Below, in pieces: positions 1 to 64,000 of a DNA stretch of 64,000 nucleotides; within the stretch, counting starts at the first letter, position 1, and each line of letters opens with the position of its first letter. Under the pieces are notes generated by a model that worked only from the letters and a program-made list of their open reading frames with translations, was not told the origin of the DNA and made no database searches. Where the stretch lies: assembly GCF_000214375.1 (NCBI RefSeq), contig NC_015578.1:1364001-1428000 (forward strand), written 5' to 3'. The translations under genes and the position numbers were made by a program. This stretch comes from Treponema primitia ZAS-2. GTDB taxonomy: Bacteria; Spirochaetota; Spirochaetia; Treponematales; Breznakiellaceae.

Positions 1-831
1 CTGCGAATATCCGGAATAGTAAAGCTGTTTGTTATTATCCTTGTCGCCCTGATGGTTGTGGCTTGCAATGTGGACCTCTTTGGATTTTTTGCCGCCAACG
101 AACAGGATGACAGGCTGGAAAGCAGGGATATTTTCAATTTTCTCGGACCTTCCGATCAGGGACGCGATTTAGGGGCTGCTTATTCCTTTGTCGTGGTGAG
201 CGATACCCATATAGAGGATGGTAATGCCCACGGGCTTGAAAAACTGGCCTATGCTGTCAGTGCTGCCGGTGATAAGTTTGTGGTTGTCACCGGGGATATT
301 ACCCAGAACGGGAAACGGGAGGATCTGAATAAATTTATTAGTATAGCCGAAGAATTGCGAAAAGCAGGGATTCCCTGCTATCCGGTCATCGGAAACCACG
401 ATATTTATTTTGACAATTGGCCTGTGTGGAAAGAATTGATAGGATCAACCAGTTATCGAATTGATCACAGTAATACAACTCTTTTTATTCTTGATTCTGC
501 CAATGCTTCCTTTGGATCCGATCAGCTGGACTGGCTTCAGCAGGGACTGGGTTCAGCGAAGGAACATGTCTTTGTATTCACCCATACCAATCTGTTTACA
601 GAATCACCCGGTGATATCATGCAGATCACCGACTCCCGCGAACGGGCCCGGATCGTGTCTATCCTGAAGGGCCGCTGCGATGTCATGTTCATGGGCCATG
701 TTCACCACCGTATCATCCGGGAAGTCGGGGGGGTCAGGTACATTAACCTTGAAGATTATGTGGGCTACCGCACGTACTGCCGGGTTTACGTAGGTCCCGG
801 GGGTATAAGCTGGGCGTTTGAGAAACTGTAG
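1..831 (+). CDS. Metallophosphoesterase lipoprotein (5' end outside window)
   Basis: Calcineurin-like phosphoesterase, predicted to hydrolyse a phosphoester with a two-metal centre. The metal motifs are all visible in order: SDTH, TGD, GNHD, a later THTN histidine, and GHVHH. The frame is open from base 1, and the bases before the ATG at 52 encode a hydrophobic stretch that ends in VVAC (Cys codon 64-66). This is a lipoprotein signal peptide with a lipobox, so the true start lies left of the window and the ATG at 52 is internal. The product should be a membrane-anchored, extracytoplasmic enzyme. The substrate cannot be told from sequence. Confidence 0.85.
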   Translation: MRISGIVKLFVIILVALMVVACNVDLFGFFAANEQDDRLESRDIFNFLGPSDQGRDLGAAYSFVVVSDTHIEDGNAHGLEKLAYAVSAAGDKFVVVTGDITQNGKREDLNKFISIAEELRKAGIPCYPVIGNHDIYFDNWPVWKELIGSTSYRIDHSNTTLFILDSANASFGSDQLDWLQQGLGSAKEHVFVFTHTNLFTESPGDIMQITDSRERARIVSILKGRCDVMFMGHVHHRIIREVGGVRYINLEDYVGYRTYCRVYVGPGGISWAFEKL

Positions 832-903
832 GCTCTTTGCAAAGGCAATTTTTTTGATAATTTGAATATTGCCATCCTTTTCCCCCTATAGTACAATGCG
901 CAT

Positions 904-1518
904 ATGGTTAAGGAATTCCTCCCCTATGACATGGTCCGCAATAATGCCCTGAAACTGGCCCATCGTATCTACCATGACGGCTTCATCCCCGATGTGATCT
1001 ACGTGTCCCTCCGGGGCGGGGCCTACCTGGGGAATGTGATAAGCGAGTACTTCAAGATAGTCCGCCGGGGCAGTCGCCCGGTGTACTATGCCGCCGTGGT
1101 AGCCCGGTCCTATACAGGGGTCCGGGAATCAGATCAGGTGAAGGTTGAAGGTTGGACCTATGCGCCGGAACACCTGCGCATCGGGGACAAGGTGCTCCTG
1201 GTGGACGATATCTTTGATTCAGGCAGGACCATCAACCACCTCACAGGGGTCATCCTGGAAAAGGGCATACCCCGGGATGACATCAAGGTGGCGGTTCACG
1301 ATTATAAGTACGTCTACGATAAGGGGGAACAGCTCCCCATACAGCCCGATTACTGGTGCCGTAAGCACGAGCTTTCTGTTAAAGATGAGGACCTTTGGAT
1401 CCACTATATGAGCCATGAACTGGTAGGCCTCAGTCCCGCCGAGCTGGAGGAACATTACTACGCCCATGATCCGGAACTCCGGGCTGTCCTGGATGTGCTG
1501 AAAGGCTCCGACAATTAG
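904..1518 (+). CDS. Phosphoribosyltransferase family protein
   Basis: Type I phosphoribosyltransferase, 204 aa, likely a purine (hypoxanthine/guanine/xanthine) salvage enzyme that joins a base to PRPP. The PRPP-binding loop VLLVDDIFDSGRT lies near residues 98-110, and an early SLRGGAYLGN loop fits the pyrophosphate-binding segment. The rest matches the family fold in length. The stop codon overlaps the ribosome-binding site of the next gene, rnhB, so the two are probably co-transcribed. Substrate specificity is inferred from the general family only. Confidence 0.8.
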   Translation: MVKEFLPYDMVRNNALKLAHRIYHDGFIPDVIYVSLRGGAYLGNVISEYFKIVRRGSRPVYYAAVVARSYTGVRESDQVKVEGWTYAPEHLRIGDKVLLVDDIFDSGRTINHLTGVILEKGIPRDDIKVAVHDYKYVYDKGEQLPIQPDYWCRKHELSVKDEDLWIHYMSHELVGLSPAELEEHYYAHDPELRAVLDVLKGSDN

Positions 1519-1527
1519 GAGGCAGCC

Positions 1528-2139
1528 TTGATCTGCGGCCTTGACGAAGCCGGGCGCGGTCCTCTGGCGGGGCCGGTTTGCGCCGCTGCAGTGGTCCTTC
1601 CCCCGGACTTCCCCCGGGAGATCCTGGGGGATTCCAAGAAACTCAGCAAAGAAAAGCGGGAAGCTGCCCGGGGGATCATCATGAAAGACGCCCTAGCCTG
1701 GGGCATAGGCTGGGCCGATCATGAGGAAATCGACAAAATCAACATACTCCGGGCCAGCCTCCTGGCCATGGAGCGGGCCTTTGAAGCCCTGGCCGCCATG
1801 TTGGCAGGGCCGGGGGGCGCTGGCTTGCCCTTAAGCGCCCTGGAAGCCATCGTTGACGGGCTCTATATCCCGGAAATTGCCATCCCCTGCATCGCCCTGG
1901 TAAAGGCGGACGGCAAAATCCCCGAGGTTATGGCCGCTTCCATCCTCGCCAAGACCGAGCGGGACCGGGAAATGGAACGCTACGCCAAGCTCTACCCCCA
2001 GTACGGCTATGAAAAGCACAAGGGCTATCCCACCAAGGCCCACCGGGAGGCGGTGCTCCGCTACGGGCCTTCCCCCATACAGCGGCTGAGCTTCCGGGTT
2101 AAAGGGGATATACAGCCGGAGTTGTTCGGGGAAGGGTGA
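1528..2139 (+). CDS. rnhB: Ribonuclease HII
   Basis: RNase HII cleaves the RNA strand of RNA-DNA hybrids and removes misincorporated ribonucleotides. The N-terminal GLDEAGRGPLAG carries the catalytic Asp-Glu pair. MAASILAKTERD and the HKGYPTKAH motif follow in the usual order, and 203 aa is normal for the family. The start is a TTG at 1528, chosen because a perfect AGGAGG (1517-1522) sits 5 nt upstream and overlaps the stop codon of the previous gene. No ATG fits this position. Confidence 0.93.
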   Translation: MICGLDEAGRGPLAGPVCAAAVVLPPDFPREILGDSKKLSKEKREAARGIIMKDALAWGIGWADHEEIDKINILRASLLAMERAFEALAAMLAGPGGAGLPLSALEAIVDGLYIPEIAIPCIALVKADGKIPEVMAASILAKTERDREMERYAKLYPQYGYEKHKGYPTKAHREAVLRYGPSPIQRLSFRVKGDIQPELFGEG

Positions 2140-2236
2140 GAAGCGCTGGCAGCCTCCTTGGCGGCGGGCTGCGGGGGCCGTTTTCCCTTGCCTGGGGCCT
2201 TAAAAGCTGGTATACTCTGTGGGTAAGGAGAAGCGT

Positions 2237-2476
2237 ATGCCCCAAGTTCAGACCATGACTTTAGAAGAACGGTTTGCTATAGCCGATAAGGCGCGTGAGT
2301 TGGAGGAGGCCGGTAAAAAAAACGAAAGCACTATGTATATGATACAACATTACCCCATGCCTCCGTATCTGGCTAAATTTGCCAAAAGTCACATGGGAGC
2401 CGATTTCCTTATAAAAGGTGGTTTTAACCTAGCGGAAGCAGAGGAAGAATTTGGAAAAGACTGGCTTGCTGTATGA
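2237..2476 (+). CDS. Hypothetical small protein, first of a two-gene pair
   Basis: Unrecognised 79-aa protein. The ATG at 2237 was chosen because AAGGAG lies at 2225-2230; a TATACT -10-like box is at 2211-2216. The N-terminal part (TMTLEERFAIADKARELEEAGK) looks helical and charged, and no known domain was seen. It overlaps the next reading frame by about 26 bases, the arrangement of translationally coupled pairs such as toxin-antitoxin modules. The partner is interrupted (see 2451-3002), so the pair may be decaying. Confidence 0.6.
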   Translation: MPQVQTMTLEERFAIADKARELEEAGKKNESTMYMIQHYPMPPYLAKFAKSHMGADFLIKGGFNLAEAEEEFGKDWLAV

Positions 2477-3002
2477 GGTATTTAAAAGCGTTTACAACAT
2501 TGATCTAGGGCGAAAAGGGTTTGCCACCGATGGCGGTGAACATCAGGGGCGGCTCTTTTACGAAAGCGGCATTTCCTCAGCCATGTTTTGTTTTCAGGAA
2601 GCCCAAGCAGCGGGAGACTGCGAGCTTTTAATACTTGCTGAAGAGACTTTTTTACAGCAGGAGCTTCATTTTTTCGAAGCTGAAGACACCATAACCCTCA
2701 ATAGCCTTACCTAGGCAATCCAGGACTTTGAAGATTCCCTCCGCTCCCTCAAAATCGTAGAAGTTAAAACCCTATACCAAGCAGCGGAAGCTACCTACTC
2801 AACAACAAAAAACCGTATTCGGGGATTTCCAAAGGACATTTTTCACCAGGCCTGTAATGCCCACTATACCCGGCTGAGTAACTCCCTCCGTACCCCCGGG
2901 ATCAACATGAAAGAAAAGGCGGTTATACAGCAGCGCATGGCGAACATGAAAACTGCTGTGAGTAGCTATATAGAGAAACAAAAGACAGCGTTACGGGGCT
3001 GA
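2451..3002 (+). pseudogene. Hypothetical protein interrupted by an in-frame TAG
   Basis: One reading frame of 183 codons is broken only by the TAG at 2712-2714. The first part, from a TTG at 2451, encodes about 87 residues. The same frame then continues uninterrupted for about 95 codons to the TGA at 3000-3002, with ordinary protein-like content (AIQDFEDSLRSLKIVEVKTL, then RTPGINMKEKAVIQQRMANM). The continuation reads smoothly across the stop, so this is most simply one gene of about 180 aa that has suffered a nonsense mutation. No function was recognised. It overlaps the upstream small gene. Confidence 0.65.
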
Positions 3003-3029
3003 GTTTGTTGTTTAGCTAAAATAGCTTAA

Positions 3030-3662
3030 TTATAGTTCCCCTATTGCCGCAAGGGCCCCAATAAAACAACCGTTTAATACTGCGAGGGGTTCAAATTTAT
3101 AAAACAGTATTGCTGTTTTATCATAGAGGATCTGCAATTTTGTGGGGTATTCTTCGTCACCTTCATAATAAACTATTTTTATTGGAATCTTGGGCAACAT
3201 CGAATATCGCCAGGTGTATTTCAAATTTGATTTGTTTTCCTCAAATACCATGCCGAGTTTTTCAGCGACTCTGCAAAATTTTTGATAATCAGCGCCATAA
3301 ACCCTTCCCAGGGCGTTATTAAAGATATCTCCGCTGTCACCTTCACGGAACACTCCTCCGGAAAAACTGGTGATAACGCAAAAATCATTCAGAGGGTCCA
3401 GGTTTGCTTCGGACAGGACATAATAGCCAAGGACGCTTTTTAAGTTGTAGTCAAATCCTTCAGATTTGCAGGACCAGGCTATATTCTGTTCTGTAAGGTG
3501 GACGCCTTTTTTATTAACCAGGTATGTTCGTCCTAAGAATTCAACCGAAACTTCATCCCGGGATGGTTGTTTAAGGTTGAGCCTTTTTGCTGCGTCTTCA
3601 AAATCACAATCATGCAACAGTTTTGCTACCCAATCGTAGGTTTTTTCATAGCCTTTCTGCAT
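3030..3662 (-). CDS. DUF3786 domain-containing protein
   Basis: A 210-aa cytoplasmic protein. The C-terminal half, with MLPKIPIKIVYYEGDEEYPT followed by a DKTAILFYKFEPLAVLNG segment, resembles DUF3786, a family I associate mainly with anaerobes and whose function I do not know. No signal peptide, membrane helix or metal motif stands out. The gene is transcribed alone, converging on the broken gene at 2451-3002 and divergent from the kinase operon at 4072. The family call rests on recognition of the C-terminal motif. Confidence 0.65.
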   Translation of the reverse strand: MQKGYEKTYDWVAKLLHDCDFEDAAKRLNLKQPSRDEVSVEFLGRTYLVNKKGVHLTEQNIAWSCKSEGFDYNLKSVLGYYVLSEANLDPLNDFCVITSFSGGVFREGDSGDIFNNALGRVYGADYQKFCRVAEKLGMVFEENKSNLKYTWRYSMLPKIPIKIVYYEGDEEYPTKLQILYDKTAILFYKFEPLAVLNGCFIGALAAIGEL

Positions 3663-4071
3663 ATTGCTTACTCCTTTCTATATAAAACGTGCATCTTATT
3701 TAAACTCTACCATTGGGTTGACAAGCATACAAGCTCTACTTCCTCAGGCAGAAACGGGCCCTGGTAAACCAGGGGGCGCAACTTGCAACGGAGTTTCCCG
3801 GGCGGTATATCCGGACTGGAGCTTCCACGGTTCGCCTCGCCATCCTGAGCCAGGGGGAGAATACCCCGTTTTGCGAACATGAAAGTCTCCATAAGTTACT
3901 ATATATAGAAACAAAAACCATCCTTAGCGCCCCTTCCGGGTAAAAAGCTGAATTTTCGCATATCCTAAATAATTTATTGAGAATTTTATTGAACAACCCG
4001 GCTTTTTCCTATACTATAGGCTTGAGAGGGTGTAACCTGTCTCCAGTCTTTTGAATGAAGGATTTTTAACT
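3663..4071. other. Intergenic region between divergent genes
   Basis: About 400 bases without a convincing gene. It holds a perfect 6-bp hairpin with a TAAA loop (3759-3774). Next to it, at 3776-3801, is a stretch closely similar to 35321-35347, sharing the core ACTTGCAACG followed by AGTT(T/C)CCC. The right end carries a promoter-like region for the kinase operon. The several overlapping short reading frames have no ribosome-binding sites and are not called. Confidence 0.5.
3989..4017 (+). promoter_or_regulatory. Candidate promoter of the galactokinase-like operon
   Basis: TTGAAC (3989-3994) and TACTAT (4012-4017) are 17 bases apart. An overlapping TATACT at 4010-4015 gives a 15-base spacer. 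It sits about 55 bases before the kinase start. Assigned by sequence match only. Confidence 0.4.
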
Positions 4072-5238
4072 ATGCTGGACATCGGTCCCATCCACCGTAC
4101 GGAATACGAGATAGACGCCGACCGACCCGAGACTGTTGTCATTGCCGAAGCGCCCGGCAGAATTCACTTTTTGGGTGAACATGGTGAGCCAAAGGCCGGA
4201 TTATTTTTGTCATCCGCTATTGATCGGTATATCCGGGTAGCCGTGAGTGTTAGAAAGGATAACTCCCTGCGTTTTTATGCAGCAGACCTGGGGGAACGGA
4301 AGCGTACCACCCTGGTTAACCTCAAATTTAAGCGGGAGGACCGCTGGGCCAACTATATTAAGGTAGCTATCCAGGTTTTTGCCGATTTGGGCTACCCTGT
4401 AAAGGGGCTGAACTTTACTGTTGGGGGAAATATCCCCCAGCAAGTGGGGCTGGCCTCTTCTTCCGCCATTGAAGTGGCCTCCGCAGTGGCTTTGAAGGGC
4501 TTTTTTCAGGCTTCTATCAGCGATAAAGAGCTTTTGAACCGACTTATTGCTGCCCAGGCTGCTTTTTTTGGAAAGAATACCAGCCCAGTGGACTATCTTA
4601 TCGCTTTTAATGCCCGTAAAGATCATTTTCTTCTGGTAGATGAGGCTTCTCTGGAGGTGCGGCGGATAAAATCCCCTCTGGGGAAATATAAAATTCTGAT
4701 CATGGACTCCCGGGTGCCCCGACTGGGAGTGGAAGATGAGCTGAAACAGCGGCGGCAGGATATCAAAAGGGGACTGGAGCTGCTTTCCCAGAAAAAAACC
4801 GGGACCAGTTTCCGGGATTACGCGGCCTTGGACCTGGTGGAATCCATGGGTGACCTGCCCGAGGAGATACGCCGGCGTTCCATGCACATAGTCCAGGAGA
4901 TACGCCGGGTCTATGATGCCGAGGATGCCTTGAAACACCAGGATTTTCCGCTTCTGTCTAAGGTGCTCCTCCATTCCCATGAAAGCCTCCGGGACCTCTA
5001 CGAAGTTTCCTGCCCCGAGATAGACTGGCTGGTGAAACGGGCCCAGGAGATCGAGGGGGTTCTGGGTTCCCGTATGACCGGCCAGGGCTTTGGGGGTTGT
5101 ACCTACACGATTATCACCGAAAGCGCTATTGACGAATACAAGCGCCGTTTTGAGGATTATGAACGGATCTTTGGGTTTCATCCCCTGATCCATCCTATAC
5201 GGCCCGCGGCTGCTGCCCGGGTTATTGAGGTACAATGA
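4072..5238 (+). CDS. Galactokinase-like GHMP-family sugar kinase
   Basis: GHMP-superfamily kinase of 388 aa, most like galactokinase, which makes galactose 1-phosphate from galactose and ATP. The N-terminal signature reads APGRIHFLGEHGEPKAG. The glycine-rich ATP loop is GLASSSAIEVAS, the VDYLIAF segment supplies the catalytic-base aspartate, and the C-terminal GQGFGGCTYTII motif is present. The usual GEHTDY reads GEHGEP here, so the aspartate that contacts galactose C4/C3 hydroxyls is replaced by Glu and the true sugar may differ. The ATG at 4072 is preferred over the upstream TTG at 4051 because AAGGA lies at 4058-4062. The stop overlaps the surE start by 4 bases. Confidence 0.78.
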   Translation: MLDIGPIHRTEYEIDADRPETVVIAEAPGRIHFLGEHGEPKAGLFLSSAIDRYIRVAVSVRKDNSLRFYAADLGERKRTTLVNLKFKREDRWANYIKVAIQVFADLGYPVKGLNFTVGGNIPQQVGLASSSAIEVASAVALKGFFQASISDKELLNRLIAAQAAFFGKNTSPVDYLIAFNARKDHFLLVDEASLEVRRIKSPLGKYKILIMDSRVPRLGVEDELKQRRQDIKRGLELLSQKKTGTSFRDYAALDLVESMGDLPEEIRRRSMHIVQEIRRVYDAEDALKHQDFPLLSKVLLHSHESLRDLYEVSCPEIDWLVKRAQEIEGVLGSRMTGQGFGGCTYTIITESAIDEYKRRFEDYERIFGFHPLIHPIRPAAAARVIEVQ

Positions 5239-6017
5239 ACATACTGCTGACCAATGATGACGGTATAAGCTGCGAAGGGCTGCTCCGGCTTGCGGACGCC
5301 CTGCGGGAGTTGAAACAACATACTATTTACGTACTTGCCCCGGATCGGGAGCGTTCCGGGGTGTCCAATTGCATTTCCTTTTACGACTCTATCAGGATTC
5401 GGGATCTGGGGAACAATACCTGGACCTGCTCGGGAACCCCCGCAGACTGTGCGCTTTTGGGGATTCTGGGGGCTCTCCCGGTAAAGCCTGACCTGGTAGT
5501 TTCGGGTATCAATGCCGGGGCAAACCTGGGTACCGATTTGGTCTATTCGGGCACCGCTGCGGCGGCTCGGCAGGCCGCCCTTCATGGTATCCCCGCCATT
5601 GCCCTTTCTCTGGTGATCCATGAGGGCCCGGTGTTCTGGGAACCTGCGGTGGCCTATGCCCGGGATCATCTGGAGGAACTGATCGCCTTTTGGAAGGAAG
5701 ATACCTTTGTTAATGTCAATTTCCCCAATAGCCCCTCCTATACTGCCCCTCCGGTGCTAAGCTTTCCAAGCCGCCGCCGTTACCAGGATAGCTTAACGTC
5801 CTTTGACGCTCCGGATGGTTACCGGTATTGTTTTGTCAAAGGGAGCGGCGTGGTGGTTGAAGATGAACTTGATTCAGATTCTGATGCGGTTTCCCGGAAC
5901 CGGGTGTCTATGAGCCCGGTGTTTATCCATCCGGTGGTGCTGCGGGACATCTGTTCCCACGCCCCGGAGCATAGTATCACTTCGGCCCGAAGCGCCGTGG
6001 TGAATGGCAAAAGGTAG
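5235..6017 (+). CDS. surE: 5'/3'-nucleotidase SurE
   Basis: SurE, a metal-dependent nucleotidase of stationary-phase survival, removes phosphate from nucleoside monophosphates. The N-terminal MNILLTNDDGI supplies the metal-binding Asp-Asp pair. PDRERSGVSN and VVSGINAGANLGTDLVYSGT are the other hallmark motifs, all in the expected order. The 260-aa length is normal. The gene starts inside the stop region of the upstream kinase (ATGA overlap) and is followed 3 bases later by a TPR gene, so it is mid-operon. Confidence 0.93.
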   Translation: MNILLTNDDGISCEGLLRLADALRELKQHTIYVLAPDRERSGVSNCISFYDSIRIRDLGNNTWTCSGTPADCALLGILGALPVKPDLVVSGINAGANLGTDLVYSGTAAAARQAALHGIPAIALSLVIHEGPVFWEPAVAYARDHLEELIAFWKEDTFVNVNFPNSPSYTAPPVLSFPSRRRYQDSLTSFDAPDGYRYCFVKGSGVVVEDELDSDSDAVSRNRVSMSPVFIHPVVLRDICSHAPEHSITSARSAVVNGKR

Positions 6018-6020
6018 AAT

Positions 6021-6719
6021 ATGGCAGGAAACAGGGCTTCTGAGGATAAATTACAGGAAGGGATACGGCTTTTCAATCTAAAACGTTGGGATCCGGCGCT
6101 TCAGGAATTTCTCAGGATCGATGCGGGGCAGTGCAGTGCCGAAGAGGTTACTGAAATTGCCTATTACCTTGGGCTCTGTTATATGAAATTGGAACGTCAT
6201 GAGGACGCCTTGATCTACCTGGAGCAGGTAGTTACCAATAGCGAGGAACCCTTGCGGGTTTACCAGTGCCGTTTGACCCTGGCCTATATTTATGTGACAA
6301 CCAAGCGGGCCAAGATGGCGGAGTTTGAGCTGCAAAGGCTTTCTCAGAGCGGTTTCGAGTCGGTACAGATCTACACCACCCTGGGGTATGCCGCCTGGTC
6401 CCAGAAAAATTTTAAAGGGGCGGTTGAATTCTACGAGCAAGCCCTGGAGATGGATGAAAAAAACGCTACCGCCATGAACGGGCTGGGGTATATCCTGGTG
6501 GACTCCAATATCGATCTGGCCAGGGGCCTGCGATTCTGCCGAAGGGCGGTTGACCATGCCCCCCAGAACGCCTCCTACATGGATTCCCTGGGCTGGGCTT
6601 ATTATAAAAACGGGGATACCCAGGAAGCCAGGATTTGGCTGCGCCGTGCCTTTGAATTGGCCCCCCATAACCCGGTGATTCGGGCCCACATGCGTCTGGT
6701 GGTCGGGGAAGCTTCATGA
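6021..6719 (+). CDS. Tetratricopeptide repeat protein
   Basis: A 232-aa protein made almost wholly of TPR-type helical pairs. Clear units include YYLGLCYMKLERHEDALIYL, YTTLGYAAWSQKNFKGAVEF and the following YMDSLGWAYYKNGDTQEARI. There is no signal peptide, so it is probably a cytoplasmic scaffold. It is tightly coupled on both sides: surE ends 3 bases upstream and the next gene starts within its stop codon. A shared envelope-related role with the downstream NHL/VWA-like protein is inferred from this coupling only. Confidence 0.85.
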   Translation: MAGNRASEDKLQEGIRLFNLKRWDPALQEFLRIDAGQCSAEEVTEIAYYLGLCYMKLERHEDALIYLEQVVTNSEEPLRVYQCRLTLAYIYVTTKRAKMAEFELQRLSQSGFESVQIYTTLGYAAWSQKNFKGAVEFYEQALEMDEKNATAMNGLGYILVDSNIDLARGLRFCRRAVDHAPQNASYMDSLGWAYYKNGDTQEARIWLRRAFELAPHNPVIRAHMRLVVGEAS

Positions 6720-8809
6720 AGCTAAGGGCCGCCCCGGGTTTCTCCCTTTTGGTGCTGATATTCCTGGGTGCGGCCGGATTCATCGCTGCCCAAACCGGGG
6801 AAGCGGCGAATTCCCCCACCTGGGGTATCGAGGGAACTGACCGGGATGCCCTTTCCGCCCGAGAGGAATTCCGCCTGGGGGTTCAGGCCTATAACCGCAG
6901 CAGTTTTAACGAGGCGATCCTCTCCTTTGAACGGGCCCTTTCCTACCGCCCTGGGGAACCTCTGATTTTAGACTGGCTTGGCCGCTCCTATTACCGGTCC
7001 GGCATGGAGGATACTGCCCTGCGGCAGTGGCGTTCTGCGGTGGACGCCTACGGCCCTTCCCGTAATGAAACCCTGGTATTGGCTGGCCGCATTGAAACCG
7101 TGCGGAACCGGCGCAGCCTCTTTTCTTTCCTTGACGAAGATATCCGCTATGTGGAGGCCGGCCATTTTCCCGGCAAGGTTGGTGATATCCAGGTATACCG
7201 TCAGCCCACTGCGGTGCTTCCCCTGGAGGATGGCTCTGTATGGGTTGTAGCCTATGGCAGTAATGAACTGGTCCGGATAGACGTGAACGGCATAGTCCGT
7301 CAGCGTCAGCGGGGGCCCTTGAACGGTTTTGACCGGCCCTACGATCTGGTCCAAGGACCGGACGGTAGGCTCTACCTTTCGGAATTTCGGGGCGACAGGG
7401 TAAGCGTCCTCAATAGCCGGGGTGAATGGCAGTTCTACATCGGTTCTAAAGGCCGGGGTGATGGAATGTTTGTGGGTCCCCAGTACATCACCATTGATAA
7501 TGAGGGATACCTCTATGTGGTGGATTACGGTAATAAACGTATCTCTAAATTTGACCCCGATGGAAGCTTTATCCTTTCCTTCGGGGACCGATCTTCTGGC
7601 TTCACAGGCTTTATTTCCCCCACAGGCATTGCCGCCCTGGAAGGCAGGGTTTATGTGGCGGACAACATTACCCGGCAGATCTACATCTTTGACCGTAACG
7701 GCGGCTACCTGGGGATACTCGTGACCGAGGGGCTCAGGAGCCCCGAAAGCCTGAGCCCCTTGCCGGATGGCCGCCTCCTGGTCACCGACGCCAACCGGCT
7801 CCTCATCATTGACCCCAATTCGGCGCTGATCCGCGAAATGGGGCTGCTGGGCAATACCCGGGTGCGTATTGCCGGGGCCAAGCCGGATCTAAACGGCAAT
7901 ATCCTGGCGGCAAATTTTGAAGGGAATGAGGTGTCCATCATGACCCCCCTGGACGATATGGCCGCCGGGCTCTTTGTCCAGATAGAGCGGGTGAATTCCG
8001 ATAGCTTCCCCCTGATTACGGTGGATCTCCAGGTGCAGGACCGGCGGCGCCGGCCCATCATAGGCCTGGATTCCCGAAATTTTGTACTCAGCGAACAGGG
8101 CCGCCTGGCAGGGGAACAAAATTTTCTGGGCGCCGGATACCGTTCGGAAACTTCTGACTTGGCCCTGCTCCTGGATCGATCCCCTGCAGCCTTAAGCCTG
8201 GGACCGGACTTGAATGTAGCCATTCGGGATATCCACGCCGCAGGAGGGCATATAGTATCCCTGATAGCCGCGGGGGAACAGCCCCTGCGCCAGCGGGTTG
8301 AAGGGACCGCCCCTTCGGTTACCGCCCTGGCCGCTTCTGCCCGGGGGACTGCTGCTTCTTATACCCCCCGCTGGCGTTTCGACCTGGGGCTCCGCCTGGC
8401 AGCCACGGACCTTTTAAACGGCCAGCGGAAGCGTGCGGTGGTCTTTATCAGTTCCGGGGAAATGGGGGAACTGGCCTTTGATCAGTACGGCCTTTCAGAA
8501 CTGGCCGCTTACTTAGCTAATAACAATATTATTTTCTATACCGTGATCCTGGGGGGTGCGCAGGCCCCGGAGGAACTCCGTTACCTCTGCGAGCAAACCG
8601 GCGGCGACATTCTGCCCCTCTACCGCCCCGAAGGGATAAGCCCGGTTCTCAGCAGACTGGGTTCCCGTCCTTCCGGTTCCTACACCCTCAGCTACCGCTC
8701 GTCTCTTCCCACTGACTTCGGCCGCGCCTACCTCCCGGTAGAAGCCGAGGTCTACCTCCTGGAACGCTCGGGGCGGGATGCTACGGGGTACTTCCCGCCG
8801 ATGGAATAG
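6716..8809 (+). CDS. Exported TPR / NHL-propeller / VWA-like protein
   Basis: A 697-aa protein. Residues 1-26 form a signal peptide (hydrophobic LLVLIFLGAAGF, then AAQ). A TPR-like segment follows at about 50-110. From about 140 to 390 there are NHL/beta-propeller blades with GYLYVVDYGNKRISKFDPDG and similar repeats. The C-terminal third (about 430-697), with DLALLLDRSP and KRAVVFISSG segments, resembles a von Willebrand factor A domain, although the MIDAS DxSxS motif is not intact (LDRSP). It is likely a periplasmic or surface protein that scaffolds others. It ends the operon that starts at 4072. Confidence 0.75.
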   Translation: MKLRAAPGFSLLVLIFLGAAGFIAAQTGEAANSPTWGIEGTDRDALSAREEFRLGVQAYNRSSFNEAILSFERALSYRPGEPLILDWLGRSYYRSGMEDTALRQWRSAVDAYGPSRNETLVLAGRIETVRNRRSLFSFLDEDIRYVEAGHFPGKVGDIQVYRQPTAVLPLEDGSVWVVAYGSNELVRIDVNGIVRQRQRGPLNGFDRPYDLVQGPDGRLYLSEFRGDRVSVLNSRGEWQFYIGSKGRGDGMFVGPQYITIDNEGYLYVVDYGNKRISKFDPDGSFILSFGDRSSGFTGFISPTGIAALEGRVYVADNITRQIYIFDRNGGYLGILVTEGLRSPESLSPLPDGRLLVTDANRLLIIDPNSALIREMGLLGNTRVRIAGAKPDLNGNILAANFEGNEVSIMTPLDDMAAGLFVQIERVNSDSFPLITVDLQVQDRRRRPIIGLDSRNFVLSEQGRLAGEQNFLGAGYRSETSDLALLLDRSPAALSLGPDLNVAIRDIHAAGGHIVSLIAAGEQPLRQRVEGTAPSVTALAASARGTAASYTPRWRFDLGLRLAATDLLNGQRKRAVVFISSGEMGELAFDQYGLSELAAYLANNNIIFYTVILGGAQAPEELRYLCEQTGGDILPLYRPEGISPVLSRLGSRPSGSYTLSYRSSLPTDFGRAYLPVEAEVYLLERSGRDATGYFPPME

Positions 8810-8847
8810 GCGCTTACCCTGGAAACGATTAGGCAGTCAAAAATGTA

Positions 8848-8876
8848 TTGACAATAGGCACACATTATGATATATT
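8848..8876 (+). promoter_or_regulatory. Promoter of the toxin-antitoxin pair at 8883
   Basis: TTGACA (8848-8853) and TATATT (8871-8876) are separated by exactly 17 bases. The -10 lies only 6 bases before the GTG start, so the leader is very short or absent. Sequence-based call. Confidence 0.6.
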
Positions 8877-8882
8877 TCATTT

Positions 8883-9158
8883 GTGATAATCCAATGGAAT
8901 GACGAGAAAAATACAGTGCTTAAACGTATACGGGGTGTTTCTTTTGAGCAGATCGTAATCCTCCTGGAAGAAAATACCATGATTGATATGCTGGATCATC
9001 CTAACAAAGAAAAATATGGTAACCAAAAGCTTATGCTTTTCAATATAGAAAATTATATTTATGTCGTTCCGGCTGTTATAGAAGGGGAATCAATTTTTCT
9101 GAAAACCATCTATCCAAGCCGAAAATATACGGAAAAATATCTGAGGGATAACAAATGA
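8883..9158 (+). CDS. BrnT-like toxin
   Basis: A 91-aa small basic protein starting with GTG. The N-terminal QWNDEKNTVLKRIRGVSFEQ matches the BrnT-type pattern (W-D-x-x-K-N ... G-V-S-F-E). The C-terminal FLKTIYPSRKYTEKYL is typical of a BrnT-related toxin subgroup. BrnT proteins are RelE-fold ribonucleases that inhibit translation. The stop codon overlaps the start of the next gene by 4 bases (ATGA), and that gene encodes a ribbon-helix-helix antitoxin, which supports the call. Activity is inferred. Confidence 0.75.
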   Translation: MIIQWNDEKNTVLKRIRGVSFEQIVILLEENTMIDMLDHPNKEKYGNQKLMLFNIENYIYVVPAVIEGESIFLKTIYPSRKYTEKYLRDNK

Positions 9159-9445
9159 AAAATATCAACAACAAATTTCTGGATGATGAAGAAAAAGATT
9201 TGGCTAAATCTATTGCAAATGATGAATGGCAGTCTATTGGCAATCTCGATCAGATGAAGCGTCTCTTACAGGAAGCGGCCAGGACAACTATGACAAAAGA
9301 TCAGCGCATGAATATCCGGCTTACAAAAAAAGACCTGGATGGAATTAAAACCAGGGCCCTTGCAGAAGGAATGCCCTATCAAACCTTAGTGTCAAGTATT
9401 ATACACAAGTATATAAGCGGCCAATTAACGGAAAAAGAAGCATAG
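9155..9445 (+). CDS. Ribbon-helix-helix (CopG/BrnA-like) antitoxin
   Basis: A 96-aa partner of the preceding toxin. The C-terminal half (QRMNIRLTKKDLDGIKTRAL, then EGMPYQTLVSSIIHKYI) is a ribbon-helix-helix DNA-binding domain. The acidic N-terminal half (DDEEKDLAKSIANDEWQS) fits the toxin-neutralising part. Such antitoxins usually repress their own promoter, here 8848-8876. Translation is coupled to the toxin through the 4-base overlap. Confidence 0.78.
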   Translation: MKNINNKFLDDEEKDLAKSIANDEWQSIGNLDQMKRLLQEAARTTMTKDQRMNIRLTKKDLDGIKTRALAEGMPYQTLVSSIIHKYISGQLTEKEA

Positions 9446-9528
9446 CATAGCATAGAAAAACATGGGAAACATTATGGATGGGCCTCTCTGTAATTCCTCT
9501 GTGATAAATCTTCATAGTATTTCTGCGC

Positions 9529-10710
9529 TTACCCTGGAAACGAACACCGCTCCATAACGCTTTCCCTGATAGCGGTATCTATCATCTCCCCCAGTTCCAG
9601 CCCCTCGTAGAGCCGGTTTGCTTCGCCGATGTCGCCCCGCAGTACCGGATGGGGGGGGCTGAAAAGGACGCAGCAGTCGGGGTAGGGGAGTATCGAGGTT
9701 TCGTAGGTGCCCAGTTCCACTGCCGCCCGGATGATGGATTCCTTGTCCATGCCGATCAGGGGGCGGAGTATGGGGAGTTTTACCCGGCTGCCGGTGCAGT
9801 TGATGTTTTCGATGGTTTGGCTGGCTACCTGGGAAAGGCTCTCTCCGGTGATGAGGCATTTGCTGCGCCGGTGTTTTGCCAGTTTTTCTGCGCACTCCAT
9901 CATGGCCATCCGCAGGAGCACCGTGGTCCACTCTTCCGGGGCCTGTTCCTTGATCCGCATCTGCAGGGAGGTGAAGCCTACGGTGAAAAGCCTTATCCCC
10001 AGAGAAAAGCGGCCCACGATTTCCGCTAGTTTTACTACTTTTTGCCGGGCTTCTTCGGAGGTGTAGGGGTAGGCGTGGAAGTAGACCGCGTCTATCTTCA
10101 TGCCCCGGGATGCCATCATGTAGCCTGCCACCGGGGAATCAATGCCCCCTGAAAGGAGGAGCAGCCCCCTGCCCGCAGTGCCTACCGGTAGGCCCCGGCG
10201 GCCTTGGCGGCTGAAACCATAAATATAGGCCCTTTCCCGGATTTCAACCGTAATCACCCCCTGGGGTTTGCGGACATCTACCCTGAGCTCCGGCACCGCT
10301 TCGCTTACCGCGTCCCCGGCGCCCCGGGCTATGCCGTAGGAGTCCAGGGGGAAACTTTTGTCGGTCCTGCGGGCTTCAATTTTGAAGCTCTCTATGCCCT
10401 GTGCGGCCAAGGCCTTCCCCTCGGCAACGCAGACGGCAAAGACCGCTTGGGGGCTTTTTTCGCAGATCCGGGTTTTTGCCCAGCCTGAAATCCCCATGAG
10501 CCGGTCCAGGGTCTCCTCAACCCGCGCTTCCCCTTCCTGGGGGGTGCGCACATAAAAGCGGCCTGCGGTGGTCAGTATCTTTGCCCCGGTTCCCCGGAGC
10601 AGGTCCCGGAGGTTCCGTTCCAGGATATCCTCAAAGCCCGCGCGGTTCCCCCCCTTCAAGGTCAGCTCCCCCAGCTTGAGCAAATAGAGGCTGGACTCCG
10701 AAGCTGCCAT
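9529..10710 (-). CDS. thiI: tRNA 4-thiouridine synthase ThiI
   Basis: ThiI adenylates U8 of tRNA and transfers sulfur to make 4-thiouridine; in some species it also serves thiamine synthesis. An N-terminal ferredoxin-like/THUMP region occupies about 1-165. The PP-loop LLLLSGGIDSPVAGYMM is near residues 183-199, and the C-terminal pyrophosphatase-like part ends the protein. The 393-aa length means the C-terminal rhodanese domain found in E. coli ThiI is absent, as in many other bacteria. The start overlaps the last base of the upstream cysteine desulfurase gene, its likely sulfur donor. Confidence 0.92.
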   Translation of the reverse strand: MAASESSLYLLKLGELTLKGGNRAGFEDILERNLRDLLRGTGAKILTTAGRFYVRTPQEGEARVEETLDRLMGISGWAKTRICEKSPQAVFAVCVAEGKALAAQGIESFKIEARRTDKSFPLDSYGIARGAGDAVSEAVPELRVDVRKPQGVITVEIRERAYIYGFSRQGRRGLPVGTAGRGLLLLSGGIDSPVAGYMMASRGMKIDAVYFHAYPYTSEEARQKVVKLAEIVGRFSLGIRLFTVGFTSLQMRIKEQAPEEWTTVLLRMAMMECAEKLAKHRRSKCLITGESLSQVASQTIENINCTGSRVKLPILRPLIGMDKESIIRAAVELGTYETSILPYPDCCVLFSPPHPVLRGDIGEANRLYEGLELGEMIDTAIRESVMERCSFPG

Positions 10711-11864
10711 TAGAGGGCCTCCAGAATTTTCTGTATTGCCCGGGTAAGCATCTCTATTTCTTCTATAGTAGTGGACCAGCCCTGGGAAAAGCGCACCCCC
10801 TCAAGGCTTTGGTCCCTCCCAATGCCCATGGCTTCCAGGACCGGCCGTTTTTGCTCCCGGGAAGAACAGGCGGAGCCGGTGGAAACTGCGAACCCCGCAT
10901 CGTCCAAGGCCCGGGCCATTACTTCCCCGGGTATGCCCCGGAAACCCGCCTGGAGTATCCAGGGGGAAAACCGGGGATCCTCATCACTGCGATCCTCCGG
11001 GATAAGGGTGCAGCGGTCCATGGAGCGGAGGGCCTGTATCAAGGGCTTCCAGCGTTTTGTGGCGGCGGCATACCCGGCCTCTACCGCTTCCCTGGTGGCG
11101 AAGGCTTCCATACATTCCGCCAAGGCCAGGGCGCCGGCGGTGTTTTCAGTACCCGGCCGTATGCCCCCCTCCTGGCCGCCTCCGACACCCAGCACTTCTA
11201 GGGGCTGCGGGCCTTTGGTCCCCCGGAGCCAGAGCAGGCCTACCCCCCGGGGCCCCCCGATTTTGTGGGCGCTGAAGGCCGCCGAATCCAGATCCCAGCC
11301 GCTAATATCCAGAGGTATCTTCCCCAGGGCTTGGACCAGATCGCTGTGCACATGGACCGGCGGCCCCTGTCTGGAGCTCTGGCGGATATACTTCACCAGT
11401 GCCCCCAGGTCCATCACCGCCCCGGTCTCGTTGTTCACCCCCATGATCGCCGCAAAACGCAGGGTGGGTATTTTGGCCAACGCCGCCTCCAGGGTGCTTT
11501 CCGTCACCCGGCCGTCTTTTTCAACCCCGATAGGCATAATTGTCGCTCCCAGCCGTTTCAGGACCAGGGCGTTTTCCCGCACCGAGGGGTGTTCTACCGA
11601 GGAAACCAGGGCGGCGGCATTTTTTCGCAGGAGCAGGGATTGCAGGGGGATGGCATTGGACTCGGTGCCCCCGGAACTGAAGTACAGCTGTTTTGGGGGC
11701 ACCCCCAGTACAGCGGCGCAGCGGGACCGGGCTGCCTCCAGGGTTTCCCGGGCTTGGCGGCCTTCAAGATGCCGGGACGAGGGGTTGCCGAAGGGGACCG
11801 AGCCGGAAGGGGAGGGAAGATCCAGCGGCAGCGCCGTGGCAGCCCAGTCAAAATAATGCCGCAT
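10710..11864 (-). CDS. Cysteine desulfurase (NifS/IscS family)
   Basis: A PLP enzyme that converts cysteine to alanine and a persulfide on its active-site cysteine. The PLP lysine lies in FSAHKIGGPRGVGLLWL. The catalytic cysteine is in VSTGSACSSREQKRP, the short-loop class I arrangement. FGNPSSRH and FSSGGTESNA are family motifs, and 384 aa is normal. It forms a two-gene operon with thiI (one-base overlap), which points to tRNA thiolation. The promoter must lie in the 140-base gap shared with the divergent arsR gene. Confidence 0.9.
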   Translation of the reverse strand: MRHYFDWAATALPLDLPSPSGSVPFGNPSSRHLEGRQARETLEAARSRCAAVLGVPPKQLYFSSGGTESNAIPLQSLLLRKNAAALVSSVEHPSVRENALVLKRLGATIMPIGVEKDGRVTESTLEAALAKIPTLRFAAIMGVNNETGAVMDLGALVKYIRQSSRQGPPVHVHSDLVQALGKIPLDISGWDLDSAAFSAHKIGGPRGVGLLWLRGTKGPQPLEVLGVGGGQEGGIRPGTENTAGALALAECMEAFATREAVEAGYAAATKRWKPLIQALRSMDRCTLIPEDRSDEDPRFSPWILQAGFRGIPGEVMARALDDAGFAVSTGSACSSREQKRPVLEAMGIGRDQSLEGVRFSQGWSTTIEEIEMLTRAIQKILEAL

Positions 11865-11967
11865 ATACTTGGATCATAATAAAATGACCACCGCCGGGCA
11901 AGTGGTGAATTTCTCGCTGAAGATAGCTGCAAAGTCTCTCTTAGTTCAAAAAAACAAAAAAAAACAT

Positions 11968-12014
11968 TGACTATCCACAAAGACCATGCAATGCTAAATT
12001 CATATGGATAGTCA
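11968..12014. promoter_or_regulatory. 9-bp inverted repeat around the arsR start
   Basis: TGACTATCC (11968-11976) and GGATAGTCA (12006-12014) are perfect inverted copies separated by 29 bases. They span the intergenic gap and the ATG (12004) of the ArsR-type regulator. A weak TTGACT -35-like box overlaps the left arm. It could be the operator for autoregulation or a hairpin that hides the start codon; the wide spacing makes either call tentative. Confidence 0.4.
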
Positions 12015-12321
12015 GCTTGCTTGTACCGAAATGGCTGTTGTTAATGAATATTCACGAAAAATGAAGGTCTGTGGTCATCCTGTGCGCTTAAAACTACTTT
12101 GTCATATCTACAGACAGGGGGACCCCTGTGTAACCAACCTTTGGACCAGCCTGGGGGAAAGCCAGCCGGTTATAAGCCAGCATCTGGCGATTCTCAAGGA
12201 AAACCGGGTGGTGGATTCCGTGGTTCAGGGAAACCGTCGTATTTATTCAATCTGTGATGATTTTATCAGGGAAGTGATAGCCAAAATGGTCGCCGAAGTG
12301 GGCGAACAGGGGCCATGCTGA
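12004..12321 (+). CDS. ArsR-family transcriptional regulator
   Basis: A 105-aa winged-helix repressor. The core HPVRLKLLCHIYRQGDPCVT and the recognition-helix segment ESQPVISQHLAILKENRVVD are typical of ArsR/SmtB proteins. The metal-box ELCVCDL is not present; cysteines occur at about positions 6, 22, 32 and 40, so the sensed signal is unclear. The upstream gene pair on the opposite strand handles sulfur, so sensing of sulfur or redox state is possible but only inferred. No good Shine-Dalgarno precedes the ATG. Confidence 0.82.
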   Translation: MDSQLACTEMAVVNEYSRKMKVCGHPVRLKLLCHIYRQGDPCVTNLWTSLGESQPVISQHLAILKENRVVDSVVQGNRRIYSICDDFIREVIAKMVAEVGEQGPC

Positions 12322-12360
12322 AAACTCAGGTTTCCGAGGTATGGGTTTTCAGCTGTTTTT
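12317..12360 (+). terminator. Intrinsic terminator of arsR
   Basis: GCTGAAAAC (12317-12325) pairs perfectly with GTTTTCAGC (12345-12353) and is followed by a T-rich tract (TGTTTTT). The stem includes the arsR stop codon and reaches into the end of the convergent transferase gene. Confidence 0.7.
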
Positions 12361-13411
12361 GAATTGCCCGGTTTGCAAAGTGGATGAAGGTGAAAAAACC
12401 AGCCGTCGCCGCATAGGCTGCCCCCAGTAAAAGTATCGAGAGGCCGCCCTTAAACCGCAGGGACTCAAATACCAGGACACCCAACAAAATTTGCAATCCA
12501 TAGAGAACCGCATCCACTTTTCGGGAGCTGAGGCCCATATTCATTAGTTTATGATGAATATGAAGCCGATCAGGGCTGTCAATCCGCCGCCCGTCCCTGA
12601 GTCTGCGCCAAATGGCGGCGATGGTGTCAAAGATCGGGATGCTGAGCAGCGCAGCGGCGTAGAAGACCGGTATACCGGTGCCGGTCCCGTTGCTCAGAGG
12701 GAGCAGCGCCAGGGTGAAGCCCAGAAACTGGCTGCCCCCATCGCCCATGAATATCCTGGCCCGGGGAAAGGGTAAATTAAACACCAGAAAGCCCCCCAAA
12801 GCCGCCACAAGGCAGAGAGCGAGGAGGCTTGTGGGGCCTCCGTTGGGAGAATGCATAAAAATAAGAGCATAAAACAGGGCCGCCAGGGCCGAAACCCCTC
12901 CGGCCAGGCCGTCCACCCCGTCAATGAAGTTTACCGCATTGGTGAGCCCCACTATCCAGAGGAAAGTAATGGGGTAGCGCAGCCAAATGAGCTCCCCCAG
13001 GGATCCAATATTGAAGGGAAATATCCTGTTAAAGGTATAATTGGGGATAAGCACCAAAATTCCCGCGATAAACTGGATAAACAGCTTATACCGGGGCGCC
13101 ATGGGATGGAAATCATCAAAAACACCGGAAATAAAGATGATGATTATCGAAATCAGGGGGAATATGAAGCTTGGCCCTAAAAGTGCATTGGGAAGTTTTA
13201 TCCCCAGGGCCGGAACCAGGAAGATAATGCCAAAAACTACCAGTATAAAAGCCGTTGCGAAGCCTAGTCCCCCCAGGCGGGGTACCTCGCCGGTGTGGAT
13301 TTTCCGCTCATCAATGGGATCAAACCAGGCTTTTTTACGGGACAGACGAAGAACTATGGCTACAAAAGTGCAGGACAAAACAAATGTTGTAGTAATAATC
13401 CCCAAAGCCAT
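12326..13411 (-). CDS. Undecaprenyl-phosphate sugar-1-phosphate transferase (WecA/TagO family)
   Basis: An integral membrane enzyme that moves a sugar 1-phosphate, commonly GlcNAc-1-P, from its UDP donor to undecaprenyl phosphate to start a surface glycan. The family motifs are all visible: DERKIHTGEVPRLGG, the DDFHPMAPRYKL loop, NAVNFIDGVDGLAGG, FMGDGGSQFLGF and the HIHH motif in DRLHIHHKLMNMG. About ten or eleven membrane segments fill the 361 aa. The HIHH motif favours WecA-type over MraY. The exact sugar is not determinable here. Confidence 0.85.
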   Translation of the reverse strand: MALGIITTTFVLSCTFVAIVLRLSRKKAWFDPIDERKIHTGEVPRLGGLGFATAFILVVFGIIFLVPALGIKLPNALLGPSFIFPLISIIIIFISGVFDDFHPMAPRYKLFIQFIAGILVLIPNYTFNRIFPFNIGSLGELIWLRYPITFLWIVGLTNAVNFIDGVDGLAGGVSALAALFYALIFMHSPNGGPTSLLALCLVAALGGFLVFNLPFPRARIFMGDGGSQFLGFTLALLPLSNGTGTGIPVFYAAALLSIPIFDTIAAIWRRLRDGRRIDSPDRLHIHHKLMNMGLSSRKVDAVLYGLQILLGVLVFESLRFKGGLSILLLGAAYAATAGFFTFIHFANRAIQKQLKTHTSET

Positions 13412-13656
13412 TCCACAGTACCCCCGACCTATGCATTATAAACATACAAAATCTAATCCAAAGCCAAGTTGAATTTCAGGTTTTTATATTATCATAAAAA
13501 AAAAACTACCGCTATGGGTGTATAAAAGGATAGATTTCTTTTTTTCAGCTTTTCCAATAAACGATTGAAAAATACCCGGAAAAAGCGTATAAGTAGTTGA
13601 TATTTTATGGGATGCCGGTTTTTGAAAATATCGCGGTTTTCCAGGGGGATCTTTTC

Positions 13657-16140
13657 ATGGTAGTACTGAAATTCGGGGGCACTTCGGTTGGGTCCCCAGA
13701 GGCGATTCGGAAATTGATAGGTATTCTGGGTGATTCGGAGCATGCCGGTAAAGTCCGGGTAGTGGTGGTTTCCGCCCTGTCCGGGGTTACCGACAGCCTT
13801 ATCGGCCTGGCCCGGCAGGCGGCGGAGGGCGAAGTTGCCCGGGCGGCTCTTAAGACCCTGGAAGAACGGCACCGCAAAATAAGCCATGCCTTCCTTGCCG
13901 GGACAGAGCGGCAGGAAACGGACGCCGCCATAAAGGCTTCCTTTGCGGAGCTGAGCCGTACCCTGGACGGTATAGGTATACTCCGGGAGCTTTCCCCCCG
14001 GAGCTTTGATTATGTGATGAGCTTTGGGGAACGGCTGTCTGCGGCTCTCCTTGCCCATATCTGCACCGCCCAGGGTGTTCAGGCGGAATACCTGGACGCC
14101 CGGCCCCTGGTCCTGACCGACGGCAACTATGGGTCTGCCCGGTATCAGGGCGATGAAAGCTACAGCCGCATCCGGTCCTACCTTAAAAAACACCCGGCCC
14201 TTCAAATAGCCACGGGCTTTATCGGGTCAAACGCCGAAGGGCATACCACCACCCTGGGCCGGGGGGGATCGGACCTGAGCGCCGCCATTTTCGGCGCCGC
14301 CATGGGGGCAAAATGTGTGGAAATCTGGACCGATGTGGACGGCATACTTACCGCGGACCCGAAGCTTGTTAAGACCGCTTTCAAAATTGATTCTCTGTCA
14401 TATAATGAAGCTATGGAGCTTTCCCATTTTGGCGCCAAAGTTCTTCATCCCCCCACGGTGCGTCCTGCCCTGGAAAAAGGCATACCCATAGTGATACGGA
14501 ATACCTTCAATCCCCCAGGGGGGGGCACCCGGATCGCCGACGACGCGGATCCGGGGAATTACCCCATACGGGGGATCTCTTCTATGGGAAATGTGACCCT
14601 GGTCCGGGTGCAGGGTTCGGGCATGGTGGGGATGACCGGCTTCTCCGCCCGGCTTTTTGGCGCCCTGGCCCGGAAGGGGATCAGTATCATCCTCATTACC
14701 CAGGCCTCCAGCGAATACTCCATCTGCGTTGTGGTTGCACCCCAGGACGGACCCCTGGCGGCAGCTGTTATAGGGGAGGAATTTGAGCGGGAAATCGCTT
14801 CCGGGGCCATTGAGGCGCCTGCGGTGATGGAGGACCTGGCGATTATAGCCGTGGTGGGTTCCAATATGGAGCATACCACGGGCATTTCCGGCAAGGTCTT
14901 CCACGCCCTGGGCCGGAACGGGATCAACGTGGTGGCCATAGCCCAGGGTTCCTCGGAAATCAACATCTCCGCAGTTATCGGCGCCCAGGATGTGGCCAAG
15001 GCCCTGAACGCGATTCACGAGGCCTTTTTCCTGGCCGGGGTCCGCACGGTCAACCTCTTCCTCATCGGCATCGGCAATATAGGCGGAACCCTGCTGGACC
15101 AGATCACCAGCCATAAAGAGACCCTGGCTGACCAGTATAAAATACGGATCAACCTGGTGGGGGTGGCCAATTCCAGCCGGATGATCTTCAACCCTGCAGG
15201 CTTGGAACCGAAAAAGATCCGGGGGGTCCTCAGTTCCGGGGATATCAAACAGGGCTCAGCAGGTACCGAACTACTCCCCCTGACCTTGCCTGAATTTATC
15301 CGCAAGATGAAATCCTTCAACCTCCCCACCACCGCCTTCTGCGACTGTACCGCCAACCCCGATGTGGCCGCTGTTTACGCAGAGATACTGCAGGCCGCCA
15401 TACCCGTGGTCACCCCCAACAAGCGGGCCAACTCCGGTTCCCTGGATTACTACAAAACCATCACCGGCTATTCCCGTGACCGGGGCATCCCCTATCTCTA
15501 CGAAACCACGGTCTGCGCGGGGCTCCCGGTAATCTCGGTGCTCCGGGACCTGGCCCTTTCCGGGGACAAGGTCCGGCGCATTGAGGCGGTGCTTTCCGGC
15601 ACCCTGAGCTTCATTTTCAACAACTTTGACGGCAGCAAAACCTTTTCCGCCCTGGTCCGGGAAGCCAAGGCCAAAGGCTACACCGAGCCGGACCCCCGGG
15701 ACGACCTCAACGCCATGGACGCCGCCCGCAAAGCCCTGATCCTGGCCCGGGAATGCGGCATGTCCCTGGAATTTCCCGCCGTAGCCATTGAGCCCATACT
15801 TCCCCCCTCCTGCTTCAAGGCCAACGGGGTTGAAGCCTTCTTTACGGAACTGGAAAAGGCCGACGCCGACTTTGAAAAGCGCCGCCTGGAAGCCGCCAAA
15901 GAGGGCAAGGTCCTGCGCTATGTTTCAATCATCGAGGAAGGTTCCGCCCGGCTCTCCCTCCGGGCCGAATCCCCGGGCAGCCCCTTCCTGTCCCTGGTGG
16001 ACTCGGACAACATCGTGGTGATCACCACGGACCGGTATTCCAAACTGCCCATGGTGATAAAAGGCCCCGGAGCCGGCGCCCAGGTAACCGCCGGCGGGGT
16101 ATTCGCGGACATACTGCGGATCGCCAGGACCCTGGTGTAA
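13657..16140 (+). CDS. thrA: Bifunctional aspartokinase / homoserine dehydrogenase
   Basis: A fused enzyme that catalyses the first and third steps from aspartate to threonine and methionine. The N-terminal kinase starts with VVLKFGGTSVGS, and the regulatory ACT pair lies at about residues 310-465. The homoserine dehydrogenase half begins at the nucleotide-binding LFLIGIGNIGGTLLDQI (about 470) and ends near residue 827. The ATG at 13657 is preferred over 13597 because it follows a CAGGGGG sequence and begins directly at the conserved kinase N-terminus. Feedback control by threonine through the ACT domains is expected from the family. Confidence 0.92.
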   Translation: MVVLKFGGTSVGSPEAIRKLIGILGDSEHAGKVRVVVVSALSGVTDSLIGLARQAAEGEVARAALKTLEERHRKISHAFLAGTERQETDAAIKASFAELSRTLDGIGILRELSPRSFDYVMSFGERLSAALLAHICTAQGVQAEYLDARPLVLTDGNYGSARYQGDESYSRIRSYLKKHPALQIATGFIGSNAEGHTTTLGRGGSDLSAAIFGAAMGAKCVEIWTDVDGILTADPKLVKTAFKIDSLSYNEAMELSHFGAKVLHPPTVRPALEKGIPIVIRNTFNPPGGGTRIADDADPGNYPIRGISSMGNVTLVRVQGSGMVGMTGFSARLFGALARKGISIILITQASSEYSICVVVAPQDGPLAAAVIGEEFEREIASGAIEAPAVMEDLAIIAVVGSNMEHTTGISGKVFHALGRNGINVVAIAQGSSEINISAVIGAQDVAKALNAIHEAFFLAGVRTVNLFLIGIGNIGGTLLDQITSHKETLADQYKIRINLVGVANSSRMIFNPAGLEPKKIRGVLSSGDIKQGSAGTELLPLTLPEFIRKMKSFNLPTTAFCDCTANPDVAAVYAEILQAAIPVVTPNKRANSGSLDYYKTITGYSRDRGIPYLYETTVCAGLPVISVLRDLALSGDKVRRIEAVLSGTLSFIFNNFDGSKTFSALVREAKAKGYTEPDPRDDLNAMDAARKALILARECGMSLEFPAVAIEPILPPSCFKANGVEAFFTELEKADADFEKRRLEAAKEGKVLRYVSIIEEGSARLSLRAESPGSPFLSLVDSDNIVVITTDRYSKLPMVIKGPGAGAQVTAGGVFADILRIARTLV

Positions 16141-16154
16141 GGGGCGCAGCGGAC

Positions 16155-16179
16155 TTTACGAATTTTAGTAAAATTCTTC
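16155..16179. repeat. 25-nt palindromic repeat, copy 1
   Basis: The core GAATTTTAGTAAAATTC (16160-16176) is a perfect 7-bp inverted repeat with an AGT loop. The same 25 bases recur exactly at 17083-17107. Copy 1 lies 14 bases after the thrA stop and could serve as a terminator hairpin, but exact recurrence suggests a repeated element. Confidence 0.75.
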
Positions 16180-16186
16180 GAGTAAG

Positions 16187-16408
16187 GGAACCATTGGCGG
16201 GGCCGGTGATTCCAAAAACATCGCCGCCACCAGCGGCGGCGGGGTGAATAAAGCCGGCGCCGGGACCTTCACCTTGAGCGCAGGAACCATCAGCGCCAAT
16301 ACCGAAAGGCAACGCAAGAAAACGGGGGCCGTAGGGCGCAATGCCCCCGGGAAGAAAAAGGCGCTGGCAACGCGCACACCACCAAAGACTTGTACTACCG
16401 ATAATTAA
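16187..16408 (+). pseudogene. Fragment of a beta-helix repeat lipoprotein gene
   Basis: A 73-codon open stretch ending at the TAA 16406-16408, with no start codon of its own. Its first part reads GTIGGAGDSKNIAATSGGGV, then a TFTLSAGTISANT segment. These are the GGGV and TFTxSxGTI repeats that fill the large proteins encoded at 20698-25701 and 29220-32744. After about 45 residues it turns into a basic tail unlike those proteins. It is best read as the remnant 3' end of another member of the family, left by recombination or deletion. Confidence 0.75.
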
Positions 16409-16424
16409 CCCTTAAACTGTTCGT

Positions 16425-16676
16425 ATGTTTCCGAATATCGAATACAATGAAGCGGCGTTCAAGCACGGTGTGACAGAAACCGCCATTCGCTATGCCCTCT
16501 GGCATCCCCTTCATGAACAATTGCTCGAAGCCTATAAAAACAAATGGCTTGTCATCGGGTATGATACCACCGGAAATTTGATAGAAGTCGCATATAATAT
16601 CATTGATGATGAAACGGTTAATGTCTTTCATGCAATGCCATGCAGAAAGAAATTTTTTGGCGAGCTTACATTATAG
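16425..16676 (+). CDS. Small putative toxin (BrnT/DUF4258-like)
   Basis: An 83-aa protein. The pattern EYNEAAFKHGVTETAIRYAL, then LVIGYDTTGNLIEVAYN and INVFHAM-like VNVFHAMPCRKKFF, recalls the beta-rich small toxin folds (BrnT/DUF4258 group) common in anaerobes. The next gene begins 9 bases downstream and is an antitoxin-sized helical protein, consistent with a toxin-antitoxin pair. Function is inferred from architecture. Confidence 0.6.
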   Translation: MFPNIEYNEAAFKHGVTETAIRYALWHPLHEQLLEAYKNKWLVIGYDTTGNLIEVAYNIIDDETVNVFHAMPCRKKFFGELTL

Positions 16677-16685
16677 GAGAAACCC

Positions 16686-16934
16686 ATGGCAAGAATGACC
16701 GAGGAAGAAGCACATGCTTTGGATGAAGCAATTACCAATGCCGATATAACCCTTAAACCGGGCAAAGGCGGTATGTTTATCCGCCAGCGGGAGCTGCTTG
16801 ACGCTTTGGACCGCCCAAGCGCCGACTATATCATGACCCGCGCGATGGCCACCAACAAAATGCCCCTGCAAATTCTGGGTGAACTGGTGCATGAACAAAT
16901 CATTCAAAACAAAGAGGCTCTCGCACAGGGCTAA
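16686..16934 (+). CDS. Putative antitoxin partner
   Basis: An 82-aa mainly helical protein with the sequence RQRELLDALDRPSADYIMTR near the middle. The ATG follows AGGAGA (16676-16681) with short spacing and lies directly after the toxin-like gene. No clear DNA-binding motif was identified, so the antitoxin role rests on size, order and spacing. Both genes lie between the two copies of the 25-nt palindrome. Confidence 0.55.
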   Translation: MARMTEEEAHALDEAITNADITLKPGKGGMFIRQRELLDALDRPSADYIMTRAMATNKMPLQILGELVHEQIIQNKEALAQG

Positions 16935-17368
16935 CAGGCGCCGGATTTACGCTTCCCCCTTTCTTTTTTGGGGGCTGACGAGTTGCGGAAATAGGGGTTT
17001 TTGATATGCCTTACATCGGAATCCGTAATAAAACAGAAAAATTGCCTTTTTAGCCCCCCCAGTCATGGGCCCTCCCGCTACTTTTACGAATTTTAGTAAA
17101 ATTCTTCACAAAAAAGTGGAAAATTTCTTTTTATTGGTATATTATACTCATGTAGTCAGAAATAGGGGGATATATGTCAGATAGCCCATATACCCGTTTT
17201 CGCTCTCTTTGTAATCTGCGCTTATTGCGGAAGCTTATTTATTATATGTGTAATGGGAATACTATGATATATTTCTTACATCCTAACAATTCCGATAGGA
17301 TTACTAAGATAAGTCCTACATCTTTCAGATTCCCAATCTCATGCTGCATTATGCTAAGGAGCTGTGCT
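16935..17368. other. Intergenic leader of the lipoprotein cluster
   Basis: It contains a C5/G5 hairpin-like stretch near 16964-16984, the second 25-nt palindrome (17083-17107), and a TATACT -10 box at 17144-17149. It also holds an in-frame ATG at 17174 that reads MSDSPYT and stays open into the lipoprotein gene. About 170 bases between that ATG and the lipoprotein start have no counterpart before the second copy (A2). Confidence 0.5.
17083..17107. repeat. 25-nt palindromic repeat, copy 2
   Basis: Exact second copy of 16155-16179, with the palindromic core at 17088-17104. The two copies bracket the gene fragment and the toxin-antitoxin-like pair. Confidence 0.75.
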
Positions 17369-20300
17369 ATGAAAGCAATGCGCTTTTTTACCCTGGTCTG
17401 CGGAGTTGCCCTCATATTTGCCGGGTGCGAACTCTTTCTCAATAAACCGGAAAAGGACGCCCTTTCCGGGGCGGAATACGAGGTATGGCTGGCCAAGGCG
17501 CCCCACCTTTCGGTGCGTATGGAACTGGTCCCCGGGTCGGGCTCCGCCAATCCTCCTACGGGGCTTATTGTGCTGCCGGAGAACCGGCCCAAGCTGGAAG
17601 TACCCTTTAACGCCTCCTTTACCGTAAACCCCGGGTTCGGCTTTGTGGAATGGCAGGCCTACAGGGCTGCCGCGCCGGGCGTGAAATTAGGAACCGAGGT
17701 GCAGTTTAGAAGCCTTAACGCTTCGGGGACCGAAGTTGAAGTGACGGCCCTTATCAATGAAGAACTCATCATCACCCCCTTTTGCGCGGCCCTGCCGGGG
17801 GTAACGGACCATAACCTACCCAACGCCACCTTTGAGCGGCTGCCCACCAACTACCCGGTGGAGATACGGTTTAATGCGCCGATTGATCCGGAAAGCCTCG
17901 CCTTCCTGAATGCGGACAACCCCCAGGGGACCATCGCCATTACCGGGAAGGCTGACCAGGGGATGAACCCGACGGCCCGAGATTTGACGGGCCAGTACGA
18001 TCTGCAAAAGGACCCGGCGGGGCTCTGGATACGCCTGGAGCCGGTGCGGAACGGCCTCTCCCTTTCCAATAACAATATTACGATAGAACTGGGCACAGGC
18101 ATACGGCGCAAAGACTACCCCTTATTTATGGTGGAAAGCCGGGCTTTTAGCTACGGGGCTGGGGACGGCCCTGACCTGAACTTCCCGGTGGTTGACAGCA
18201 ACCTTATCAAGGGAACCCTGGGCCTTGAGGAGGAGGATGTCTTTTTCCCCGGGAAAACTATTAGCTATGACAGCGCCGGGCGGACCTGGCCGGAGGGATA
18301 TGCCCTGAAAAGTGACGAAGAGGGGACGCGGACCGTGTACCTGCTTTTTGACGCCTATAAAAGCTCGGCAATGATAAAGGAAATAAGCATCACCGAGGAA
18401 CGGATTATGGATATCGTAGGCCGTGCGGTGACCGCCGAGATCCTGCCTTCCCCGGCCTACCCCAATGAGAATTTGCGGAATGCCGATTCTCCCCTGGCTT
18501 GGAAGTATGCCCAGGAATTCCAAAAGACGCCCTTTGTAATCCCCCACACGGTACAGACCGCCAAGGAAGGGGTCATCCGGTTTTACATACAGCCCCGGGA
18601 CTCTTTCGGGATCGGGTACAGCTATGTGGATGCCCAGACCCGGGGCCTGTATGTGGAAGCCCTGCTGGACCTGCCCCCTGACCCGGTGACCGGGATTGGG
18701 GGGGTGTATAACCGGGCTGCCGGGACTATCACCCTGGCCTGGGCTGATCCGGCCCAAGCGGATCTGGATTATATCGACATAAGCTGGGCCGGGGGTACAG
18801 CAAAAGCGAATGCTGGGGAGCAGAAGGCGGTCCTAACCGGCATTGATTCCGGGCTCTATAACTTTACCCTTAGCGCCGTCGACCGGGGCGGGAACCGCAC
18901 TACGGCTGAGTTCGCCTTTAACGCGGATTCCACGATCCCCAGCCCGGTCAGTGATCTGCAGGGTTCCTACAATCAGGCATCAGAGAGCATGGTCCTTTCC
19001 TGGAATAACCCCGTGGGGGATACGGAAGCGGAAACTATCAGGATAAGCTGGGGCGGTACTGCCGGCGGTTCAGCCACCGTAGCGTTAAGCGGCCCAAGCC
19101 AGGGCTATGCCATTCCCGGCATAGCGCCGGCCAATGGCGCGGCATACACCGTAACGGTGAAGACTGCCAACGCCCTGAAAGAATCCGGCGGGGTCTCGGT
19201 AAACATATACCCGGACATCACGCCGCCTGGGCCCCTTACGGTTGGCGCCTCCTATAACCAGGTCTCCAGGACCATCGCGGCCAGCTGGACCGATCCGGCG
19301 GACGCGGATTTGCAGGAGATACTCCTGGAATGGGGGATCAACGGGGAAGGCATTGCGGGAAGCCAGCGGATAGGCCGGGGTCAGGAATCCTACGTTATTA
19401 CCGGGGTTGTTTCGGACAGCCGGGGCTATACGGTGCGGGCTTATGCAATTGACCGCGCGGGAAACCAATCTGCGGGGAAAACCCTGCAGGTGGAAACCGA
19501 CACCACCCCGCCAGGCGCCGTGTGGAGCCTGGCGGGTTCCTATAACCGGGAGGCGCAGCAGATTACCGTTACCTGGACCGATCCGGCGGACCCTGACTTG
19601 AAGGAGATCCGCCTTGCCTGGCAGGCGGGAACCGGGGCTTTGACGGAAATAACCCTGGAGCCGGGGATAAAAACCTACACCATCGGGCAAGTGGGGTATA
19701 ACAGCGGGCAATACGCCATCACGGTTACTGCGGCGGACCGGGCGGGCAATGCGGGGAACGCCGAAACAGTAAATGTACGGACCGACAGCCGGCCTGAGCG
19801 CTTGCCCGCTCCCACGGGGGTACAGGTCCTGCCCACAGGCAGCGCCGATTCCAAGACACTTACCATCGAATGGAACGCGGTTAGCGGCGCTACAGGCTAT
19901 GAGGTGGTTTACAGCATCTATAACGATAGCAGCACGGCGTTACCCGGTGGCGGTACGATTACTGATGCCGCCAGCGGTAAAAAGACTACGACGATTACCG
20001 GCCTGAGCCGGGCGTCCTATTATGTGTGGGTACGGGCAAAGAACGCGCTTGACGCCGGGGAATACAACATCGCCCCTGCTATCGGGACCCCTAAGTACAA
20101 TGTTGCAAGCCTTTCGAACCTGGTGATGAGCCCTGTGTCGATAAGCGGGTTTTCTCCCGGAACATATACTGGGTATTCGGTGACAATCCCTTCTACCAGC
20201 TCCAGCTTCACGGCAACGGGCTACCCCAATTTTTTCGGAACGGTGCAATATAAGTTCAGCGGCGCCTTCGATTCCCTCAACACATGGAATATTAGCCCCG

Positions 20301-20683
20301 GGGCCAGTGGCACGGTAACCGTACGGGTGACCGCAGAAGACGGCTCGGCACAGCAAGACTACACCGTAGCCGTAAGCGCGGCCTGGTCGAATCCCGGGGG
20401 CATCGTCCTGCCGGGGGAGAAAATCACCCTGAGCCCCACGGGGCCGGTGAACCTTAGCTGGGCTGCCGCCGCAACACAGGAATTTACTGTGAGTTCGGTT
20501 TCGGGGGCTACACTAACTGGTATAGAGTGGTTTGTGGACGGGAAAAAGAAAACAGGCGCGGCAGATAAGTTCACTGTAACGGCGAAAGAGTATTCCCTGG
20601 AGAGGCCTCACACATTAACAGTGCGGGCCAAAGTGGACGGCTTGCCCTATTCGCTGGATGCCCAGTTCACGGTAATACGGTAA
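17369..20683 (+). CDS. Fibronectin-III-like repeat lipoprotein (unit A1)
   Basis: A 1104-aa predicted lipoprotein: MKAMRFFTLVCGVALIFAGC ends in a lipobox Cys at position 20. An N-terminal domain of unknown type runs to about 435. About four beta-sandwich repeats of fibronectin-III type follow to about 810, each with a W(T/A)DPAxxDL signature. A further FN3-like unit (TIEWNAVSGATGYEVVY) is followed by a cadherin-like sandwich (about 905-1005) and a final domain. AAGGAG at 17356-17361 supports the ATG at 17369; an in-frame ATG at 17174 is possible. Residues 1 to about 805 are largely identical to A2 (25914), after which the two diverge sharply. Likely surface-exposed and adhesive (inference). 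Confidence 0.78.
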   Translation: MKAMRFFTLVCGVALIFAGCELFLNKPEKDALSGAEYEVWLAKAPHLSVRMELVPGSGSANPPTGLIVLPENRPKLEVPFNASFTVNPGFGFVEWQAYRAAAPGVKLGTEVQFRSLNASGTEVEVTALINEELIITPFCAALPGVTDHNLPNATFERLPTNYPVEIRFNAPIDPESLAFLNADNPQGTIAITGKADQGMNPTARDLTGQYDLQKDPAGLWIRLEPVRNGLSLSNNNITIELGTGIRRKDYPLFMVESRAFSYGAGDGPDLNFPVVDSNLIKGTLGLEEEDVFFPGKTISYDSAGRTWPEGYALKSDEEGTRTVYLLFDAYKSSAMIKEISITEERIMDIVGRAVTAEILPSPAYPNENLRNADSPLAWKYAQEFQKTPFVIPHTVQTAKEGVIRFYIQPRDSFGIGYSYVDAQTRGLYVEALLDLPPDPVTGIGGVYNRAAGTITLAWADPAQADLDYIDISWAGGTAKANAGEQKAVLTGIDSGLYNFTLSAVDRGGNRTTAEFAFNADSTIPSPVSDLQGSYNQASESMVLSWNNPVGDTEAETIRISWGGTAGGSATVALSGPSQGYAIPGIAPANGAAYTVTVKTANALKESGGVSVNIYPDITPPGPLTVGASYNQVSRTIAASWTDPADADLQEILLEWGINGEGIAGSQRIGRGQESYVITGVVSDSRGYTVRAYAIDRAGNQSAGKTLQVETDTTPPGAVWSLAGSYNREAQQITVTWTDPADPDLKEIRLAWQAGTGALTEITLEPGIKTYTIGQVGYNSGQYAITVTAADRAGNAGNAETVNVRTDSRPERLPAPTGVQVLPTGSADSKTLTIEWNAVSGATGYEVVYSIYNDSSTALPGGGTITDAASGKKTTTITGLSRASYYVWVRAKNALDAGEYNIAPAIGTPKYNVASLSNLVMSPVSISGFSPGTYTGYSVTIPSTSSSFTATGYPNFFGTVQYKFSGAFDSLNTWNISPGASGTVTVRVTAEDGSAQQDYTVAVSAAWSNPGGIVLPGEKITLSPTGPVNLSWAAAATQEFTVSSVSGATLTGIEWFVDGKKKTGAADKFTVTAKEYSLERPHTLTVRAKVDGLPYSLDAQFTVIR

Positions 20684-20697
20684 TAATGGAGTAGGCG

Positions 20698-23600
20698 ATG
20701 AAAAACATACGAAAGACGATGCAAACAGTATCCCTGTTGAGCGCCCTGGCGGCGGCCCTGCTCCTGGGTTCCTGCGCCAATCCCTTTGCGCCTGACAAGC
20801 CTAATCCGGAGTATAAGCCATCTCCGGATACGACGATTCCCCAGGGATACGGCCGCCTGCTTGTCAGTCTGGGCCTTGAGGAGCCGGCGGAGCTCGCGGT
20901 TGCGCAGCAGGAGGCGCCCGAGGCGGCGTTACAAGCCGCGCGGACCCTGATACCCGGCGCTTTTACCCGGTATGAAGTCACCTTCACCAATAAAGATGAT
21001 CCCCCCGTGGTGGTTACCAAAACCTGGACGACGCCAACGGGGAATGTGGTGGACCTGATACCCGGAACCTGGACCATCGCCGTGACGGCCTATGCCGGGA
21101 CCGGGACCGGGGCGGTGGCATCGGGGACGGGGCAGCTTACCAATGTAGCCGTGACCGCCGCCGCCGCCGCGGAGATTAGCATTCCCCTGAGTATGAAGGC
21201 GGGAGGCTCGGGGACCCTGAGCTATACCATCACCTTTCCGGGAACCCTGAGCAGCTATACAACAAGGAAGCTGACCATATACAACGATAACGGGGAGCCC
21301 ATTTCTTCCCTGCCTGCGGAAAACCCCAGCACTACCAACCCCATCACCTTTACCACTTCCCCGGCAACGGGGACAGTGTCGCTGAATGCGGGGGGCTATT
21401 ACCTGGTGGCGGAACTGGAGAATAGCCAGGGCCGCTTTGCCCGGTGGACCACGGCGTTCCATATTTATAACGGCCAGACCACTCCTGCGGCGCATAGCTT
21501 TGGAGATGGCGATTTTGAAGAGTCTATTCCGGTTTCCGGGACCGCTACGCTTACCGTCGGGATGGGCATCACCCTGAGCGAAGTAACGGTAAGCGCCTAT
21601 GGCACCGCAGCCTGTGATGGGCTGCCCGTTGCCGGTCCGGTGGCGCTTGCTTCGGTTACGACCGGTGGTACCTATACCCTGTTTATCCCCAACAGATATG
21701 CCGCAGTCTGGCTGCGCCTGGGGGCGAAGGATAGCGCCGATCAGCCGGTGTCCGGGGCCGAGGCGTCAGTGACGGAGGTTCCCATTAACGAGGATCCGGT
21801 CACCCAGAACCTCAGCGCCGGTATCTATGCCATTACTCCTTATGCTGCCGACGGAGGCAAGGTTACCGCACCCTCCGCAGCCTTTAAGGGCAGCACGGTG
21901 GCGGTTACGGTAAGCCCGGCGCCAGGGTATTTCCAGAGCGGGAAATCGCAGTATACGGACAGCGCCAGCATTACGATGTCTTTTGATGGCGGGACCTTTA
22001 CGATGCCCGCTCTGAACGTAACCCTGAGCGCCAATTTTGCGCTCATCGCCACTGGCGGCGAGACTGATGTAGCCATCGTGAACAACGTGGGCTATGACAA
22101 CCTGAACGCTGCCTTTGCGGCAGTACCGGCTGGGACCGGGACCGCAGCAAGCCCTGTGGTGATCACGGTGCTGAAGAGTACCGTCACCGTCACCGAGACT
22201 ATCACGGTCGACGGCGGGCGGTATGTGCAACTGGTCGGGGCAGGTTACACAACGGCTACCATCACTTTTAATGAAAACACCTTTCTGGAGGTGAAAGCCG
22301 GGGCGGGGCTGATACTGGGGGACGGCACTTTACCGATTGCCCTGGACGGCGACGCGAGATGGACCAACTTTGACACGGGGGAGCACGCCGGCGTTTCCCG
22401 GGGAGGCGCCCTGGTACGGACCGCAGGGGCCTTCACCATTAAAGGTTCCGCCCGGGTGCAGAATAACTATGGGGGAACAACCGGCGAAGGCGGGGGCGTG
22501 TACGTGGCGGAGGCAACCGGAAACCTGGTAGTTGACGGAGGCGCCATCGAAAACAACTGGGCGTCCAAAGGCGGCGGGGTGTATCTGTCCGGCGCCGGCG
22601 CAGATCTGACCGTAACTCAGTATGGAAGCATCAGCGGCAATGCGGCGGAGACCGGCGGCGGGGTGTATCTGTCCGGCGCCGGCGCAGCCCTGACCGTAAC
22701 TCAGTATGGAAGCATCAGCGGCAATGCGGCGGAGACCGGCGGCGGGGTATATGCTGCCGGAGGGAACAGCACCCTACAAGACGGCGGCTCCGTGGAGGGG
22801 AACCTTGCCCAGGACGGCGGCGGGGTGTACCTGGTGGCAGTGGAAACCGGGATAGGGCCCCGCCTGAACATCAGGGTCGGCGGCGCGGTAAAGGCCAACC
22901 AGGCGAGCCGCAACGGCGGCGGCGTCTATGTAGGCAAAAAGGCCAACCTGACCATGACCGAGACCAGCGTCATTGGGAACAGCCCCACTGAGACCGATGC
23001 GGGCAATAGCGCGACGGTAGGGGGGGGCGGCCTCTATCTGGCAGTGGACGCCACGGCAAGCCTGGAAGGGAAAGCCCGGATTACCGGGAACACCGCCCCG
23101 ACCGGCAAAGGCCCGGATGCGGCCCTTGCGGCGACCCTGAATCTGAACGGCGGCGCCCTGGTGAGCGATGCGTACCTTATCAACGCTACCGGAGCCATCG
23201 GGGTTCCAGGCATCCTAACCGCGACTGTCTCGGCGAAGATTACCCCCCATGACTACGACCGCAATCAGCCGGTGCTGACCGGCGTCAATGTTGCGGCCAA
23301 CTATACCAGGTTTACCCTGGCAAATCCAACCGCAGACGGAAATAACTATATGATTAGACGCACCGGGTCCCTGGTGAACGCAAGGTACACCCGATACCGG
23401 AATGCCACTACCGTGGACTATTACACGACCCTGGGGGATTTGCTGTACGATGATGGTTTCCCATCCGAGAGCAGCAGCGAAGACCCTCCCGATGAGATCC
23501 GGATAGCATCCGGGACGAGCTCCATAACCCTTGGTGCGGGTGAAGGTTTCACCATACCCGCCGGCGTCCACGTTAAGCTGGTACCGCCGTCAGAGGGCTT

Positions 23601-25701
23601 CACCATCAGCCGAAACGCCGCTTCAAGCACCCCGGTGTTTACCGTGAACACCGGCACTTCCCTGGCCATCGGAGGAACGACGTACGCCCTTACCCTGGAC
23701 GGGGGCTCTTCCACCCATACAAGCCCATTGGTACAAGTGAACGGCGGGACCTTCACCATGGGGAACATTGCAACGCTGAAGAATAACAAACGCTCAGGCG
23801 ATGGCGGCGCGGTCTCTGTCGCAAGCGGGACCTTCACCATGAGCGGGGGAACCATTGGCGGGACATCGTCGACCAAGAACACGGCGACTTACGGCGGCGC
23901 GGTCTCTGTCTCCTCAGGAGGGTCCTTCACCATGAGCGGAGGGAGCATCACCGGAAATACCGCAACGGCTAACGGCGGCGCGGTCTCTGTCTCAGGCGGG
24001 ACCTTCACCCTGAGCGGGGGGACGATCACCGCGAATACGGCAACGGCTAACGGCGGCGCGGTCTCTGTCACAGCCGGGTTATTCACCCTGAGCGGGGGAA
24101 CCATTGGCGGGTCATCGTCGGACAAGAACACGGCGACTTACGGCGGCGGAGTGTATGTGTCCAGCAGTGGGGAGTTCAAACTAAGCACCGGAACCATCAG
24201 CTACAATACTGCTACTTACGGCGGCGGGGTCTCCGTCTCAGGCGGGTCCTTCACCCTGAGCGGGGGGACGATCACCGCGAATACGGCAACGGCTAACGGC
24301 GGCGGGGTCTCCGTCTCAGGCGGGTCCTTCACCCTGAACACCCCGAGCTCCCAGGTCAGCATCACCGCTAATAGCGCGGACAATGGCGGCGCGGTCTCTG
24401 TCACAGGCGGGACCTTCGCCCTGAACGGAGGAATCATTGGCGGGTCATCGTCGAACAGGAACACGGCGGTTAACGGCGGCGGGGTGTATGTGTACGGCGG
24501 GGCGTTCAATCTAACCTCCGGAAGCATCAGCTACAATACTGCTACGACTAACGGCGGCGGGGTGTATATGAACATCTCCAATCCCTTAACCCTGAGCAAC
24601 GGAAGCATCCACGACAATACTGCTACTAACGGCGGCGGGGTGTATAAAACCGGTAGCGGGACCTTCACCATGAATGGGGGTACATTATCCATCACCAACA
24701 ATACCGCCACCGGCAGCGAGACCAATGGCGGCGGGGTGTATGTGGCCAACGGGAAGTTCGAACTAATCGCCGGAAGTATCGGCGGCAATACTGCTACTAA
24801 CGGCGGCGGGGTCTCTGTGGCCAGCGAAGGGACCTTCACCATGACTGGGGGAACCATTGGCTCGACGAGGAACACGGCGACTGACAAAGGCGGCGGGGTA
24901 TACGCCCGCGGGCCCTTCACTATGAGCGCCGGAACCATCAGCTCCAATACTGCTAAAGACGGCGGCGGGGTATACGCCACCACCTCGCCCTTCACTATGA
25001 GCAACACGGCGAGCATCAGCAGCAATACTGCTACTAACGACGGCGGCGGGGTGTATGCGAGTAACTTCACCCTAAACGCCGGAACTATCAGCAACAATAC
25101 TGCTACTAACAACGGCGGCGGCGTGTTCAAAGCCGGGTACGATACTTTCACCATGAATGGTGGAACCATTGGCGGGTCGTCATCGTCGGCCAATAACACG
25201 GCGGCTATGGGCGCCGGGGTGTATGTGGACGCAGCGGAGTTCGAACTAAAAGCCGGAACCATCAGCTACAATACTGCTACGACTCGCGGCGGCGGGGTGT
25301 ATGTGAAGACCTTTGCGACCCTCACTATGAGCGGGAGCGGGGGAACCATCAGCAACAATTCCGTCAGCGGCATTGGATCTGGCGGCGGGGTGTTTGTGGA
25401 CGCCAGTGCGACCTTCACTATGAGCGCAGGAGCCATCAGCAACAATGCCATGACCCACACCTCTGTCGGGCCGTGCTATGGCGGCGGGGTGGCCGTTACT
25501 GGCATTTTCTACATGTCGGGTGGAACCATTTCCAACAACACTAACAGCAGCATCACGGGTTTGGGTAACAACTTGTTTAAGGGCCCGGACGCTATAGCAA
25601 TGTACGGCACCGCAGATACCCCCAGCAGTACCTGGATCGCAGGCTCTTCAGGTAATGCTGGTTACACGAACGACACGTTACCCGTACCCGGGGCCTTGTG
25701 A
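20698..25701 (+). CDS. Beta-helix repeat lipoprotein (unit B1)
   Basis: A 1667-aa predicted lipoprotein with a signal peptide ending LLLGSC (Cys about 26). The N-terminal 550 residues hold beta domains (GTWTIAVTAYAG and similar). Two blocks of short repeats follow, roughly residues 590-800 and 1020-1610, built on GGGVYV ... FTMSGGTISxNTAT. This pattern is typical of right-handed parallel beta-helices and of the chlamydial Pmp-type repeats. No autotransporter barrel ends the protein, so it is tethered by lipid. Residues about 625-680 contain an 84-base duplication (22570 and 22654). It follows A1 by 14 bases and is probably co-transcribed. Confidence 0.78.
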   Translation: MKNIRKTMQTVSLLSALAAALLLGSCANPFAPDKPNPEYKPSPDTTIPQGYGRLLVSLGLEEPAELAVAQQEAPEAALQAARTLIPGAFTRYEVTFTNKDDPPVVVTKTWTTPTGNVVDLIPGTWTIAVTAYAGTGTGAVASGTGQLTNVAVTAAAAAEISIPLSMKAGGSGTLSYTITFPGTLSSYTTRKLTIYNDNGEPISSLPAENPSTTNPITFTTSPATGTVSLNAGGYYLVAELENSQGRFARWTTAFHIYNGQTTPAAHSFGDGDFEESIPVSGTATLTVGMGITLSEVTVSAYGTAACDGLPVAGPVALASVTTGGTYTLFIPNRYAAVWLRLGAKDSADQPVSGAEASVTEVPINEDPVTQNLSAGIYAITPYAADGGKVTAPSAAFKGSTVAVTVSPAPGYFQSGKSQYTDSASITMSFDGGTFTMPALNVTLSANFALIATGGETDVAIVNNVGYDNLNAAFAAVPAGTGTAASPVVITVLKSTVTVTETITVDGGRYVQLVGAGYTTATITFNENTFLEVKAGAGLILGDGTLPIALDGDARWTNFDTGEHAGVSRGGALVRTAGAFTIKGSARVQNNYGGTTGEGGGVYVAEATGNLVVDGGAIENNWASKGGGVYLSGAGADLTVTQYGSISGNAAETGGGVYLSGAGAALTVTQYGSISGNAAETGGGVYAAGGNSTLQDGGSVEGNLAQDGGGVYLVAVETGIGPRLNIRVGGAVKANQASRNGGGVYVGKKANLTMTETSVIGNSPTETDAGNSATVGGGGLYLAVDATASLEGKARITGNTAPTGKGPDAALAATLNLNGGALVSDAYLINATGAIGVPGILTATVSAKITPHDYDRNQPVLTGVNVAANYTRFTLANPTADGNNYMIRRTGSLVNARYTRYRNATTVDYYTTLGDLLYDDGFPSESSSEDPPDEIRIASGTSSITLGAGEGFTIPAGVHVKLVPPSEGFTISRNAASSTPVFTVNTGTSLAIGGTTYALTLDGGSSTHTSPLVQVNGGTFTMGNIATLKNNKRSGDGGAVSVASGTFTMSGGTIGGTSSTKNTATYGGAVSVSSGGSFTMSGGSITGNTATANGGAVSVSGGTFTLSGGTITANTATANGGAVSVTAGLFTLSGGTIGGSSSDKNTATYGGGVYVSSSGEFKLSTGTISYNTATYGGGVSVSGGSFTLSGGTITANTATANGGGVSVSGGSFTLNTPSSQVSITANSADNGGAVSVTGGTFALNGGIIGGSSSNRNTAVNGGGVYVYGGAFNLTSGSISYNTATTNGGGVYMNISNPLTLSNGSIHDNTATNGGGVYKTGSGTFTMNGGTLSITNNTATGSETNGGGVYVANGKFELIAGSIGGNTATNGGGVSVASEGTFTMTGGTIGSTRNTATDKGGGVYARGPFTMSAGTISSNTAKDGGGVYATTSPFTMSNTASISSNTATNDGGGVYASNFTLNAGTISNNTATNNGGGVFKAGYDTFTMNGGTIGGSSSSANNTAAMGAGVYVDAAEFELKAGTISYNTATTRGGGVYVKTFATLTMSGSGGTISNNSVSGIGSGGGVFVDASATFTMSAGAISNNAMTHTSVGPCYGGGVAVTGIFYMSGGTISNNTNSSITGLGNNLFKGPDAIAMYGTADTPSSTWIAGSSGNAGYTNDTLPVPGAL
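22570..22737 (+). repeat. 84-bp tandem duplication within B1
   Basis: Two adjacent 84-bp units (22570-22653 and 22654-22737) encode the same 28 residues. They differ only at two adjacent bases, which change Asp to Ala. The near identity points to a recent in-frame duplication of one coil of the helix. Confidence 0.85.
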
Positions 25702-25913
25702 GACCCTTCGGAACGGGCGCGCCGTAGGCCGTCAGGCGCCGGAAATGCCTTGGCATCGACGTTTGAACCTACGAAAAACCCCCTGCGTATGCGGGGGGGT
25801 ATATAATGCTGGGAAGAAAAAGGCCGCCTGGCGCCGGAACGGTAAATTAGAAATTGGGAGGATACATGTCAGATAGCCTAAACTCACGTTGCATTATGCC
25901 AAGGAGCTTCGCT
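25702..25913. other. Junction between duplicated units
   Basis: It holds a GC-rich hairpin (CCCCCTGC, loop GTAT, GCGGGGGG; 25779-25798) without a T-tract and the motif GGCGCCGG near 25735 and 25830. It also contains an ATG at 25866 reading MSDSLNS with GGGAGG upstream. The MSDS start, the CATTATGC motif and AAGGAGCT also precede A1, showing that the duplication includes the leader. Confidence 0.55.
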
Positions 25914-28900
25914 ATGAAAGCAGCGCGTTTTTTTGCCCTGGCCTGCGGAGCCGCCCTCATATTTGCCGGATGCGACCTTTTTCTCAACAAGCCGGAAAAG
26001 GACGCCATTTCCGGGGCGGAATACGAGGTATGGCTGGCCAAGGCGCCCCACCTTTCGGTGCGCATGGAACTGGTTCCCGGTTCGGGTTCCGCCAATCCCC
26101 CGGCAGGGGTTATTGTACTGCCGGACAACCGGCCCAAGCTGGAAGTGCCCTTTAACGCCTCCTTTACCGTAAACCCCGGGTTCGGCTTTGTGGAATGGCA
26201 GGCTTATCGGGCTGCCGCGCCGGGCGTGAAATTAGGGGCCGAGGTGCAGTTTAGAAGCCTTAACGCCTCGGGGACCGAAGTTGAAGTGGCGGCCTTTATC
26301 AATGAAGAACTAATCATCATCCCCTTTTGCGCAACCCTGCCGGGGGTGACAGACCATAACCTGCCCAACGCCACCTTTGAGCGGCTGCCTACCAATTACC
26401 CCGTGGAGATACGGTTTAACACGCCGATTGATCCGGAAAGCCTCTCCTTCCTGACCGCAGACAACCCCCAGGGGACCATCGCCATTACCGGGAAGGCTGA
26501 CCAGGGGATGACCCCGACGGCCCGGGATTTGACGGGCCAGTACGATATGCAAAAGGACCCCTCGGGGCTCTGGATACGCCTGGAGCCGGTACGGTACGGC
26601 CTCGCCCTTTCTAATAACAATATTACTATAGAACTGGGGACCGGCATACGCAGCAGGGACTATCCCATATATATGGTGGAAAGCCGGGCCCTTAGCTACG
26701 GGGCTGGGGACGGCCCGGACCTGAACTTCCCGGTGGTTGACAGCAGGCTTATCAAGGGAGCCTTGGGCCTTGAGGAGGATGATGTCTTTTTCTCCGGGAA
26801 AACCATTAGCTATGACAACATCGGGCGGGTCTGGCCGGCCGGATTTCTTCTGAAAAGCGATCAAGCGGGGCAGCGGACCGTGTACCTGTTTTTTGACGCC
26901 TATAAAACCTCGGCAATGATAAAGGACATTACCATCACCGAGGAACGGGTTATGGATATCGTAGGCCGTGCGGTGACCGCTGAGATTCTGCCCGCTCCGG
27001 CCTACCCCAACGAGAATTTGCGGAACGCCGATTCCCCCCTGGCCTGGAAATACGCCCAGGAATTCCAAAAGACGCCCTTTGTTGTCGCCCACACGGTGCA
27101 GACTGTTAAGGAAGGGGTCATCCGGTTTTATATACAGCCCCGGGATTCTTTCGGGATTGGGTACAGCTATGCGGATGCCCAGTCCCGGAGCCTGTATGTA
27201 GAGGCCCTCCTGGACCTGCCCCCTGACCCGGTGACCGGGATTGGGGGCGTGTATAACCGTATTGACGGGACTATCACCCTGACCTGGGCCGATCCGGCGA
27301 ATGTGGACCTGGATTACATCGACATAAGCTGGGCCGGGGGTACAGCAAAAGCGAAGGCGGGGGAACAGCGGGCGGTCCTGGCCGATATGGTTTCCGGGTC
27401 CTATGGCTTTACGATTGCCGCAGTGGACAGGGGAGGGAACCGCAGCCCGGCTGAGGAGTTCGCTTTTAACGCAGATTCCACGATCCCCAGCCCGGTAACC
27501 GGGCTTAGCGGGTATTACAATAAGGATACCCAGAGCATGGTCCTTTCCTGGACTAACCCCCAGGACCCGGAAGTGGAAACTATCGAGATAAGCTGGGCCG
27601 GCATGGCCGCCGGCGCAACGAGCATAGCCAAAAGCGGCCTAAGCCAAGGCTATGCCATACCCAACATACTCCCCGCCAACGGCGCGGCCTATACGGTAAC
27701 GGTCAAGACGGCCAATACCCTGAAAAAATCCGGCGGGGCTTCGGTAAACATATACCCGGACATCACGCCGCCTGGGCCCCTTACGGTTGGCGCTTTTTAT
27801 GACAAAGGCTCCAGGACTATCATGCTTAGCTGGGCCGATCCGGCGGATACGGATTTGCAGGAGATACTCCTGGAATGGGGGATCAGCGGGGCGGGCATTG
27901 CGGGAACAGAGCGGGTAGGCCGGGGGCAGGGATCCTACGTTATTACCGAGGCTGTTTCGGACAGCCGGGGCTATACGGTGCGGGCCTACGCGTTTGACCG
28001 CGCGGGAAACCAATCTGCGGGGAAAACCCTGCAGGTGGAAACCGACACCACCCCGCCCGGCGCCGTATGGGGCCTGGCAGGTTCCTATGACCGGGAGGCG
28101 CAGCAGATTACCGTTGCCTGGACCGATCCGGTGGACGCTGACTTGAAAGAGATCCGCCTTGGCTGGCAGGCGGAAAACGGGGCTTTGACAACCCTTACCC
28201 TGGGCAAAGGGGTAGGCGCCTATACCATTAATTCAGTGGGCTATAACAGCGGGGAATACAGTATTACCGTTACTGCGGCAGACCAGGCCGGGAATGCGGG
28301 GAAGAGCGAGACGGTAAATGTGCGGACCGACAACCGGCCCGCCACGCCGGGTAGTATTGCTGCGGTTAATACCCTTAATTCCAAGGAACTTTTGGTAAGT
28401 TGGAACAAGGCAAGCGGGGCCACCGGCTACGATCTGCGCTACGGTCTTTCAAGCAGCGGCAGCGGCGCTGTAGTGGTGGGCATTGATGGGGGAACGACCC
28501 TCAGCAAAACCCTGAGCGGCCTGAGCGATGGGGCTGCCTACTATGTGTGGGTCCGGGCAAAAGACGGGACCGTACTGGGGGACTACAATACAACGCCGGT
28601 CACCGGGACGCCGAAAAACAACAATGCTGCCCTGGGCAGCCTTAGCATAAAAGGGGCGGCTTTGAGCCCTGCCTTTGCGGCGGATACTACGAAATACACG
28701 GCAATACTTCCGGCGGGTAGCAGCGAGGTCACTGTTGATGCGGCAGCGGAGGACAGCAATGCGGCGGTTTCTTACGGATTTGACGGCGGTTTTTTGAGCA
28801 GCGCTGCGAATTTCAAGACTATCAACCCCGGCGCTGTGGTACAAGCCCGGGTGTCGGTGACGGCGCAAAACGGCGCAACTACCAAAACCTACACCATAAC

Positions 28901-29204
28901 TGTAACCCGCTTACAGCAGGCGGATATAGTCATCGGCGGACCCCAAAACCCCATTAGCGTAAGCCCCGAAACGGCCAAGATAAGCTGGCGCGGCGGGGCG
29001 AAGGCCTTTACGGTGAAGGGAACCGGACCCAGAGACGCTATACAGTGGTACGTGGACGGCGTACCGAAGCGCGACGCAACCGGTGATTCCGTTACCATCG
29101 TCGCCAGTGATTACCTGGCGACGGAACACACCCTTATGGTGAAGGTGATAACAGCAGCCGGGGTTTTGTATACCCGGGAATTGAAATTTACGGTTACCCA
29201 GTAA
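25914..29204 (+). CDS. Fibronectin-III-like repeat lipoprotein (unit A2)
   Basis: A 1096-aa paralogue of the A1 protein. The signal peptide MKAARFFALACGAALIFAGC ends in a lipobox Cys at 20. The N-terminal domain and the FN3-like repeats match A1 almost residue for residue up to the segment NVRTDNRP, near residue 808. The C-terminal 290 residues differ: an FN3-like unit (LLVSWNKASGATGYDLRYG), a cadherin-like domain (LGSLSIKGAALSPAFAADTT) and a last domain ending in LKFTVTQ. AAGGAG (25901-25906) supports this ATG; ATG 25866, in the same frame, is an alternative start. It is followed 15 bases later by B2. Confidence 0.78.
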   Translation: MKAARFFALACGAALIFAGCDLFLNKPEKDAISGAEYEVWLAKAPHLSVRMELVPGSGSANPPAGVIVLPDNRPKLEVPFNASFTVNPGFGFVEWQAYRAAAPGVKLGAEVQFRSLNASGTEVEVAAFINEELIIIPFCATLPGVTDHNLPNATFERLPTNYPVEIRFNTPIDPESLSFLTADNPQGTIAITGKADQGMTPTARDLTGQYDMQKDPSGLWIRLEPVRYGLALSNNNITIELGTGIRSRDYPIYMVESRALSYGAGDGPDLNFPVVDSRLIKGALGLEEDDVFFSGKTISYDNIGRVWPAGFLLKSDQAGQRTVYLFFDAYKTSAMIKDITITEERVMDIVGRAVTAEILPAPAYPNENLRNADSPLAWKYAQEFQKTPFVVAHTVQTVKEGVIRFYIQPRDSFGIGYSYADAQSRSLYVEALLDLPPDPVTGIGGVYNRIDGTITLTWADPANVDLDYIDISWAGGTAKAKAGEQRAVLADMVSGSYGFTIAAVDRGGNRSPAEEFAFNADSTIPSPVTGLSGYYNKDTQSMVLSWTNPQDPEVETIEISWAGMAAGATSIAKSGLSQGYAIPNILPANGAAYTVTVKTANTLKKSGGASVNIYPDITPPGPLTVGAFYDKGSRTIMLSWADPADTDLQEILLEWGISGAGIAGTERVGRGQGSYVITEAVSDSRGYTVRAYAFDRAGNQSAGKTLQVETDTTPPGAVWGLAGSYDREAQQITVAWTDPVDADLKEIRLGWQAENGALTTLTLGKGVGAYTINSVGYNSGEYSITVTAADQAGNAGKSETVNVRTDNRPATPGSIAAVNTLNSKELLVSWNKASGATGYDLRYGLSSSGSGAVVVGIDGGTTLSKTLSGLSDGAAYYVWVRAKDGTVLGDYNTTPVTGTPKNNNAALGSLSIKGAALSPAFAADTTKYTAILPAGSSEVTVDAAAEDSNAAVSYGFDGGFLSSAANFKTINPGAVVQARVSVTAQNGATTKTYTITVTRLQQADIVIGGPQNPISVSPETAKISWRGGAKAFTVKGTGPRDAIQWYVDGVPKRDATGDSVTIVASDYLATEHTLMVKVITAAGVLYTRELKFTVTQ

Positions 29205-29219
29205 AGAGGAAGGATCGCC

Positions 29220-32200
29220 ATGAACATATACGGGAAAAACGGTACTAAAATAGCAATCGTGTTGGCAGCCTTGCTGGCAGCGGGCCTCATCCTGGGCTCC
29301 TGCGCCAACGCCCTGGGCCCGGAAAACACGCCCGTCCTGGAATCTGCAACCCAGTTTCCCGCGCAGGGGATGGGGCGGCTGCAAATCTCCCTGGAACTTC
29401 CCTCTGATACGGATCTCCCGTCCCGGACGATCTTCCCCGAAAACCAGTTTACCAGGTATGAGCTGTCCTTTGCGGAAACCGGCGGACCCGGCGCCTATAC
29501 CCATGGGGATGAAGAATTGACCAGCGCAAGGGCCTCCGTGGACCTGCCCCCGGGAACCTGGACCATCACGGTGAAAGCCTATGCAGGCGCTGAGAGGGAC
29601 ATCCTCTCCGGAACCGGAACTGCCACAAACGTGGTGGTGAGCGCCGGCTCCGCAGCATCGGCGCCAATCACCCTTGGCAGGTATACTGAAAGCGCTGTAA
29701 GCGGCAAACTCAGTTGGAACATCACCTTACCTTCCGGCGGAACCTATGCGGATAATACCCTTACGGCGCTTGCTAAAGACGGGAATAATCTTACTGCGGG
29801 CCTTTTTGCGGATCCGATTAACCTGAGCGATCAATCCTCGTTGCTGGATTTGGACGGGAAGGAAATTGCGCCGGGGGAATACCTGGTGAAGCTGAGCATA
29901 AAAAGCGCCGCCGGGCCGGTCGCAACCTGGCTGGAGAGCGTCCATATTTATCCCGGACAGACCACCCACATCAGCCCGATTTTTAGCGCGGAGGCTTTCA
30001 GCGTCCAGGTTCCCGTGTATGGAGTGGTTACTAGTACCGGCAGCCTCAGCTTTACTTCAAAGACCGTGGAGGCTTTTAGCGAAGCCGACTATACGGCCCG
30101 CAATTTTAACGCCCCCCTCGATGTCAGCGTCGTTGACGCCCAAGGTTACGTCCTGTTTATTCCCGCAACGGTTCCCAAGGTGTACCTGCGCCTAACGGCT
30201 CTGGTGGATAGTAAGATCATCTACAAAGTGTACCCGGATGCGCTTCTCGTGGGCGCCGCCGCCGGCCCGAGAAACAAGCCCTTGCCCGCGGCGGCCTATG
30301 GCATTACCACGAACACCCCCGAGAATGGAACCATTACGGCCCCCTCCGCAGCCTTTGAGGGCGAACCGGTTGCCGTGACGGTAGAGCCGGACCCCAATTA
30401 TTTGTTGCAAGGGGGGTCCCTGACGTACAACTCAACCGCATTCACCGATACCTTCACCATGCCCGGCGAGGCCATAACCATAACGGCGACCTTCCTGTCA
30501 AGCTCCGGCATGGCGGCATCAGTGAACGGCGCCGCCTATGACACCCTGAGCAAAGCCTTTGACGCCGTGAACCGGGCGGAAACCGGCAGCCTCCTGGCGG
30601 GAACCCAGAGCAAGCCCGTGGTAATCACCCTGTTGAAGAACGCGGACATAGGCGCCGCAGCCAACTGCATAACCCTTGACACGGGCAGGTATGTCCAGCT
30701 GATCAGCAACAACAGCAGCGGGCTTACCATCAAACTGACCACCAACGATGTAGGCTCCATCTTCACCGTGGCGACCGGCGCCGGCCTCACCCTGGGGGAC
30801 GGGATCAACCCCCTCACCCTGGACGGCGGCGCGGCATCCACCCCCATCTGCACCAACACTGACGCCCTGGTAACGGTGACCGGTTCCCTGACCATCAAGG
30901 CCGGGGCCATCGTGCAGAACAATAGGAACACAACCGCGACCACCTCAGCTTACGGCGGCGGCGTGCGGGTAAACGGAACCGGGACCATGCTCCTGGAAGG
31001 AACCATCAAGCAGAACAGCAGCGATAGTGGCGGCGGCATCTACCTGGATGCGGGCAGCGCCCTGACCATCCAGGGCAGCGCCCAGGTGTTCTCCAACAAC
31101 GAAGTATATCTTGCCGCCACAAGCGCAAAGATAAGCATGGGGGATAGCCTTACCCAGGCCGCCGTGGCGGTGATTAAACCCGCCGTATATGCCGACTGGG
31201 AGACGACGCCGCTGATCACCGGCGATGTGAACTTGTTCGCGGACCACTACACCCAGTTTACGGTGAGCCCCGAGCCCAGCCACAACTGGAAGATAAGCCC
31301 CAATGCCACCCCGGTGGGCGCCCTGATGGACGCCCAGTTCATCGTTACCTACAATACCCGGTTGATAGGCTACTACAAAACCCTCGCCACTGCGCTGAGC
31401 GGCATCACCGCCGCCGGCTCTGCAGGCAGCATAAACGAACCCATTATCATCACCATGTATACGAATACCAGTCTTGCCAGCGACGGTGACGCTATGACAA
31501 TCAGCGGGGATTCCTTTATTCAACTGATTCCCGGCAACCAGGATGGCGTCACCATCAGTCGGGCATACAGTTCGTCAACTAAACCGGTCTTTACGGTGGC
31601 TGCCGGCTCCCGGTTAACCCTGGGGGTGGATGGGGGAACCATCCCCCTGATCATAGACGGCACGTCAAAGACCACCACGGCCGCATTGATTGGGGTGGTG
31701 GGAACCCTGATCATGAACGGGGGAACCATCAGAGGCAATACTGGCTCCACCACCGCCAACGGCGGCGGGGTGTATATGACCAACGGGACCTTCACCATGA
31801 ACGGGGGAACTATCTCCGGCAATAGATTCAACAACGGCGGCGGGGTGTATATGACCAGCGGGACCTTCACCATGAACGGGGGAACCATCACCGACAATAG
31901 CTCCAACAGTAAAGGCGGCGGTGTGTATGTGGCCGGCGGGATCTTCACCATGACTGGGGGAATCATCAGCGGCAATCGCTCCAGCAGCGACGGCGGCGGG
32001 GTGTATGTGGACGGCGGGACCTTCACCATGGGCGTGGGAGGGGAAACTATCACCGGCAACACCGCCTACAAGGGCGGCGGCGGGGTGTATGTGACCGGCG
32101 ATAAGACCTTCACCATGAACGGGGGAACCATCACCGTCAACAACGGCTCCGACGGCGGCGGGGTGTATGCGAGTACGGACTTCGCCATGAACGGGGGAAT

Positions 32201-32744
32201 TATCACCGCCAACGATGGCGTCAGCGGCGGCGGAGTGTATACGAGCAAGAGCTTCACCTTGAATACGGGAGCCATCACCGGCAACAACGGCTTCGACGGC
32301 GCCGGGGTGTATGTGAACGCCGGGGACTTCAACATAAAAGGGGGAACCATCAACCGCAATAGAGCAGACAACAACGGCGGCGGGGTGTATATGAGCGGAG
32401 GGAACTCCGAAATGAGATTGGGAGAAATCCGCGACAATACCTGCAACAACGACGGCGGCGGGGTGTTTATTAGTTACGGTGCACGCTTCAGCATGGTCAC
32501 TGGAACCTTCAACCGCAATAGAGCAGGCAACGACGGCGGCGGGGTGTATGTGGCCGGCGTGTTCGCCTGGGATGTTGGGCAGGGAAGCGGAACCATTGCT
32601 GCCGACCAGATTGCCGGCCGTTTTGGCAAAGTCATGTATAAGACTCAATACGGTACGGCAAAGTATTCACAGGTCTTAGATATCCCACTCGAAGGCATAA
32701 ACACCCCTGACAAGTATAGGGACTTCGTGCTGCCGCCGGTATAA
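29220..32744 (+). CDS. Beta-helix repeat lipoprotein (unit B2)
   Basis: A 1174-aa predicted lipoprotein with a signal peptide ending LILGSC (Cys about 28). It has the same layout as B1: N-terminal beta domains, a conserved EFEGEPVAV-like segment, then GGGVYMTNGTFTMNGGTISG repeats from about 835 to 1110. The repeat signature here is mostly FTMNGGTI, against FTLSGGTI in B1, so the arrays have expanded separately. There is no C-terminal barrel. With A2 it forms the second copy of the two-gene unit. A role in surface binding is inferred. Confidence 0.77.
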   Translation: MNIYGKNGTKIAIVLAALLAAGLILGSCANALGPENTPVLESATQFPAQGMGRLQISLELPSDTDLPSRTIFPENQFTRYELSFAETGGPGAYTHGDEELTSARASVDLPPGTWTITVKAYAGAERDILSGTGTATNVVVSAGSAASAPITLGRYTESAVSGKLSWNITLPSGGTYADNTLTALAKDGNNLTAGLFADPINLSDQSSLLDLDGKEIAPGEYLVKLSIKSAAGPVATWLESVHIYPGQTTHISPIFSAEAFSVQVPVYGVVTSTGSLSFTSKTVEAFSEADYTARNFNAPLDVSVVDAQGYVLFIPATVPKVYLRLTALVDSKIIYKVYPDALLVGAAAGPRNKPLPAAAYGITTNTPENGTITAPSAAFEGEPVAVTVEPDPNYLLQGGSLTYNSTAFTDTFTMPGEAITITATFLSSSGMAASVNGAAYDTLSKAFDAVNRAETGSLLAGTQSKPVVITLLKNADIGAAANCITLDTGRYVQLISNNSSGLTIKLTTNDVGSIFTVATGAGLTLGDGINPLTLDGGAASTPICTNTDALVTVTGSLTIKAGAIVQNNRNTTATTSAYGGGVRVNGTGTMLLEGTIKQNSSDSGGGIYLDAGSALTIQGSAQVFSNNEVYLAATSAKISMGDSLTQAAVAVIKPAVYADWETTPLITGDVNLFADHYTQFTVSPEPSHNWKISPNATPVGALMDAQFIVTYNTRLIGYYKTLATALSGITAAGSAGSINEPIIITMYTNTSLASDGDAMTISGDSFIQLIPGNQDGVTISRAYSSSTKPVFTVAAGSRLTLGVDGGTIPLIIDGTSKTTTAALIGVVGTLIMNGGTIRGNTGSTTANGGGVYMTNGTFTMNGGTISGNRFNNGGGVYMTSGTFTMNGGTITDNSSNSKGGGVYVAGGIFTMTGGIISGNRSSSDGGGVYVDGGTFTMGVGGETITGNTAYKGGGGVYVTGDKTFTMNGGTITVNNGSDGGGVYASTDFAMNGGIITANDGVSGGGVYTSKSFTLNTGAITGNNGFDGAGVYVNAGDFNIKGGTINRNRADNNGGGVYMSGGNSEMRLGEIRDNTCNNDGGGVFISYGARFSMVTGTFNRNRAGNDGGGVYVAGVFAWDVGQGSGTIAADQIAGRFGKVMYKTQYGTAKYSQVLDIPLEGINTPDKYRDFVLPPV

Positions 32745-32873
32745 ATTAAGGGGAAGAAACCGGCGCCTGCGGGGCTCCCCTGGAGTACGGGGGGTTCCCC
32801 CGCAAGCCGTGGGAGGGAAAACGGCGCCTGGCGCCGGGGCCATGAAATTGAACCCGGAAATAGGAGTTTTTGA
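32745..32873. other. GC-rich spacer with hairpins
   Basis: It contains a stem of GCGGGG with CCCCGC near 32767-32803 and a GGCGCCTGGCGCC palindrome near 32824. Related GCC-rich palindromes follow the B1 gene (about 25825) and, in weaker form, the FecR-like gene (about 33287). There is no T-tract, so a terminator role is uncertain. Confidence 0.4.
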
Positions 32874-33287
32874 ATGAAAAGAGCATTATTTCTCAGCACG
32901 GTGTTGATTTTTACCTTGGCGGGTCTTGCCTTTGGGGCGGATACCTTCACGGTGAAAAGCTTTTCCGGAAAAGTGGACCAGCTGGAGCCTTCCGGCCAGT
33001 GGGTTTCTGTTTCTGTAGGGGGAACCCTCAGTGCATCAACCACGGTGAAACTCGGGCTTAATTCTATCCTGGTTGTCGTGCAGGGTGACCAGGAGTCGAC
33101 CATCCGGGCGGCCCGCCAGGGCACCTTGGAAAGCCTACTGAGCGCCGGAACCGGGGGCGGCAAGATTTCTGTAGGGGGAACGGTGACCAATTCCACGGTG
33201 GAGGGAAATGCCCAGGGAGTATCCAATATTCCCACCGCTACTTCCCGGGCAGGCGATACAGCCGCCGACCTGGACTGGGTTAAATAG
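32874..33287 (+). CDS. Secreted FecR-like domain protein
   Basis: A 137-aa exported protein with a signal peptide (LFLSTVLIFTLAGLAFGA). The mature part, VKSFSGKVDQLEPSGQWVSV then GGTLSASTTVKLGLNSILVV, follows the beta pattern of FecR domains (effect of a tag, threshold, then induced-value strand). FecR domains occur in TonB signalling and in many spirochaete envelope proteins. AGGAG at 32862-32866 supports the ATG. It lies about 50 bases before the next envelope gene and is probably co-transcribed with it. Confidence 0.7.
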   Translation: MKRALFLSTVLIFTLAGLAFGADTFTVKSFSGKVDQLEPSGQWVSVSVGGTLSASTTVKLGLNSILVVVQGDQESTIRAARQGTLESLLSAGTGGGKISVGGTVTNSTVEGNAQGVSNIPTATSRAGDTAADLDWVK

Positions 33288-33339
33288 GCACCTGGTGCCG
33301 AAGAAAAGGCAAGGTCACAGTAAAAGGATGAAAACAGAC

Positions 33340-35262
33340 ATGATATCTCGGCAGTATAAAGCCATCTTTTTCCTCCTGTTCCTGGCCTTTGGCCGGTTCG
33401 CCCGGCTTCCGGCCCTGGATTTTACCCTGCGGCCCCGGCCCTTCCTGCTTATCCCTCAGGGCGAAGTAGCCGACCTCTATGCCATGGGCTACGGGGGGGA
33501 TCTGCTTTTTGACCTGGATGTTTCCAGCATCCTTACCAATCCCTGGGGGCTCGGGTATTCCCTGGGCCTGGAAGGGGCTTTTATCTACGCAGATCTTGCC
33601 CAGGGGGCGGAGGGGGATATCCAGATCTATTCCGCCGGGGCGGGGGCGCGGCTTTTCGGCTATCCTCTTTCCCGGCTTGCCCTTTCCCTGGACGGGGCTT
33701 TTGGGCTTTCCCAGGCTATTCAGCATTATGGGCACCAGGAAGACGGCAGCGCCGCCTCCTGGTACTGGCGGGCCGGGGCGGAGGCGGGGTTCCGCTTTGC
33801 CCCGTTTTTCACCTTTGCCCTGAACGGCGGCTACCGGTATTACCATAACGAGCGCCGGGACGGAGCCCTGTACCAGGGGCTCTACGCTGGGCTTACGTTT
33901 CAGTTTACCCTTTCTACCAAAAAAGCTGCGGGTTTACGTCTGGAACTGATCCAGGAAGAGCCTGTATACCCGTTGTTCCTGTCCCTCTACCAGCGGAACG
34001 GCGCAGGGACCCTCAGGATTAGTAATTATGAAACGGCAGAGATACGGAATGTGCGGGTGAGTTTCCGGGCGGGGCAGTATACATCATCGGAGATCAGCTG
34101 CGGGAATATCGGCTTTATCGGCCGGGGCCGCCATGCAGAACTGCCCCTGTATGCGGATTTTTCCCCGGCGCTGCTTAACTTTACTGAGGACGGCCGTATC
34201 CTGGGGGAAGTGGTGATCCGCTATACCTTCCTGGGCTCGGAGCGGACAGCGGTCATCAGTAGTACTGTGCGGGTGGTAAACCGCAATGCCTACCGCTGGG
34301 GGGATAACGCAAGCCTGGCGGCCTTTGTATCCCCCACCGCGCCGGCGCCCCTGGAGTACGCCAAGTATGTGGTGGGCCTGGCCCGGAGCAAGCGGCGCAC
34401 CGGCTTAAATCAGAATATGCAGTTTTCCCTCTGGCTCTACGAGGGCCTTCTGACCGCAGGGCTCAGGCAGAGCGCCGGCTCTAACAGGGTTACTGACATT
34501 GATAGCATCCAGTTCCCCTCGGAGACCCTGGCTTTCCGTTCCGGGAACGCCGTGGATATTGGTCTGCTCTACGCCAATACCCTGGAATCCTCAGGCATTC
34601 CCGCCGCGATTATACCCCTGGAGGATGATTTTATGGTCCTCTATTCCTTAGGTATAAGCCAGGCTGCCGCGGACAGTCTTTTTACCAATATAGAAAATCT
34701 TTTGGTTATCAATGATGAAATGTGGATGCCCCTTTCCATGGCGAATTTCAATAACGGCTTTATGAACAGTTGGGAAGGGGGAAGCAAACGGTTGAACCAG
34801 GCCTTTGAAGCCGGGGAGGCCCTTGATTTTATCAGGTTTGCCGATGCCTGGGCGGCCTATCCTCCGGTGGTTCCCCCGGTGGAGGCTCAGAGCGCCCGGC
34901 CGGAGGAAGGGGCCTTAAACCGCCGGGTGGACACCGCCTTTGGCATATACATTGCCACTGAGCTTGAGCCTAAGATAGGGGCCCTGGAAGCCCAGCTCGG
35001 CGCCAATCCTGGGGCTGCATCATTTAACCAGTTGGGCTTACTATTACTGCGGGCCAACCGCCCGGAAGATGCAAAGCCGGTTTTTGAACAGGCCGCTTCG
35101 TACGGCTCTGCGGCGGGGATGGTCAACCGGGGAAACCTTTCCCTGCTTGACAAGGATTTTACCGGGGCGGAAGCCTGGTTCACCCAGGCCCTGGGGCTGA
35201 ACCCGGAAAACGCCGCAGCGAAAAACGGCCTGGCCCAGATGGCCCTGCAGCGGGGAGAGTAG
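33340..35262 (+). CDS. Envelope protein with degenerate transglutaminase-like domain and TPR
   Basis: About 640 aa, with a signal peptide (KAIFFLLFLAF) and an N-terminal region of alternating strands ending near 190, like a small outer-membrane barrel. A beta-sandwich follows, then a transglutaminase-like region at about 370-500, then TPR-like helices to the end. Aligned with the next gene, the catalytic segment GGDCDDLSILFC reads SGNAVDIGLLYA here and the GHIYMAFD histidine is lost. The nucleophile and histidine are therefore absent and the domain is probably non-catalytic. The start could also be the ATG at 33328; 33340 has better spacing to AAAAGGA. Confidence 0.65.
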   Translation: MISRQYKAIFFLLFLAFGRFARLPALDFTLRPRPFLLIPQGEVADLYAMGYGGDLLFDLDVSSILTNPWGLGYSLGLEGAFIYADLAQGAEGDIQIYSAGAGARLFGYPLSRLALSLDGAFGLSQAIQHYGHQEDGSAASWYWRAGAEAGFRFAPFFTFALNGGYRYYHNERRDGALYQGLYAGLTFQFTLSTKKAAGLRLELIQEEPVYPLFLSLYQRNGAGTLRISNYETAEIRNVRVSFRAGQYTSSEISCGNIGFIGRGRHAELPLYADFSPALLNFTEDGRILGEVVIRYTFLGSERTAVISSTVRVVNRNAYRWGDNASLAAFVSPTAPAPLEYAKYVVGLARSKRRTGLNQNMQFSLWLYEGLLTAGLRQSAGSNRVTDIDSIQFPSETLAFRSGNAVDIGLLYANTLESSGIPAAIIPLEDDFMVLYSLGISQAAADSLFTNIENLLVINDEMWMPLSMANFNNGFMNSWEGGSKRLNQAFEAGEALDFIRFADAWAAYPPVVPPVEAQSARPEEGALNRRVDTAFGIYIATELEPKIGALEAQLGANPGAASFNQLGLLLLRANRPEDAKPVFEQAASYGSAAGMVNRGNLSLLDKDFTGAEAWFTQALGLNPENAAAKNGLAQMALQRGE

Positions 35263-35263
35263 G

Positions 35264-37744
35264 GTGGTGCGCCTTGCAACGCCGGCTTTAGTCGGCCCGA
35301 CTTTAGTCGGCAAGTTCCCCGCGCTACTTGCAACGCAGTTCCCCGCGCACAAACGCTGCCGGATTTTCCCTGTGCTTATCGCCTTTTTGCTGCTTAGCGC
35401 TGCCGCCGCCTATGGCGAAAACAGCATTGCCCTGCGGCTTTCCCCGGGCGCCGCCATTCCCTTGGGGGATAGCGTCTTTGTGCCCGGTTTCGGGGCCGCA
35501 GGCCTGGCGGAGTGGGCGTTCAGCCTGAAGCCCCAAAGCCGGTTTTTTTCGGGCCTACGGCTGGGGGGTGGGTTTTTCCAAATTGCCGTGGAAACCGGGT
35601 CCCCTATTGTTTTTACCCAGGGGAAGCTGGGGCTTTTTTTCCAGTGGCGCGCCCTGGACCGGCTCTCCCTCTGGGTGGAAGGAAACGGGGGTATCTTTAC
35701 CTACAACTACTCCTGGGATGATACCGCCGACACCCGGCTGCGCCTGGGAGGGAGCCTGGGGGCGGATTTTCATCTTACCCCGGCTATAGCCCTCTATGCC
35801 GCCGCAGATTACAACTGGCACAGTATTACTCCCGACAGTTCCCTCACTACCCTGGGCATTAACCTGGGAGTACGCCTTGATCTGTTAGAATTACTGCGCA
35901 AGGAGACAAGGGTTGCCGGGGAAAAGAAAACCCAGGAGTCGGTATTTCCCGTTTCTTACGCCTGGTACGAAAATAACCCCCTAGCTTCCGTGCGGGTCAC
36001 CAACCAGGAACCCACCGCTATAAACGATGTGCAGCTTTCTTTTTACCTGGAGCGGTACATGGGGCAGCCCACCCTGTTTTATACCATACCCCTTCTCAAG
36101 CCCGGGGAGTCTGTGGAGGTCCCGGTCACCGCCCTGTTTAATGAAGCCATGATGGACCTGACGGAGAACATCACCGCCAATGCGTCCCTGCGTATTGATT
36201 ATCGGGCGCTGAGCCAGGTTAAGCAGGCGGAACTGCCCTTGCAAATGCCCATCTACCACCGGAACGCCATGAGCTGGGACGATGACCGCCGGGCCGCATC
36301 TTTTGTGTCATCCCAGGACCCGGCGGCAAAATTCTTTGCCCGGCATGTGCAGTCCATCACCGATACCCGGCTCAGGCCCTTTAAGGGCTCCCCGGAGCGT
36401 ATCCCCCGGAATATCCAATACGCCCTGGGCCTCTTTGAGGCCCTCAAGGTCTACGGCATCAATTATGTCATTGATCCCTCAAGCTCCTATATTGAACTGT
36501 CGGAAAACGCAAGCAGCCTGGATACCCTGAACTATCCCTACCAGACCCTGTACTACCGGGGCGGGGACTGCGATGACCTGTCTATCCTGTTCTGTTCAAT
36601 GCTGGAAGTATTGGGCATAGACACGGCGTTTATAACCATACCGGGACATATCTATATGGCCTTTGATTCAGGGCTCACCGAAGAAGAAGGGCGGGAACAA
36701 TTTTTTCTCCCCGATGATTTGATTTACCAGGGGGGAAAAGCCTGGGTTCCCCTGGAGATAACCCAGACCGCCGCGCCCTTTTATCAGGCCTGGCGGACCG
36801 GGGCGCAGGAATGGCGGGACGCCGGATCAGAAGGCAGCTTCTTCCCCATGCAGGAATCCTGGGCCCGCTATAAGCCGGTAAGCGTCAGTGATGCTGCGGA
36901 CAAGATGCCCGAGCTGCCCGATGAGGACAGCCTTATTGACGCCATCGAGGAATCCCTGAACATCTATGCCGGGTTTCTTATACGCCCCCGGACCCGGGAA
37001 CTGGAAGGGCAGATCGCGGCCTCTTCATCGGGGATCGCCATGGTGCGGCGGAACGACTTGGGCGGCTTGTACGGAAAGACCGGGATGCTCCTCAATGCAG
37101 AAACCGAACTAAGCCGCATACCCTCAAACGCCCCGGTGGCGCTCAACCTGGGAAACATAGCTTTTGTGCGGGGCCACTATGATGACGCCGAAAGCCTGTA
37201 CCGGGAAAGCCTGGAGCGGGAACCGGAAAACATCCTGGCCCGGCTCGGTCTGGCCCGGACCTGCTATGAGCAGGGGGACTATGCCGGGGCGGAACGGGAG
37301 TACCGGTATTTACAGGAAGCCAACCCGGAACTGGCGGAACAGTATCCCTACCTGGGAATCTGGCGGGAAACCCTGGGACAGCCCCTGAGCTACTCGGACC
37401 GCCTGGTAACAACCCTGTGGATGGATGCCCAATGGCAGCTGGAAACGAACAGAATAGCTGCGGAGGCTGCGGAAACGGAGTGGCTTACGGAGGCGGAGCA
37501 GACTGCGGTGGAGCAGGAAGAAGAATCACCCGCCCTGGCCGCCTTCTACCGGGTTGTCTATGGCGACAGCTTAGTTCGCATTGCCCAGCGGGGTTACATC
37601 TACGGCGATTGGAAACAGTGGAGACGTATTTATGAAGCCAACAAGGCCGCGTTCCCCCGCCGGGGCGATCCGGATTTCATACTGCCCGGTATGATCCTGC
37701 GTATCCCGTCAATCAACGGAGAGAAGCGCAGCGGGACATGGTAA
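35264..37744 (+). CDS. Envelope protein with transglutaminase-like, TPR and LysM domains
   Basis: An 826-aa paralogue of the preceding protein with the same order: signal peptide (FPVLIAFLLLSAAAAYG), beta-barrel-like N-terminus, sandwich, transglutaminase-like core and TPR. It adds a C-terminal LysM (YGDSLVRIAQRGYIYGDW ... LPGMILRIPS), which would bind peptidoglycan. The core keeps GGDCDDLSILFC (Cys about 436), PGHIYMAFD and WVPLEIT, so catalysis is plausible. The start is GTG 35264, just after the upstream stop, with GGGGAG 6 bases before. Residues 3-28 lie in an unusual repeated DNA stretch (see findings). Confidence 0.72.
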   Translation: MVRLATPALVGPTLVGKFPALLATQFPAHKRCRIFPVLIAFLLLSAAAAYGENSIALRLSPGAAIPLGDSVFVPGFGAAGLAEWAFSLKPQSRFFSGLRLGGGFFQIAVETGSPIVFTQGKLGLFFQWRALDRLSLWVEGNGGIFTYNYSWDDTADTRLRLGGSLGADFHLTPAIALYAAADYNWHSITPDSSLTTLGINLGVRLDLLELLRKETRVAGEKKTQESVFPVSYAWYENNPLASVRVTNQEPTAINDVQLSFYLERYMGQPTLFYTIPLLKPGESVEVPVTALFNEAMMDLTENITANASLRIDYRALSQVKQAELPLQMPIYHRNAMSWDDDRRAASFVSSQDPAAKFFARHVQSITDTRLRPFKGSPERIPRNIQYALGLFEALKVYGINYVIDPSSSYIELSENASSLDTLNYPYQTLYYRGGDCDDLSILFCSMLEVLGIDTAFITIPGHIYMAFDSGLTEEEGREQFFLPDDLIYQGGKAWVPLEITQTAAPFYQAWRTGAQEWRDAGSEGSFFPMQESWARYKPVSVSDAADKMPELPDEDSLIDAIEESLNIYAGFLIRPRTRELEGQIAASSSGIAMVRRNDLGGLYGKTGMLLNAETELSRIPSNAPVALNLGNIAFVRGHYDDAESLYRESLEREPENILARLGLARTCYEQGDYAGAEREYRYLQEANPELAEQYPYLGIWRETLGQPLSYSDRLVTTLWMDAQWQLETNRIAAEAAETEWLTEAEQTAVEQEEESPALAAFYRVVYGDSLVRIAQRGYIYGDWKQWRRIYEANKAAFPRRGDPDFILPGMILRIPSINGEKRSGTW

Positions 37745-37777
37745 GACGCCAACAGTATGGTGACTGAATAGCCGCCT

Positions 37778-38614
37778 TTAGCTATGGCCCATAGCCGGTA
37801 TCCCGCTCTCGCAGGGCACGGCGCTCTGGCATTTACCGCACCCGTAGCGGGGCCGGTGTTTTTCCTTGGTACGATCCAGAAATGCCGAGCAAAGGGGATG
37901 ATTTTTTCCTTCCTCCAAAGTAATGGCCCCCGCAGGACAGTTCCGGACGCAGGCGCCGCAGCGGGTACAGTAATCGCTGATCCCCGAATAGGGCCGTACC
38001 GTAGGCGCAAACTGCGCATCGCTAATAAAACTGGCGAGACGCCCGGAGATGCCCTTTGGGGTGATCAGTCCCCGGGAAAGGCCGAAGGTTCCCAGGCCGC
38101 ATACATGGGCTACATGGCGTTCCGACCAGTTGCTGGTGTAGAAATCCTGACGAGTATTGTCCCTGATTGCCGGGTTTCCAGTCTTAAAACGGGGATCGAA
38201 ACAGGGGATGGCGCAGGAAAATCCTGAGTCTTTCAGAAAGGCTGCGGTGTACCGGCAGAGTTCTTCAATAAAAGCCTGGCCCTCTATCCTAGCCTGGAGC
38301 CATTCATCGGCAGGCCATTCCATGGTTTGGCGATTCGCCTTTTTTACCGCCTCTGAGTGGGGAAAAAAGACCGATACCACGGTCCGGGCGCCGCTCAGCC
38401 ATTCCCGGGGCAGCAGAAAATGATCCCCGATTACCCCAGGCTTTTTCAGCTCCCCAAAATAGGGATCATCCGCCGCCGCAAAACCCAGGACAGGCTCCTC
38501 AAAGAAGGGCATCCCCGCCAGTTCCGGCCTGAGGGCAGCCTCCGGTTTTAGCCGGTTGCCCGAACTCGTTTTTACCTGGTCCCTGATAAGGGCAATAAAG
38601 TCACCGTTCTCCAT
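37778..38614 (-). CDS. 4Fe-4S double-cluster protein (QueG-like)
   Basis: About 278 aa. The C-terminal part has a bacterial ferredoxin-type motif YCTRCGACVRNCPAGAI and a second cysteine set GCGKCQSAVPCESGIP, enough for two 4Fe-4S clusters. The N-terminal part resembles the cobalamin-binding fold of epoxyqueuosine reductase QueG and related corrinoid-linked reductases, but is shorter than QueG and lacks the C-terminal HEAT repeats. It may therefore be a related reductase, not QueG itself. The ATG at 38614 (MENGDFI) follows GGGGGA with good spacing. Confidence 0.7.
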   Translation of the reverse strand: MENGDFIALIRDQVKTSSGNRLKPEAALRPELAGMPFFEEPVLGFAAADDPYFGELKKPGVIGDHFLLPREWLSGARTVVSVFFPHSEAVKKANRQTMEWPADEWLQARIEGQAFIEELCRYTAAFLKDSGFSCAIPCFDPRFKTGNPAIRDNTRQDFYTSNWSERHVAHVCGLGTFGLSRGLITPKGISGRLASFISDAQFAPTVRPYSGISDYCTRCGACVRNCPAGAITLEEGKNHPLCSAFLDRTKEKHRPRYGCGKCQSAVPCESGIPAMGHS

Positions 38615-38762
38615 GGTTTTCCCCCGGGTTTCCCTCAAAAAGCTGTTTCCTCAGGGAACTCTCCGCCTGAATGAAGTCGGCGCTGGAAGTTCCGAGCTAT
38701 GTTGATTTTCGGTCATATTTCCGGTTCTTTTCAAGTATCTGCGCAGCCTGCCGAAATATAGC

Positions 38763-38791
38763 TTGACAAAATGTAATACATTTCATATTAT
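38763..38791 (+). promoter_or_regulatory. Promoter with operator-like palindrome for brnTA
   Basis: TTGACA (38763-38768) and TATTAT (38786-38791) are exactly 17 bases apart. The spacer holds ATGTAATACAT, a perfect 5-bp palindrome around one A, placed where a ribbon-helix-helix antitoxin dimer could block RNA polymerase. Confidence 0.65.
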
Positions 38792-38806
38792 ATGATAGGA
38801 AACAGA

Positions 38807-39109
38807 ATGAATTTTGAATGGGATTCGGAGAAGGACGTAAAAAACGTCAAAATTCATAAATTGTCTTTCTCCACCGCAAAATTGGTTTTTAATGATCCGG
38901 AACGTATGGAACGCTTTGACCGGAACCATAGTGACCATGAAGCGCGTTACCAGACTTTGGGTATGGTTGATGAGGTGCTTTTTGTGGTGTATACGGAACG
39001 GGATGACATTACCCGTATTATAAGCGCCCGATTAGCGGATAAGGATGAACGGAGGATTTATTATGGCAATAGTAAGGGAGACTTTGCAGGGTGGACAAAA
39101 GCCGACTAA
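38807..39109 (+). CDS. brnT: BrnT family toxin
   Basis: A 100-aa toxin. MNFEWDSEKDVKNVKIHKLS at the start, VVYTERDDITRIISARLAD in the C-terminal half and the following DERRIYY are diagnostic of BrnT, a RelE-like ribonuclease that halts translation. The ATG at 38807 is chosen because it starts directly at the conserved N-terminus, with AGGA 7 bases upstream. The upstream ATG at 38792 overlaps the -10 box. It overlaps the antitoxin gene by 47 bases. Confidence 0.85.
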   Translation: MNFEWDSEKDVKNVKIHKLSFSTAKLVFNDPERMERFDRNHSDHEARYQTLGMVDEVLFVVYTERDDITRIISARLADKDERRIYYGNSKGDFAGWTKAD

Positions 39110-39377
39110 AGAGCAGATAGATGAAATCAGAAATGCCGCAAAATATCCAGTTGTATATAATGAAGTCAGTCCTAAATTGACCGCCGGGGAATTGGCGGAA
39201 TTTCGCAGGGTATCGGAAATCAACGCCGCTGAACGGGAACGGGTCATGTGTTCCATTCGGCTTCAAAAAAGGACCCTGGATTGGTGGAAGTCTCTGGGAG
39301 AAGGTTATACTGCCGTTATGGCCCGGCTTCTGGATGAAGCCCGGAATTACCCGGATTTAATCAAAAAGTGTCTTTAG
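39063..39377 (+). CDS. brnA: BrnA-type antitoxin
   Basis: A 104-aa antitoxin paired with BrnT. The C-terminal half (RVMCSIRLQKRTLDWWKSLG, then EGYTAVMARLLDEA) is the DNA-binding ribbon-helix-helix of the BrnA family. The N-terminal part (PTKEQIDEIRNAAKYPVVYN) matches the neutralising region. The ATG at 39063 is used because GGAGGA lies just upstream. It likely represses the promoter at 38763-38791. Confidence 0.8.
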   Translation: MAIVRETLQGGQKPTKEQIDEIRNAAKYPVVYNEVSPKLTAGELAEFRRVSEINAAERERVMCSIRLQKRTLDWWKSLGEGYTAVMARLLDEARNYPDLIKKCL

Positions 39378-39450
39378 GGCGCCATAAAAACCCGGTTAGT
39401 TTTTAGAGAGTCCCTGGAAGGCAGCTATCATCCCCATGAATGGTATCCGT

Positions 39451-40542
39451 CTAAACCTGCTTCTGCAGGAAGGCGATAATATCTGCGCCCCCCGGAGGGC
39501 AGCCTTTCAAAGAAGCATCGCATGAAAGAGTACAGCGGCCTATTCCGAGTTTTCCCGGTTTTCCCTTAAAGCCCTGGCCTATGCAGATCTTTCCCTTAAT
39601 GCGATTCAGTTCATTATGGTTCATCCGGGAAAGGGCAAAGATGAGGTTGGCGTAACAGGCGCTGCATGCCTGATCTTCCTCTATAAAAGAAGCGTATTGC
39701 CGCGCCTTGCCCGATGGTGTTGTCTCTATTGCCGATGAAGGGGGTGAAAGTTCCCGGATCACCGCCTTTGCCGGGTCCCCGCATCCTACCCCAAGGCCCT
39801 CGGCCAAACCTATGTAGGGGATCTCCTCGGGTCGGTAGCCCATCTGGGAGGCGGTCCAGGCATCGCAGAGCACCGGGTCCCGGGCGGCGTAAAGCTTTCC
39901 TGAATATACCGGGTTTCCCCCTTCCTCAAAATCCAGGTCCCCGCATATCCCGTCCACCAGGATAAAGTCGTTTTTAGCCACCGTATTCAGGTGGGCTATG
40001 GGTTTATCGAGCCCCAGGGTATGGAAACGCCGTTTTTCCTTGTCCGGCATGATGCCCTTGTTGTTTTTCAGTGCGCAGGTCATAAGGGTCTGGCAGTGGC
40101 CCTTCATCACCGGCAGGTTGATCATAAAATCCACCCCCATGGCGCTGTCACAGATTTCAATCTTCATCCCCTTACAATCATAGGGCTTGGAAGAATCAAG
40201 CTGGGTGTCGATAAGTTCCACTCCGGTTTCCTGGGCAAGTTTGGTGTAGCCGCAGCAGGGAAAGGCTTCCCCGGTCCGGGCGCCTACCCAGGAACCTTCC
40301 AGGATTACCAGGTTTTGGAACCCATTTTTCTGTAAATATCGGATAAGCCCCCGGGCAATCTCCGGATGGGTAGTGGCTCCATCTGCTGCCGGACGGGCCA
40401 CTACCAGATTCGGTTTTAGCCCGATTCGGCGGTCCCTGTCCCGGATAAGGTCCGCCAGATCCGCCGCTTCCGCCAGGGAGAAGGCCATTTCCTCAATTTT
40501 TTTGCCGTAGATCACTAAAATTTCGTTCTTTTCCATTCCCAA
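39451..40542 (-). CDS. DUF362 domain-containing iron-sulfur protein
   Basis: A 363-aa protein of the DUF362 family, which often carries Fe-S clusters and occurs mainly in anaerobes. Characteristic segments are GLKPNLVVARPAADGATTHP, INLPVMKGHCQTLMTCALKN and the later KNDFILVDGICGDLDFEEGG. The C-terminus has several cysteines (CSACYANL, then CTLSC and a later GCPPGG) that could bind a cluster. It reads toward the brnTA pair and away from glgP. Function unknown; an electron-transfer role is a family-level guess. Confidence 0.8.
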   Translation of the reverse strand: MGMEKNEILVIYGKKIEEMAFSLAEAADLADLIRDRDRRIGLKPNLVVARPAADGATTHPEIARGLIRYLQKNGFQNLVILEGSWVGARTGEAFPCCGYTKLAQETGVELIDTQLDSSKPYDCKGMKIEICDSAMGVDFMINLPVMKGHCQTLMTCALKNNKGIMPDKEKRRFHTLGLDKPIAHLNTVAKNDFILVDGICGDLDFEEGGNPVYSGKLYAARDPVLCDAWTASQMGYRPEEIPYIGLAEGLGVGCGDPAKAVIRELSPPSSAIETTPSGKARQYASFIEEDQACSACYANLIFALSRMNHNELNRIKGKICIGQGFKGKPGKLGIGRCTLSCDASLKGCPPGGADIIAFLQKQV

Positions 40543-40661
40543 TCTTCTTTTTCCTTCTTTTCAAGGGTCTCTGCATCGAAAAATAACACATTTTTTCATA
40601 AAATACATAATAAATGTACCTAAGCGTTGACATTCCTTTTACAGAAGCATAAGCTAAAAAT

Positions 40662-43202
40662 ATGAATATATCTACTTATACGATTAAACCGAAACTTCCT
40701 AATTCCCTTAAGCCTTTGGAAGAGCTTGCCCGCAATCTCTGGCTTTCCTGGAATTTCGACGCAGTTCAGCTCTATATCAGGCTGGATTACGATGTCTGGC
40801 TACAATCCCAGCAAAGTCCCGTCCGGACCTTGGGTATGGTCAGCCAGGAACGGCTGGCGGAAGTTGCCAAGGATGATTCGTATCTTTCCGCACTTAACGA
40901 GGTTTACGGTCGTTTTTTGAAGTATAAAAAAGGCGAAACCTGGTATAGGGGTTCACGGAAGGATGTGGTTGCCTATTTCTCCATGGAATACGGCATGGAT
41001 GTGTCCCTGCCCATCTATTCAGGCGGCCTGGGTATGCTTTCCGGGGACCACATGAAAACCTCCTCCGACATGGGGCTGCCTCTGGTGGGCATCGGCCTCC
41101 TGTATCGGCAGGGCTATTTTAAGCAATACCTCAATGCCGATGGGTTTCAGCAGGAAACCTACCCGGAAAACGACTGGTATAACATGCCCGTGGAGCGGAA
41201 AAACGACAAAAACGGTAATCCTTTGAAAATTTCCGTAGATCTGGCGGGCCGTGTGGCGGTAGCCCAGATCTGGGAGGTCAAAGTAGGCCGCAGTTTCTTG
41301 TATCTGCTGGATACTAATATTGAAGAAAACGCCCAGGATTTCCGGAACATTACCTCCGCCCTCTATGGCGGGGACAAAGAAACTCGGATTCAGCAGGAAA
41401 TACTCCTGGGTATCGGGGGCATACGGGCACTCCGGGCCCTGGGGATCAACCCTGCGGCTACCCACATGAACGAAGGCCATGCGGCTTTCCTGGGCCTGGA
41501 ACGGGTCCGGGAAATCATGGTGGAAAAGCACTTTAACTTTGACGAAGCCCGGGAAGTGGTGTGGCCTACCAATATCTTTACCACCCATACCCCGGTTCCT
41601 GCGGGAAACGAGCGCTTTGATATCGGCCTTATCGAAAAATATTTCCGGCCCTGGACCCAAACCCTGGGCATTTCCTGGAAGGATTTCCTGGGCCTCGGCC
41701 GGGAACGGGTCTACGATGACCACGAGCCGTTCTGCATGACCGTCCTGGCTCTGAAAATGGCCGCCTATGCCAACGGGGTTTCCAAGCTCCACGGCGAGGT
41801 TTCCCGGATTATGTGGAAGGGTCTCTGGCCCAACCTTCCCCTGGAAGAAATACCTATCAGCCATGTAACCAACGGGGTGCATCCCCGGACCTGGGTTTCC
41901 AATAACATGACCGACCTCTTGGATCGGTATTTTGGCACCCACTTTAATGATGAACCTACAGATTTAGCAATCTGGGACCGCATGGACCGCATCTCCGATG
42001 AGGAACTATGGCGCACCCATGAGAGGCGCCGTGAACGGTTGGTTGCCTTTGCCCGGGACCGGATCAGGCAGAACCTCAAGCGCAACGGCGCAGTGGAACG
42101 GCGTATCCAGAAAGCTGAAGACGCCCTTTCTCCCTACGTGCTGACCCTGGCTTTTGCCCGCCGTTTCGCCACCTATAAGCGGGGTAACCTGCTGCTTCGT
42201 GACCCGGACCGGCTGCTTCGTCTCCTCAGGGACAAGGATCGGCCCATACAGCTGATTTTTGCCGGTAAAGCCCATCCCATGGACATGCCCGGCAAGGAAC
42301 TGATTAAAGAGATCATCCACTTTGCGGAACACCACGATGTGGAAAGCCGGATCATTTTCCTGGAAAATTACGACATGACCATGGGCCACTACCTCACCGC
42401 CGGTGCAGACGTATGGCTCAATACCCCCCGCCGCCCTCTGGAAGCCTCGGGCACCAGCGGTATGAAGGCCTCCATGAACGGGGTCCTCAACTGCTCCATC
42501 CTGGACGGCTGGTGGGACGAAGCCTACAACCCCGAAGTGGGCTGGGCCATAGGCCGGGGCGAAGAATACGAGGATACAAAATTGCAGGACGAAGTGGAGA
42601 GCAAGGCCCTCTACGATCTCCTGGAACGGGAGATAATCCCCCTGTTCTACCAGCGCGGTCGTGACGGCCTGCCCCGTGAATGGATCAAGATGATGAAGAC
42701 CTGTATGAAGGAAATCGGTCATTCCATGTCCAGCCATCGTATGCTCATGGATTATTCCAACAAGTTCTACTTCCCGGCCCTGAAGAACTACCGCCGCCTG
42801 GTCAAAGACGACTATACCGAGGCTAAATCCTTGGCAGCCTATATGACCAAGCTCCACCAGTCCTGGGACTCCCTGAAGATCAACAAGGTTGAATCCAACT
42901 CCAAACCGGTGATGCAGCGGGGGGATTCCCTCACTGTAAGCGCCACCATAGAGCTGGGCGCCCTGAAGCCCGAAGACGTTCTGGTAGAGCTGTACCACGG
43001 TACCGTATCCAACCAGGGCAACGATATTACCAATGCCCGGCGTACAGAAATGAAACCCTTAGGCCAGCAAGGCAACAGCTACCAGTATCAGGTGCGTATC
43101 GAATGCGCCGACACCGGCCAGCAGGGCCACACGGTCCGCATACTACCCAAGCATGAGGCTTTGGTCCATCCATATCGGACCGGGCTGATTAAGTGGGCGT
43201 AG
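40662..43202 (+). CDS. glgP: Alpha-glucan (glycogen) phosphorylase
   Basis: An 846-aa GT35 phosphorylase that releases glucose 1-phosphate from storage or dietary glucans. It is the variant with an N-terminal DUF3417 region (KPLEELARNLWLSWNFDAVQ). Core motifs include MEYGMDVSLPIYSGGLGMLS, the THMNEGHAAF segment, FTTHTPVPAGNERF and the PLP-binding region EASGTSGMKASMNG. A TTGACA at 40627-40632 precedes it. No Shine-Dalgarno is evident before the ATG. Three hairpins and a terminator close the transcript. Confidence 0.92.
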   Translation: MNISTYTIKPKLPNSLKPLEELARNLWLSWNFDAVQLYIRLDYDVWLQSQQSPVRTLGMVSQERLAEVAKDDSYLSALNEVYGRFLKYKKGETWYRGSRKDVVAYFSMEYGMDVSLPIYSGGLGMLSGDHMKTSSDMGLPLVGIGLLYRQGYFKQYLNADGFQQETYPENDWYNMPVERKNDKNGNPLKISVDLAGRVAVAQIWEVKVGRSFLYLLDTNIEENAQDFRNITSALYGGDKETRIQQEILLGIGGIRALRALGINPAATHMNEGHAAFLGLERVREIMVEKHFNFDEAREVVWPTNIFTTHTPVPAGNERFDIGLIEKYFRPWTQTLGISWKDFLGLGRERVYDDHEPFCMTVLALKMAAYANGVSKLHGEVSRIMWKGLWPNLPLEEIPISHVTNGVHPRTWVSNNMTDLLDRYFGTHFNDEPTDLAIWDRMDRISDEELWRTHERRRERLVAFARDRIRQNLKRNGAVERRIQKAEDALSPYVLTLAFARRFATYKRGNLLLRDPDRLLRLLRDKDRPIQLIFAGKAHPMDMPGKELIKEIIHFAEHHDVESRIIFLENYDMTMGHYLTAGADVWLNTPRRPLEASGTSGMKASMNGVLNCSILDGWWDEAYNPEVGWAIGRGEEYEDTKLQDEVESKALYDLLEREIIPLFYQRGRDGLPREWIKMMKTCMKEIGHSMSSHRMLMDYSNKFYFPALKNYRRLVKDDYTEAKSLAAYMTKLHQSWDSLKINKVESNSKPVMQRGDSLTVSATIELGALKPEDVLVELYHGTVSNQGNDITNARRTEMKPLGQQGNSYQYQVRIECADTGQQGHTVRILPKHEALVHPYRTGLIKWA

Positions 43203-43318
43203 ACTTTGTAAAAGCCTTCGGGCTTTTACAAAGTCTATTGGAGTTTTAACCTTTGGTTAAAACTCCAGGGTTTAGACGAAAGCAGAGGGCCGGGGGAGTG
43301 ATCCTCCGGCTTTTTTTT
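43201..43318 (+). terminator. Triple hairpin and intrinsic terminator after glgP
   Basis: Three stems lie in series. 43201-43216 pairs with 43221-43236, a perfect 16 bp with a TTCG tetraloop. 43240-43251 pairs with 43255-43266, a perfect 12 bp with a TTT loop. 43289-43297 pairs with 43302-43310, 9 bp with one G-U and a GTGA loop, followed by eight Ts (43311-43318). The last is a textbook intrinsic terminator; the first two may stabilise the mRNA 3' end. Confidence 0.85.
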
Positions 43319-43340
43319 AGGGATAGCGGGGGGCATAGTT

Positions 43341-43597
43341 ATGGCAAGCGTCCGGTTGCCGGTCGAGATTGAGCAAAAACTTGCGGCTGTTTCAAAAATT
43401 AGAAATAGGCCTAAATCGGATTTGATTAGAGAGGCCCTTGAATTTTTTTCGCCCGGGAGGAAAACGAAAAAGATTCTTATGAAATCGGGAAGGCCTATTT
43501 TGGTAAATTCGGCAGTGAAAACGGCGGGTTATCAAGTAATTACAAAAAAATTCTAAAGGAAAAGCTGTCGCAGAAAAAACTCGGAGTTAGTGAGTAA
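43341..43597 (+). pseudogene. Frameshifted ribbon-helix-helix antitoxin gene
   Basis: The first 36 codons read MASVRLPVEIEQKLAAVSKI ... SDLIREALEF, a clear CopG-type ribbon-helix-helix. The frame then passes a run of seven Ts (43443-43449) and ends in an unrelated tail at 43556. In the +1-shifted frame the sequence continues REENEKDSYEIGKAYFGKFG and then YKKILKEKLSQKKLGVSE to a stop at 43597, the usual C-terminus of this family. One missing T restores the full protein. No PIN-domain partner follows. Confidence 0.8.
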
Positions 43598-43632
43598 TTT
43601 TCAAAAATATACCATTTTCCATGAATCCTCCC

Positions 43633-43685
43633 TTGACAGGCTGTTATATAGGTATTATTATACTACCTGGTAATATTATAATACC
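43633..43685 (+). promoter_or_regulatory. Promoter with inverted repeat before the FMN reductase
   Basis: TTGACA (43633-43638) and TATTAT (43656-43661) are 17 bases apart. GGTATTATTATA (43651-43662) and the inverted TATTATAATACC ending at 43685 form an imperfect inverted repeat that covers the -10, a probable repressor site. This places the gene start at 43720, downstream. Confidence 0.6.
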
Positions 43686-43719
43686 ATTAGTCGCCATGAT
43701 CCAAACCCTGGGGGGAATT

Positions 43720-44364
43720 ATGCCAAAGATAATTGGAATATCAGGAAGCCCAATACCTGACAGCAATACCGATAGATTGATAAAACATATTTTGGAAGAA
43801 AGCGTAATAGAAAACGAATGGGAAGCTGAGTTTGTCAAATTGAGCAGTATAACTGTGGCGCCTTGCAGGGCGTGTAAACGTTGTGTTGAGGATAATATTT
43901 GTAAAGTGGCTGACGATTTTCCCGCTTTAGCGGAAAAGCTTCGTCTCGCAGATGCTGTTGTAATTGGCGGTTACATCCCCTATGGGATGCTGGATGCGTT
44001 TACCAAGGCGTTTCTTGAAAGGCTCTGGTCAATGCGGCACGTTCACAATTTGAACAAGGACAAAGTATTTATTACAGTTATATCCGGCTTGTCAAAACAG
44101 GGGCGTGAAACAGCATTACGCTTGATGGCCGTGGAGCTTAAAATGGAAAGAGTCCGGCATATAGCTGAACTTCAGATTGAGGGCAATGTCCCCTGTCTCA
44201 CCTGCGGACATGGGGACAATTGTTGGGGCAGCGGTGTCCCCCGCCATTATCCGGGTGCAAAGGCATCCGCTGATTTGTGTGTTGCGGTTGAAAATCAGGC
44301 TGTTTGGGGAGAAGCGTCTAAAATTGCTGAAATGGTCCGTGGTCTTGGAAATCGATCAAGTTAG
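43720..44364 (+). CDS. NADPH-dependent FMN reductase / flavodoxin-like protein
   Basis: A 214-aa flavodoxin-fold protein. The N-terminus PKIIGISGSPIPDSNTDRLI is the FMN phosphate-binding motif of the NADPH-dependent FMN reductase family. A cysteine pair APCRACKRCVEDNICKVADD follows, as in iron-sulfur flavoproteins, although their spacing (CxxCxxC...C) is only partly met. A second cysteine region, VPCLTCGHGDNC, lies near 175. It is likely a redox enzyme of anaerobes. The ATG at 43720 is preferred because the promoter lies upstream of it. Confidence 0.75.
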   Translation: MPKIIGISGSPIPDSNTDRLIKHILEESVIENEWEAEFVKLSSITVAPCRACKRCVEDNICKVADDFPALAEKLRLADAVVIGGYIPYGMLDAFTKAFLERLWSMRHVHNLNKDKVFITVISGLSKQGRETALRLMAVELKMERVRHIAELQIEGNVPCLTCGHGDNCWGSGVPRHYPGAKASADLCVAVENQAVWGEASKIAEMVRGLGNRSS

Positions 44365-44380
44365 AACCCCAAGGTCTTGA

Positions 44381-44413
44381 CCATGTATGCCTGGCCATGC
44401 CAAGCATACATGG
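44381..44413. terminator. Strong hairpin between convergent genes
   Basis: CCATGTATGC (44381-44390) pairs with GCATACATGG (44404-44413). After one mismatch, TGGC/GCCA extends the stem to a CAT loop. It lies between the FMN reductase and the convergent VapC-like gene. There is no T-tract, so it may be a bidirectional terminator or an mRNA end stabiliser. Confidence 0.5.
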
Positions 44414-44430
44414 TTACCGGAATTTATCAA

Positions 44431-44838
44431 TTATATGAAAATATTTTTAATGGTAGTATTGTTGATTTTTTGACTATCTTGTAAATCTTCGCTTAACAGA
44501 AGCGTACATTCGCATTTTAAAGCTGAAGCAATAACAAGACTATCATAATATGAATATTTGTAACGATCCTGTATAACAAGCGCTTCTTTAATAGTATTTT
44601 CGTTTACCATAAATAGAGCGCATGCGTGAAGAATTTCGTTTATGCTTTCAAGGATTTGGTCAATTGGATAATGCAATTTTTTGATACACACATTGCAGAA
44701 CTCATTCAAAATGTGAGTACTCACGATACACTTATGCGTATCAATTGCATTCACCGCTATATTTTGTTTACGTAAATCATCTTCCGAATAGGCGTAAATC
44801 AGTACATTCGTGTCAAGAAATGCCACATCATCGCTCAT
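44431..44838 (-). CDS. PIN-domain (VapC-like) toxin
   Basis: A 135-aa PIN-domain ribonuclease. The acidic residues fall as expected: FLDTNVLIYAYSEDD near the start (first Asp), a STHILNEFC glutamate, and YSYYDSLVIASALKCECTLL with the third Asp, then LLSEDLQD. VapC toxins cut tRNA or rRNA. The start MSDDVAF is preferred over the upstream MTGKKP because it fits the domain boundary. It overlaps the antitoxin gene by about 11 bases. Confidence 0.82.
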   Translation of the reverse strand: MSDDVAFLDTNVLIYAYSEDDLRKQNIAVNAIDTHKCIVSTHILNEFCNVCIKKLHYPIDQILESINEILHACALFMVNENTIKEALVIQDRYKYSYYDSLVIASALKCECTLLLSEDLQDSQKINNTTIKNIFI

Positions 44839-45061
44839 TGGCTTCTTCCCGGTCAAACTTAAAATTCTTGGTAGAAATCCTTAAAGCCTTAAAATTATCT
44901 TTTGTGATTTGGCCTTTTCCTTTCCGGGGAATGATAAGCGGGATATCGTCTTGCATAATCGTAATAGTTACCAATACCGGCTTTCTGTTATCAAAGTGGT
45001 ATTGTTGGGGTATGTGAATCGTATTATCCTCTACTACTGATTCAAATGCAAAGGCATTCAT
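44828..45061 (-). CDS. AbrB-like antitoxin of the PIN-domain pair
   Basis: A 77-aa protein. The N-terminal half (FESVVEDNTIHIPQQYHFDN) fits a short swapped-hairpin AbrB-like DNA-binding domain. The charged C-terminal half (NFKALRISTKNFKFDREEAN) would bind the PIN toxin. AGGAGA lies upstream of the ATG. It is followed directly by the overlapping vapC-like gene. Confidence 0.65.
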   Translation of the reverse strand: MNAFAFESVVEDNTIHIPQQYHFDNRKPVLVTITIMQDDIPLIIPRKGKGQITKDNFKALRISTKNFKFDREEANER

Positions 45062-45083
45062 AGCATAATCTCCTCTTTCATAA

Positions 45084-45112
45084 AGTATACGCTATTCTTT
45101 GCAGTTTGTCAT
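45084..45112 (-). promoter_or_regulatory. Promoter of the PIN-domain pair
   Basis: On the minus strand ATGACA (45112-45107) and TATACT (45089-45084) are 17 bases apart. The -35 region lies inside the last codons of the upstream transporter gene. Confidence 0.5.
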
Positions 45113-46474
45113 TGTTTTTGCGTTTTTTTTTACTTGCGCATCCTTGTGTTCCTTCGCCTGTATCTCCTGGTAAGCTTTCTCATCCAGTGAATAAAACTGC
45201 ATCACCACCAGGGCGCCGATGAAGATTATCGCCGGTATAGGCCCGATGAGGAACCGTATCGCCATGATTGCCCCCGCTCCCTGGTCCACCCCGGCTATGT
45301 AGCCTCCCAGGGAGAGGATGATCCCCGACAGGAACGCTGAAAGGGCGGTGCCCAGTTTGGAGACAAAGGTCCACATGCCGTAATAGGCTCCTTCTTTCCG
45401 CTCTCCGCTGCGGGCGGCCTCAAAGTCTATGGCGTCCGGGACCATGGCGAAGGGGGCCACATAACTGAACCCCACCCCTATGCCGGCGTATACCATGAAG
45501 CCCAGGAAAAAATTCGGCCCCAGAATATGACCCAGGGCAAAGATAATCAGGCAGGCGCTGGCGATAATGACAAAACAGATCTGGTAGGTCCGCTTTTTCC
45601 CGATGCGCTTTGAAACCAGAACCGAAATGGGAATAAAGACCATTGCAGTAAGGAGGAGTATGATCATGGCCAGGGTGGTCAGGTCCTCCCGGTTGTACAC
45701 GTAACGGGTGTAGTAGACCAGTATGCTCTGGAGAAAGGTCAGGGCCATGATGTGGAAGCCGTAGGCCAGAAGCAGAAGTACAAAGGGCTTGTTGGTAAAA
45801 ACTATCTTGTAGGTAGCAAAAACCCCTTCCGTGGGAAGGTCAGCTTTGGTGTGGGGCCGCTCCCGGGTTCCAAAAAAGGTGAGCAGGGTGGTGAACAGCA
45901 TTACTGCGCCCAGGATCAGGCCCATCATGGAGAAGCCCCGGGCAGCGGGAGGGAATCTGCTCACCAGAGGCTGCACTGCTGCGGCGCCCAGGATGGTGCC
46001 GAAAATGGCGCAGCCGAAGCGGTAGCCGTTCAGGCTGGTCCGCTCGTGGTAGTCATCGGTCAGTTCCGGGGTCAGGGAAGAGTAGGGGATGTTGATCACC
46101 GTGGCCGCAGTGTTGAGGAGCGCCAGGGCCAGGGTTGCCCAGATAACCAGGGACCCTGTCCCGGTAAAGCCCGGCTTGGTGAAAAAGAACCACAGGGCCA
46201 GCGCCATGGGCAGGGCGCCGAAGAGCAGGTAGGGCCGGCGGCGGCCCCAGCGGGACAGGGTACGGTCGCTGATGTAGCCCATCAGGGGGTCGGTCACCGC
46301 GTCCCAGACTTTGCCGGCCATGAAGGCGGCCCCGGCCAGGGCGGCGGCAAGCCCTACGGTGTCGGTGAGGAAATTCAGGGTCCAGAAGCCCATGAGGGTA
46401 AAGAACATATTACCCCCCAGATCAAAGATGCCGAATCCCAGTTTTTGTTTGACCGATAAGCCTTTTTTCCCCAT
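45092..46474 (-). CDS. GPH-family sugar:cation symporter (MFS)
   Basis: A 460-aa membrane protein with about 12 predicted helices. The N-terminal KQKLGFGIFDLGGNMFFTLM and the motif GKVWDAVTDPLMGYISDR, then TLSRWGRRRPYLLFG, are diagnostic of the glycoside-pentoside-hexuronide:cation symporters (MelB/XylP type). It would import a sugar or glycoside with a proton or sodium ion. The substrate is unknown. Glycogen phosphorylase is encoded nearby, but no catabolic gene is directly adjacent. Confidence 0.85.
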   Translation of the reverse strand: MGKKGLSVKQKLGFGIFDLGGNMFFTLMGFWTLNFLTDTVGLAAALAGAAFMAGKVWDAVTDPLMGYISDRTLSRWGRRRPYLLFGALPMALALWFFFTKPGFTGTGSLVIWATLALALLNTAATVINIPYSSLTPELTDDYHERTSLNGYRFGCAIFGTILGAAAVQPLVSRFPPAARGFSMMGLILGAVMLFTTLLTFFGTRERPHTKADLPTEGVFATYKIVFTNKPFVLLLLAYGFHIMALTFLQSILVYYTRYVYNREDLTTLAMIILLLTAMVFIPISVLVSKRIGKKRTYQICFVIIASACLIIFALGHILGPNFFLGFMVYAGIGVGFSYVAPFAMVPDAIDFEAARSGERKEGAYYGMWTFVSKLGTALSAFLSGIILSLGGYIAGVDQGAGAIMAIRFLIGPIPAIIFIGALVVMQFYSLDEKAYQEIQAKEHKDAQVKKNAKTMTNCKE

Positions 46475-46631
46475 GGCGCCCCCTGTTCCCCCAGCCTAAC
46501 CCAGAGGGTCCCTTGCGGCAAGGGTCTTAAAAGGATATGCTGAAATCATCCCCGGTTTATATCGCTAAGGTTTTTCCGTTGGGATATTCGGGTATGTATA
46601 TCCTGAAACCTTATACAATATGGACTAAAAA

Positions 46632-47342
46632 ATGTTAAAGAGATTTGTTTTTTCCCTGCTTATTGGAACTACCGCATTATTTGCTTGTAATGCCGGGGGT
46701 AAATCGGATAATAATGCATCTTCGGGCCCTTCCGGCACAGGGGATAAGGACGTAGGCTATGCGATAGGCATGTTTATTGGATCAGAGTATAAACAGCAGG
46801 GTCAACTATCCATGATTACCGTTGATTACGATGCCTTTACCCGGGGTTTTAAAGACGCCCTGGAAGGAAATGAGACCGCCATCACCTTGGACCAGGCTAT
46901 TCCCCTGATTCAGGAGGCCATAAACGTGGCGGTAGAGCGGGCAGGCCGGGAAAACAGGGAAAAAGAAACCCAGTTTCTGGAGGATAACGGTAAAAAAGCC
47001 GGGATTCAGCGCACCCCTAGCGGTGTCCAGTACGAGGTCATCACCCAGGGAAACGGTCCCAAGCCATCGGATACTGACACAGTCCTGGTAAATTATGAGG
47101 GGGCCTTCATCGACGGCACGGTCTTTGACAGTTCCTACACCCGGGGAGAACCCACAGAGTTCAGCCAGACCGAGATGATCCCCGGCTGGACCGAGGGATT
47201 AACCCTGATGAACCTGGGCAGCACCTACCGCCTGTTCATCCCATCAGCCCTAGCCTTCGGAGAAGAGGGCATTCCCGGCCTGGTCCCTCCAAATTCGGTG
47301 CTGATCTTTAAGGTGGAACTTCTCGAGATTATAACGGAATAG
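46632..47342 (+). CDS. FKBP-type peptidyl-prolyl isomerase lipoprotein
   Basis: A 236-aa predicted lipoprotein; the signal peptide ends ALFAC. An N-terminal FKBP dimerisation-type region (DVGYAIGMFIGSEYKQQG, then DYDAFTRGFKDALEG) is followed by a C-terminal FKBP domain with DTVLVNYEGAFIDGTVFDSS, TEMIPGWTEGLTLM and IPPNSVLIFKVELLEI-like VPPNSVLIFKVELLEI. It should assist folding of exported proteins in the periplasm, like FkpA/Mip. The stop lies 14 bases before a truncated copy of the structured repeat. Confidence 0.9.
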   Translation: MLKRFVFSLLIGTTALFACNAGGKSDNNASSGPSGTGDKDVGYAIGMFIGSEYKQQGQLSMITVDYDAFTRGFKDALEGNETAITLDQAIPLIQEAINVAVERAGRENREKETQFLEDNGKKAGIQRTPSGVQYEVITQGNGPKPSDTDTVLVNYEGAFIDGTVFDSSYTRGEPTEFSQTEMIPGWTEGLTLMNLGSTYRLFIPSALAFGEEGIPGLVPPNSVLIFKVELLEIITE

Positions 47343-47355
47343 CTCGTATCTAACT

Positions 47356-47466
47356 GGGAGCTTAAGTTACCTAGCGAACCAGGTATTCCATACCATTGAA
47401 CACAGCAATCACTTTAGGTCTCTATATGGAAATATAGGCAGGGGAGGGCGGGCGGTTCCCTGCCAT
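47356..47466 (+). repeat. Truncated copy of the structured repeat element (E1')
   Basis: The first 80 bases match the head of E1 (47472 onward) closely, including TTACCTAGCGAACCAGGTATT. After GGGGAGGGCGGGCGG it jumps to TTCCCTGCC, which is core sequence of E1, and then ends. GGCAGGG (47437-47443) and CCCTGCC (47458-47464) form a small hairpin. It looks like an internally deleted, directly repeated copy. Confidence 0.7.
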
Positions 47467-47471
47467 CTTCC

Positions 47472-47727
47472 GGGAGCTTAGGTTACCTAGCGAACCAGGT
47501 ATTTCATACCATTGAATACAGCAACCATTTTAAGTCTCTATATGGGACAGAGGCAGGGGAGGGAGGGCAAGTCATGCCTCCCCCGTCTCTGGAATTCCCT
47601 GCCGGAGGAGACCGCGTAAAAGAATGTTGCGGGCTCCGTAGGCAGACTCCACAGGTTAGGGGGAGGCGTGACTTGCCCTCCCTCCCCGGTCACTACCCCA
47701 ATACAGCCATCATAAACTGAAAAATTG
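47472..47727 (+). repeat. Structured repeat element E1 (candidate ncRNA)
   Basis: Head region 47472-47555; 29-bp stem of 47556-47584 with 47659-47687 (28 Watson-Crick pairs and one G-U); core 47585-47658; tail to 47727. The core has GTCTxTGGAATTCC on the left and ACTCxACAyGTTA on the right. Inner stems are CTGCC/GGCAG and GAG/CTC with CCGC/GCGG. The head, core and tail recur in E2 (50873-51102); the core recurs in E3 (50515-50675, minus strand). It lies 82 bases upstream of the DksA-like gene in the same direction. Confidence 0.8.
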
Positions 47728-47809
47728 CTGCATATCAAAAAAAAGCTATTGACAAAAATCTCAATAAACGGCAATGTACCCCAATTAAATAATCTAATAG
47801 GGGGGGTAT

Positions 47810-48166
47810 ATGGACCAAGAATTCGTTACACGCATGGATAAATCCCTAACCGCGCTCAAGACGGAAATTGTCTCCAACCTCATAGCCAGTAATGAGGATT
47901 TTAAGGAAATCGTTGAGGGTATGGACCCCAAGGATCTGGCGGATATCGCTTCCGATGATATCGATCGTAAGATGATTGAAGCCATAGGTTCCCAGGAATT
48001 GAAGCGCCTGAAACTGATCGATTCCGCCTTGACCAGGATTCAGCAGGGTAAATACGGGCTCTGCGTAAAGTGTGGTAAACGTATACCCCAGGATCGCCTG
48101 GAAGCCATTCCCTACGCCCTGATGTGCATCGAATGTAAAACTGCGGAAGAACGGAGAAACAGGTAA
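47810..48166 (+). CDS. DksA/TraR-type zinc-finger protein
   Basis: A 118-aa protein. A coiled, acidic N-terminal part (about 1-75) is followed by a C4 zinc finger, GLCVKCGKRIPQDRLEAIPYA with MCIEC, the C-x2-C-x17-C-x2-C pattern of DksA/TraR. Such proteins enter the RNA polymerase secondary channel and modulate stringent promoters. The acidic tip of E. coli DksA is not obvious here, so the degree of functional match is uncertain. A run of G residues serves as ribosome-binding site. Confidence 0.85.
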   Translation: MDQEFVTRMDKSLTALKTEIVSNLIASNEDFKEIVEGMDPKDLADIASDDIDRKMIEAIGSQELKRLKLIDSALTRIQQGKYGLCVKCGKRIPQDRLEAIPYALMCIECKTAEERRNR

Positions 48167-48190
48167 CATTAAGGGAAGATTAAACTTCCC

Positions 48191-49069
48191 TTATTCCTGT
48201 CCTATTATTTCCTCACTCCAAACCGTTTTTCCGTCTTTTTTGCCCTCAAAAAAGGCTGTTTTTGTATACCCTGCCTGGGCCAGTATTTCCTGGGCCAGGC
48301 CATAGTAGCCCCCCAGGTGTTCCGGGGCATGGGCGTCTGCAGTGATGATCACCGGGACATTTTGCAGGCGGAGCAGTCCCAGCAGTTCCGGAGAAGGGTA
48401 GGGTTCCCGGGTGCTACCCCGATTAAGGCCTCCGGTGTTTAGTTCCGTTACGGCCCCGCTTTTGCCTACCGAAACCGCAATGTCCCTGATCCGCCGCTTA
48501 TAGGCTTCGCTTTCCGGGGAGAACCATTCCCGGTTGGGGTTGTTCTTTTTTACCAGGTCCAGATGGCCCAGGATATCGAAACCCCCGGCGGCGATCATCC
48601 CTTTCAGAGAGTCCCAGTAGGCCTCTATCAGGGCTGCCCCGTCCCCGTCAAAATGCCGTTTTATATCTGCCTCAAATTCTTCCCTTGGGCTGTCCACGGT
48701 AAAGGGTTCCCCGCCCTTTGGGGGGAAGACATAGTGTACCGACCCGATGATGTAATCCAGGCCCAGTTCCTGGAAATCCCTATCCGCCGGGCCGGAGAGG
48801 CCCTTGATATAGTCCACCTCCAGGCCCAGGTAGACCGGCAATTTCCCCGCCCATCGGCGGCGGGCGGCGTGTACCGCATCGATGTATTCGTTCAGCCTTT
48901 CGTCCGGGAGATGCCAGTCAGTTTTGAGCCCCGTTTTTTTTGCAATAGGGGCATGGGAACTGAAGCCTATAGCCGCAAGCCCCTTTTCCCATGCCGCCCG
49001 GCAAAAGGATTCAATTTCCCCCTTTCCGTCACAAAAGTCCGAATGGGTATGGAGGCAGGTATAGCGCAT
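48191..49069 (-). CDS. hisJ: PHP-family histidinol-phosphatase-like protein
   Basis: A 292-aa PHP-domain phosphoesterase of the HisJ family. HTHSDFCDGKG at the N-terminus supplies the first metal ligands. GFSSHAPIAKK, the LGLEVDYIKG glutamate, IIGSVHYVF, DILGHLDLVKK and the late ITADAHAPEHLG contribute the remaining ligands in the standard order. HisJ removes phosphate from histidinol phosphate in histidine synthesis. No other his gene is nearby. It follows the regulator gene by 8 bases and is probably co-transcribed with it. Confidence 0.85.
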   Translation of the reverse strand: MRYTCLHTHSDFCDGKGEIESFCRAAWEKGLAAIGFSSHAPIAKKTGLKTDWHLPDERLNEYIDAVHAARRRWAGKLPVYLGLEVDYIKGLSGPADRDFQELGLDYIIGSVHYVFPPKGGEPFTVDSPREEFEADIKRHFDGDGAALIEAYWDSLKGMIAAGGFDILGHLDLVKKNNPNREWFSPESEAYKRRIRDIAVSVGKSGAVTELNTGGLNRGSTREPYPSPELLGLLRLQNVPVIITADAHAPEHLGGYYGLAQEILAQAGYTKTAFFEGKKDGKTVWSEEIIGQE

Positions 49070-49077
49070 AGGTTTTC

Positions 49078-50436
49078 CTAAAAAGTAGTTTTGAGGATTT
49101 CTACGGTTTTTTTGAAGATATCCTCGGGATTCATGGGTTTGATGAGATAGCTTTTAACACCCATCTGGAAGGCTTTGACCACCATTTCCCGTTTGCTCAG
49201 GGCGGAAAGGACCACCACCGGGGTCTGGTAATTACGTTCCTGAAGAGCCTGGAGTACCGCAAATCCGTCCATTTCAGGCATCAGGATGTCCAAAAAAACC
49301 AGATCGTATTGATTGATATTCGGGCTTTTGAGGAATTCCGCCCCCCTTGAAAAGGTTTTTACCGGGACCCCTACGGACTGGAAGGCGTTTTTGATCAGCT
49401 CCTGCATGATGGGTTCGTCATCCACCGCAGCAATTTTAAGGTTTTTGATTGCCCTGGTCAGGGCCTCCGGGGACAGCCGCTTCCGGGCATCCATATCAAA
49501 CTGGAACTGCATGGACCCGGGCTTTGGGTTTTCCATGGCAAGCAGGGAATCGTCCAAATCATCCAGGTCCCCCGCTTCCTCCAACAGCTCAAGCTCATCA
49601 CCCCCGGCGAGCCCCTCTACTTCCCCCACCGTGGCCGTGGCGATGGCTGGGGCCGGCTCCTGAGCTGCCGGGCCGGGCTTTTCCTTTCCCATCAGAGCAT
49701 CCGTGGCTTCCTGAAGGCTGGAAACCAGGTTGAATACGACGTATTCCGCTTGCCCTGCGATAAATTTCTTTACCCTATCATCATTGGTCAGGATCAGAAG
49801 AAGCTTGTGTTTTCCCTTGGAAACCTTGAGTAGTAAGTTCAGCAGTTTTTCTAATTTGTGGATCTCCGTGCCATGGAGATCGAGGTCATGGAGCATAAGG
49901 ATGATCTTCAGGAATTTGATTTCATATAACTCTATCAATTCCCTGACTTTGAAAAAGAGCAGGTCCAGCTTGTCCGCGTTAAGTCCCTGGGCCAGCTCGA
50001 CAAAGATTATATTATCGTTTACATGGACATCCACAATGCTGGGGCTTTCATCAATTTCAAATTTAATTCCCAGGATATCCTTGAGTGTTTTGAAAAGTAT
50101 ATCGACCTTAATGGGCTTGGTAAAAACCTTTTGTACCCCGTAGGGAACCAGTGCAAAGAGCTTTTGCTGGTCGATTTTCTGGGCTACCATGATCACCGGA
50201 ACCTTGGCAGTGTTAGGATTGAGTTTCTTTTCCTTTAGAACATCCATATAGGTTTGTTCACCCAGGGGATAATCAAGGATAATCAGGTCCGGATACCCGA
50301 GCCGCATTTTGGACACCCCTTCCTGGCTGTTGCCGGCGGTATCCACATCCAGATCCAGCTCATTCTCTGCGAGTTTTGTTACAAGATATTCCCTGAACAG
50401 GGGCGATTCGTCAATAATAAGGATAGTTTTCTTCAT
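49078..50436 (-). CDS. Double receiver-domain response regulator
   Basis: A 452-aa protein with no DNA-binding domain. Receiver 1 (about 1-120) has ILIIDESP, LIILDYPLG with the phospho-acceptor Asp, and FTKPI. The middle (about 135-260) resembles a STAS-like fold (IIFVELAQGL, then FLKIILMLHDLDLHG) followed by an acidic linker. Receiver 2 (about 330-452) has AAVDDEP, VFLDILMPEMDG and LIKPM. Both receivers keep the acidic pocket, the Asp and the Lys, so both could be phosphorylated. The ATG at 50436 is preferred over one three codons upstream. The partner kinase is not in the window. Confidence 0.82.
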   Translation of the reverse strand: MKKTILIIDESPLFREYLVTKLAENELDLDVDTAGNSQEGVSKMRLGYPDLIILDYPLGEQTYMDVLKEKKLNPNTAKVPVIMVAQKIDQQKLFALVPYGVQKVFTKPIKVDILFKTLKDILGIKFEIDESPSIVDVHVNDNIIFVELAQGLNADKLDLLFFKVRELIELYEIKFLKIILMLHDLDLHGTEIHKLEKLLNLLLKVSKGKHKLLLILTNDDRVKKFIAGQAEYVVFNLVSSLQEATDALMGKEKPGPAAQEPAPAIATATVGEVEGLAGGDELELLEEAGDLDDLDDSLLAMENPKPGSMQFQFDMDARKRLSPEALTRAIKNLKIAAVDDEPIMQELIKNAFQSVGVPVKTFSRGAEFLKSPNINQYDLVFLDILMPEMDGFAVLQALQERNYQTPVVVLSALSKREMVVKAFQMGVKSYLIKPMNPEDIFKKTVEILKTTF

Positions 50437-50514
50437 GGCTCCCAATTCTTATGCTGAGAAGATTCTAGTTAATTATAGTTGAAAACGATGATTTTTGCTA
50501 TACTCTTTTAAGGG

Positions 50515-50675
50515 CTGTAGTTTTCAGTTTGACTAATGGTGGCGCTTATTCTCCGGGAGGGGTGGGGATGCCCCTGGGGCTAACATGTTGAGTCCGCCTC
50601 CGTCAGCCCGCTACGCGGTCTGCTACGGCGGGGAATTCCATAGACGCCCCAGGGGTATCCCCACCCCTCCCGGAG
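50515..50675 (-). repeat. Structured repeat element E3 (candidate ncRNA, reverse orientation)
   Basis: A 30-bp stem of 50551-50580 with 50646-50675 (one non-Watson-Crick position) encloses a 65-base core. Read on the minus strand the core is CGTCTATGGAATTCC, CCGCC, GTAG, CAGACCGCG, GCGGGCTG, GGCGG, ACTCAACATGTTAG. It shares all invariant motifs with E1 and E2, but its arm sequence is unrelated. The tail toward 50515 keeps the AAACTGAAAA motif of E1. It lies upstream of the regulator gene in the same orientation. Confidence 0.78.
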
Positions 50676-50681
50676 CCTTGT

Positions 50682-50872
50682 GTCAATATTGGGGAAACGG
50701 GATTCTGCCGCCTAAGTGTATGGCAAGGGTTTGGGAAGGCATTAGCCTCTGGGGACATAGGCCAACATGGGGAAATAGGGATTCCGCCGCCTAAGCGTAT
50801 GGCACGGCGACATAGGCCAACATGGGGAAACAGGGATTCCGCCGCCTAAGCGTATGGCACGGCGACAGAGGT
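50682..50872 (+). repeat. 55-bp tandem hairpin repeats
   Basis: Two nearly identical 55-base units start at 50763 and 50818. A diverged, longer unit precedes them (50682-50762), and a fourth diverged unit forms the start of E2 (50873 on). Each unit contains CGCCGCC ... GGCACGGCG, which can fold into a hairpin, and GGGATTCCGCC. The units resemble the head of E1 (GAACCAGGTATT...), so they are probably amplified head modules. Confidence 0.75.
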
Positions 50873-51102
50873 CAACATTGGGAAACAAGTATTCCGTACC
50901 GCTGTGTATAGCAACGTTTTAAGGTTAATATACAGGGATAGAGGCAGGGGCGGGCGGGCGATTCGCTTCTCCCCCGTCTTTGGAATTCCCTGCTGGAGGA
51001 GACCTACTGGGCTCCGCAAGCAGACTCTACAAGTTAGGGGGAGGGGCGAATCGCCCGCCCGCCCCGGGCAGTAACCCAGTACAGCTATCATAAACAGAGA
51101 AT
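50873..51102 (+). repeat. Structured repeat element E2 (candidate ncRNA)
   Basis: A 29-bp stem of 50947-50975 with 51037-51065 (27 Watson-Crick and two G-U pairs) encloses a 61-base core. The core motifs are GTCTTTGGAATTCC, CTGCT/AGCAG, GAG/CTC and ACTCTACAAGTTA. Compared with E1, eight stem positions differ; five are two-sided compensatory changes and three swap G-C with G-U. The tail is close to E1. Only about 20 bases separate its end from the DJ-1/PfpI start codon. Confidence 0.8.
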
Positions 51103-51123
51103 TGTTATGTCACGGAGGAATAC

Positions 51124-51693
51124 ATGTTGAAAAAAGCGATTGTTTTTCTGGCTGACGGCTTGGAGGAAGTGGAGGCTATTACCCCCATTGATTATCTCCG
51201 CCGGGCCGGGGTGGAAGTAACTACGGTCTCTATTGGTTCCGGTGAGCAGGTGATGGGGTCCCATAAGATACCTATCGCCGCGGATACTACCCTGGAAAAG
51301 CTTCACGTCCAGGGTAAGGATGCTGCTGCGGACTGGGACGCCGTGGTGCTTCCCGGCGGCGGGGTGGGTTCGGAAAACCTGGCTGCTTCCCCTGGGGTCG
51401 GGGGCTTTCTGAAAGAAATGGCCGGGGCGGGGAAACTTGTCTGCGCCATCTGCGCTGCTCCTGCGGTGGTCCTGGCGCCCCTGGGGCTGCTTCAGGGGCG
51501 CCGTTTTACCTGTTACCCGGGCATGGAGGATAGGGTCAGGGGGGCCCAGTGGTCCGGTGACCGGGTGGTGATCGACGGCCTTTTTATCACCAGCCGGGGG
51601 GCGGGGACAGCCGGGGAATTTGCCCGGGGAATCATCGGGAAACTGGTGGGCCAGGCTGAAGCGGATAAACTGGCGGAATCGGTATTGCTGTAA
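51124..51693 (+). CDS. DJ-1/PfpI family protein
   Basis: A 189-aa DJ-1/ThiJ/PfpI protein, near YajL. The N-terminal KAIVFLADGLEEVEAITPID, the central VVLPGGGVGSENLAASP and the nucleophile elbow VCAICAAPAVVLAPLGLLQG (Cys near 105) are all conserved. Members act as deglycases, chaperones or oxidative-stress sensors; which role applies is not clear. CGGAGGAA just upstream supports the start. Structured element E2 fills most of the upstream sequence, so the promoter must lie in or before it. Confidence 0.88.
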   Translation: MLKKAIVFLADGLEEVEAITPIDYLRRAGVEVTTVSIGSGEQVMGSHKIPIAADTTLEKLHVQGKDAAADWDAVVLPGGGVGSENLAASPGVGGFLKEMAGAGKLVCAICAAPAVVLAPLGLLQGRRFTCYPGMEDRVRGAQWSGDRVVIDGLFITSRGAGTAGEFARGIIGKLVGQAEADKLAESVLL

Positions 51694-51732
51694 GCGTTTG
51701 AATCAGGGCGAAGTAGGGGCGGAAAGGGCGAA

Positions 51733-52134
51733 TTAGCCAAGCGCCCGAATAACCCGGCGCTTGGCTTCCAGGGGGAAGCGGCGGCGGTAAAAGTAGCAGC
51801 TTACAGCAACGGCGAAGAGGAGCAGAGCCCCGCCAGCGGCCCGGGGAGGGTCCCCGGCGGTGGGGAATAGGGCGCCGGTTAGCAGGAAACCTGCGATGAA
51901 GCCCAGGATCGGGGGGATCAGGGCGCCCAGCCCCTGTTTCAGGGCGGAGCTGGCGGTTTCGGTTTCTACCCGCTGCCCCGGTTCCACGGCCATGGCTGTG
52001 GGTTTTTCTGCGGTGAAGGATATGGCTTTTTCCTTGCACTCCTGGCTCATGCAGCCGAAACAGGCGATATTATTTTCCTTGATCAGAGTCAGGGTGTTCC
52101 CGGTGATTTCCTGTACTATGCCGGTCTCAATCAT
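51733..52134 (-). CDS. rseC: RseC/MucC-like membrane protein
   Basis: A 133-aa SoxR-reducing-system RseC family protein. The N-terminus IETGIVQEITGNTLTLIKEN is followed by a cysteine cluster (ACFGCMSQECKEK), then two membrane helices (LGALIPPILGFIAGFLLTGA and a second LLLFAVAVSCYFY). In proteobacteria RseC modulates sigma-E and Rnf-type redox complexes. No rnf gene is next to it here. It overlaps the upstream ymdB-like gene by 4 bases. Confidence 0.82.
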   Translation of the reverse strand: MIETGIVQEITGNTLTLIKENNIACFGCMSQECKEKAISFTAEKPTAMAVEPGQRVETETASSALKQGLGALIPPILGFIAGFLLTGALFPTAGDPPRAAGGALLLFAVAVSCYFYRRRFPLEAKRRVIRALG

Positions 52135-52967
52135 GCTTCCTCCTCCTCCTCCTCGGCGGTGGCGACTTTTTCTTTAACCGGCATCTCCGGAACCGGCCAC
52201 TGTATTCGTTCTATGGAAATGGCCTTTCCCTGGCTGTTTATCTCCAGGTATACCCCCTGGAGTTCCGGTTTTTCCAATCCATCCTTGGTCCAGTCAGGAA
52301 TCCCCGTCAGGTACTCCCGGATACGCTCTTCCTTATCCGCACCTCCCACGGAGAACTGGCTGCCTGTGCGGCCTGCATCGGTGATCACTGCGGTACCACC
52401 AGGCATCACCATCTCGTCTGCGGTTTGGACCCGGTTGTGGGAGCCAATTACCGCCGAGCAGGACCCATCGGCCAGGGCAAAGAGGGTGCGCTTTTCTGCG
52501 GTAGCTTCGGCATGAAAATCCACCAGCACATAGGGGGTTTCCCGGCGCAGCCGTTCCAGCAGGGCCGGCAGCCGCGAAAAGGGGTTTTCCCCGTGGAGCC
52601 GGGTAAAACCGCTCTGACCCAGGAGTACCGCCACGGCTATTTTGAAACTGCCGCAATTGTAGATCCGGGCGCCTATACCCGGCGCCTGGGAGTTCAGGTT
52701 TTCCGGCCGCAGCACGTAGGGGATCTTTCCCAGATTTTCCACCAGGTCCTTTTTGTAGAAACAGCATTCCCCGGTGGTCAGTACATTGACCCCCAGTTTG
52801 TGGATATAGGCGGCGTGGTTACGCCCCAGGCCGTTACCCCCGGTGGCGCCATCAGCGCAGGCGATGACGAAGTCTGCGGGTTTTTGCTTTTTCAGATCAT
52901 CCAGGGATTTTTTAAGGGCATAGACCCCGGTTTTTCCAACTAGCTCGGCGATATAGAGGACCTTCAA
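52131..52967 (-). CDS. YmdB-family phosphoesterase homologue with altered metal site
   Basis: A 278-aa member of the TIGR00282/YmdB family, cyclic-nucleotide phosphodiesterases in Bacillus and others. The fold signatures DFHAEAT and VQTADEMVMPGGTAVITDAG are intact. Compared with Bacillus YmdB from memory, the metal-binding residues differ: IGDVVG reads IAELVG, GEN reads ADG, GNH reads GEC, and GTHTHVQ reads GSHNRVQ. Only the histidines in DFHAEAT and GSH remain. The catalytic centre is thus probably lost or changed. The C-terminus is a run of glutamates. Confidence 0.78.
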   Translation of the reverse strand: MKVLYIAELVGKTGVYALKKSLDDLKKQKPADFVIACADGATGGNGLGRNHAAYIHKLGVNVLTTGECCFYKKDLVENLGKIPYVLRPENLNSQAPGIGARIYNCGSFKIAVAVLLGQSGFTRLHGENPFSRLPALLERLRRETPYVLVDFHAEATAEKRTLFALADGSCSAVIGSHNRVQTADEMVMPGGTAVITDAGRTGSQFSVGGADKEERIREYLTGIPDWTKDGLEKPELQGVYLEINSQGKAISIERIQWPVPEMPVKEKVATAEEEEEEA

Positions 52968-52981
52968 AAAAACCTCCGCTC

Positions 52982-53548
52982 TTAATTATTGTAGATGAAG
53001 CGGATAGGACGCCCCATATCGGGGGGTAACTGGCCCAGAATACGTTCAAATTCCGCAGCGGCCCGGTAATCTTGGAGTTCCCGGCAGGCGTCCCTGAGGT
53101 TATAAAGTGCTTCGTAGTACATGGGGGCCATGCTCACCGCCTCTTCAAAGCAGTGCCGGGCTTCTTCATAACTGCCCTCCACAAAGTAGAGCACCCCCAG
53201 GTTGTTCCAGGTTTTCGGTGAGGAGTCATCCCTGACCAGGGCCGACTGGTAGCACTCTTCGGAAAGATCAAACTGTTCAATTTCATAGTAGATCAGCCCC
53301 ATAGAGACCCAGGCCTCGGTTAAATCGTCGTTGATAAAAACTGCCCGTTGAAAACTGTTCAAGGCTTCCTCATAATCCCCGGTTCGCTGCTGGGCAATAC
53401 CCAGGTTCATCCAGAGCAGGGGGTTTTCGGGTTCCATGATCAGGGCTTTTCTGAACAGGGGAATAGCCTCATAGGGACGGTTAGCCTCAGTTAAGGCTAT
53501 ACCGGAGTCGTTTAAGGATGATGCTGTTTCCATTGTGCCCCCTCCCAT
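52982..53548 (-). CDS. Tetratricopeptide repeat protein
   Basis: A 188-aa cytoplasmic protein with about four TPR units: AIPLFRKALIMEPENPLLWM, NLGIAQQRTGDYEEALNSFQ, LSEECYQSALVRDDSSPKTW and LGVLYFVEGSYEEARHCFEE. It probably serves as a scaffold. It is the first gene of a minus-strand operon with the ymdB-like gene 14 bases downstream and rseC. Confidence 0.87.
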   Translation of the reverse strand: MGGGTMETASSLNDSGIALTEANRPYEAIPLFRKALIMEPENPLLWMNLGIAQQRTGDYEEALNSFQRAVFINDDLTEAWVSMGLIYYEIEQFDLSEECYQSALVRDDSSPKTWNNLGVLYFVEGSYEEARHCFEEAVSMAPMYYEALYNLRDACRELQDYRAAAEFERILGQLPPDMGRPIRFIYNN

Positions 53549-53647
53549 CTAAATATAACCCATTACGGGATTGATAACCACAAAAAGGCTGCTATTTTCT
53601 CTAAATTTCTTTTTTTTATACCATAATGAATTGTTAAACAAGGCTCG

Positions 53648-53677
53648 TTGACAAATTCACTCAGGTACTGATATATT
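53648..53677 (+). promoter_or_regulatory. Promoter of the HD-GYP-like gene
   Basis: TTGACA (53648-53653) and TATATT (53672-53677) are 18 bases apart, about 65 bases before the TTG start. Confidence 0.55.
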
Positions 53678-53742
53678 TAGCTGAAAATTGGTAAAATTGT
53701 CCTCTGGGGTGATATGTTTAAGATAAAAGGGGGAACCTTGGA

Positions 53743-55650
53743 TTGATACGCAAAGAAGTTCAGGACCATTTTATTGAAAACGCAGAAACCTATACCCGCC
53801 TGACCAATGAAAAATTGCCCGGGGGACTAAACGCGGAAGAAGTAATCCAGACCATGGTTGAACGGACTGGAAAATGCCGTATCATCATGACCGAAAACAA
53901 CACCTTTATTGACGAAAATCTTAAACCGGTATTTGCGGATCCCGCCGCCCTGGCGGAAGCCGAGGCGGATGAGCTTTTTGCGTTTGCCTGCCGGCTCTAT
54001 TCGGTTCCCTATTTAGAAGATGAAGGCAAAAGCGTGGATCAGTTTCTGGCCCTGGACCTCTTCAAGGCCCTGGCTGTAAATGCCCAGGCTTCCGGAAAGA
54101 TCGAGCGGGAGCTTCAATGCCAGTACATAATTGGGGAAATCTGTCATTACCTAAACGGCATTATGTTCACCGCCGAGGCTATCGACGCCATGCATCGAGT
54201 ATTGGATTTAGCCGGGGACTATATTTCTATAAAGGATAAAAAAACCCGGTATTACGCCGCTGTGGCCTACCGCGGCCTGACAGCCTGTTTGTTCAATTAC
54301 GGATCATACCGGGAGTTTTTTGACACCGTGGATAAGGCCATTTTGTTCTATGCCCGGCAGGATGTACGCAGCCTGGACCCGGATTTTCCCTGGGACGAAT
54401 TTACGAATAAGGTCTATAAGCTCCAGGGCTGGGTTGGAAGCCATTTGGAGTTCGGGGTTGGCAAACCCATAGATGAAGATCTGGCGGAACGGAATTACCA
54501 GGTCCTGGTTCAGGGCTTTGACAGCCGTGAGCTGGAGATACTGCACGGGCAGGACCGGGAAAAGCGGCGGGCTGTTATACTGGAAGATACCAAAAAAACA
54601 GAAAAAGAAAACGGCATGAGCATAGCCTGCTACGCCGTTTCCGCCTTCCACACCGGCCACGTCACCCTGGAACAATACCTGGACATACTCCGTGACTGCC
54701 TGGCAGTCCAATTTGAGTGGAAGGATCCCCCCCGGGATTTTGTAATCACCAATAACCGGATCAACGTGGTGATAACCTGCAGCGCCATCCTTGCCCGTTA
54801 TCTGAACAGAATTTCCAGCAGCCATGAGGAGCTCCCGGGGGTAGCCCTGGGCTTGTTTAAATTCCTGCGGGGTATTTCCCTGGTAGACCTTAGTTTGATT
54901 GAAGCCATGGGGGATGAACTCCAGTGCGTCATGGATAATGCCCTGGATATACAAAATCGCCGGGAGTATATCGATCTGATCCTCAAAACCACCACCCACA
55001 ACCACCTGCCCACCTATGTCCATTCCATGGTGGTCGCCAGGATGATAACCCTGATCACCAAGTACTTCATCGACCATGATCCTGCAAAGCTCATCAATAT
55101 GCGGGGGGCAAAAACCGCCGAAGAAGTTGTCGCCCTGGAAGAAGAAATACTGGAAGAGGCAAACCTGGCCGGCATGGCCCACGATGTGGGTAAGATATCC
55201 TACATACAGGCAGTCTCGGTTACCTCCCGCCGTCTGACGGATAATGAGTTCTTCATGATAAAGCGGCATCCCGGCGGAGGCTTTAAGTTTCTTGACAAGG
55301 AAATCTACGGCAGCATCCCCGATGTGGTGCGGGGCCATCATAAGGACCATAACGGTAAGCGGGGCTATCCCCCTGAATTTGACAACACCACCTCACCCTA
55401 CCAGTTTATGATTGATATTTGTACCATAGCGGATTGTATTGACGCCGCCACGGATACCATAGGCCGGAGCTATCAAATTAACCGTACTGCGGATTTTATC
55501 ATGAATGAACTCATAGAGCTGGCCGGAGACCGGTACAACGCTGAGGCGGTGGAAGCCCTGAAAGATCCGGAGATACGCTCCCAAATTTCGGATACCCTGA
55601 ACAATTACCGTCGGGAAGCCTATTACAAGGCCTACCGGGAAATGGTATAG
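53743..55650 (+). CDS. HD-GYP-like phosphohydrolase domain protein
   Basis: A 635-aa protein. The C-terminal third holds an HD domain: THNHLPTYVHSMVVARMITL, GMAHDVGKISYIQAVSV, FFMIKRHPGGGFKFL, VVRGHHKDHNGKRGYPPEF and ICTIADCIDAATDTIGRSY. The HHxxxxGxxGYP pattern is close to HD-GYP c-di-GMP phosphodiesterases. The N-terminal 400 residues show no recognised domain. The start is a TTG at 53743 preceded by AAAGGGGG. The next gene on the same strand is nucleotide-cyclase-like, hinting at shared signalling. Confidence 0.78.
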   Translation: MIRKEVQDHFIENAETYTRLTNEKLPGGLNAEEVIQTMVERTGKCRIIMTENNTFIDENLKPVFADPAALAEAEADELFAFACRLYSVPYLEDEGKSVDQFLALDLFKALAVNAQASGKIERELQCQYIIGEICHYLNGIMFTAEAIDAMHRVLDLAGDYISIKDKKTRYYAAVAYRGLTACLFNYGSYREFFDTVDKAILFYARQDVRSLDPDFPWDEFTNKVYKLQGWVGSHLEFGVGKPIDEDLAERNYQVLVQGFDSRELEILHGQDREKRRAVILEDTKKTEKENGMSIACYAVSAFHTGHVTLEQYLDILRDCLAVQFEWKDPPRDFVITNNRINVVITCSAILARYLNRISSSHEELPGVALGLFKFLRGISLVDLSLIEAMGDELQCVMDNALDIQNRREYIDLILKTTTHNHLPTYVHSMVVARMITLITKYFIDHDPAKLINMRGAKTAEEVVALEEEILEEANLAGMAHDVGKISYIQAVSVTSRRLTDNEFFMIKRHPGGGFKFLDKEIYGSIPDVVRGHHKDHNGKRGYPPEFDNTTSPYQFMIDICTIADCIDAATDTIGRSYQINRTADFIMNELIELAGDRYNAEAVEALKDPEIRSQISDTLNNYRREAYYKAYREMV

Positions 55651-55742
55651 TCTGCTTTTCCCGGTTATGGTTTTCAGTACTGTAAAAAACTTTTGTTTAT
55701 GCTATACTTTACCCTAGAGTAAAGTAACAAAAGAAGAGCCTA

Positions 55743-57194
55743 GTGAAAGACCTAACAGAATATAACGACGACACCTCAGAGTATGAATTATTTTCCTTCC
55801 TATGCGATAGAATCATCTCCGGGGAAATACATACTTTTTCAGCTCTTAAAGAATTCGCCCAGCCGGTGCTGCGGAACAAGCGGACCCATCCGGTAATCAG
55901 CCGGGCCTTTACGGTGATCCGGCGTTTGTACTGGGGGTTTTTTTCAGGGATGACCATGGCTACCCACAAGAAGCTCTGGCCGGAACTAGTGATTTCGGAT
56001 AAGGAATTTCCCGAGGCGGGGGATCTGAAGCGTACCCTTTCCATTTCCGATCTCTATATTTCCATGATGGACATTCACGGGTATACCAAGTTGTGTCAGG
56101 ATTCCCGGAAAAATCTGTCCATGCTCCATACCCTGGATCGGACCATCAACAATGAGATACGGAATATCTCCACCCAATGTCAGTCCGTAAGTCAGCGGGA
56201 GCGGGGGGACGAAATAGTCTTGATTTCCGCTTCCGCTACCGATGCCCTGACCGCTACCATTGCTATTATTGACTACTTTGGTAAAACCAGTGTGCTGAAG
56301 GACCCGGAGATTTCCACGGTTCGTACCGGGGACGCCGCCATTCTGCCGGTTCTGAAGATCACCGCGGGGATCACCGGGGGTAATACCACCAGTCCCCTGA
56401 TCATTACCGAAAGCGGCAACCTTTCGGGGTTTCTCCTCAATAGCGGCGCCAGGCTGCAAAACAGGGCCAACGAACTTTCCCCCCAGGAATCCCGGGTGAT
56501 GGTCACCAAGCAGGTGTATCTGAGTTACATGAAGGAAAACAACGTCGCCAAAACGAGCTTGTTCAAAAACGATGTGGTATATTTCTTTGACACCGGGATC
56601 ATCGAATTCAAGGGGGTTCAGATGCCCACCTGCGAGGCGGTTTTCAAACCCGAGGAACGGTACAAAGAAGGGTTCAGTGATGAGATGAACCGGCTTTTCT
56701 CTTCCACCAAGGATTCTCTCTGGGAACAGCGGGTCTACCAGGACCTGATGGACCTTTTGACCAAGGCCGCCACGGTGATGCCCCGGTTTCATATCAACCT
56801 GAAATACCCCGTCAGCGGTTTGGGGAACATTACCAACGATGCGGTGATTGAACTCTGCCGCCAAGGGCTGAAAGCCTATACCCAGGATGAGGATTATTCC
56901 ACGGCGGTACAAACCCTCAGGCATTTCCAGGTTCTGCTGGAGCAGATCCCCAACTTCGATCGGCTTATCCTGGATTACCTTAGAGGTATAACTGACAAGT
57001 ACGATACCCTGCTTAAATCCTATGAGGCTACTATTGATATGGAAATTGAGAATAATGCTCAGTCCATCTTTTCAGGGAACCACCTCAAGACCTACCAGGC
57101 CTCCAAGAACGGCGCCGCTATTTATGAAAAGCTCCGGGCCATTGGCCGGAAAAGCCCTGCTTTGACCCGAAAAAAACCCTCTGGTTCAACCTGA
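55743..57194 (+). CDS. Class III nucleotide-cyclase-like protein
   Basis: A 483-aa protein. Around residues 95-270 it follows the class III cyclase pattern: YISMMDIHGYTKLCQDS with the first metal Asp, then SQRERGDEIVLISASATDAL with the second metal Asp, then ITAGITGGNTTSPLI and SGARLQNRANELSPQESRVM. The remainder is helical with no known domain and no membrane helix. The start is a GTG at 55743. It would make cAMP or cGMP if active. It sits 92 bases after the HD-GYP-like gene. Confidence 0.72.
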   Translation: MKDLTEYNDDTSEYELFSFLCDRIISGEIHTFSALKEFAQPVLRNKRTHPVISRAFTVIRRLYWGFFSGMTMATHKKLWPELVISDKEFPEAGDLKRTLSISDLYISMMDIHGYTKLCQDSRKNLSMLHTLDRTINNEIRNISTQCQSVSQRERGDEIVLISASATDALTATIAIIDYFGKTSVLKDPEISTVRTGDAAILPVLKITAGITGGNTTSPLIITESGNLSGFLLNSGARLQNRANELSPQESRVMVTKQVYLSYMKENNVAKTSLFKNDVVYFFDTGIIEFKGVQMPTCEAVFKPEERYKEGFSDEMNRLFSSTKDSLWEQRVYQDLMDLLTKAATVMPRFHINLKYPVSGLGNITNDAVIELCRQGLKAYTQDEDYSTAVQTLRHFQVLLEQIPNFDRLILDYLRGITDKYDTLLKSYEATIDMEIENNAQSIFSGNHLKTYQASKNGAAIYEKLRAIGRKSPALTRKKPSGST

Positions 57195-57270
57195 TACGGC
57201 AGAACAAGGAAGAGATGGAGTTTACCCTGTATTCGGGGAAAAAGTAGCAAGAATTAGCAACCCAATGACA

Positions 57271-57298
57271 AAAAAAACCCGGCCTTGACCGGGTTTTT
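57271..57298. terminator. Bidirectional intrinsic terminator
   Basis: ACCCGG (57277-57282) pairs with CCGGGT (57289-57294) around CCTTGA. A run of As precedes it and Ts follow it. It lies between the convergent cyclase-like gene and groES and can serve both. Confidence 0.8.
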
Positions 57299-57314
57299 GC
57301 TTTCTGGGGTTTCT

Positions 57315-57593
57315 TTACTCAATAATGGCGATGATATCCGCCATTTTGAGGATAAGATGTTCCACATCATCGATCTTTACCTGGGTTCCGGCGTACTTGT
57401 CATACATAACCTTATCCCCGGATTTAACCTTGATCACCTCTTTGTCATCACCTACCGCAACAACAGTCCCGGTCTGGGTCTTTTCCTGGGCGGTATCGGG
57501 GATGAAAAGTCCCCCGGCAGTTTTTGACTCGCTCTTTTCCAGCTTAACCATGACCCTGTCGGCCAAAGGCTTTACCTTCATATGGTCCTCCAT
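57315..57593 (-). CDS. groES: Co-chaperonin GroES
   Basis: A 92-aa GroES that caps the GroEL ring. It shows [20 protein letters not shown] at the N-terminus, the mobile-loop segment [17 protein letters not shown], and [18 protein letters not shown]. No groL follows on either side, so the pair is split in this genome. An upstream GGAG serves as ribosome-binding site. Confidence 0.95.
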
Positions 57594-57750
57594 TCTTTTA
57601 GTGAATTTAAAATGTTTCGATACCTAGAATATACAAAAAATCCGGGCCGGGAGTCAAGAAAATACTGGGCAATCTCTAAAAAAGGCAGTTTTTAGAGATT
57701 GCCCTCTTAAAAAGGCAGTTGCACAGTCTTTAGACTGGGCGAATTGCCTG

Positions 57751-58710
57751 CTATTCTTCCCGTATAAGAATTTCCTGGAATCCGGCACGGCCAAGTTTTC
57801 CCGCCAGGGCCGGGATTTCCTCAGCCGGCACCTTATCAATCACCACCCGGTAGAATTCCCCATACCGTTCATAGGATGGTTCCAGGCCCAGGCTTTTTAC
57901 CTTGTCAAAGGTATCCACTGCGTTCCGGGTGATCCGGTAGGCGCCCAGCTGGATGCGGTACTGTTTACCCGTTCCAAAGGGGGGGATGCCCGGCCTGACC
58001 GCCGCAGCATTGGGGTCCAGGGCTATTGAAGGCTGGATCTGTATCGGGAGCTCTGGGGGTGCTGCTGAAACCGGCGGAGCGGCGCTAACCGACGGGGGGA
58101 AGGGGGGGCTCAGGGGCGGAATCGGGGCAATCCAGGGCTCGCTTATGATCGGGGGCGCCGGAGGGGCGCTCAGGACCGGTTCGCCGGAAAGTTCCACAAT
58201 GACCGGGGCAGTCCCGGTGCTGATCATGTCCAGGACCTCCGCAGCCGCCCGGGAAACGTCGATGATCCGGGTATTAACAAAGGGGCCCCGGTCATTAACC
58301 CGTACCGTTACCTGCCGGTTATTCTGGGTATTGGTTACCCTCAGCATGGTGCCAAAGGGCAGGGTGGGGTGGGCGGCGCTTAATTGTGAGGGGTTGAAAA
58401 TTTCACCCGAGGCAGTGGGGTGGCCTTCAAATTCGGTTCCATACCAGGAGGCGATGCCTTCCTGGCGGAAAGCGGAAGTGCTGATGCCGCTGGTGGCGGC
58501 GGGGGTATATGCAAAAGGTGCAGCCTGCGCAGCTCCGCCGCTTCCGGATTGGACGCTGAGATCATAATCACCGCCGGAAAGGCTTGAACTTCCGGGATAC
58601 GCGACCCCGGAAAAGGGATCCAGCGTTAAATCGGCGACATCCTGGGCCTGGAGCATGGAAAACCCTGCCAGGGCAAAAAAACCTATAAAAACTCGGGTTA
58701 TCTGTTTCAT
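57751..58710 (-). CDS. rlpA: RlpA-like septal protein with SPOR domain
   Basis: A 319-aa exported protein with signal peptide (VFIGFFALAGFSMLQAQ). A double-psi beta-barrel (about 85-170) has GIASWYGTEFEGHPTASGE, PFGTMLRVTN and VRVNDRGPFVNTRIIDVS, matching RlpA with its catalytic-site Asp. A proline-rich linker follows, and the C-terminal SPOR domain (KQYRIQLGAYRITRNAVDTF) binds denuded glycan strands at the septum. In some bacteria RlpA is a lytic transglycosylase; activity here is inferred. Confidence 0.87.
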   Translation of the reverse strand: MKQITRVFIGFFALAGFSMLQAQDVADLTLDPFSGVAYPGSSSLSGGDYDLSVQSGSGGAAQAAPFAYTPAATSGISTSAFRQEGIASWYGTEFEGHPTASGEIFNPSQLSAAHPTLPFGTMLRVTNTQNNRQVTVRVNDRGPFVNTRIIDVSRAAAEVLDMISTGTAPVIVELSGEPVLSAPPAPPIISEPWIAPIPPLSPPFPPSVSAAPPVSAAPPELPIQIQPSIALDPNAAAVRPGIPPFGTGKQYRIQLGAYRITRNAVDTFDKVKSLGLEPSYERYGEFYRVVIDKVPAEEIPALAGKLGRAGFQEILIREE

Positions 58711-58776
58711 ACTGAATTTATCGGCAGGCCAAGGTCAAAGCAATAGGGCAGCGCTAAAAACTCGGTTAGTTTTTGG

Positions 58777-59619
58777 TCAGGCGCCGGCGAGCTTGGGCAG
58801 GGTTTCCTTCCCCAGAATATACCGCTCTATCAGATCCGCCACCCCGTCATCGTCGTTGGATTTGTCGGTTATTATAGCGGCAATGTCCTTAATCCGGTCA
58901 TCCCCATTGGCCATGGCAACCCCGACCCCTGCCCAGCGTATCATAGCCTCATCGTTCATGGAGTCCCCGATGGCCAGTACTGCCTGCTGGGATATACCCG
59001 CCGCTTCCGCCACCTTGGCCAGAGCGCTGCCTTTATCGGTATTGGCGGGCAGTATTTCCAGAAAATAGGGTTTGCTGGTAAAAATGGTGGATTCGGCGCC
59101 GATATAGGTTTTCAGTATATGCTCCAGGGGTTTCAGGATCAGGGGATCCCCGGGAATCAGCAGCTTATAACAGCCATTGCCCACCATGGCCCGGAAATTT
59201 TCTACCACCACCTGGCGCAGGCCGGTTATTTTTTGATCATAATCGGCGAATTCATTAGGCCGGGAGATATACATGATATCATCCTCGTAGATTTGTACCG
59301 GGAAACCTTCTGCGGCCGCCAAATCGTAGGCGGTCAGGGCAATCTTCGGGTTTATCCTCACTTCATAGATAACCTTGCCCGTATGGCTTTCCTGGATCAT
59401 GGCGCCGTTATTGCTGATCAGGTAGCCCGGCCGCTTGTTGAGCCCCAGAAGCCGGGCAAACTGTTCCATAGCGGAGGGGATACGGCCTGAAGCCAGAACC
59501 ACCACGCACCCTGCCGCTTCAGCCTTTCGGATGGCGTTCCTGGTACGAAAGGATATGGTCAGATCCGACCGCAACAGGGTATCGTCTAAATCAATGGCAA
59601 GCATTCGTATTGATGTCAT
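58777..59619 (-). CDS. HAD-superfamily Cof-type phosphatase
   Basis: A 280-aa Cof/YidA-type HAD phosphatase. Motif I is LAIDLDDTLLRSD, motif II is VVLASGR, motif III is a later Lys (NTDKGSALAKVAEAAG), and motif IV is LAIGDSMNDEAMIRWAG. Such enzymes dephosphorylate sugar phosphates or related metabolites. The ATG at 59619 (MTSIRML) is chosen because GGAGGG lies about 5 bases upstream and it starts at the conserved domain. Confidence 0.9.
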   Translation of the reverse strand: MTSIRMLAIDLDDTLLRSDLTISFRTRNAIRKAEAAGCVVVLASGRIPSAMEQFARLLGLNKRPGYLISNNGAMIQESHTGKVIYEVRINPKIALTAYDLAAAEGFPVQIYEDDIMYISRPNEFADYDQKITGLRQVVVENFRAMVGNGCYKLLIPGDPLILKPLEHILKTYIGAESTIFTSKPYFLEILPANTDKGSALAKVAEAAGISQQAVLAIGDSMNDEAMIRWAGVGVAMANGDDRIKDIAAIITDKSNDDDGVADLIERYILGKETLPKLAGA

Positions 59620-59741
59620 ACGTCCCTCCGTGAATTGATCCGCTTCCAGAATAACCTTTTCCGCGCCTCTGTTCAATACCATTGAATAAGCAGGTTTAAG
59701 TATACTACTATAAAGAGTAGTCTTATACGATAGGTTGGGAA

Positions 59742-60500
59742 ATGGGTAAAACATACGTTTTTGTAAACCAGAAGGGAGGGGTCGGCAAGACCACCTCTGC
59801 GATCAGCCTGGGCGCCTACCTTGCGGAAGCGGGGAAGTCGGTGCTTTTGGTGGATTTTGATTCCCAGGCGAACCTTTCCAACGGGATAGGCGCCGGCCAC
59901 GGCAAGCCCGGGGTCTATGAGCTTATTTCCGGGACCGCCACCCTGGAGCAGGTTATCCGGTCTACGGAAATCCCCACCCTACAGGTGATCCCCGCCAGCA
60001 TCGATCTTTCCGGCGCCGCGGTGGAGCTGGTTGAAGAAGAAGGCCGGGACTTTTTCCTGAAAAATGCCCTGGCCCCGATCCGGGACCGCTACGACTATAT
60101 ACTGATTGACTGTCCCCCTTCCCTGGGGGTGCTTACCCTGAACGGAATGGTGGCTGCCGATGCGGCGCTGATCCCCATGCAATGCGAGTACTTTGCCATG
60201 GAGGGCCTGGCCCTGCTGCTCCAGACCATTAAACGCATCCAGAAAAAACTCAATCCCTCTCTGGAAGTCGGGGGGCTTTTCTTTACCATGTACGATTCCC
60301 GGACCCGCCTGGCCCAGGAGGTGGTGACCCAGGTAAGCGCCTATTTCAAGCAGAAGGTCTTTACCACCATTGTTCCCCGGAATGTTCGGCTTTCCGAGGC
60401 CCCATCCTACGGTCAGCCCATCTCCCGCTATGACCCCAACTGTTCCGGCGCCAAAGCCTACAAGAGCCTGGCCGGCGAGGTGATACGCCGTGGCGCCTAA
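59742..60500 (+). CDS. parA: Chromosome-partitioning ATPase ParA (Soj)
   Basis: A 252-aa ParA/Soj ATPase. The deviant Walker A is KGGVGKTTSAISLGAYLA and the Walker A' and B regions are VDFDSQANLSNGIG and YILIDCPPSLGVL. No N-terminal DNA-binding domain is present, as in chromosomal ParA. With ParB it positions the replication origin region. An inverted repeat ACTACT/AGTAGT (59704-59721) precedes it. The gene overlaps parB by 11 bases. Confidence 0.94.
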   Translation: MGKTYVFVNQKGGVGKTTSAISLGAYLAEAGKSVLLVDFDSQANLSNGIGAGHGKPGVYELISGTATLEQVIRSTEIPTLQVIPASIDLSGAAVELVEEEGRDFFLKNALAPIRDRYDYILIDCPPSLGVLTLNGMVAADAALIPMQCEYFAMEGLALLLQTIKRIQKKLNPSLEVGGLFFTMYDSRTRLAQEVVTQVSAYFKQKVFTTIVPRNVRLSEAPSYGQPISRYDPNCSGAKAYKSLAGEVIRRGA

Positions 60501-61485
60501 GAGCCGCCTGGGCCGGGGTCTGGATGCCCTGCTTTCCGACGGTGATGACGAAGCTGTCCAGTCTGTGTTTGGCACTCCCAGCGATAGCTTCAGCCGGGTA
60601 GAGGCGGGCAGCGCGGAAGTTCCATCCCGGGTTTTGGATGCCCAGGGTTCGCAAACCCCGCCTTCCGCAGTTCCGCAAACATCAGGCCTCCAGGCCGCAG
60701 AAATACTGACCATACCCCTGGATAAGCTCAAAGCCAACCCCGGCCAGCCCCGCAAACGTTTTGAAGAAGAAAGCCTCCGGGAGCTGGCGGATTCCATCGC
60801 CCAGCTCGGGATTATCCAGCCCCTGATCGTGGAAGAAGCCGGAGACGGGACCTGGCTCATCGTAGCCGGGGAGCGCCGCAGCCGTGCTGCACATTTGGCA
60901 GGGCTCACGGAAGTCCCGGTTATAGTGCGCAGTTATTCTGATGAAAAGCGCATGGAAGTTGCGCTGATAGAAAATGTGCAGCGTTCCGATTTGAACCCCA
61001 TAGAAGAAGCCGCCGCCTACCGTCAGATCATGGATATTACCGGCTGCTCCCAGGACGAGGTCGCCGTAAAGGTGGGCCGGAACCGTTCCACCGTGGCCAA
61101 TGCCCTGCGCCTCCTCAAGCTGCCCCCGCTTATACGGGAAGCCCTGGAACGGGATGAAATCACATCGGGCCATGGCCGGGCTATTCTTTCGGTGCAGGAA
61201 GAGGCGAACCAGGAACAACTCTACAGGGAAATTAGCGTAGAGGGTCTTTCGGTACGGGAGGCGGAGAAACGGGCCGCTGCCCTGAACAAGCCCAGGCCTG
61301 AAAAAGCCGCCCCAGCCCCCGCTGAAACAGAACGCCGGGACCCGGAACTGGCCGCCATGGAACAGCGCTTCATCGACCGCCTGGGCACCAAGGTTGCTAT
61401 CAAGGGCGATTTCAAAAAAGGTAACATACAGATAGAGTACTACTCCATGGATGATCTGGACCGGCTGCTGGGGATACTGGGGTAA
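60490..61485 (+). CDS. parB: Chromosome-partitioning protein ParB (Spo0J)
   Basis: A 331-aa ParB with GTG start inside parA. The CTP-binding region holds ANPGQPRKRFEEESLRELAD and VAGERRSRAAHLAGL. NVQRSDLNPIEEAAAYRQIM leads into the helix-turn-helix (CSQDEVAVKVGRNRSTVANA). The C-terminal dimerisation domain closes the protein, and an Ala/Pro/Glu-rich linker separates the parts. No parS-like site was found by eye nearby. Confidence 0.94.
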   Translation: MAPKSRLGRGLDALLSDGDDEAVQSVFGTPSDSFSRVEAGSAEVPSRVLDAQGSQTPPSAVPQTSGLQAAEILTIPLDKLKANPGQPRKRFEEESLRELADSIAQLGIIQPLIVEEAGDGTWLIVAGERRSRAAHLAGLTEVPVIVRSYSDEKRMEVALIENVQRSDLNPIEEAAAYRQIMDITGCSQDEVAVKVGRNRSTVANALRLLKLPPLIREALERDEITSGHGRAILSVQEEANQEQLYREISVEGLSVREAEKRAAALNKPRPEKAAPAPAETERRDPELAAMEQRFIDRLGTKVAIKGDFKKGNIQIEYYSMDDLDRLLGILG

Positions 61486-61525
61486 ATTTCATAATACTAT
61501 TCAGACAATATCACTGTGCAGAGGC

Positions 61526-61864
61526 TCATTTAGTTTCTTTGTTATTTTGTATTTTCACCAGGCCCTTTATCTGATCTAATAAAAAATCCTGAAAGTGGCG
61601 GTTCAGGGAATTAAAATTGATTATCAATTCTTCAAGCCTTTTGTCAGGTTCCCTGCTGAACATTTTACCCTCGCCGGAGACCAGCCAGTTTTTATTTACC
61701 CCGTAAACAGAAGAAATAAGTTCAATGATACGTTCGTTTGCTTTTTTGTTGCCCAATTCCATATTGGCATAATATCCATTGGAAAGGTGTATTCCCCTGG
61801 AAAAATTGATCTGCGAAAGATTTAGGGAAGCTCTCACCTGTTTAATACGTTCATTTACCGTCAT
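61526..61864 (-). CDS. XRE-family transcriptional regulator
   Basis: A 112-aa regulator. The N-terminal helix-turn-helix reads NERIKQVRASLNLSQINFSR, then LSNGYYANMELGNKKANERI, then VYGVNKNWLVSGEG, a phage-repressor-like type. A helical tail follows. The ATG at 61864 is preferred because AGGTGG lies about 8 bases upstream. It reads divergently from the small gene at 62040 and may control it. Confidence 0.85.
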   Translation of the reverse strand: MTVNERIKQVRASLNLSQINFSRGIHLSNGYYANMELGNKKANERIIELISSVYGVNKNWLVSGEGKMFSREPDKRLEELIINFNSLNRHFQDFLLDQIKGLVKIQNNKETK

Positions 61865-62039
61865 CGCACTACCCACCTAAAACCATAGCTTATTACAGCG
61901 TTTTTAGCAAGTTTTGAGGAAATATCGGTAATTTGATAAAATCCGGCGGATGGGGGTATTGCCCACTTTTTAATAAAGCTATAAAATACTTTATTGAAAA
62001 GATTATGCGAAATTTGCCGTTCATAAAAGGAGTTTAGGT

Positions 62040-62207
62040 ATGGCAAAGGCAATTGAAAAAAAAGTTGAAACCCTGTACAAAAAATATTTGATTCTTACCG
62101 ATGAAAACAAGAAAAAAATTCTTGATATGTCACGAATACTGGTTCGTACACAAAATAAAATAGTTCCCTCTGTAAAGGATAAGGAATCGGATAAAGGCAA
62201 AAAATAA
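62040..62207 (+). CDS. Small lysine-rich protein divergent from the XRE gene
   Basis: A 55-aa protein, MAKAIEKKVETLYKKYLILT followed by DENKKKILDMSRILVRTQNK and a short charged tail. AAAAGGAG at 62025-62032 sits 7 bases before the ATG. It is probably a helical regulatory or partner protein of the XRE regulator, a pairing I have seen in other Treponema-like contexts but cannot name. Codon use is AT-rich compared with neighbouring genes. Confidence 0.65.
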   Translation: MAKAIEKKVETLYKKYLILTDENKKKILDMSRILVRTQNKIVPSVKDKESDKGKK

Positions 62208-62269
62208 GAGGCCTCTGTTTTGGATAAGCCCGGGAAAAACCCCGCCGATTCCTGAAACCGATAGGTTTT

Positions 62270-63121
62270 TTACTCCGCCGGGCTAAATCTGTACCCGCTG
62301 CCATCGGCGCTGACCGTACCGATAGCCGGGTAGGCCAGGTGCATGCCACCAATGGCTATGTGGTTTGCAGTGGCGTATTCCAGTATGCGGCGGCGTGTGA
62401 GCGCGGCGGCTGCCGGATCAGTGTCGTAGGTAACCGACTGATCCGGCAGGGGGAACTGGATGGGCCCGGCATGCATCACATCCCCCCAGAGGATGATTTT
62501 TTTGCCCTCCGATTCCACCAGAAAAGCGGTGTGCCCCGGTGTGTGGCCAAAGGCGGCGATGGCTTTAATGCCCGGCAGTAATTCTGTCAGGGTTGAACCC
62601 AGTTCACCAGGGCGGAATGTTTCTACCCGGTTACCGTAGGGCGCCAGGGCTTCTGAGGCTGAAGGATTAGCCCCGGGTTTTACCCAGAAGTCCTTTTCCT
62701 GCTGGGCCAGGTAGACCTTGGCCTTGGGGAACAGGGGCATGCCGTTTTTTTGAAGCCCCCCTATATGGTCCCCGTGCATGTGGGTTAGTAATACTGCGTC
62801 CACTTGGTCAGGGCTTGTCCCCAAGGTTTTCATTGAGTCAAAGATGGTCCTGCCGAAGCCGGTATCCACCAAAATGATTTTGCCGGGGCTGCGGATCAGG
62901 AAGACGTTAGTTTGGGAGATGTATTTCCCACCGGGAATGTACTTGTCCAGGGCGGCTTTGTTAGGGTTCAGGAGGATTCCGGGGTTACCCTCGCCGCGCG
63001 CCTCAACCAGCATGTGGACATCTATATGCCCCAGGCGGTAAGTGAAGTAGGAATCATCCGCAGAAACACTGTTTACTGCCATGGCGCCCATGATAATACC
63101 GCCCAGTACATTGATTTTCAT
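62270..63121 (-). CDS. Exported beta-lactamase-fold metallohydrolase
   Basis: A 283-aa protein with a signal-like N-terminus (KINVLGGIIMGAMAVNSVSA). The zinc motif LLTHMHGDHIGGL, the FGHTPGHTAFLV histidine and the LWGDVMHAG aspartate are all in place. MBL-fold hydrolases of this type act on lactones, thioesters or sulfur compounds; the substrate is not clear. It is 12 bases downstream of lysS1 and shares its direction. Confidence 0.85.
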   Translation of the reverse strand: MKINVLGGIIMGAMAVNSVSADDSYFTYRLGHIDVHMLVEARGEGNPGILLNPNKAALDKYIPGGKYISQTNVFLIRSPGKIILVDTGFGRTIFDSMKTLGTSPDQVDAVLLTHMHGDHIGGLQKNGMPLFPKAKVYLAQQEKDFWVKPGANPSASEALAPYGNRVETFRPGELGSTLTELLPGIKAIAAFGHTPGHTAFLVESEGKKIILWGDVMHAGPIQFPLPDQSVTYDTDPAAAALTRRRILEYATANHIAIGGMHLAYPAIGTVSADGSGYRFSPAE

Positions 63122-63133
63122 AAAATCCCCTGT

Positions 63134-64000
63134 CTAATAGCCCTGTAATATTTCCAACAGTTGTGATCTGTCTATGGAGCGTAGAAAATTTGCCAGCCTG
63201 GGTCCCTGGTCTTTGCCGATTAAAGCTTGGTAAGCGGCGCGGAACAGGGCCTTCCCGTCCATCTGGTGATTCTCCGCCACCTTGTAGATGGCTTCGGCGC
63301 AGGATTTGTCATCTCCGAACTGGTCAATGACGGCAATAACCTGGTCCCGCAGGTCCCGGATAGCGGCGGCCTCAGTATCCCTGAGCGCGGAGCTGCCGGC
63401 TGTATCGCCGGGGGTGCGCAGGCGGAAGCGGAATTCTTCCGGGGCGCAGTTTTCTGCCCAGTATTTGGCCCGCTTTGCCCGCTCTTTAAGGCCCGGCAAT
63501 TGCTCCGGTTTGGGGCCTCCGGGGCTGTTTGCCAGGCTCTCCAGGGCGCGGTCTATGTCGCCGTCGGCGATCTGGATGAGGTTGCAGAGGTGGCGGAAGG
63601 GGATTTGCCAGGGCATCACCGGGGGAACCGATGCCACCTGGGAAAGCTCGTAGATGCGCCGGGCCTTGCGGTAAGCGGCCTCGTCCTTTGCCTCCTCGGC
63701 TTTCCAGGCTATGCGTTCCAGGCGGTCGTAGTCTTCGTAAATTTTAATCACGTCCAGATCAAAGGAGATGGTAAATTCCGTGTTAGGCCGGGTTCCGGCA
63801 AAGAGGTAGCGGGTGAGCTCCGGGGTATAGACCCGCAGCACGTCCCGTAAGTCTATCACATTGCCCGAGGAACTGGACATCTTTCCCGGCACACCTTTGG
63901 TGCCGATGAAGTCGTAGCGGAAGGTGACCGGGGCATCCCAGGCGTACACATCTTTACTGACATGCCGGGCAGTGTCAAAGGAGCCGCCCTGGCTGTGGTG
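63134..64000 (-). CDS. lysK: Class I lysyl-tRNA synthetase (N-terminal part outside window)
   Basis: A class I LysRS, which charges tRNA(Lys). The visible part has KGVPGKMSSSSGNVIDLRDV with the KMSKS-type signature, and the following VLRVYTPELTRYLFAGTRPN. The alpha-helical C-terminal region then runs to the stop at 63134. The frame is open to base 64000 on the minus strand (HSQGGSFDTARHVSKDVYAW), so the start lies to the right. Class I LysRS is characteristic of spirochaetes, most archaea and some alpha-proteobacteria. Confidence 0.92.
   Translation of the reverse strand, partial: HHSQGGSFDTARHVSKDVYAWDAPVTFRYDFIGTKGVPGKMSSSSGNVIDLRDVLRVYTPELTRYLFAGTRPNTEFTISFDLDVIKIYEDYDRLERIAWKAEEAKDEAAYRKARRIYELSQVASVPPVMPWQIPFRHLCNLIQIADGDIDRALESLANSPGGPKPEQLPGLKERAKRAKYWAENCAPEEFRFRLRTPGDTAGSSALRDTEAAAIRDLRDQVIAVIDQFGDDKSCAEAIYKVAENHQMDGKALFRAAYQALIGKDQGPRLANFLRSIDRSQLLEILQGY

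Follow-up and report, generated by a model that had tools for sequence, protein, structure and literature searches.

Three copies of a long hairpin in the termite-gut-type spirochaete Treponema primitia, found within the 64,000-nucleotide stretch of DNA analysed here (the window; positions 1,364,001–1,428,000 of a single-contig genome of 4,059,867 bp), raise the question of what keeps a changing stem paired around a conserved core: a structured RNA, a folded single-stranded DNA, or the behaviour of a mobile palindrome. A sequence-only reading had described the three, E1 to E3, as sharing one architecture, and all were found in place. E1 (47472–47727, plus strand; G000:C1:1411585) comprised a left flank, a 29-bp variable stem (left arm 47556–47584, right arm 47659–47687, both plus strand), a conserved core at 47585–47658 on the same strand (GTCTCTGGAATTCC..GGAG hairpin..GACTCCACAGGTTA) and a right flank. 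Beside it, at 47356–47470 (plus strand), part of the left flank was duplicated in tandem, together with a truncated arm piece and lacking the core (family D3). E3 (50551–50675, minus strand) had a 30-bp stem (50675–50646/50580–50551), Watson–Crick in 29 of 30 pairs, around a core at 50645–50581. E2 (50935–51102, plus strand) had a 29-bp stem (50947–50975/51037–51065), a core at 50976–51036 and a right flank. The unstranded spacer between the divergent E3 and E2 (50676–50934) held 55-bp tandem units, two of them clear and others diverged (50751–50915); spacers of other copy pairs contained degenerate or tandem units too. Elsewhere in the window, long tandem repeats of 72–84 bp (22570–25052 and 31757–32403) looked coding and perhaps belong to repeat-rich surface proteins.

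Between E1 and E2, the earlier count of eight stem differences was matched: five were two-sided Watson–Crick swaps and three involved G·T (TG to CG, GC to TG and CG to TG, the middle one altering both letters). Relative to shuffled sequence, E1 folded with z-scores of −11.5 (RNA) and −10.3 (DNA). The hairpin could be described in seven layers. The outermost is a stem of 20 to more than 60 bp, different in sequence in nearly every copy, followed by a loop closed by an invariant T·G wobble, which was kept in all members of a set of 30 copies from many genera. Next come a 3-bp stem, xTG/CAy, in which x–y is C–G, T–A or A–T, and an internal loop with GAATTC on the left and (A/G)(C/T)TCTA on the right. 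The fifth layer is a 5-bp stem (CCGCC/GGCGG, CTGCC/GGCAG, CTGCT/AGCAG, TCCCC/GGGGA and others) and the sixth a loop of GNAG facing CGNA or ACGNA, compatible with two sheared G·A pairs around one mismatch. The structure ends in a tip hairpin that varies and often has a C-GNA-G cap. The covariation that had been read from E1–E3 held in these copies for the x/y position (C–G, T–A, A–T), the second stem (CTGCC/GGCAG, CTGCT/AGCAG, CCGCC/GGCGG) and the third (GAG/CTC and CAG/CTG, with A facing G). The near-invariance claimed for the unpaired motifs stood for their inner part; the GTCT left loop and the GTTA right loop beside the long stem differed among genera. Across genera, the near-invariant part was TGGAATTC...(A/G)(C/T)TCTACA together with the T·G wobble, and core conservation was also read from the A5 pair counts. 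Some copies carried an extra hairpin inserted at the core. At L019 and L023 one arm was replaced by a run of about 20–50 G (or C), which may be a hot spot of slippage, and at L182 (about 590–1410; G147:C132) an apparent group II intron lacking an ORF was seen by eye within one copy's hairpin. The stretch TGGAATTCC...GCGAAGGCGG resembles helices 22–23 of 16S rRNA; pairing and spacing differ, and the likeness was treated as chance.

The three copies belong to a dispersed family. About 45 full copies were recovered from the 4.06-Mb genome by searching first for the left motif and then for both; 39 of them served to build a covariance model, which gave 55 matches, fragments and reverse readings included. 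The sequence-only observation was correct but covered only a small part of the family, and it had not foreseen a dispersed, mobile repeat. All copies in this genome were within or adjoining intergenic stretches. They shared a left flank of about 80–100 bp, and the right flank ended about 60–80 bp past the core. Close copy pairs were always divergent (10 of 10, minus then plus, 190–450 bp apart; for example 940684/941012 and 1414580/1414977 on G000:C1), as were the pairs in genome G012. The last 0.89 Mb of the chromosome (G000:C1:3,170,000–4,059,867) contained zero full copies, with the approximately 45 spread over the remainder.

Whether pairing itself is selected was examined in 39 copies of this genome. 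The 20 inner pairs of the long stem were 97% paired, and 19 of them had two-sided changes. Paired cells amounted to 95.8%, against 67.8% in shuffles, and the covariation score was 0.734, against a shuffled mean of 0.198; none of 500 shuffles reached either observed value. Pairing fell to 37–58% when the partner was shifted along. The left arms were only about 50% identical among copies (core: 84%), and an arm was 92% Watson–Crick complementary to its own partner and 50% to other partners. Two-sided changes were also present in four of the five inner-stem pairs in these 39 copies, and in all five, with 100% of cells paired, in the 30 copies from many genera. In the long stem of this genome, G·T/T·G occurred in 45 cells and A·C/C·A in 3 (binomial p 1e-10), a count in which not all cells are independent events and which strand-biased deamination could raise; G·T was present in 16 of the 20 columns. 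In other genomes, where the arms are longer, the counts were 195 and 91, and G·A/G·G mismatches exceeded C·T/C·C. Since a G·T on one strand is an A·C on the other, symmetric mutation or self-templated conversion of a palindrome would give equal counts; the excess of G·T therefore indicates that folding is selected on the strand that reads GTCTxTGGAATTC. The earlier suggestion that base pairing is under selection, with internal loops conserved, is supported, and pairing is selected on one strand only.

This asymmetry bears on a passive account of the repeat. Bacterial miniature inverted-repeat transposable elements (MITEs) are usually viewed as passive leftovers of insertion sequences, and the arms could in principle be kept complementary by template switching within the hairpin of such a palindrome, around a core of no function. 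Long palindromes do self-convert, and arms that diverge strongly among copies (about 50% identity) and yet stay paired are what this would produce. We nevertheless consider it very improbable, as conversion is strand-symmetric and the G·T to A·C ratio was 15 to 1, the core is kept across genera in elements with different ends, and the second stem within the core covaries too.

A covariance-model search of spirochaete genomes, which the sequence-only reading had proposed, placed the element in one family. The core model R2 matched 45 of 200 genomes of this family, in 17 of 57 genera and in a patchy manner; among 393 genomes spread over the phylum, its matches were solely in members of the same family. 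Two relatives carried 31–34 copies each. A scan of 84,980 species with a narrow pattern recovered only Treponema, Spirochaetaceae MAGs and Spirochaetia bacterium MS502-68. The repeat family is both dispersed and patchy, with a core that is conserved over 17 genera while the arms and ends change. That no named family matches, as had been stated before, was borne out by Rfam, in which no family scored above its gathering score, and a literature search found no paper on the repeat. An origin from phages or plasmids was rejected, because phage and plasmid sequences gave zero matches to the element and IMG/VR only chance matches to the pattern.

The ends of the element in relatives point to its means of movement. 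In G025 (MAG Roe453), Gsp477 and others, it was bounded by CTAAACTTGACCC...GGGTCAAGTTTAG; the CTAAACTTGACCC ends gave 84–110 matches in two genomes, against 0 when the pattern was reversed. In relatives, 7 of 25 testable copies lay between 9-bp direct repeats, compared with 0 of 600 cross-copy controls; these duplications were CTCCCCGAT, GTTCAGAAT, CCCTTACTT, CCGCTTGCG, CCCTAGGCT and two with one mismatch. In G015, a 1,469-bp insertion sequence with the same ends as the element encoded a Tn5-like transposase of 479 aa (NF033590, IS4 family, E 1e-101; Pfam Tnp_DNA_bind and Dimer_Tnp_Tn5). The hairpin ends in G025, G147, G135, G159, G070 and Gsp477 matched those of the insertion sequence at L190, and G070, G153, G114, G005 and G096 had one such end near truncated transposase genes. 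A Tn5-like transposase of the IS4 type very probably moves the element in trans in these relatives. The hairpin was not found in G015, which has the intact insertion sequence, and the core was absent from the Tn5-like IS4 insertion sequences. Palindromes of 46–58 bp with CTAAACTTGACCC ends and without the core were also present (L186 1002–1047, L187 255–308 and 3526–3572, L188 1404–1460, L189 754–811), with no target duplication seen by eye.

The same core occurred with different ends in other genomes, and the copies of T. primitia had ends that were worn and different from the IS4-type ones. Target duplications were looked for around the copies of this genome and none was found, nor was a Tn5-like DNA-binding domain found in it, so these copies are probably older or were mobilised by another enzyme. 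When an autonomous element was searched for with their right-end motif, it matched mostly beside known copies and in few places elsewhere. The sequence-only reading had held that residence in a known transposable element would count against novelty. In relatives the whole hairpin does lie inside a short transposon, which makes the carrier less novel; the transposon does not account for the core, which is absent from the insertion sequence.

The reading had left open whether the folded strand is a structured RNA or single-stranded DNA. The evidence leans slightly towards DNA. Relative to flanking codirectional genes, 28 copies had the same and 26 the opposite orientation; a function in read-through transcripts has thus left no mark, and a 5'-leader element, to which the sense orientation of E1, E2 and E3 upstream of a gene might point, was rejected because orientation is even genome-wide. 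Sampled GC skew put the origin close to position 1 and the terminus at about 2.2 Mb, and by this sampled skew the folded strand was the lagging-strand template in 18 of 25 unpaired copies, a weak bias (p 0.04). Of 106 distinct tip loops, 44 were C/T-GNA-G/A triloops, one was GNRA and none UNCG. In DNA, GNA loops are described as having extraordinary stability (Hirao 1994 and Yoshizawa 1997, as cited in PMC11101458), and the hairpins of Streptomyces telomeres are GNA-capped (PMC7205883). The GNA triloops, the lack of a gene-orientation bias and the lagging-strand bias weakly favour single-stranded DNA over RNA; the invariant T·G (U·G) wobble and the sheared G·A loops would suit RNA equally.

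An RNA carried by the transposons, made from an unseen promoter or by read-through transcription and serving in protein binding or in the regulation of transcription or RNA stability, is an alternative that we think rather unlikely. It would account for selection on one strand with G·U tolerated and A·C excluded, for the invariant U·G wobble, and for a strong RNA fold with conserved internal loops. It fits less well with the even orientation (28 versus 26), the near absence of GNRA and the absence of UNCG loops, and the lack of a matching family in Rfam; in addition, copies with intact 9-bp duplications have about 64 bp before the core, in which inspection by eye recognised no promoter. A recombination site that is folded, single-stranded and similar to the attC sites of integrons, served by an IntI/XerA-like tyrosine recombinase, appears improbable. 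The element shares with attC (PMC3053210) an architecture in which the arms vary, unpaired bases are conserved and a single strand is active. A 395-aa tyrosine recombinase of T. primitia (L282 2220–3407; G000:C1:2031219–2032403) is extended at its N terminus and close to XerA and IntI4; among solved structures, its best relative is that of the integron integrase IntI4 (2a3v). It was enriched in genomes with the element (27 of 45, against 44 of 155 others; Fisher p 1.7e-4, uncorrected for phylogeny and genome completeness), and remained so when the largest genus was approximately cut out (p 0.003, likewise uncorrected). Against this stand its presence in those 44 element-free genomes, its not being found in element-rich genomes such as G097, and the fact that no element copy adjoins its gene; it falls below the integron integrase cut-off, which 0 of 26 genomes exceeded (TIGR02249). 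Complementary GTTRRRY/RYYYAAC core sites were absent from the hairpin base, where GTTAGGG/GTTAGCC face an uncomplementary CGTCT and vary among genera. The 9-bp duplications and terminal repeats, moreover, indicate a DDE transposase. With its defining sites and integrase absent, an integron attC proper was rejected.

A REP element moved by a RAYT is scarcely credible. The GTAG tag defines REPs (PMC3733652, PMC2817692), a GTAG or GGAG precedes the imperfect hairpin within the core, and this genome has three Y1_Tnp genes. The three RAYT-like genes are, however, flanked by other repeats (GGTGNCNGNCACC, GAGCTCTGTCCC) and none by the element, Y1_Tnp was not found in G021, G023, G025 and G031 (66–86% complete, two with more than 30 copies), GNAG is one side of an internal loop that is symmetric, and there are target duplications; this origin is largely refuted. 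The RAYT-like genes (L038, L039 and L040) were themselves seen amid other short palindromes (GGTGCCTGGCACC, GGTGACTGTCACC) and repeats (GAGCTCTGTCCC).

We favour, with about an even chance of its being right, an explanation in which E1–E3 are MITE-like mobile copies, each a long hairpin with the core at its tip, and in which the strand under selection works chiefly as single-stranded DNA in its folded form. It would be exposed in the lagging-strand template at replication; the long arms would extrude and juxtapose the ends of the element, and the arms, needing only complementarity, would drift in pairs. The core at the tip would be a putative site recognised by a protein in trans, and IS4-type enzymes would transpose the element in trans. 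The IntI/XerA-like recombinase of this genome may be a partner, to which the link is statistical only. A role of the core as DNA is not explained by a DDE transposase, because such an enzyme acts on double-stranded ends and needs no folded strand. More tentatively, and as a possibility rather than an expectation, the core may be a folded single-stranded DNA module that resides in unrelated short transposons of host-associated treponemes, one strand of which is read by a protein in trans while arms and ends swap freely: a portable mobility or host-interaction site, and not attC, REP or a known family. Over 17 genera, arms and ends have been exchanged around a core of about 50–60 bases that has persisted with its own conserved internal loops. 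If confirmed, this core would add to attC and REP a new class of site that works as folded single-stranded DNA, or else be a new RNA that transposons have spread. Hundreds of natural arm variants make its structure testable at once, and the case illustrates that strong covariation in a repeat need not indicate a classical regulatory RNA.

Among known systems, the hairpins of Streptomyces telomeres are single-stranded DNA with the same GNA caps, whereas the element is chromosome-internal and part of a mobile repeat. With integron attC it has in common an imperfect hairpin, variable arms, conserved unpaired bases and one strand that matters; it differs in having no attC core sites, no cassette array and no integrase above the curated cut-off. 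Like REPs and REPINs with their RAYTs, it forms dispersed intergenic palindromes and inverted pairs, with GTAG/GGAG before a hairpin, but it is much longer, its REP-like part is internal and it has no RAYT association. To the MITEs of Tn5/IS50-type IS4 elements it is similar, in relatives, in being short and geneless, in having ends in common with an autonomous IS4-family element, and in its 9-bp target duplications and many intergenic copies. Unlike these, its arms co-vary copy by copy, the copies of T. primitia have other ends and no duplications found, and its core is conserved across genera and lacking from the insertion sequence. The element is real and unusual: its carrier is a novel MITE variant, and the core it carries is without known counterpart.
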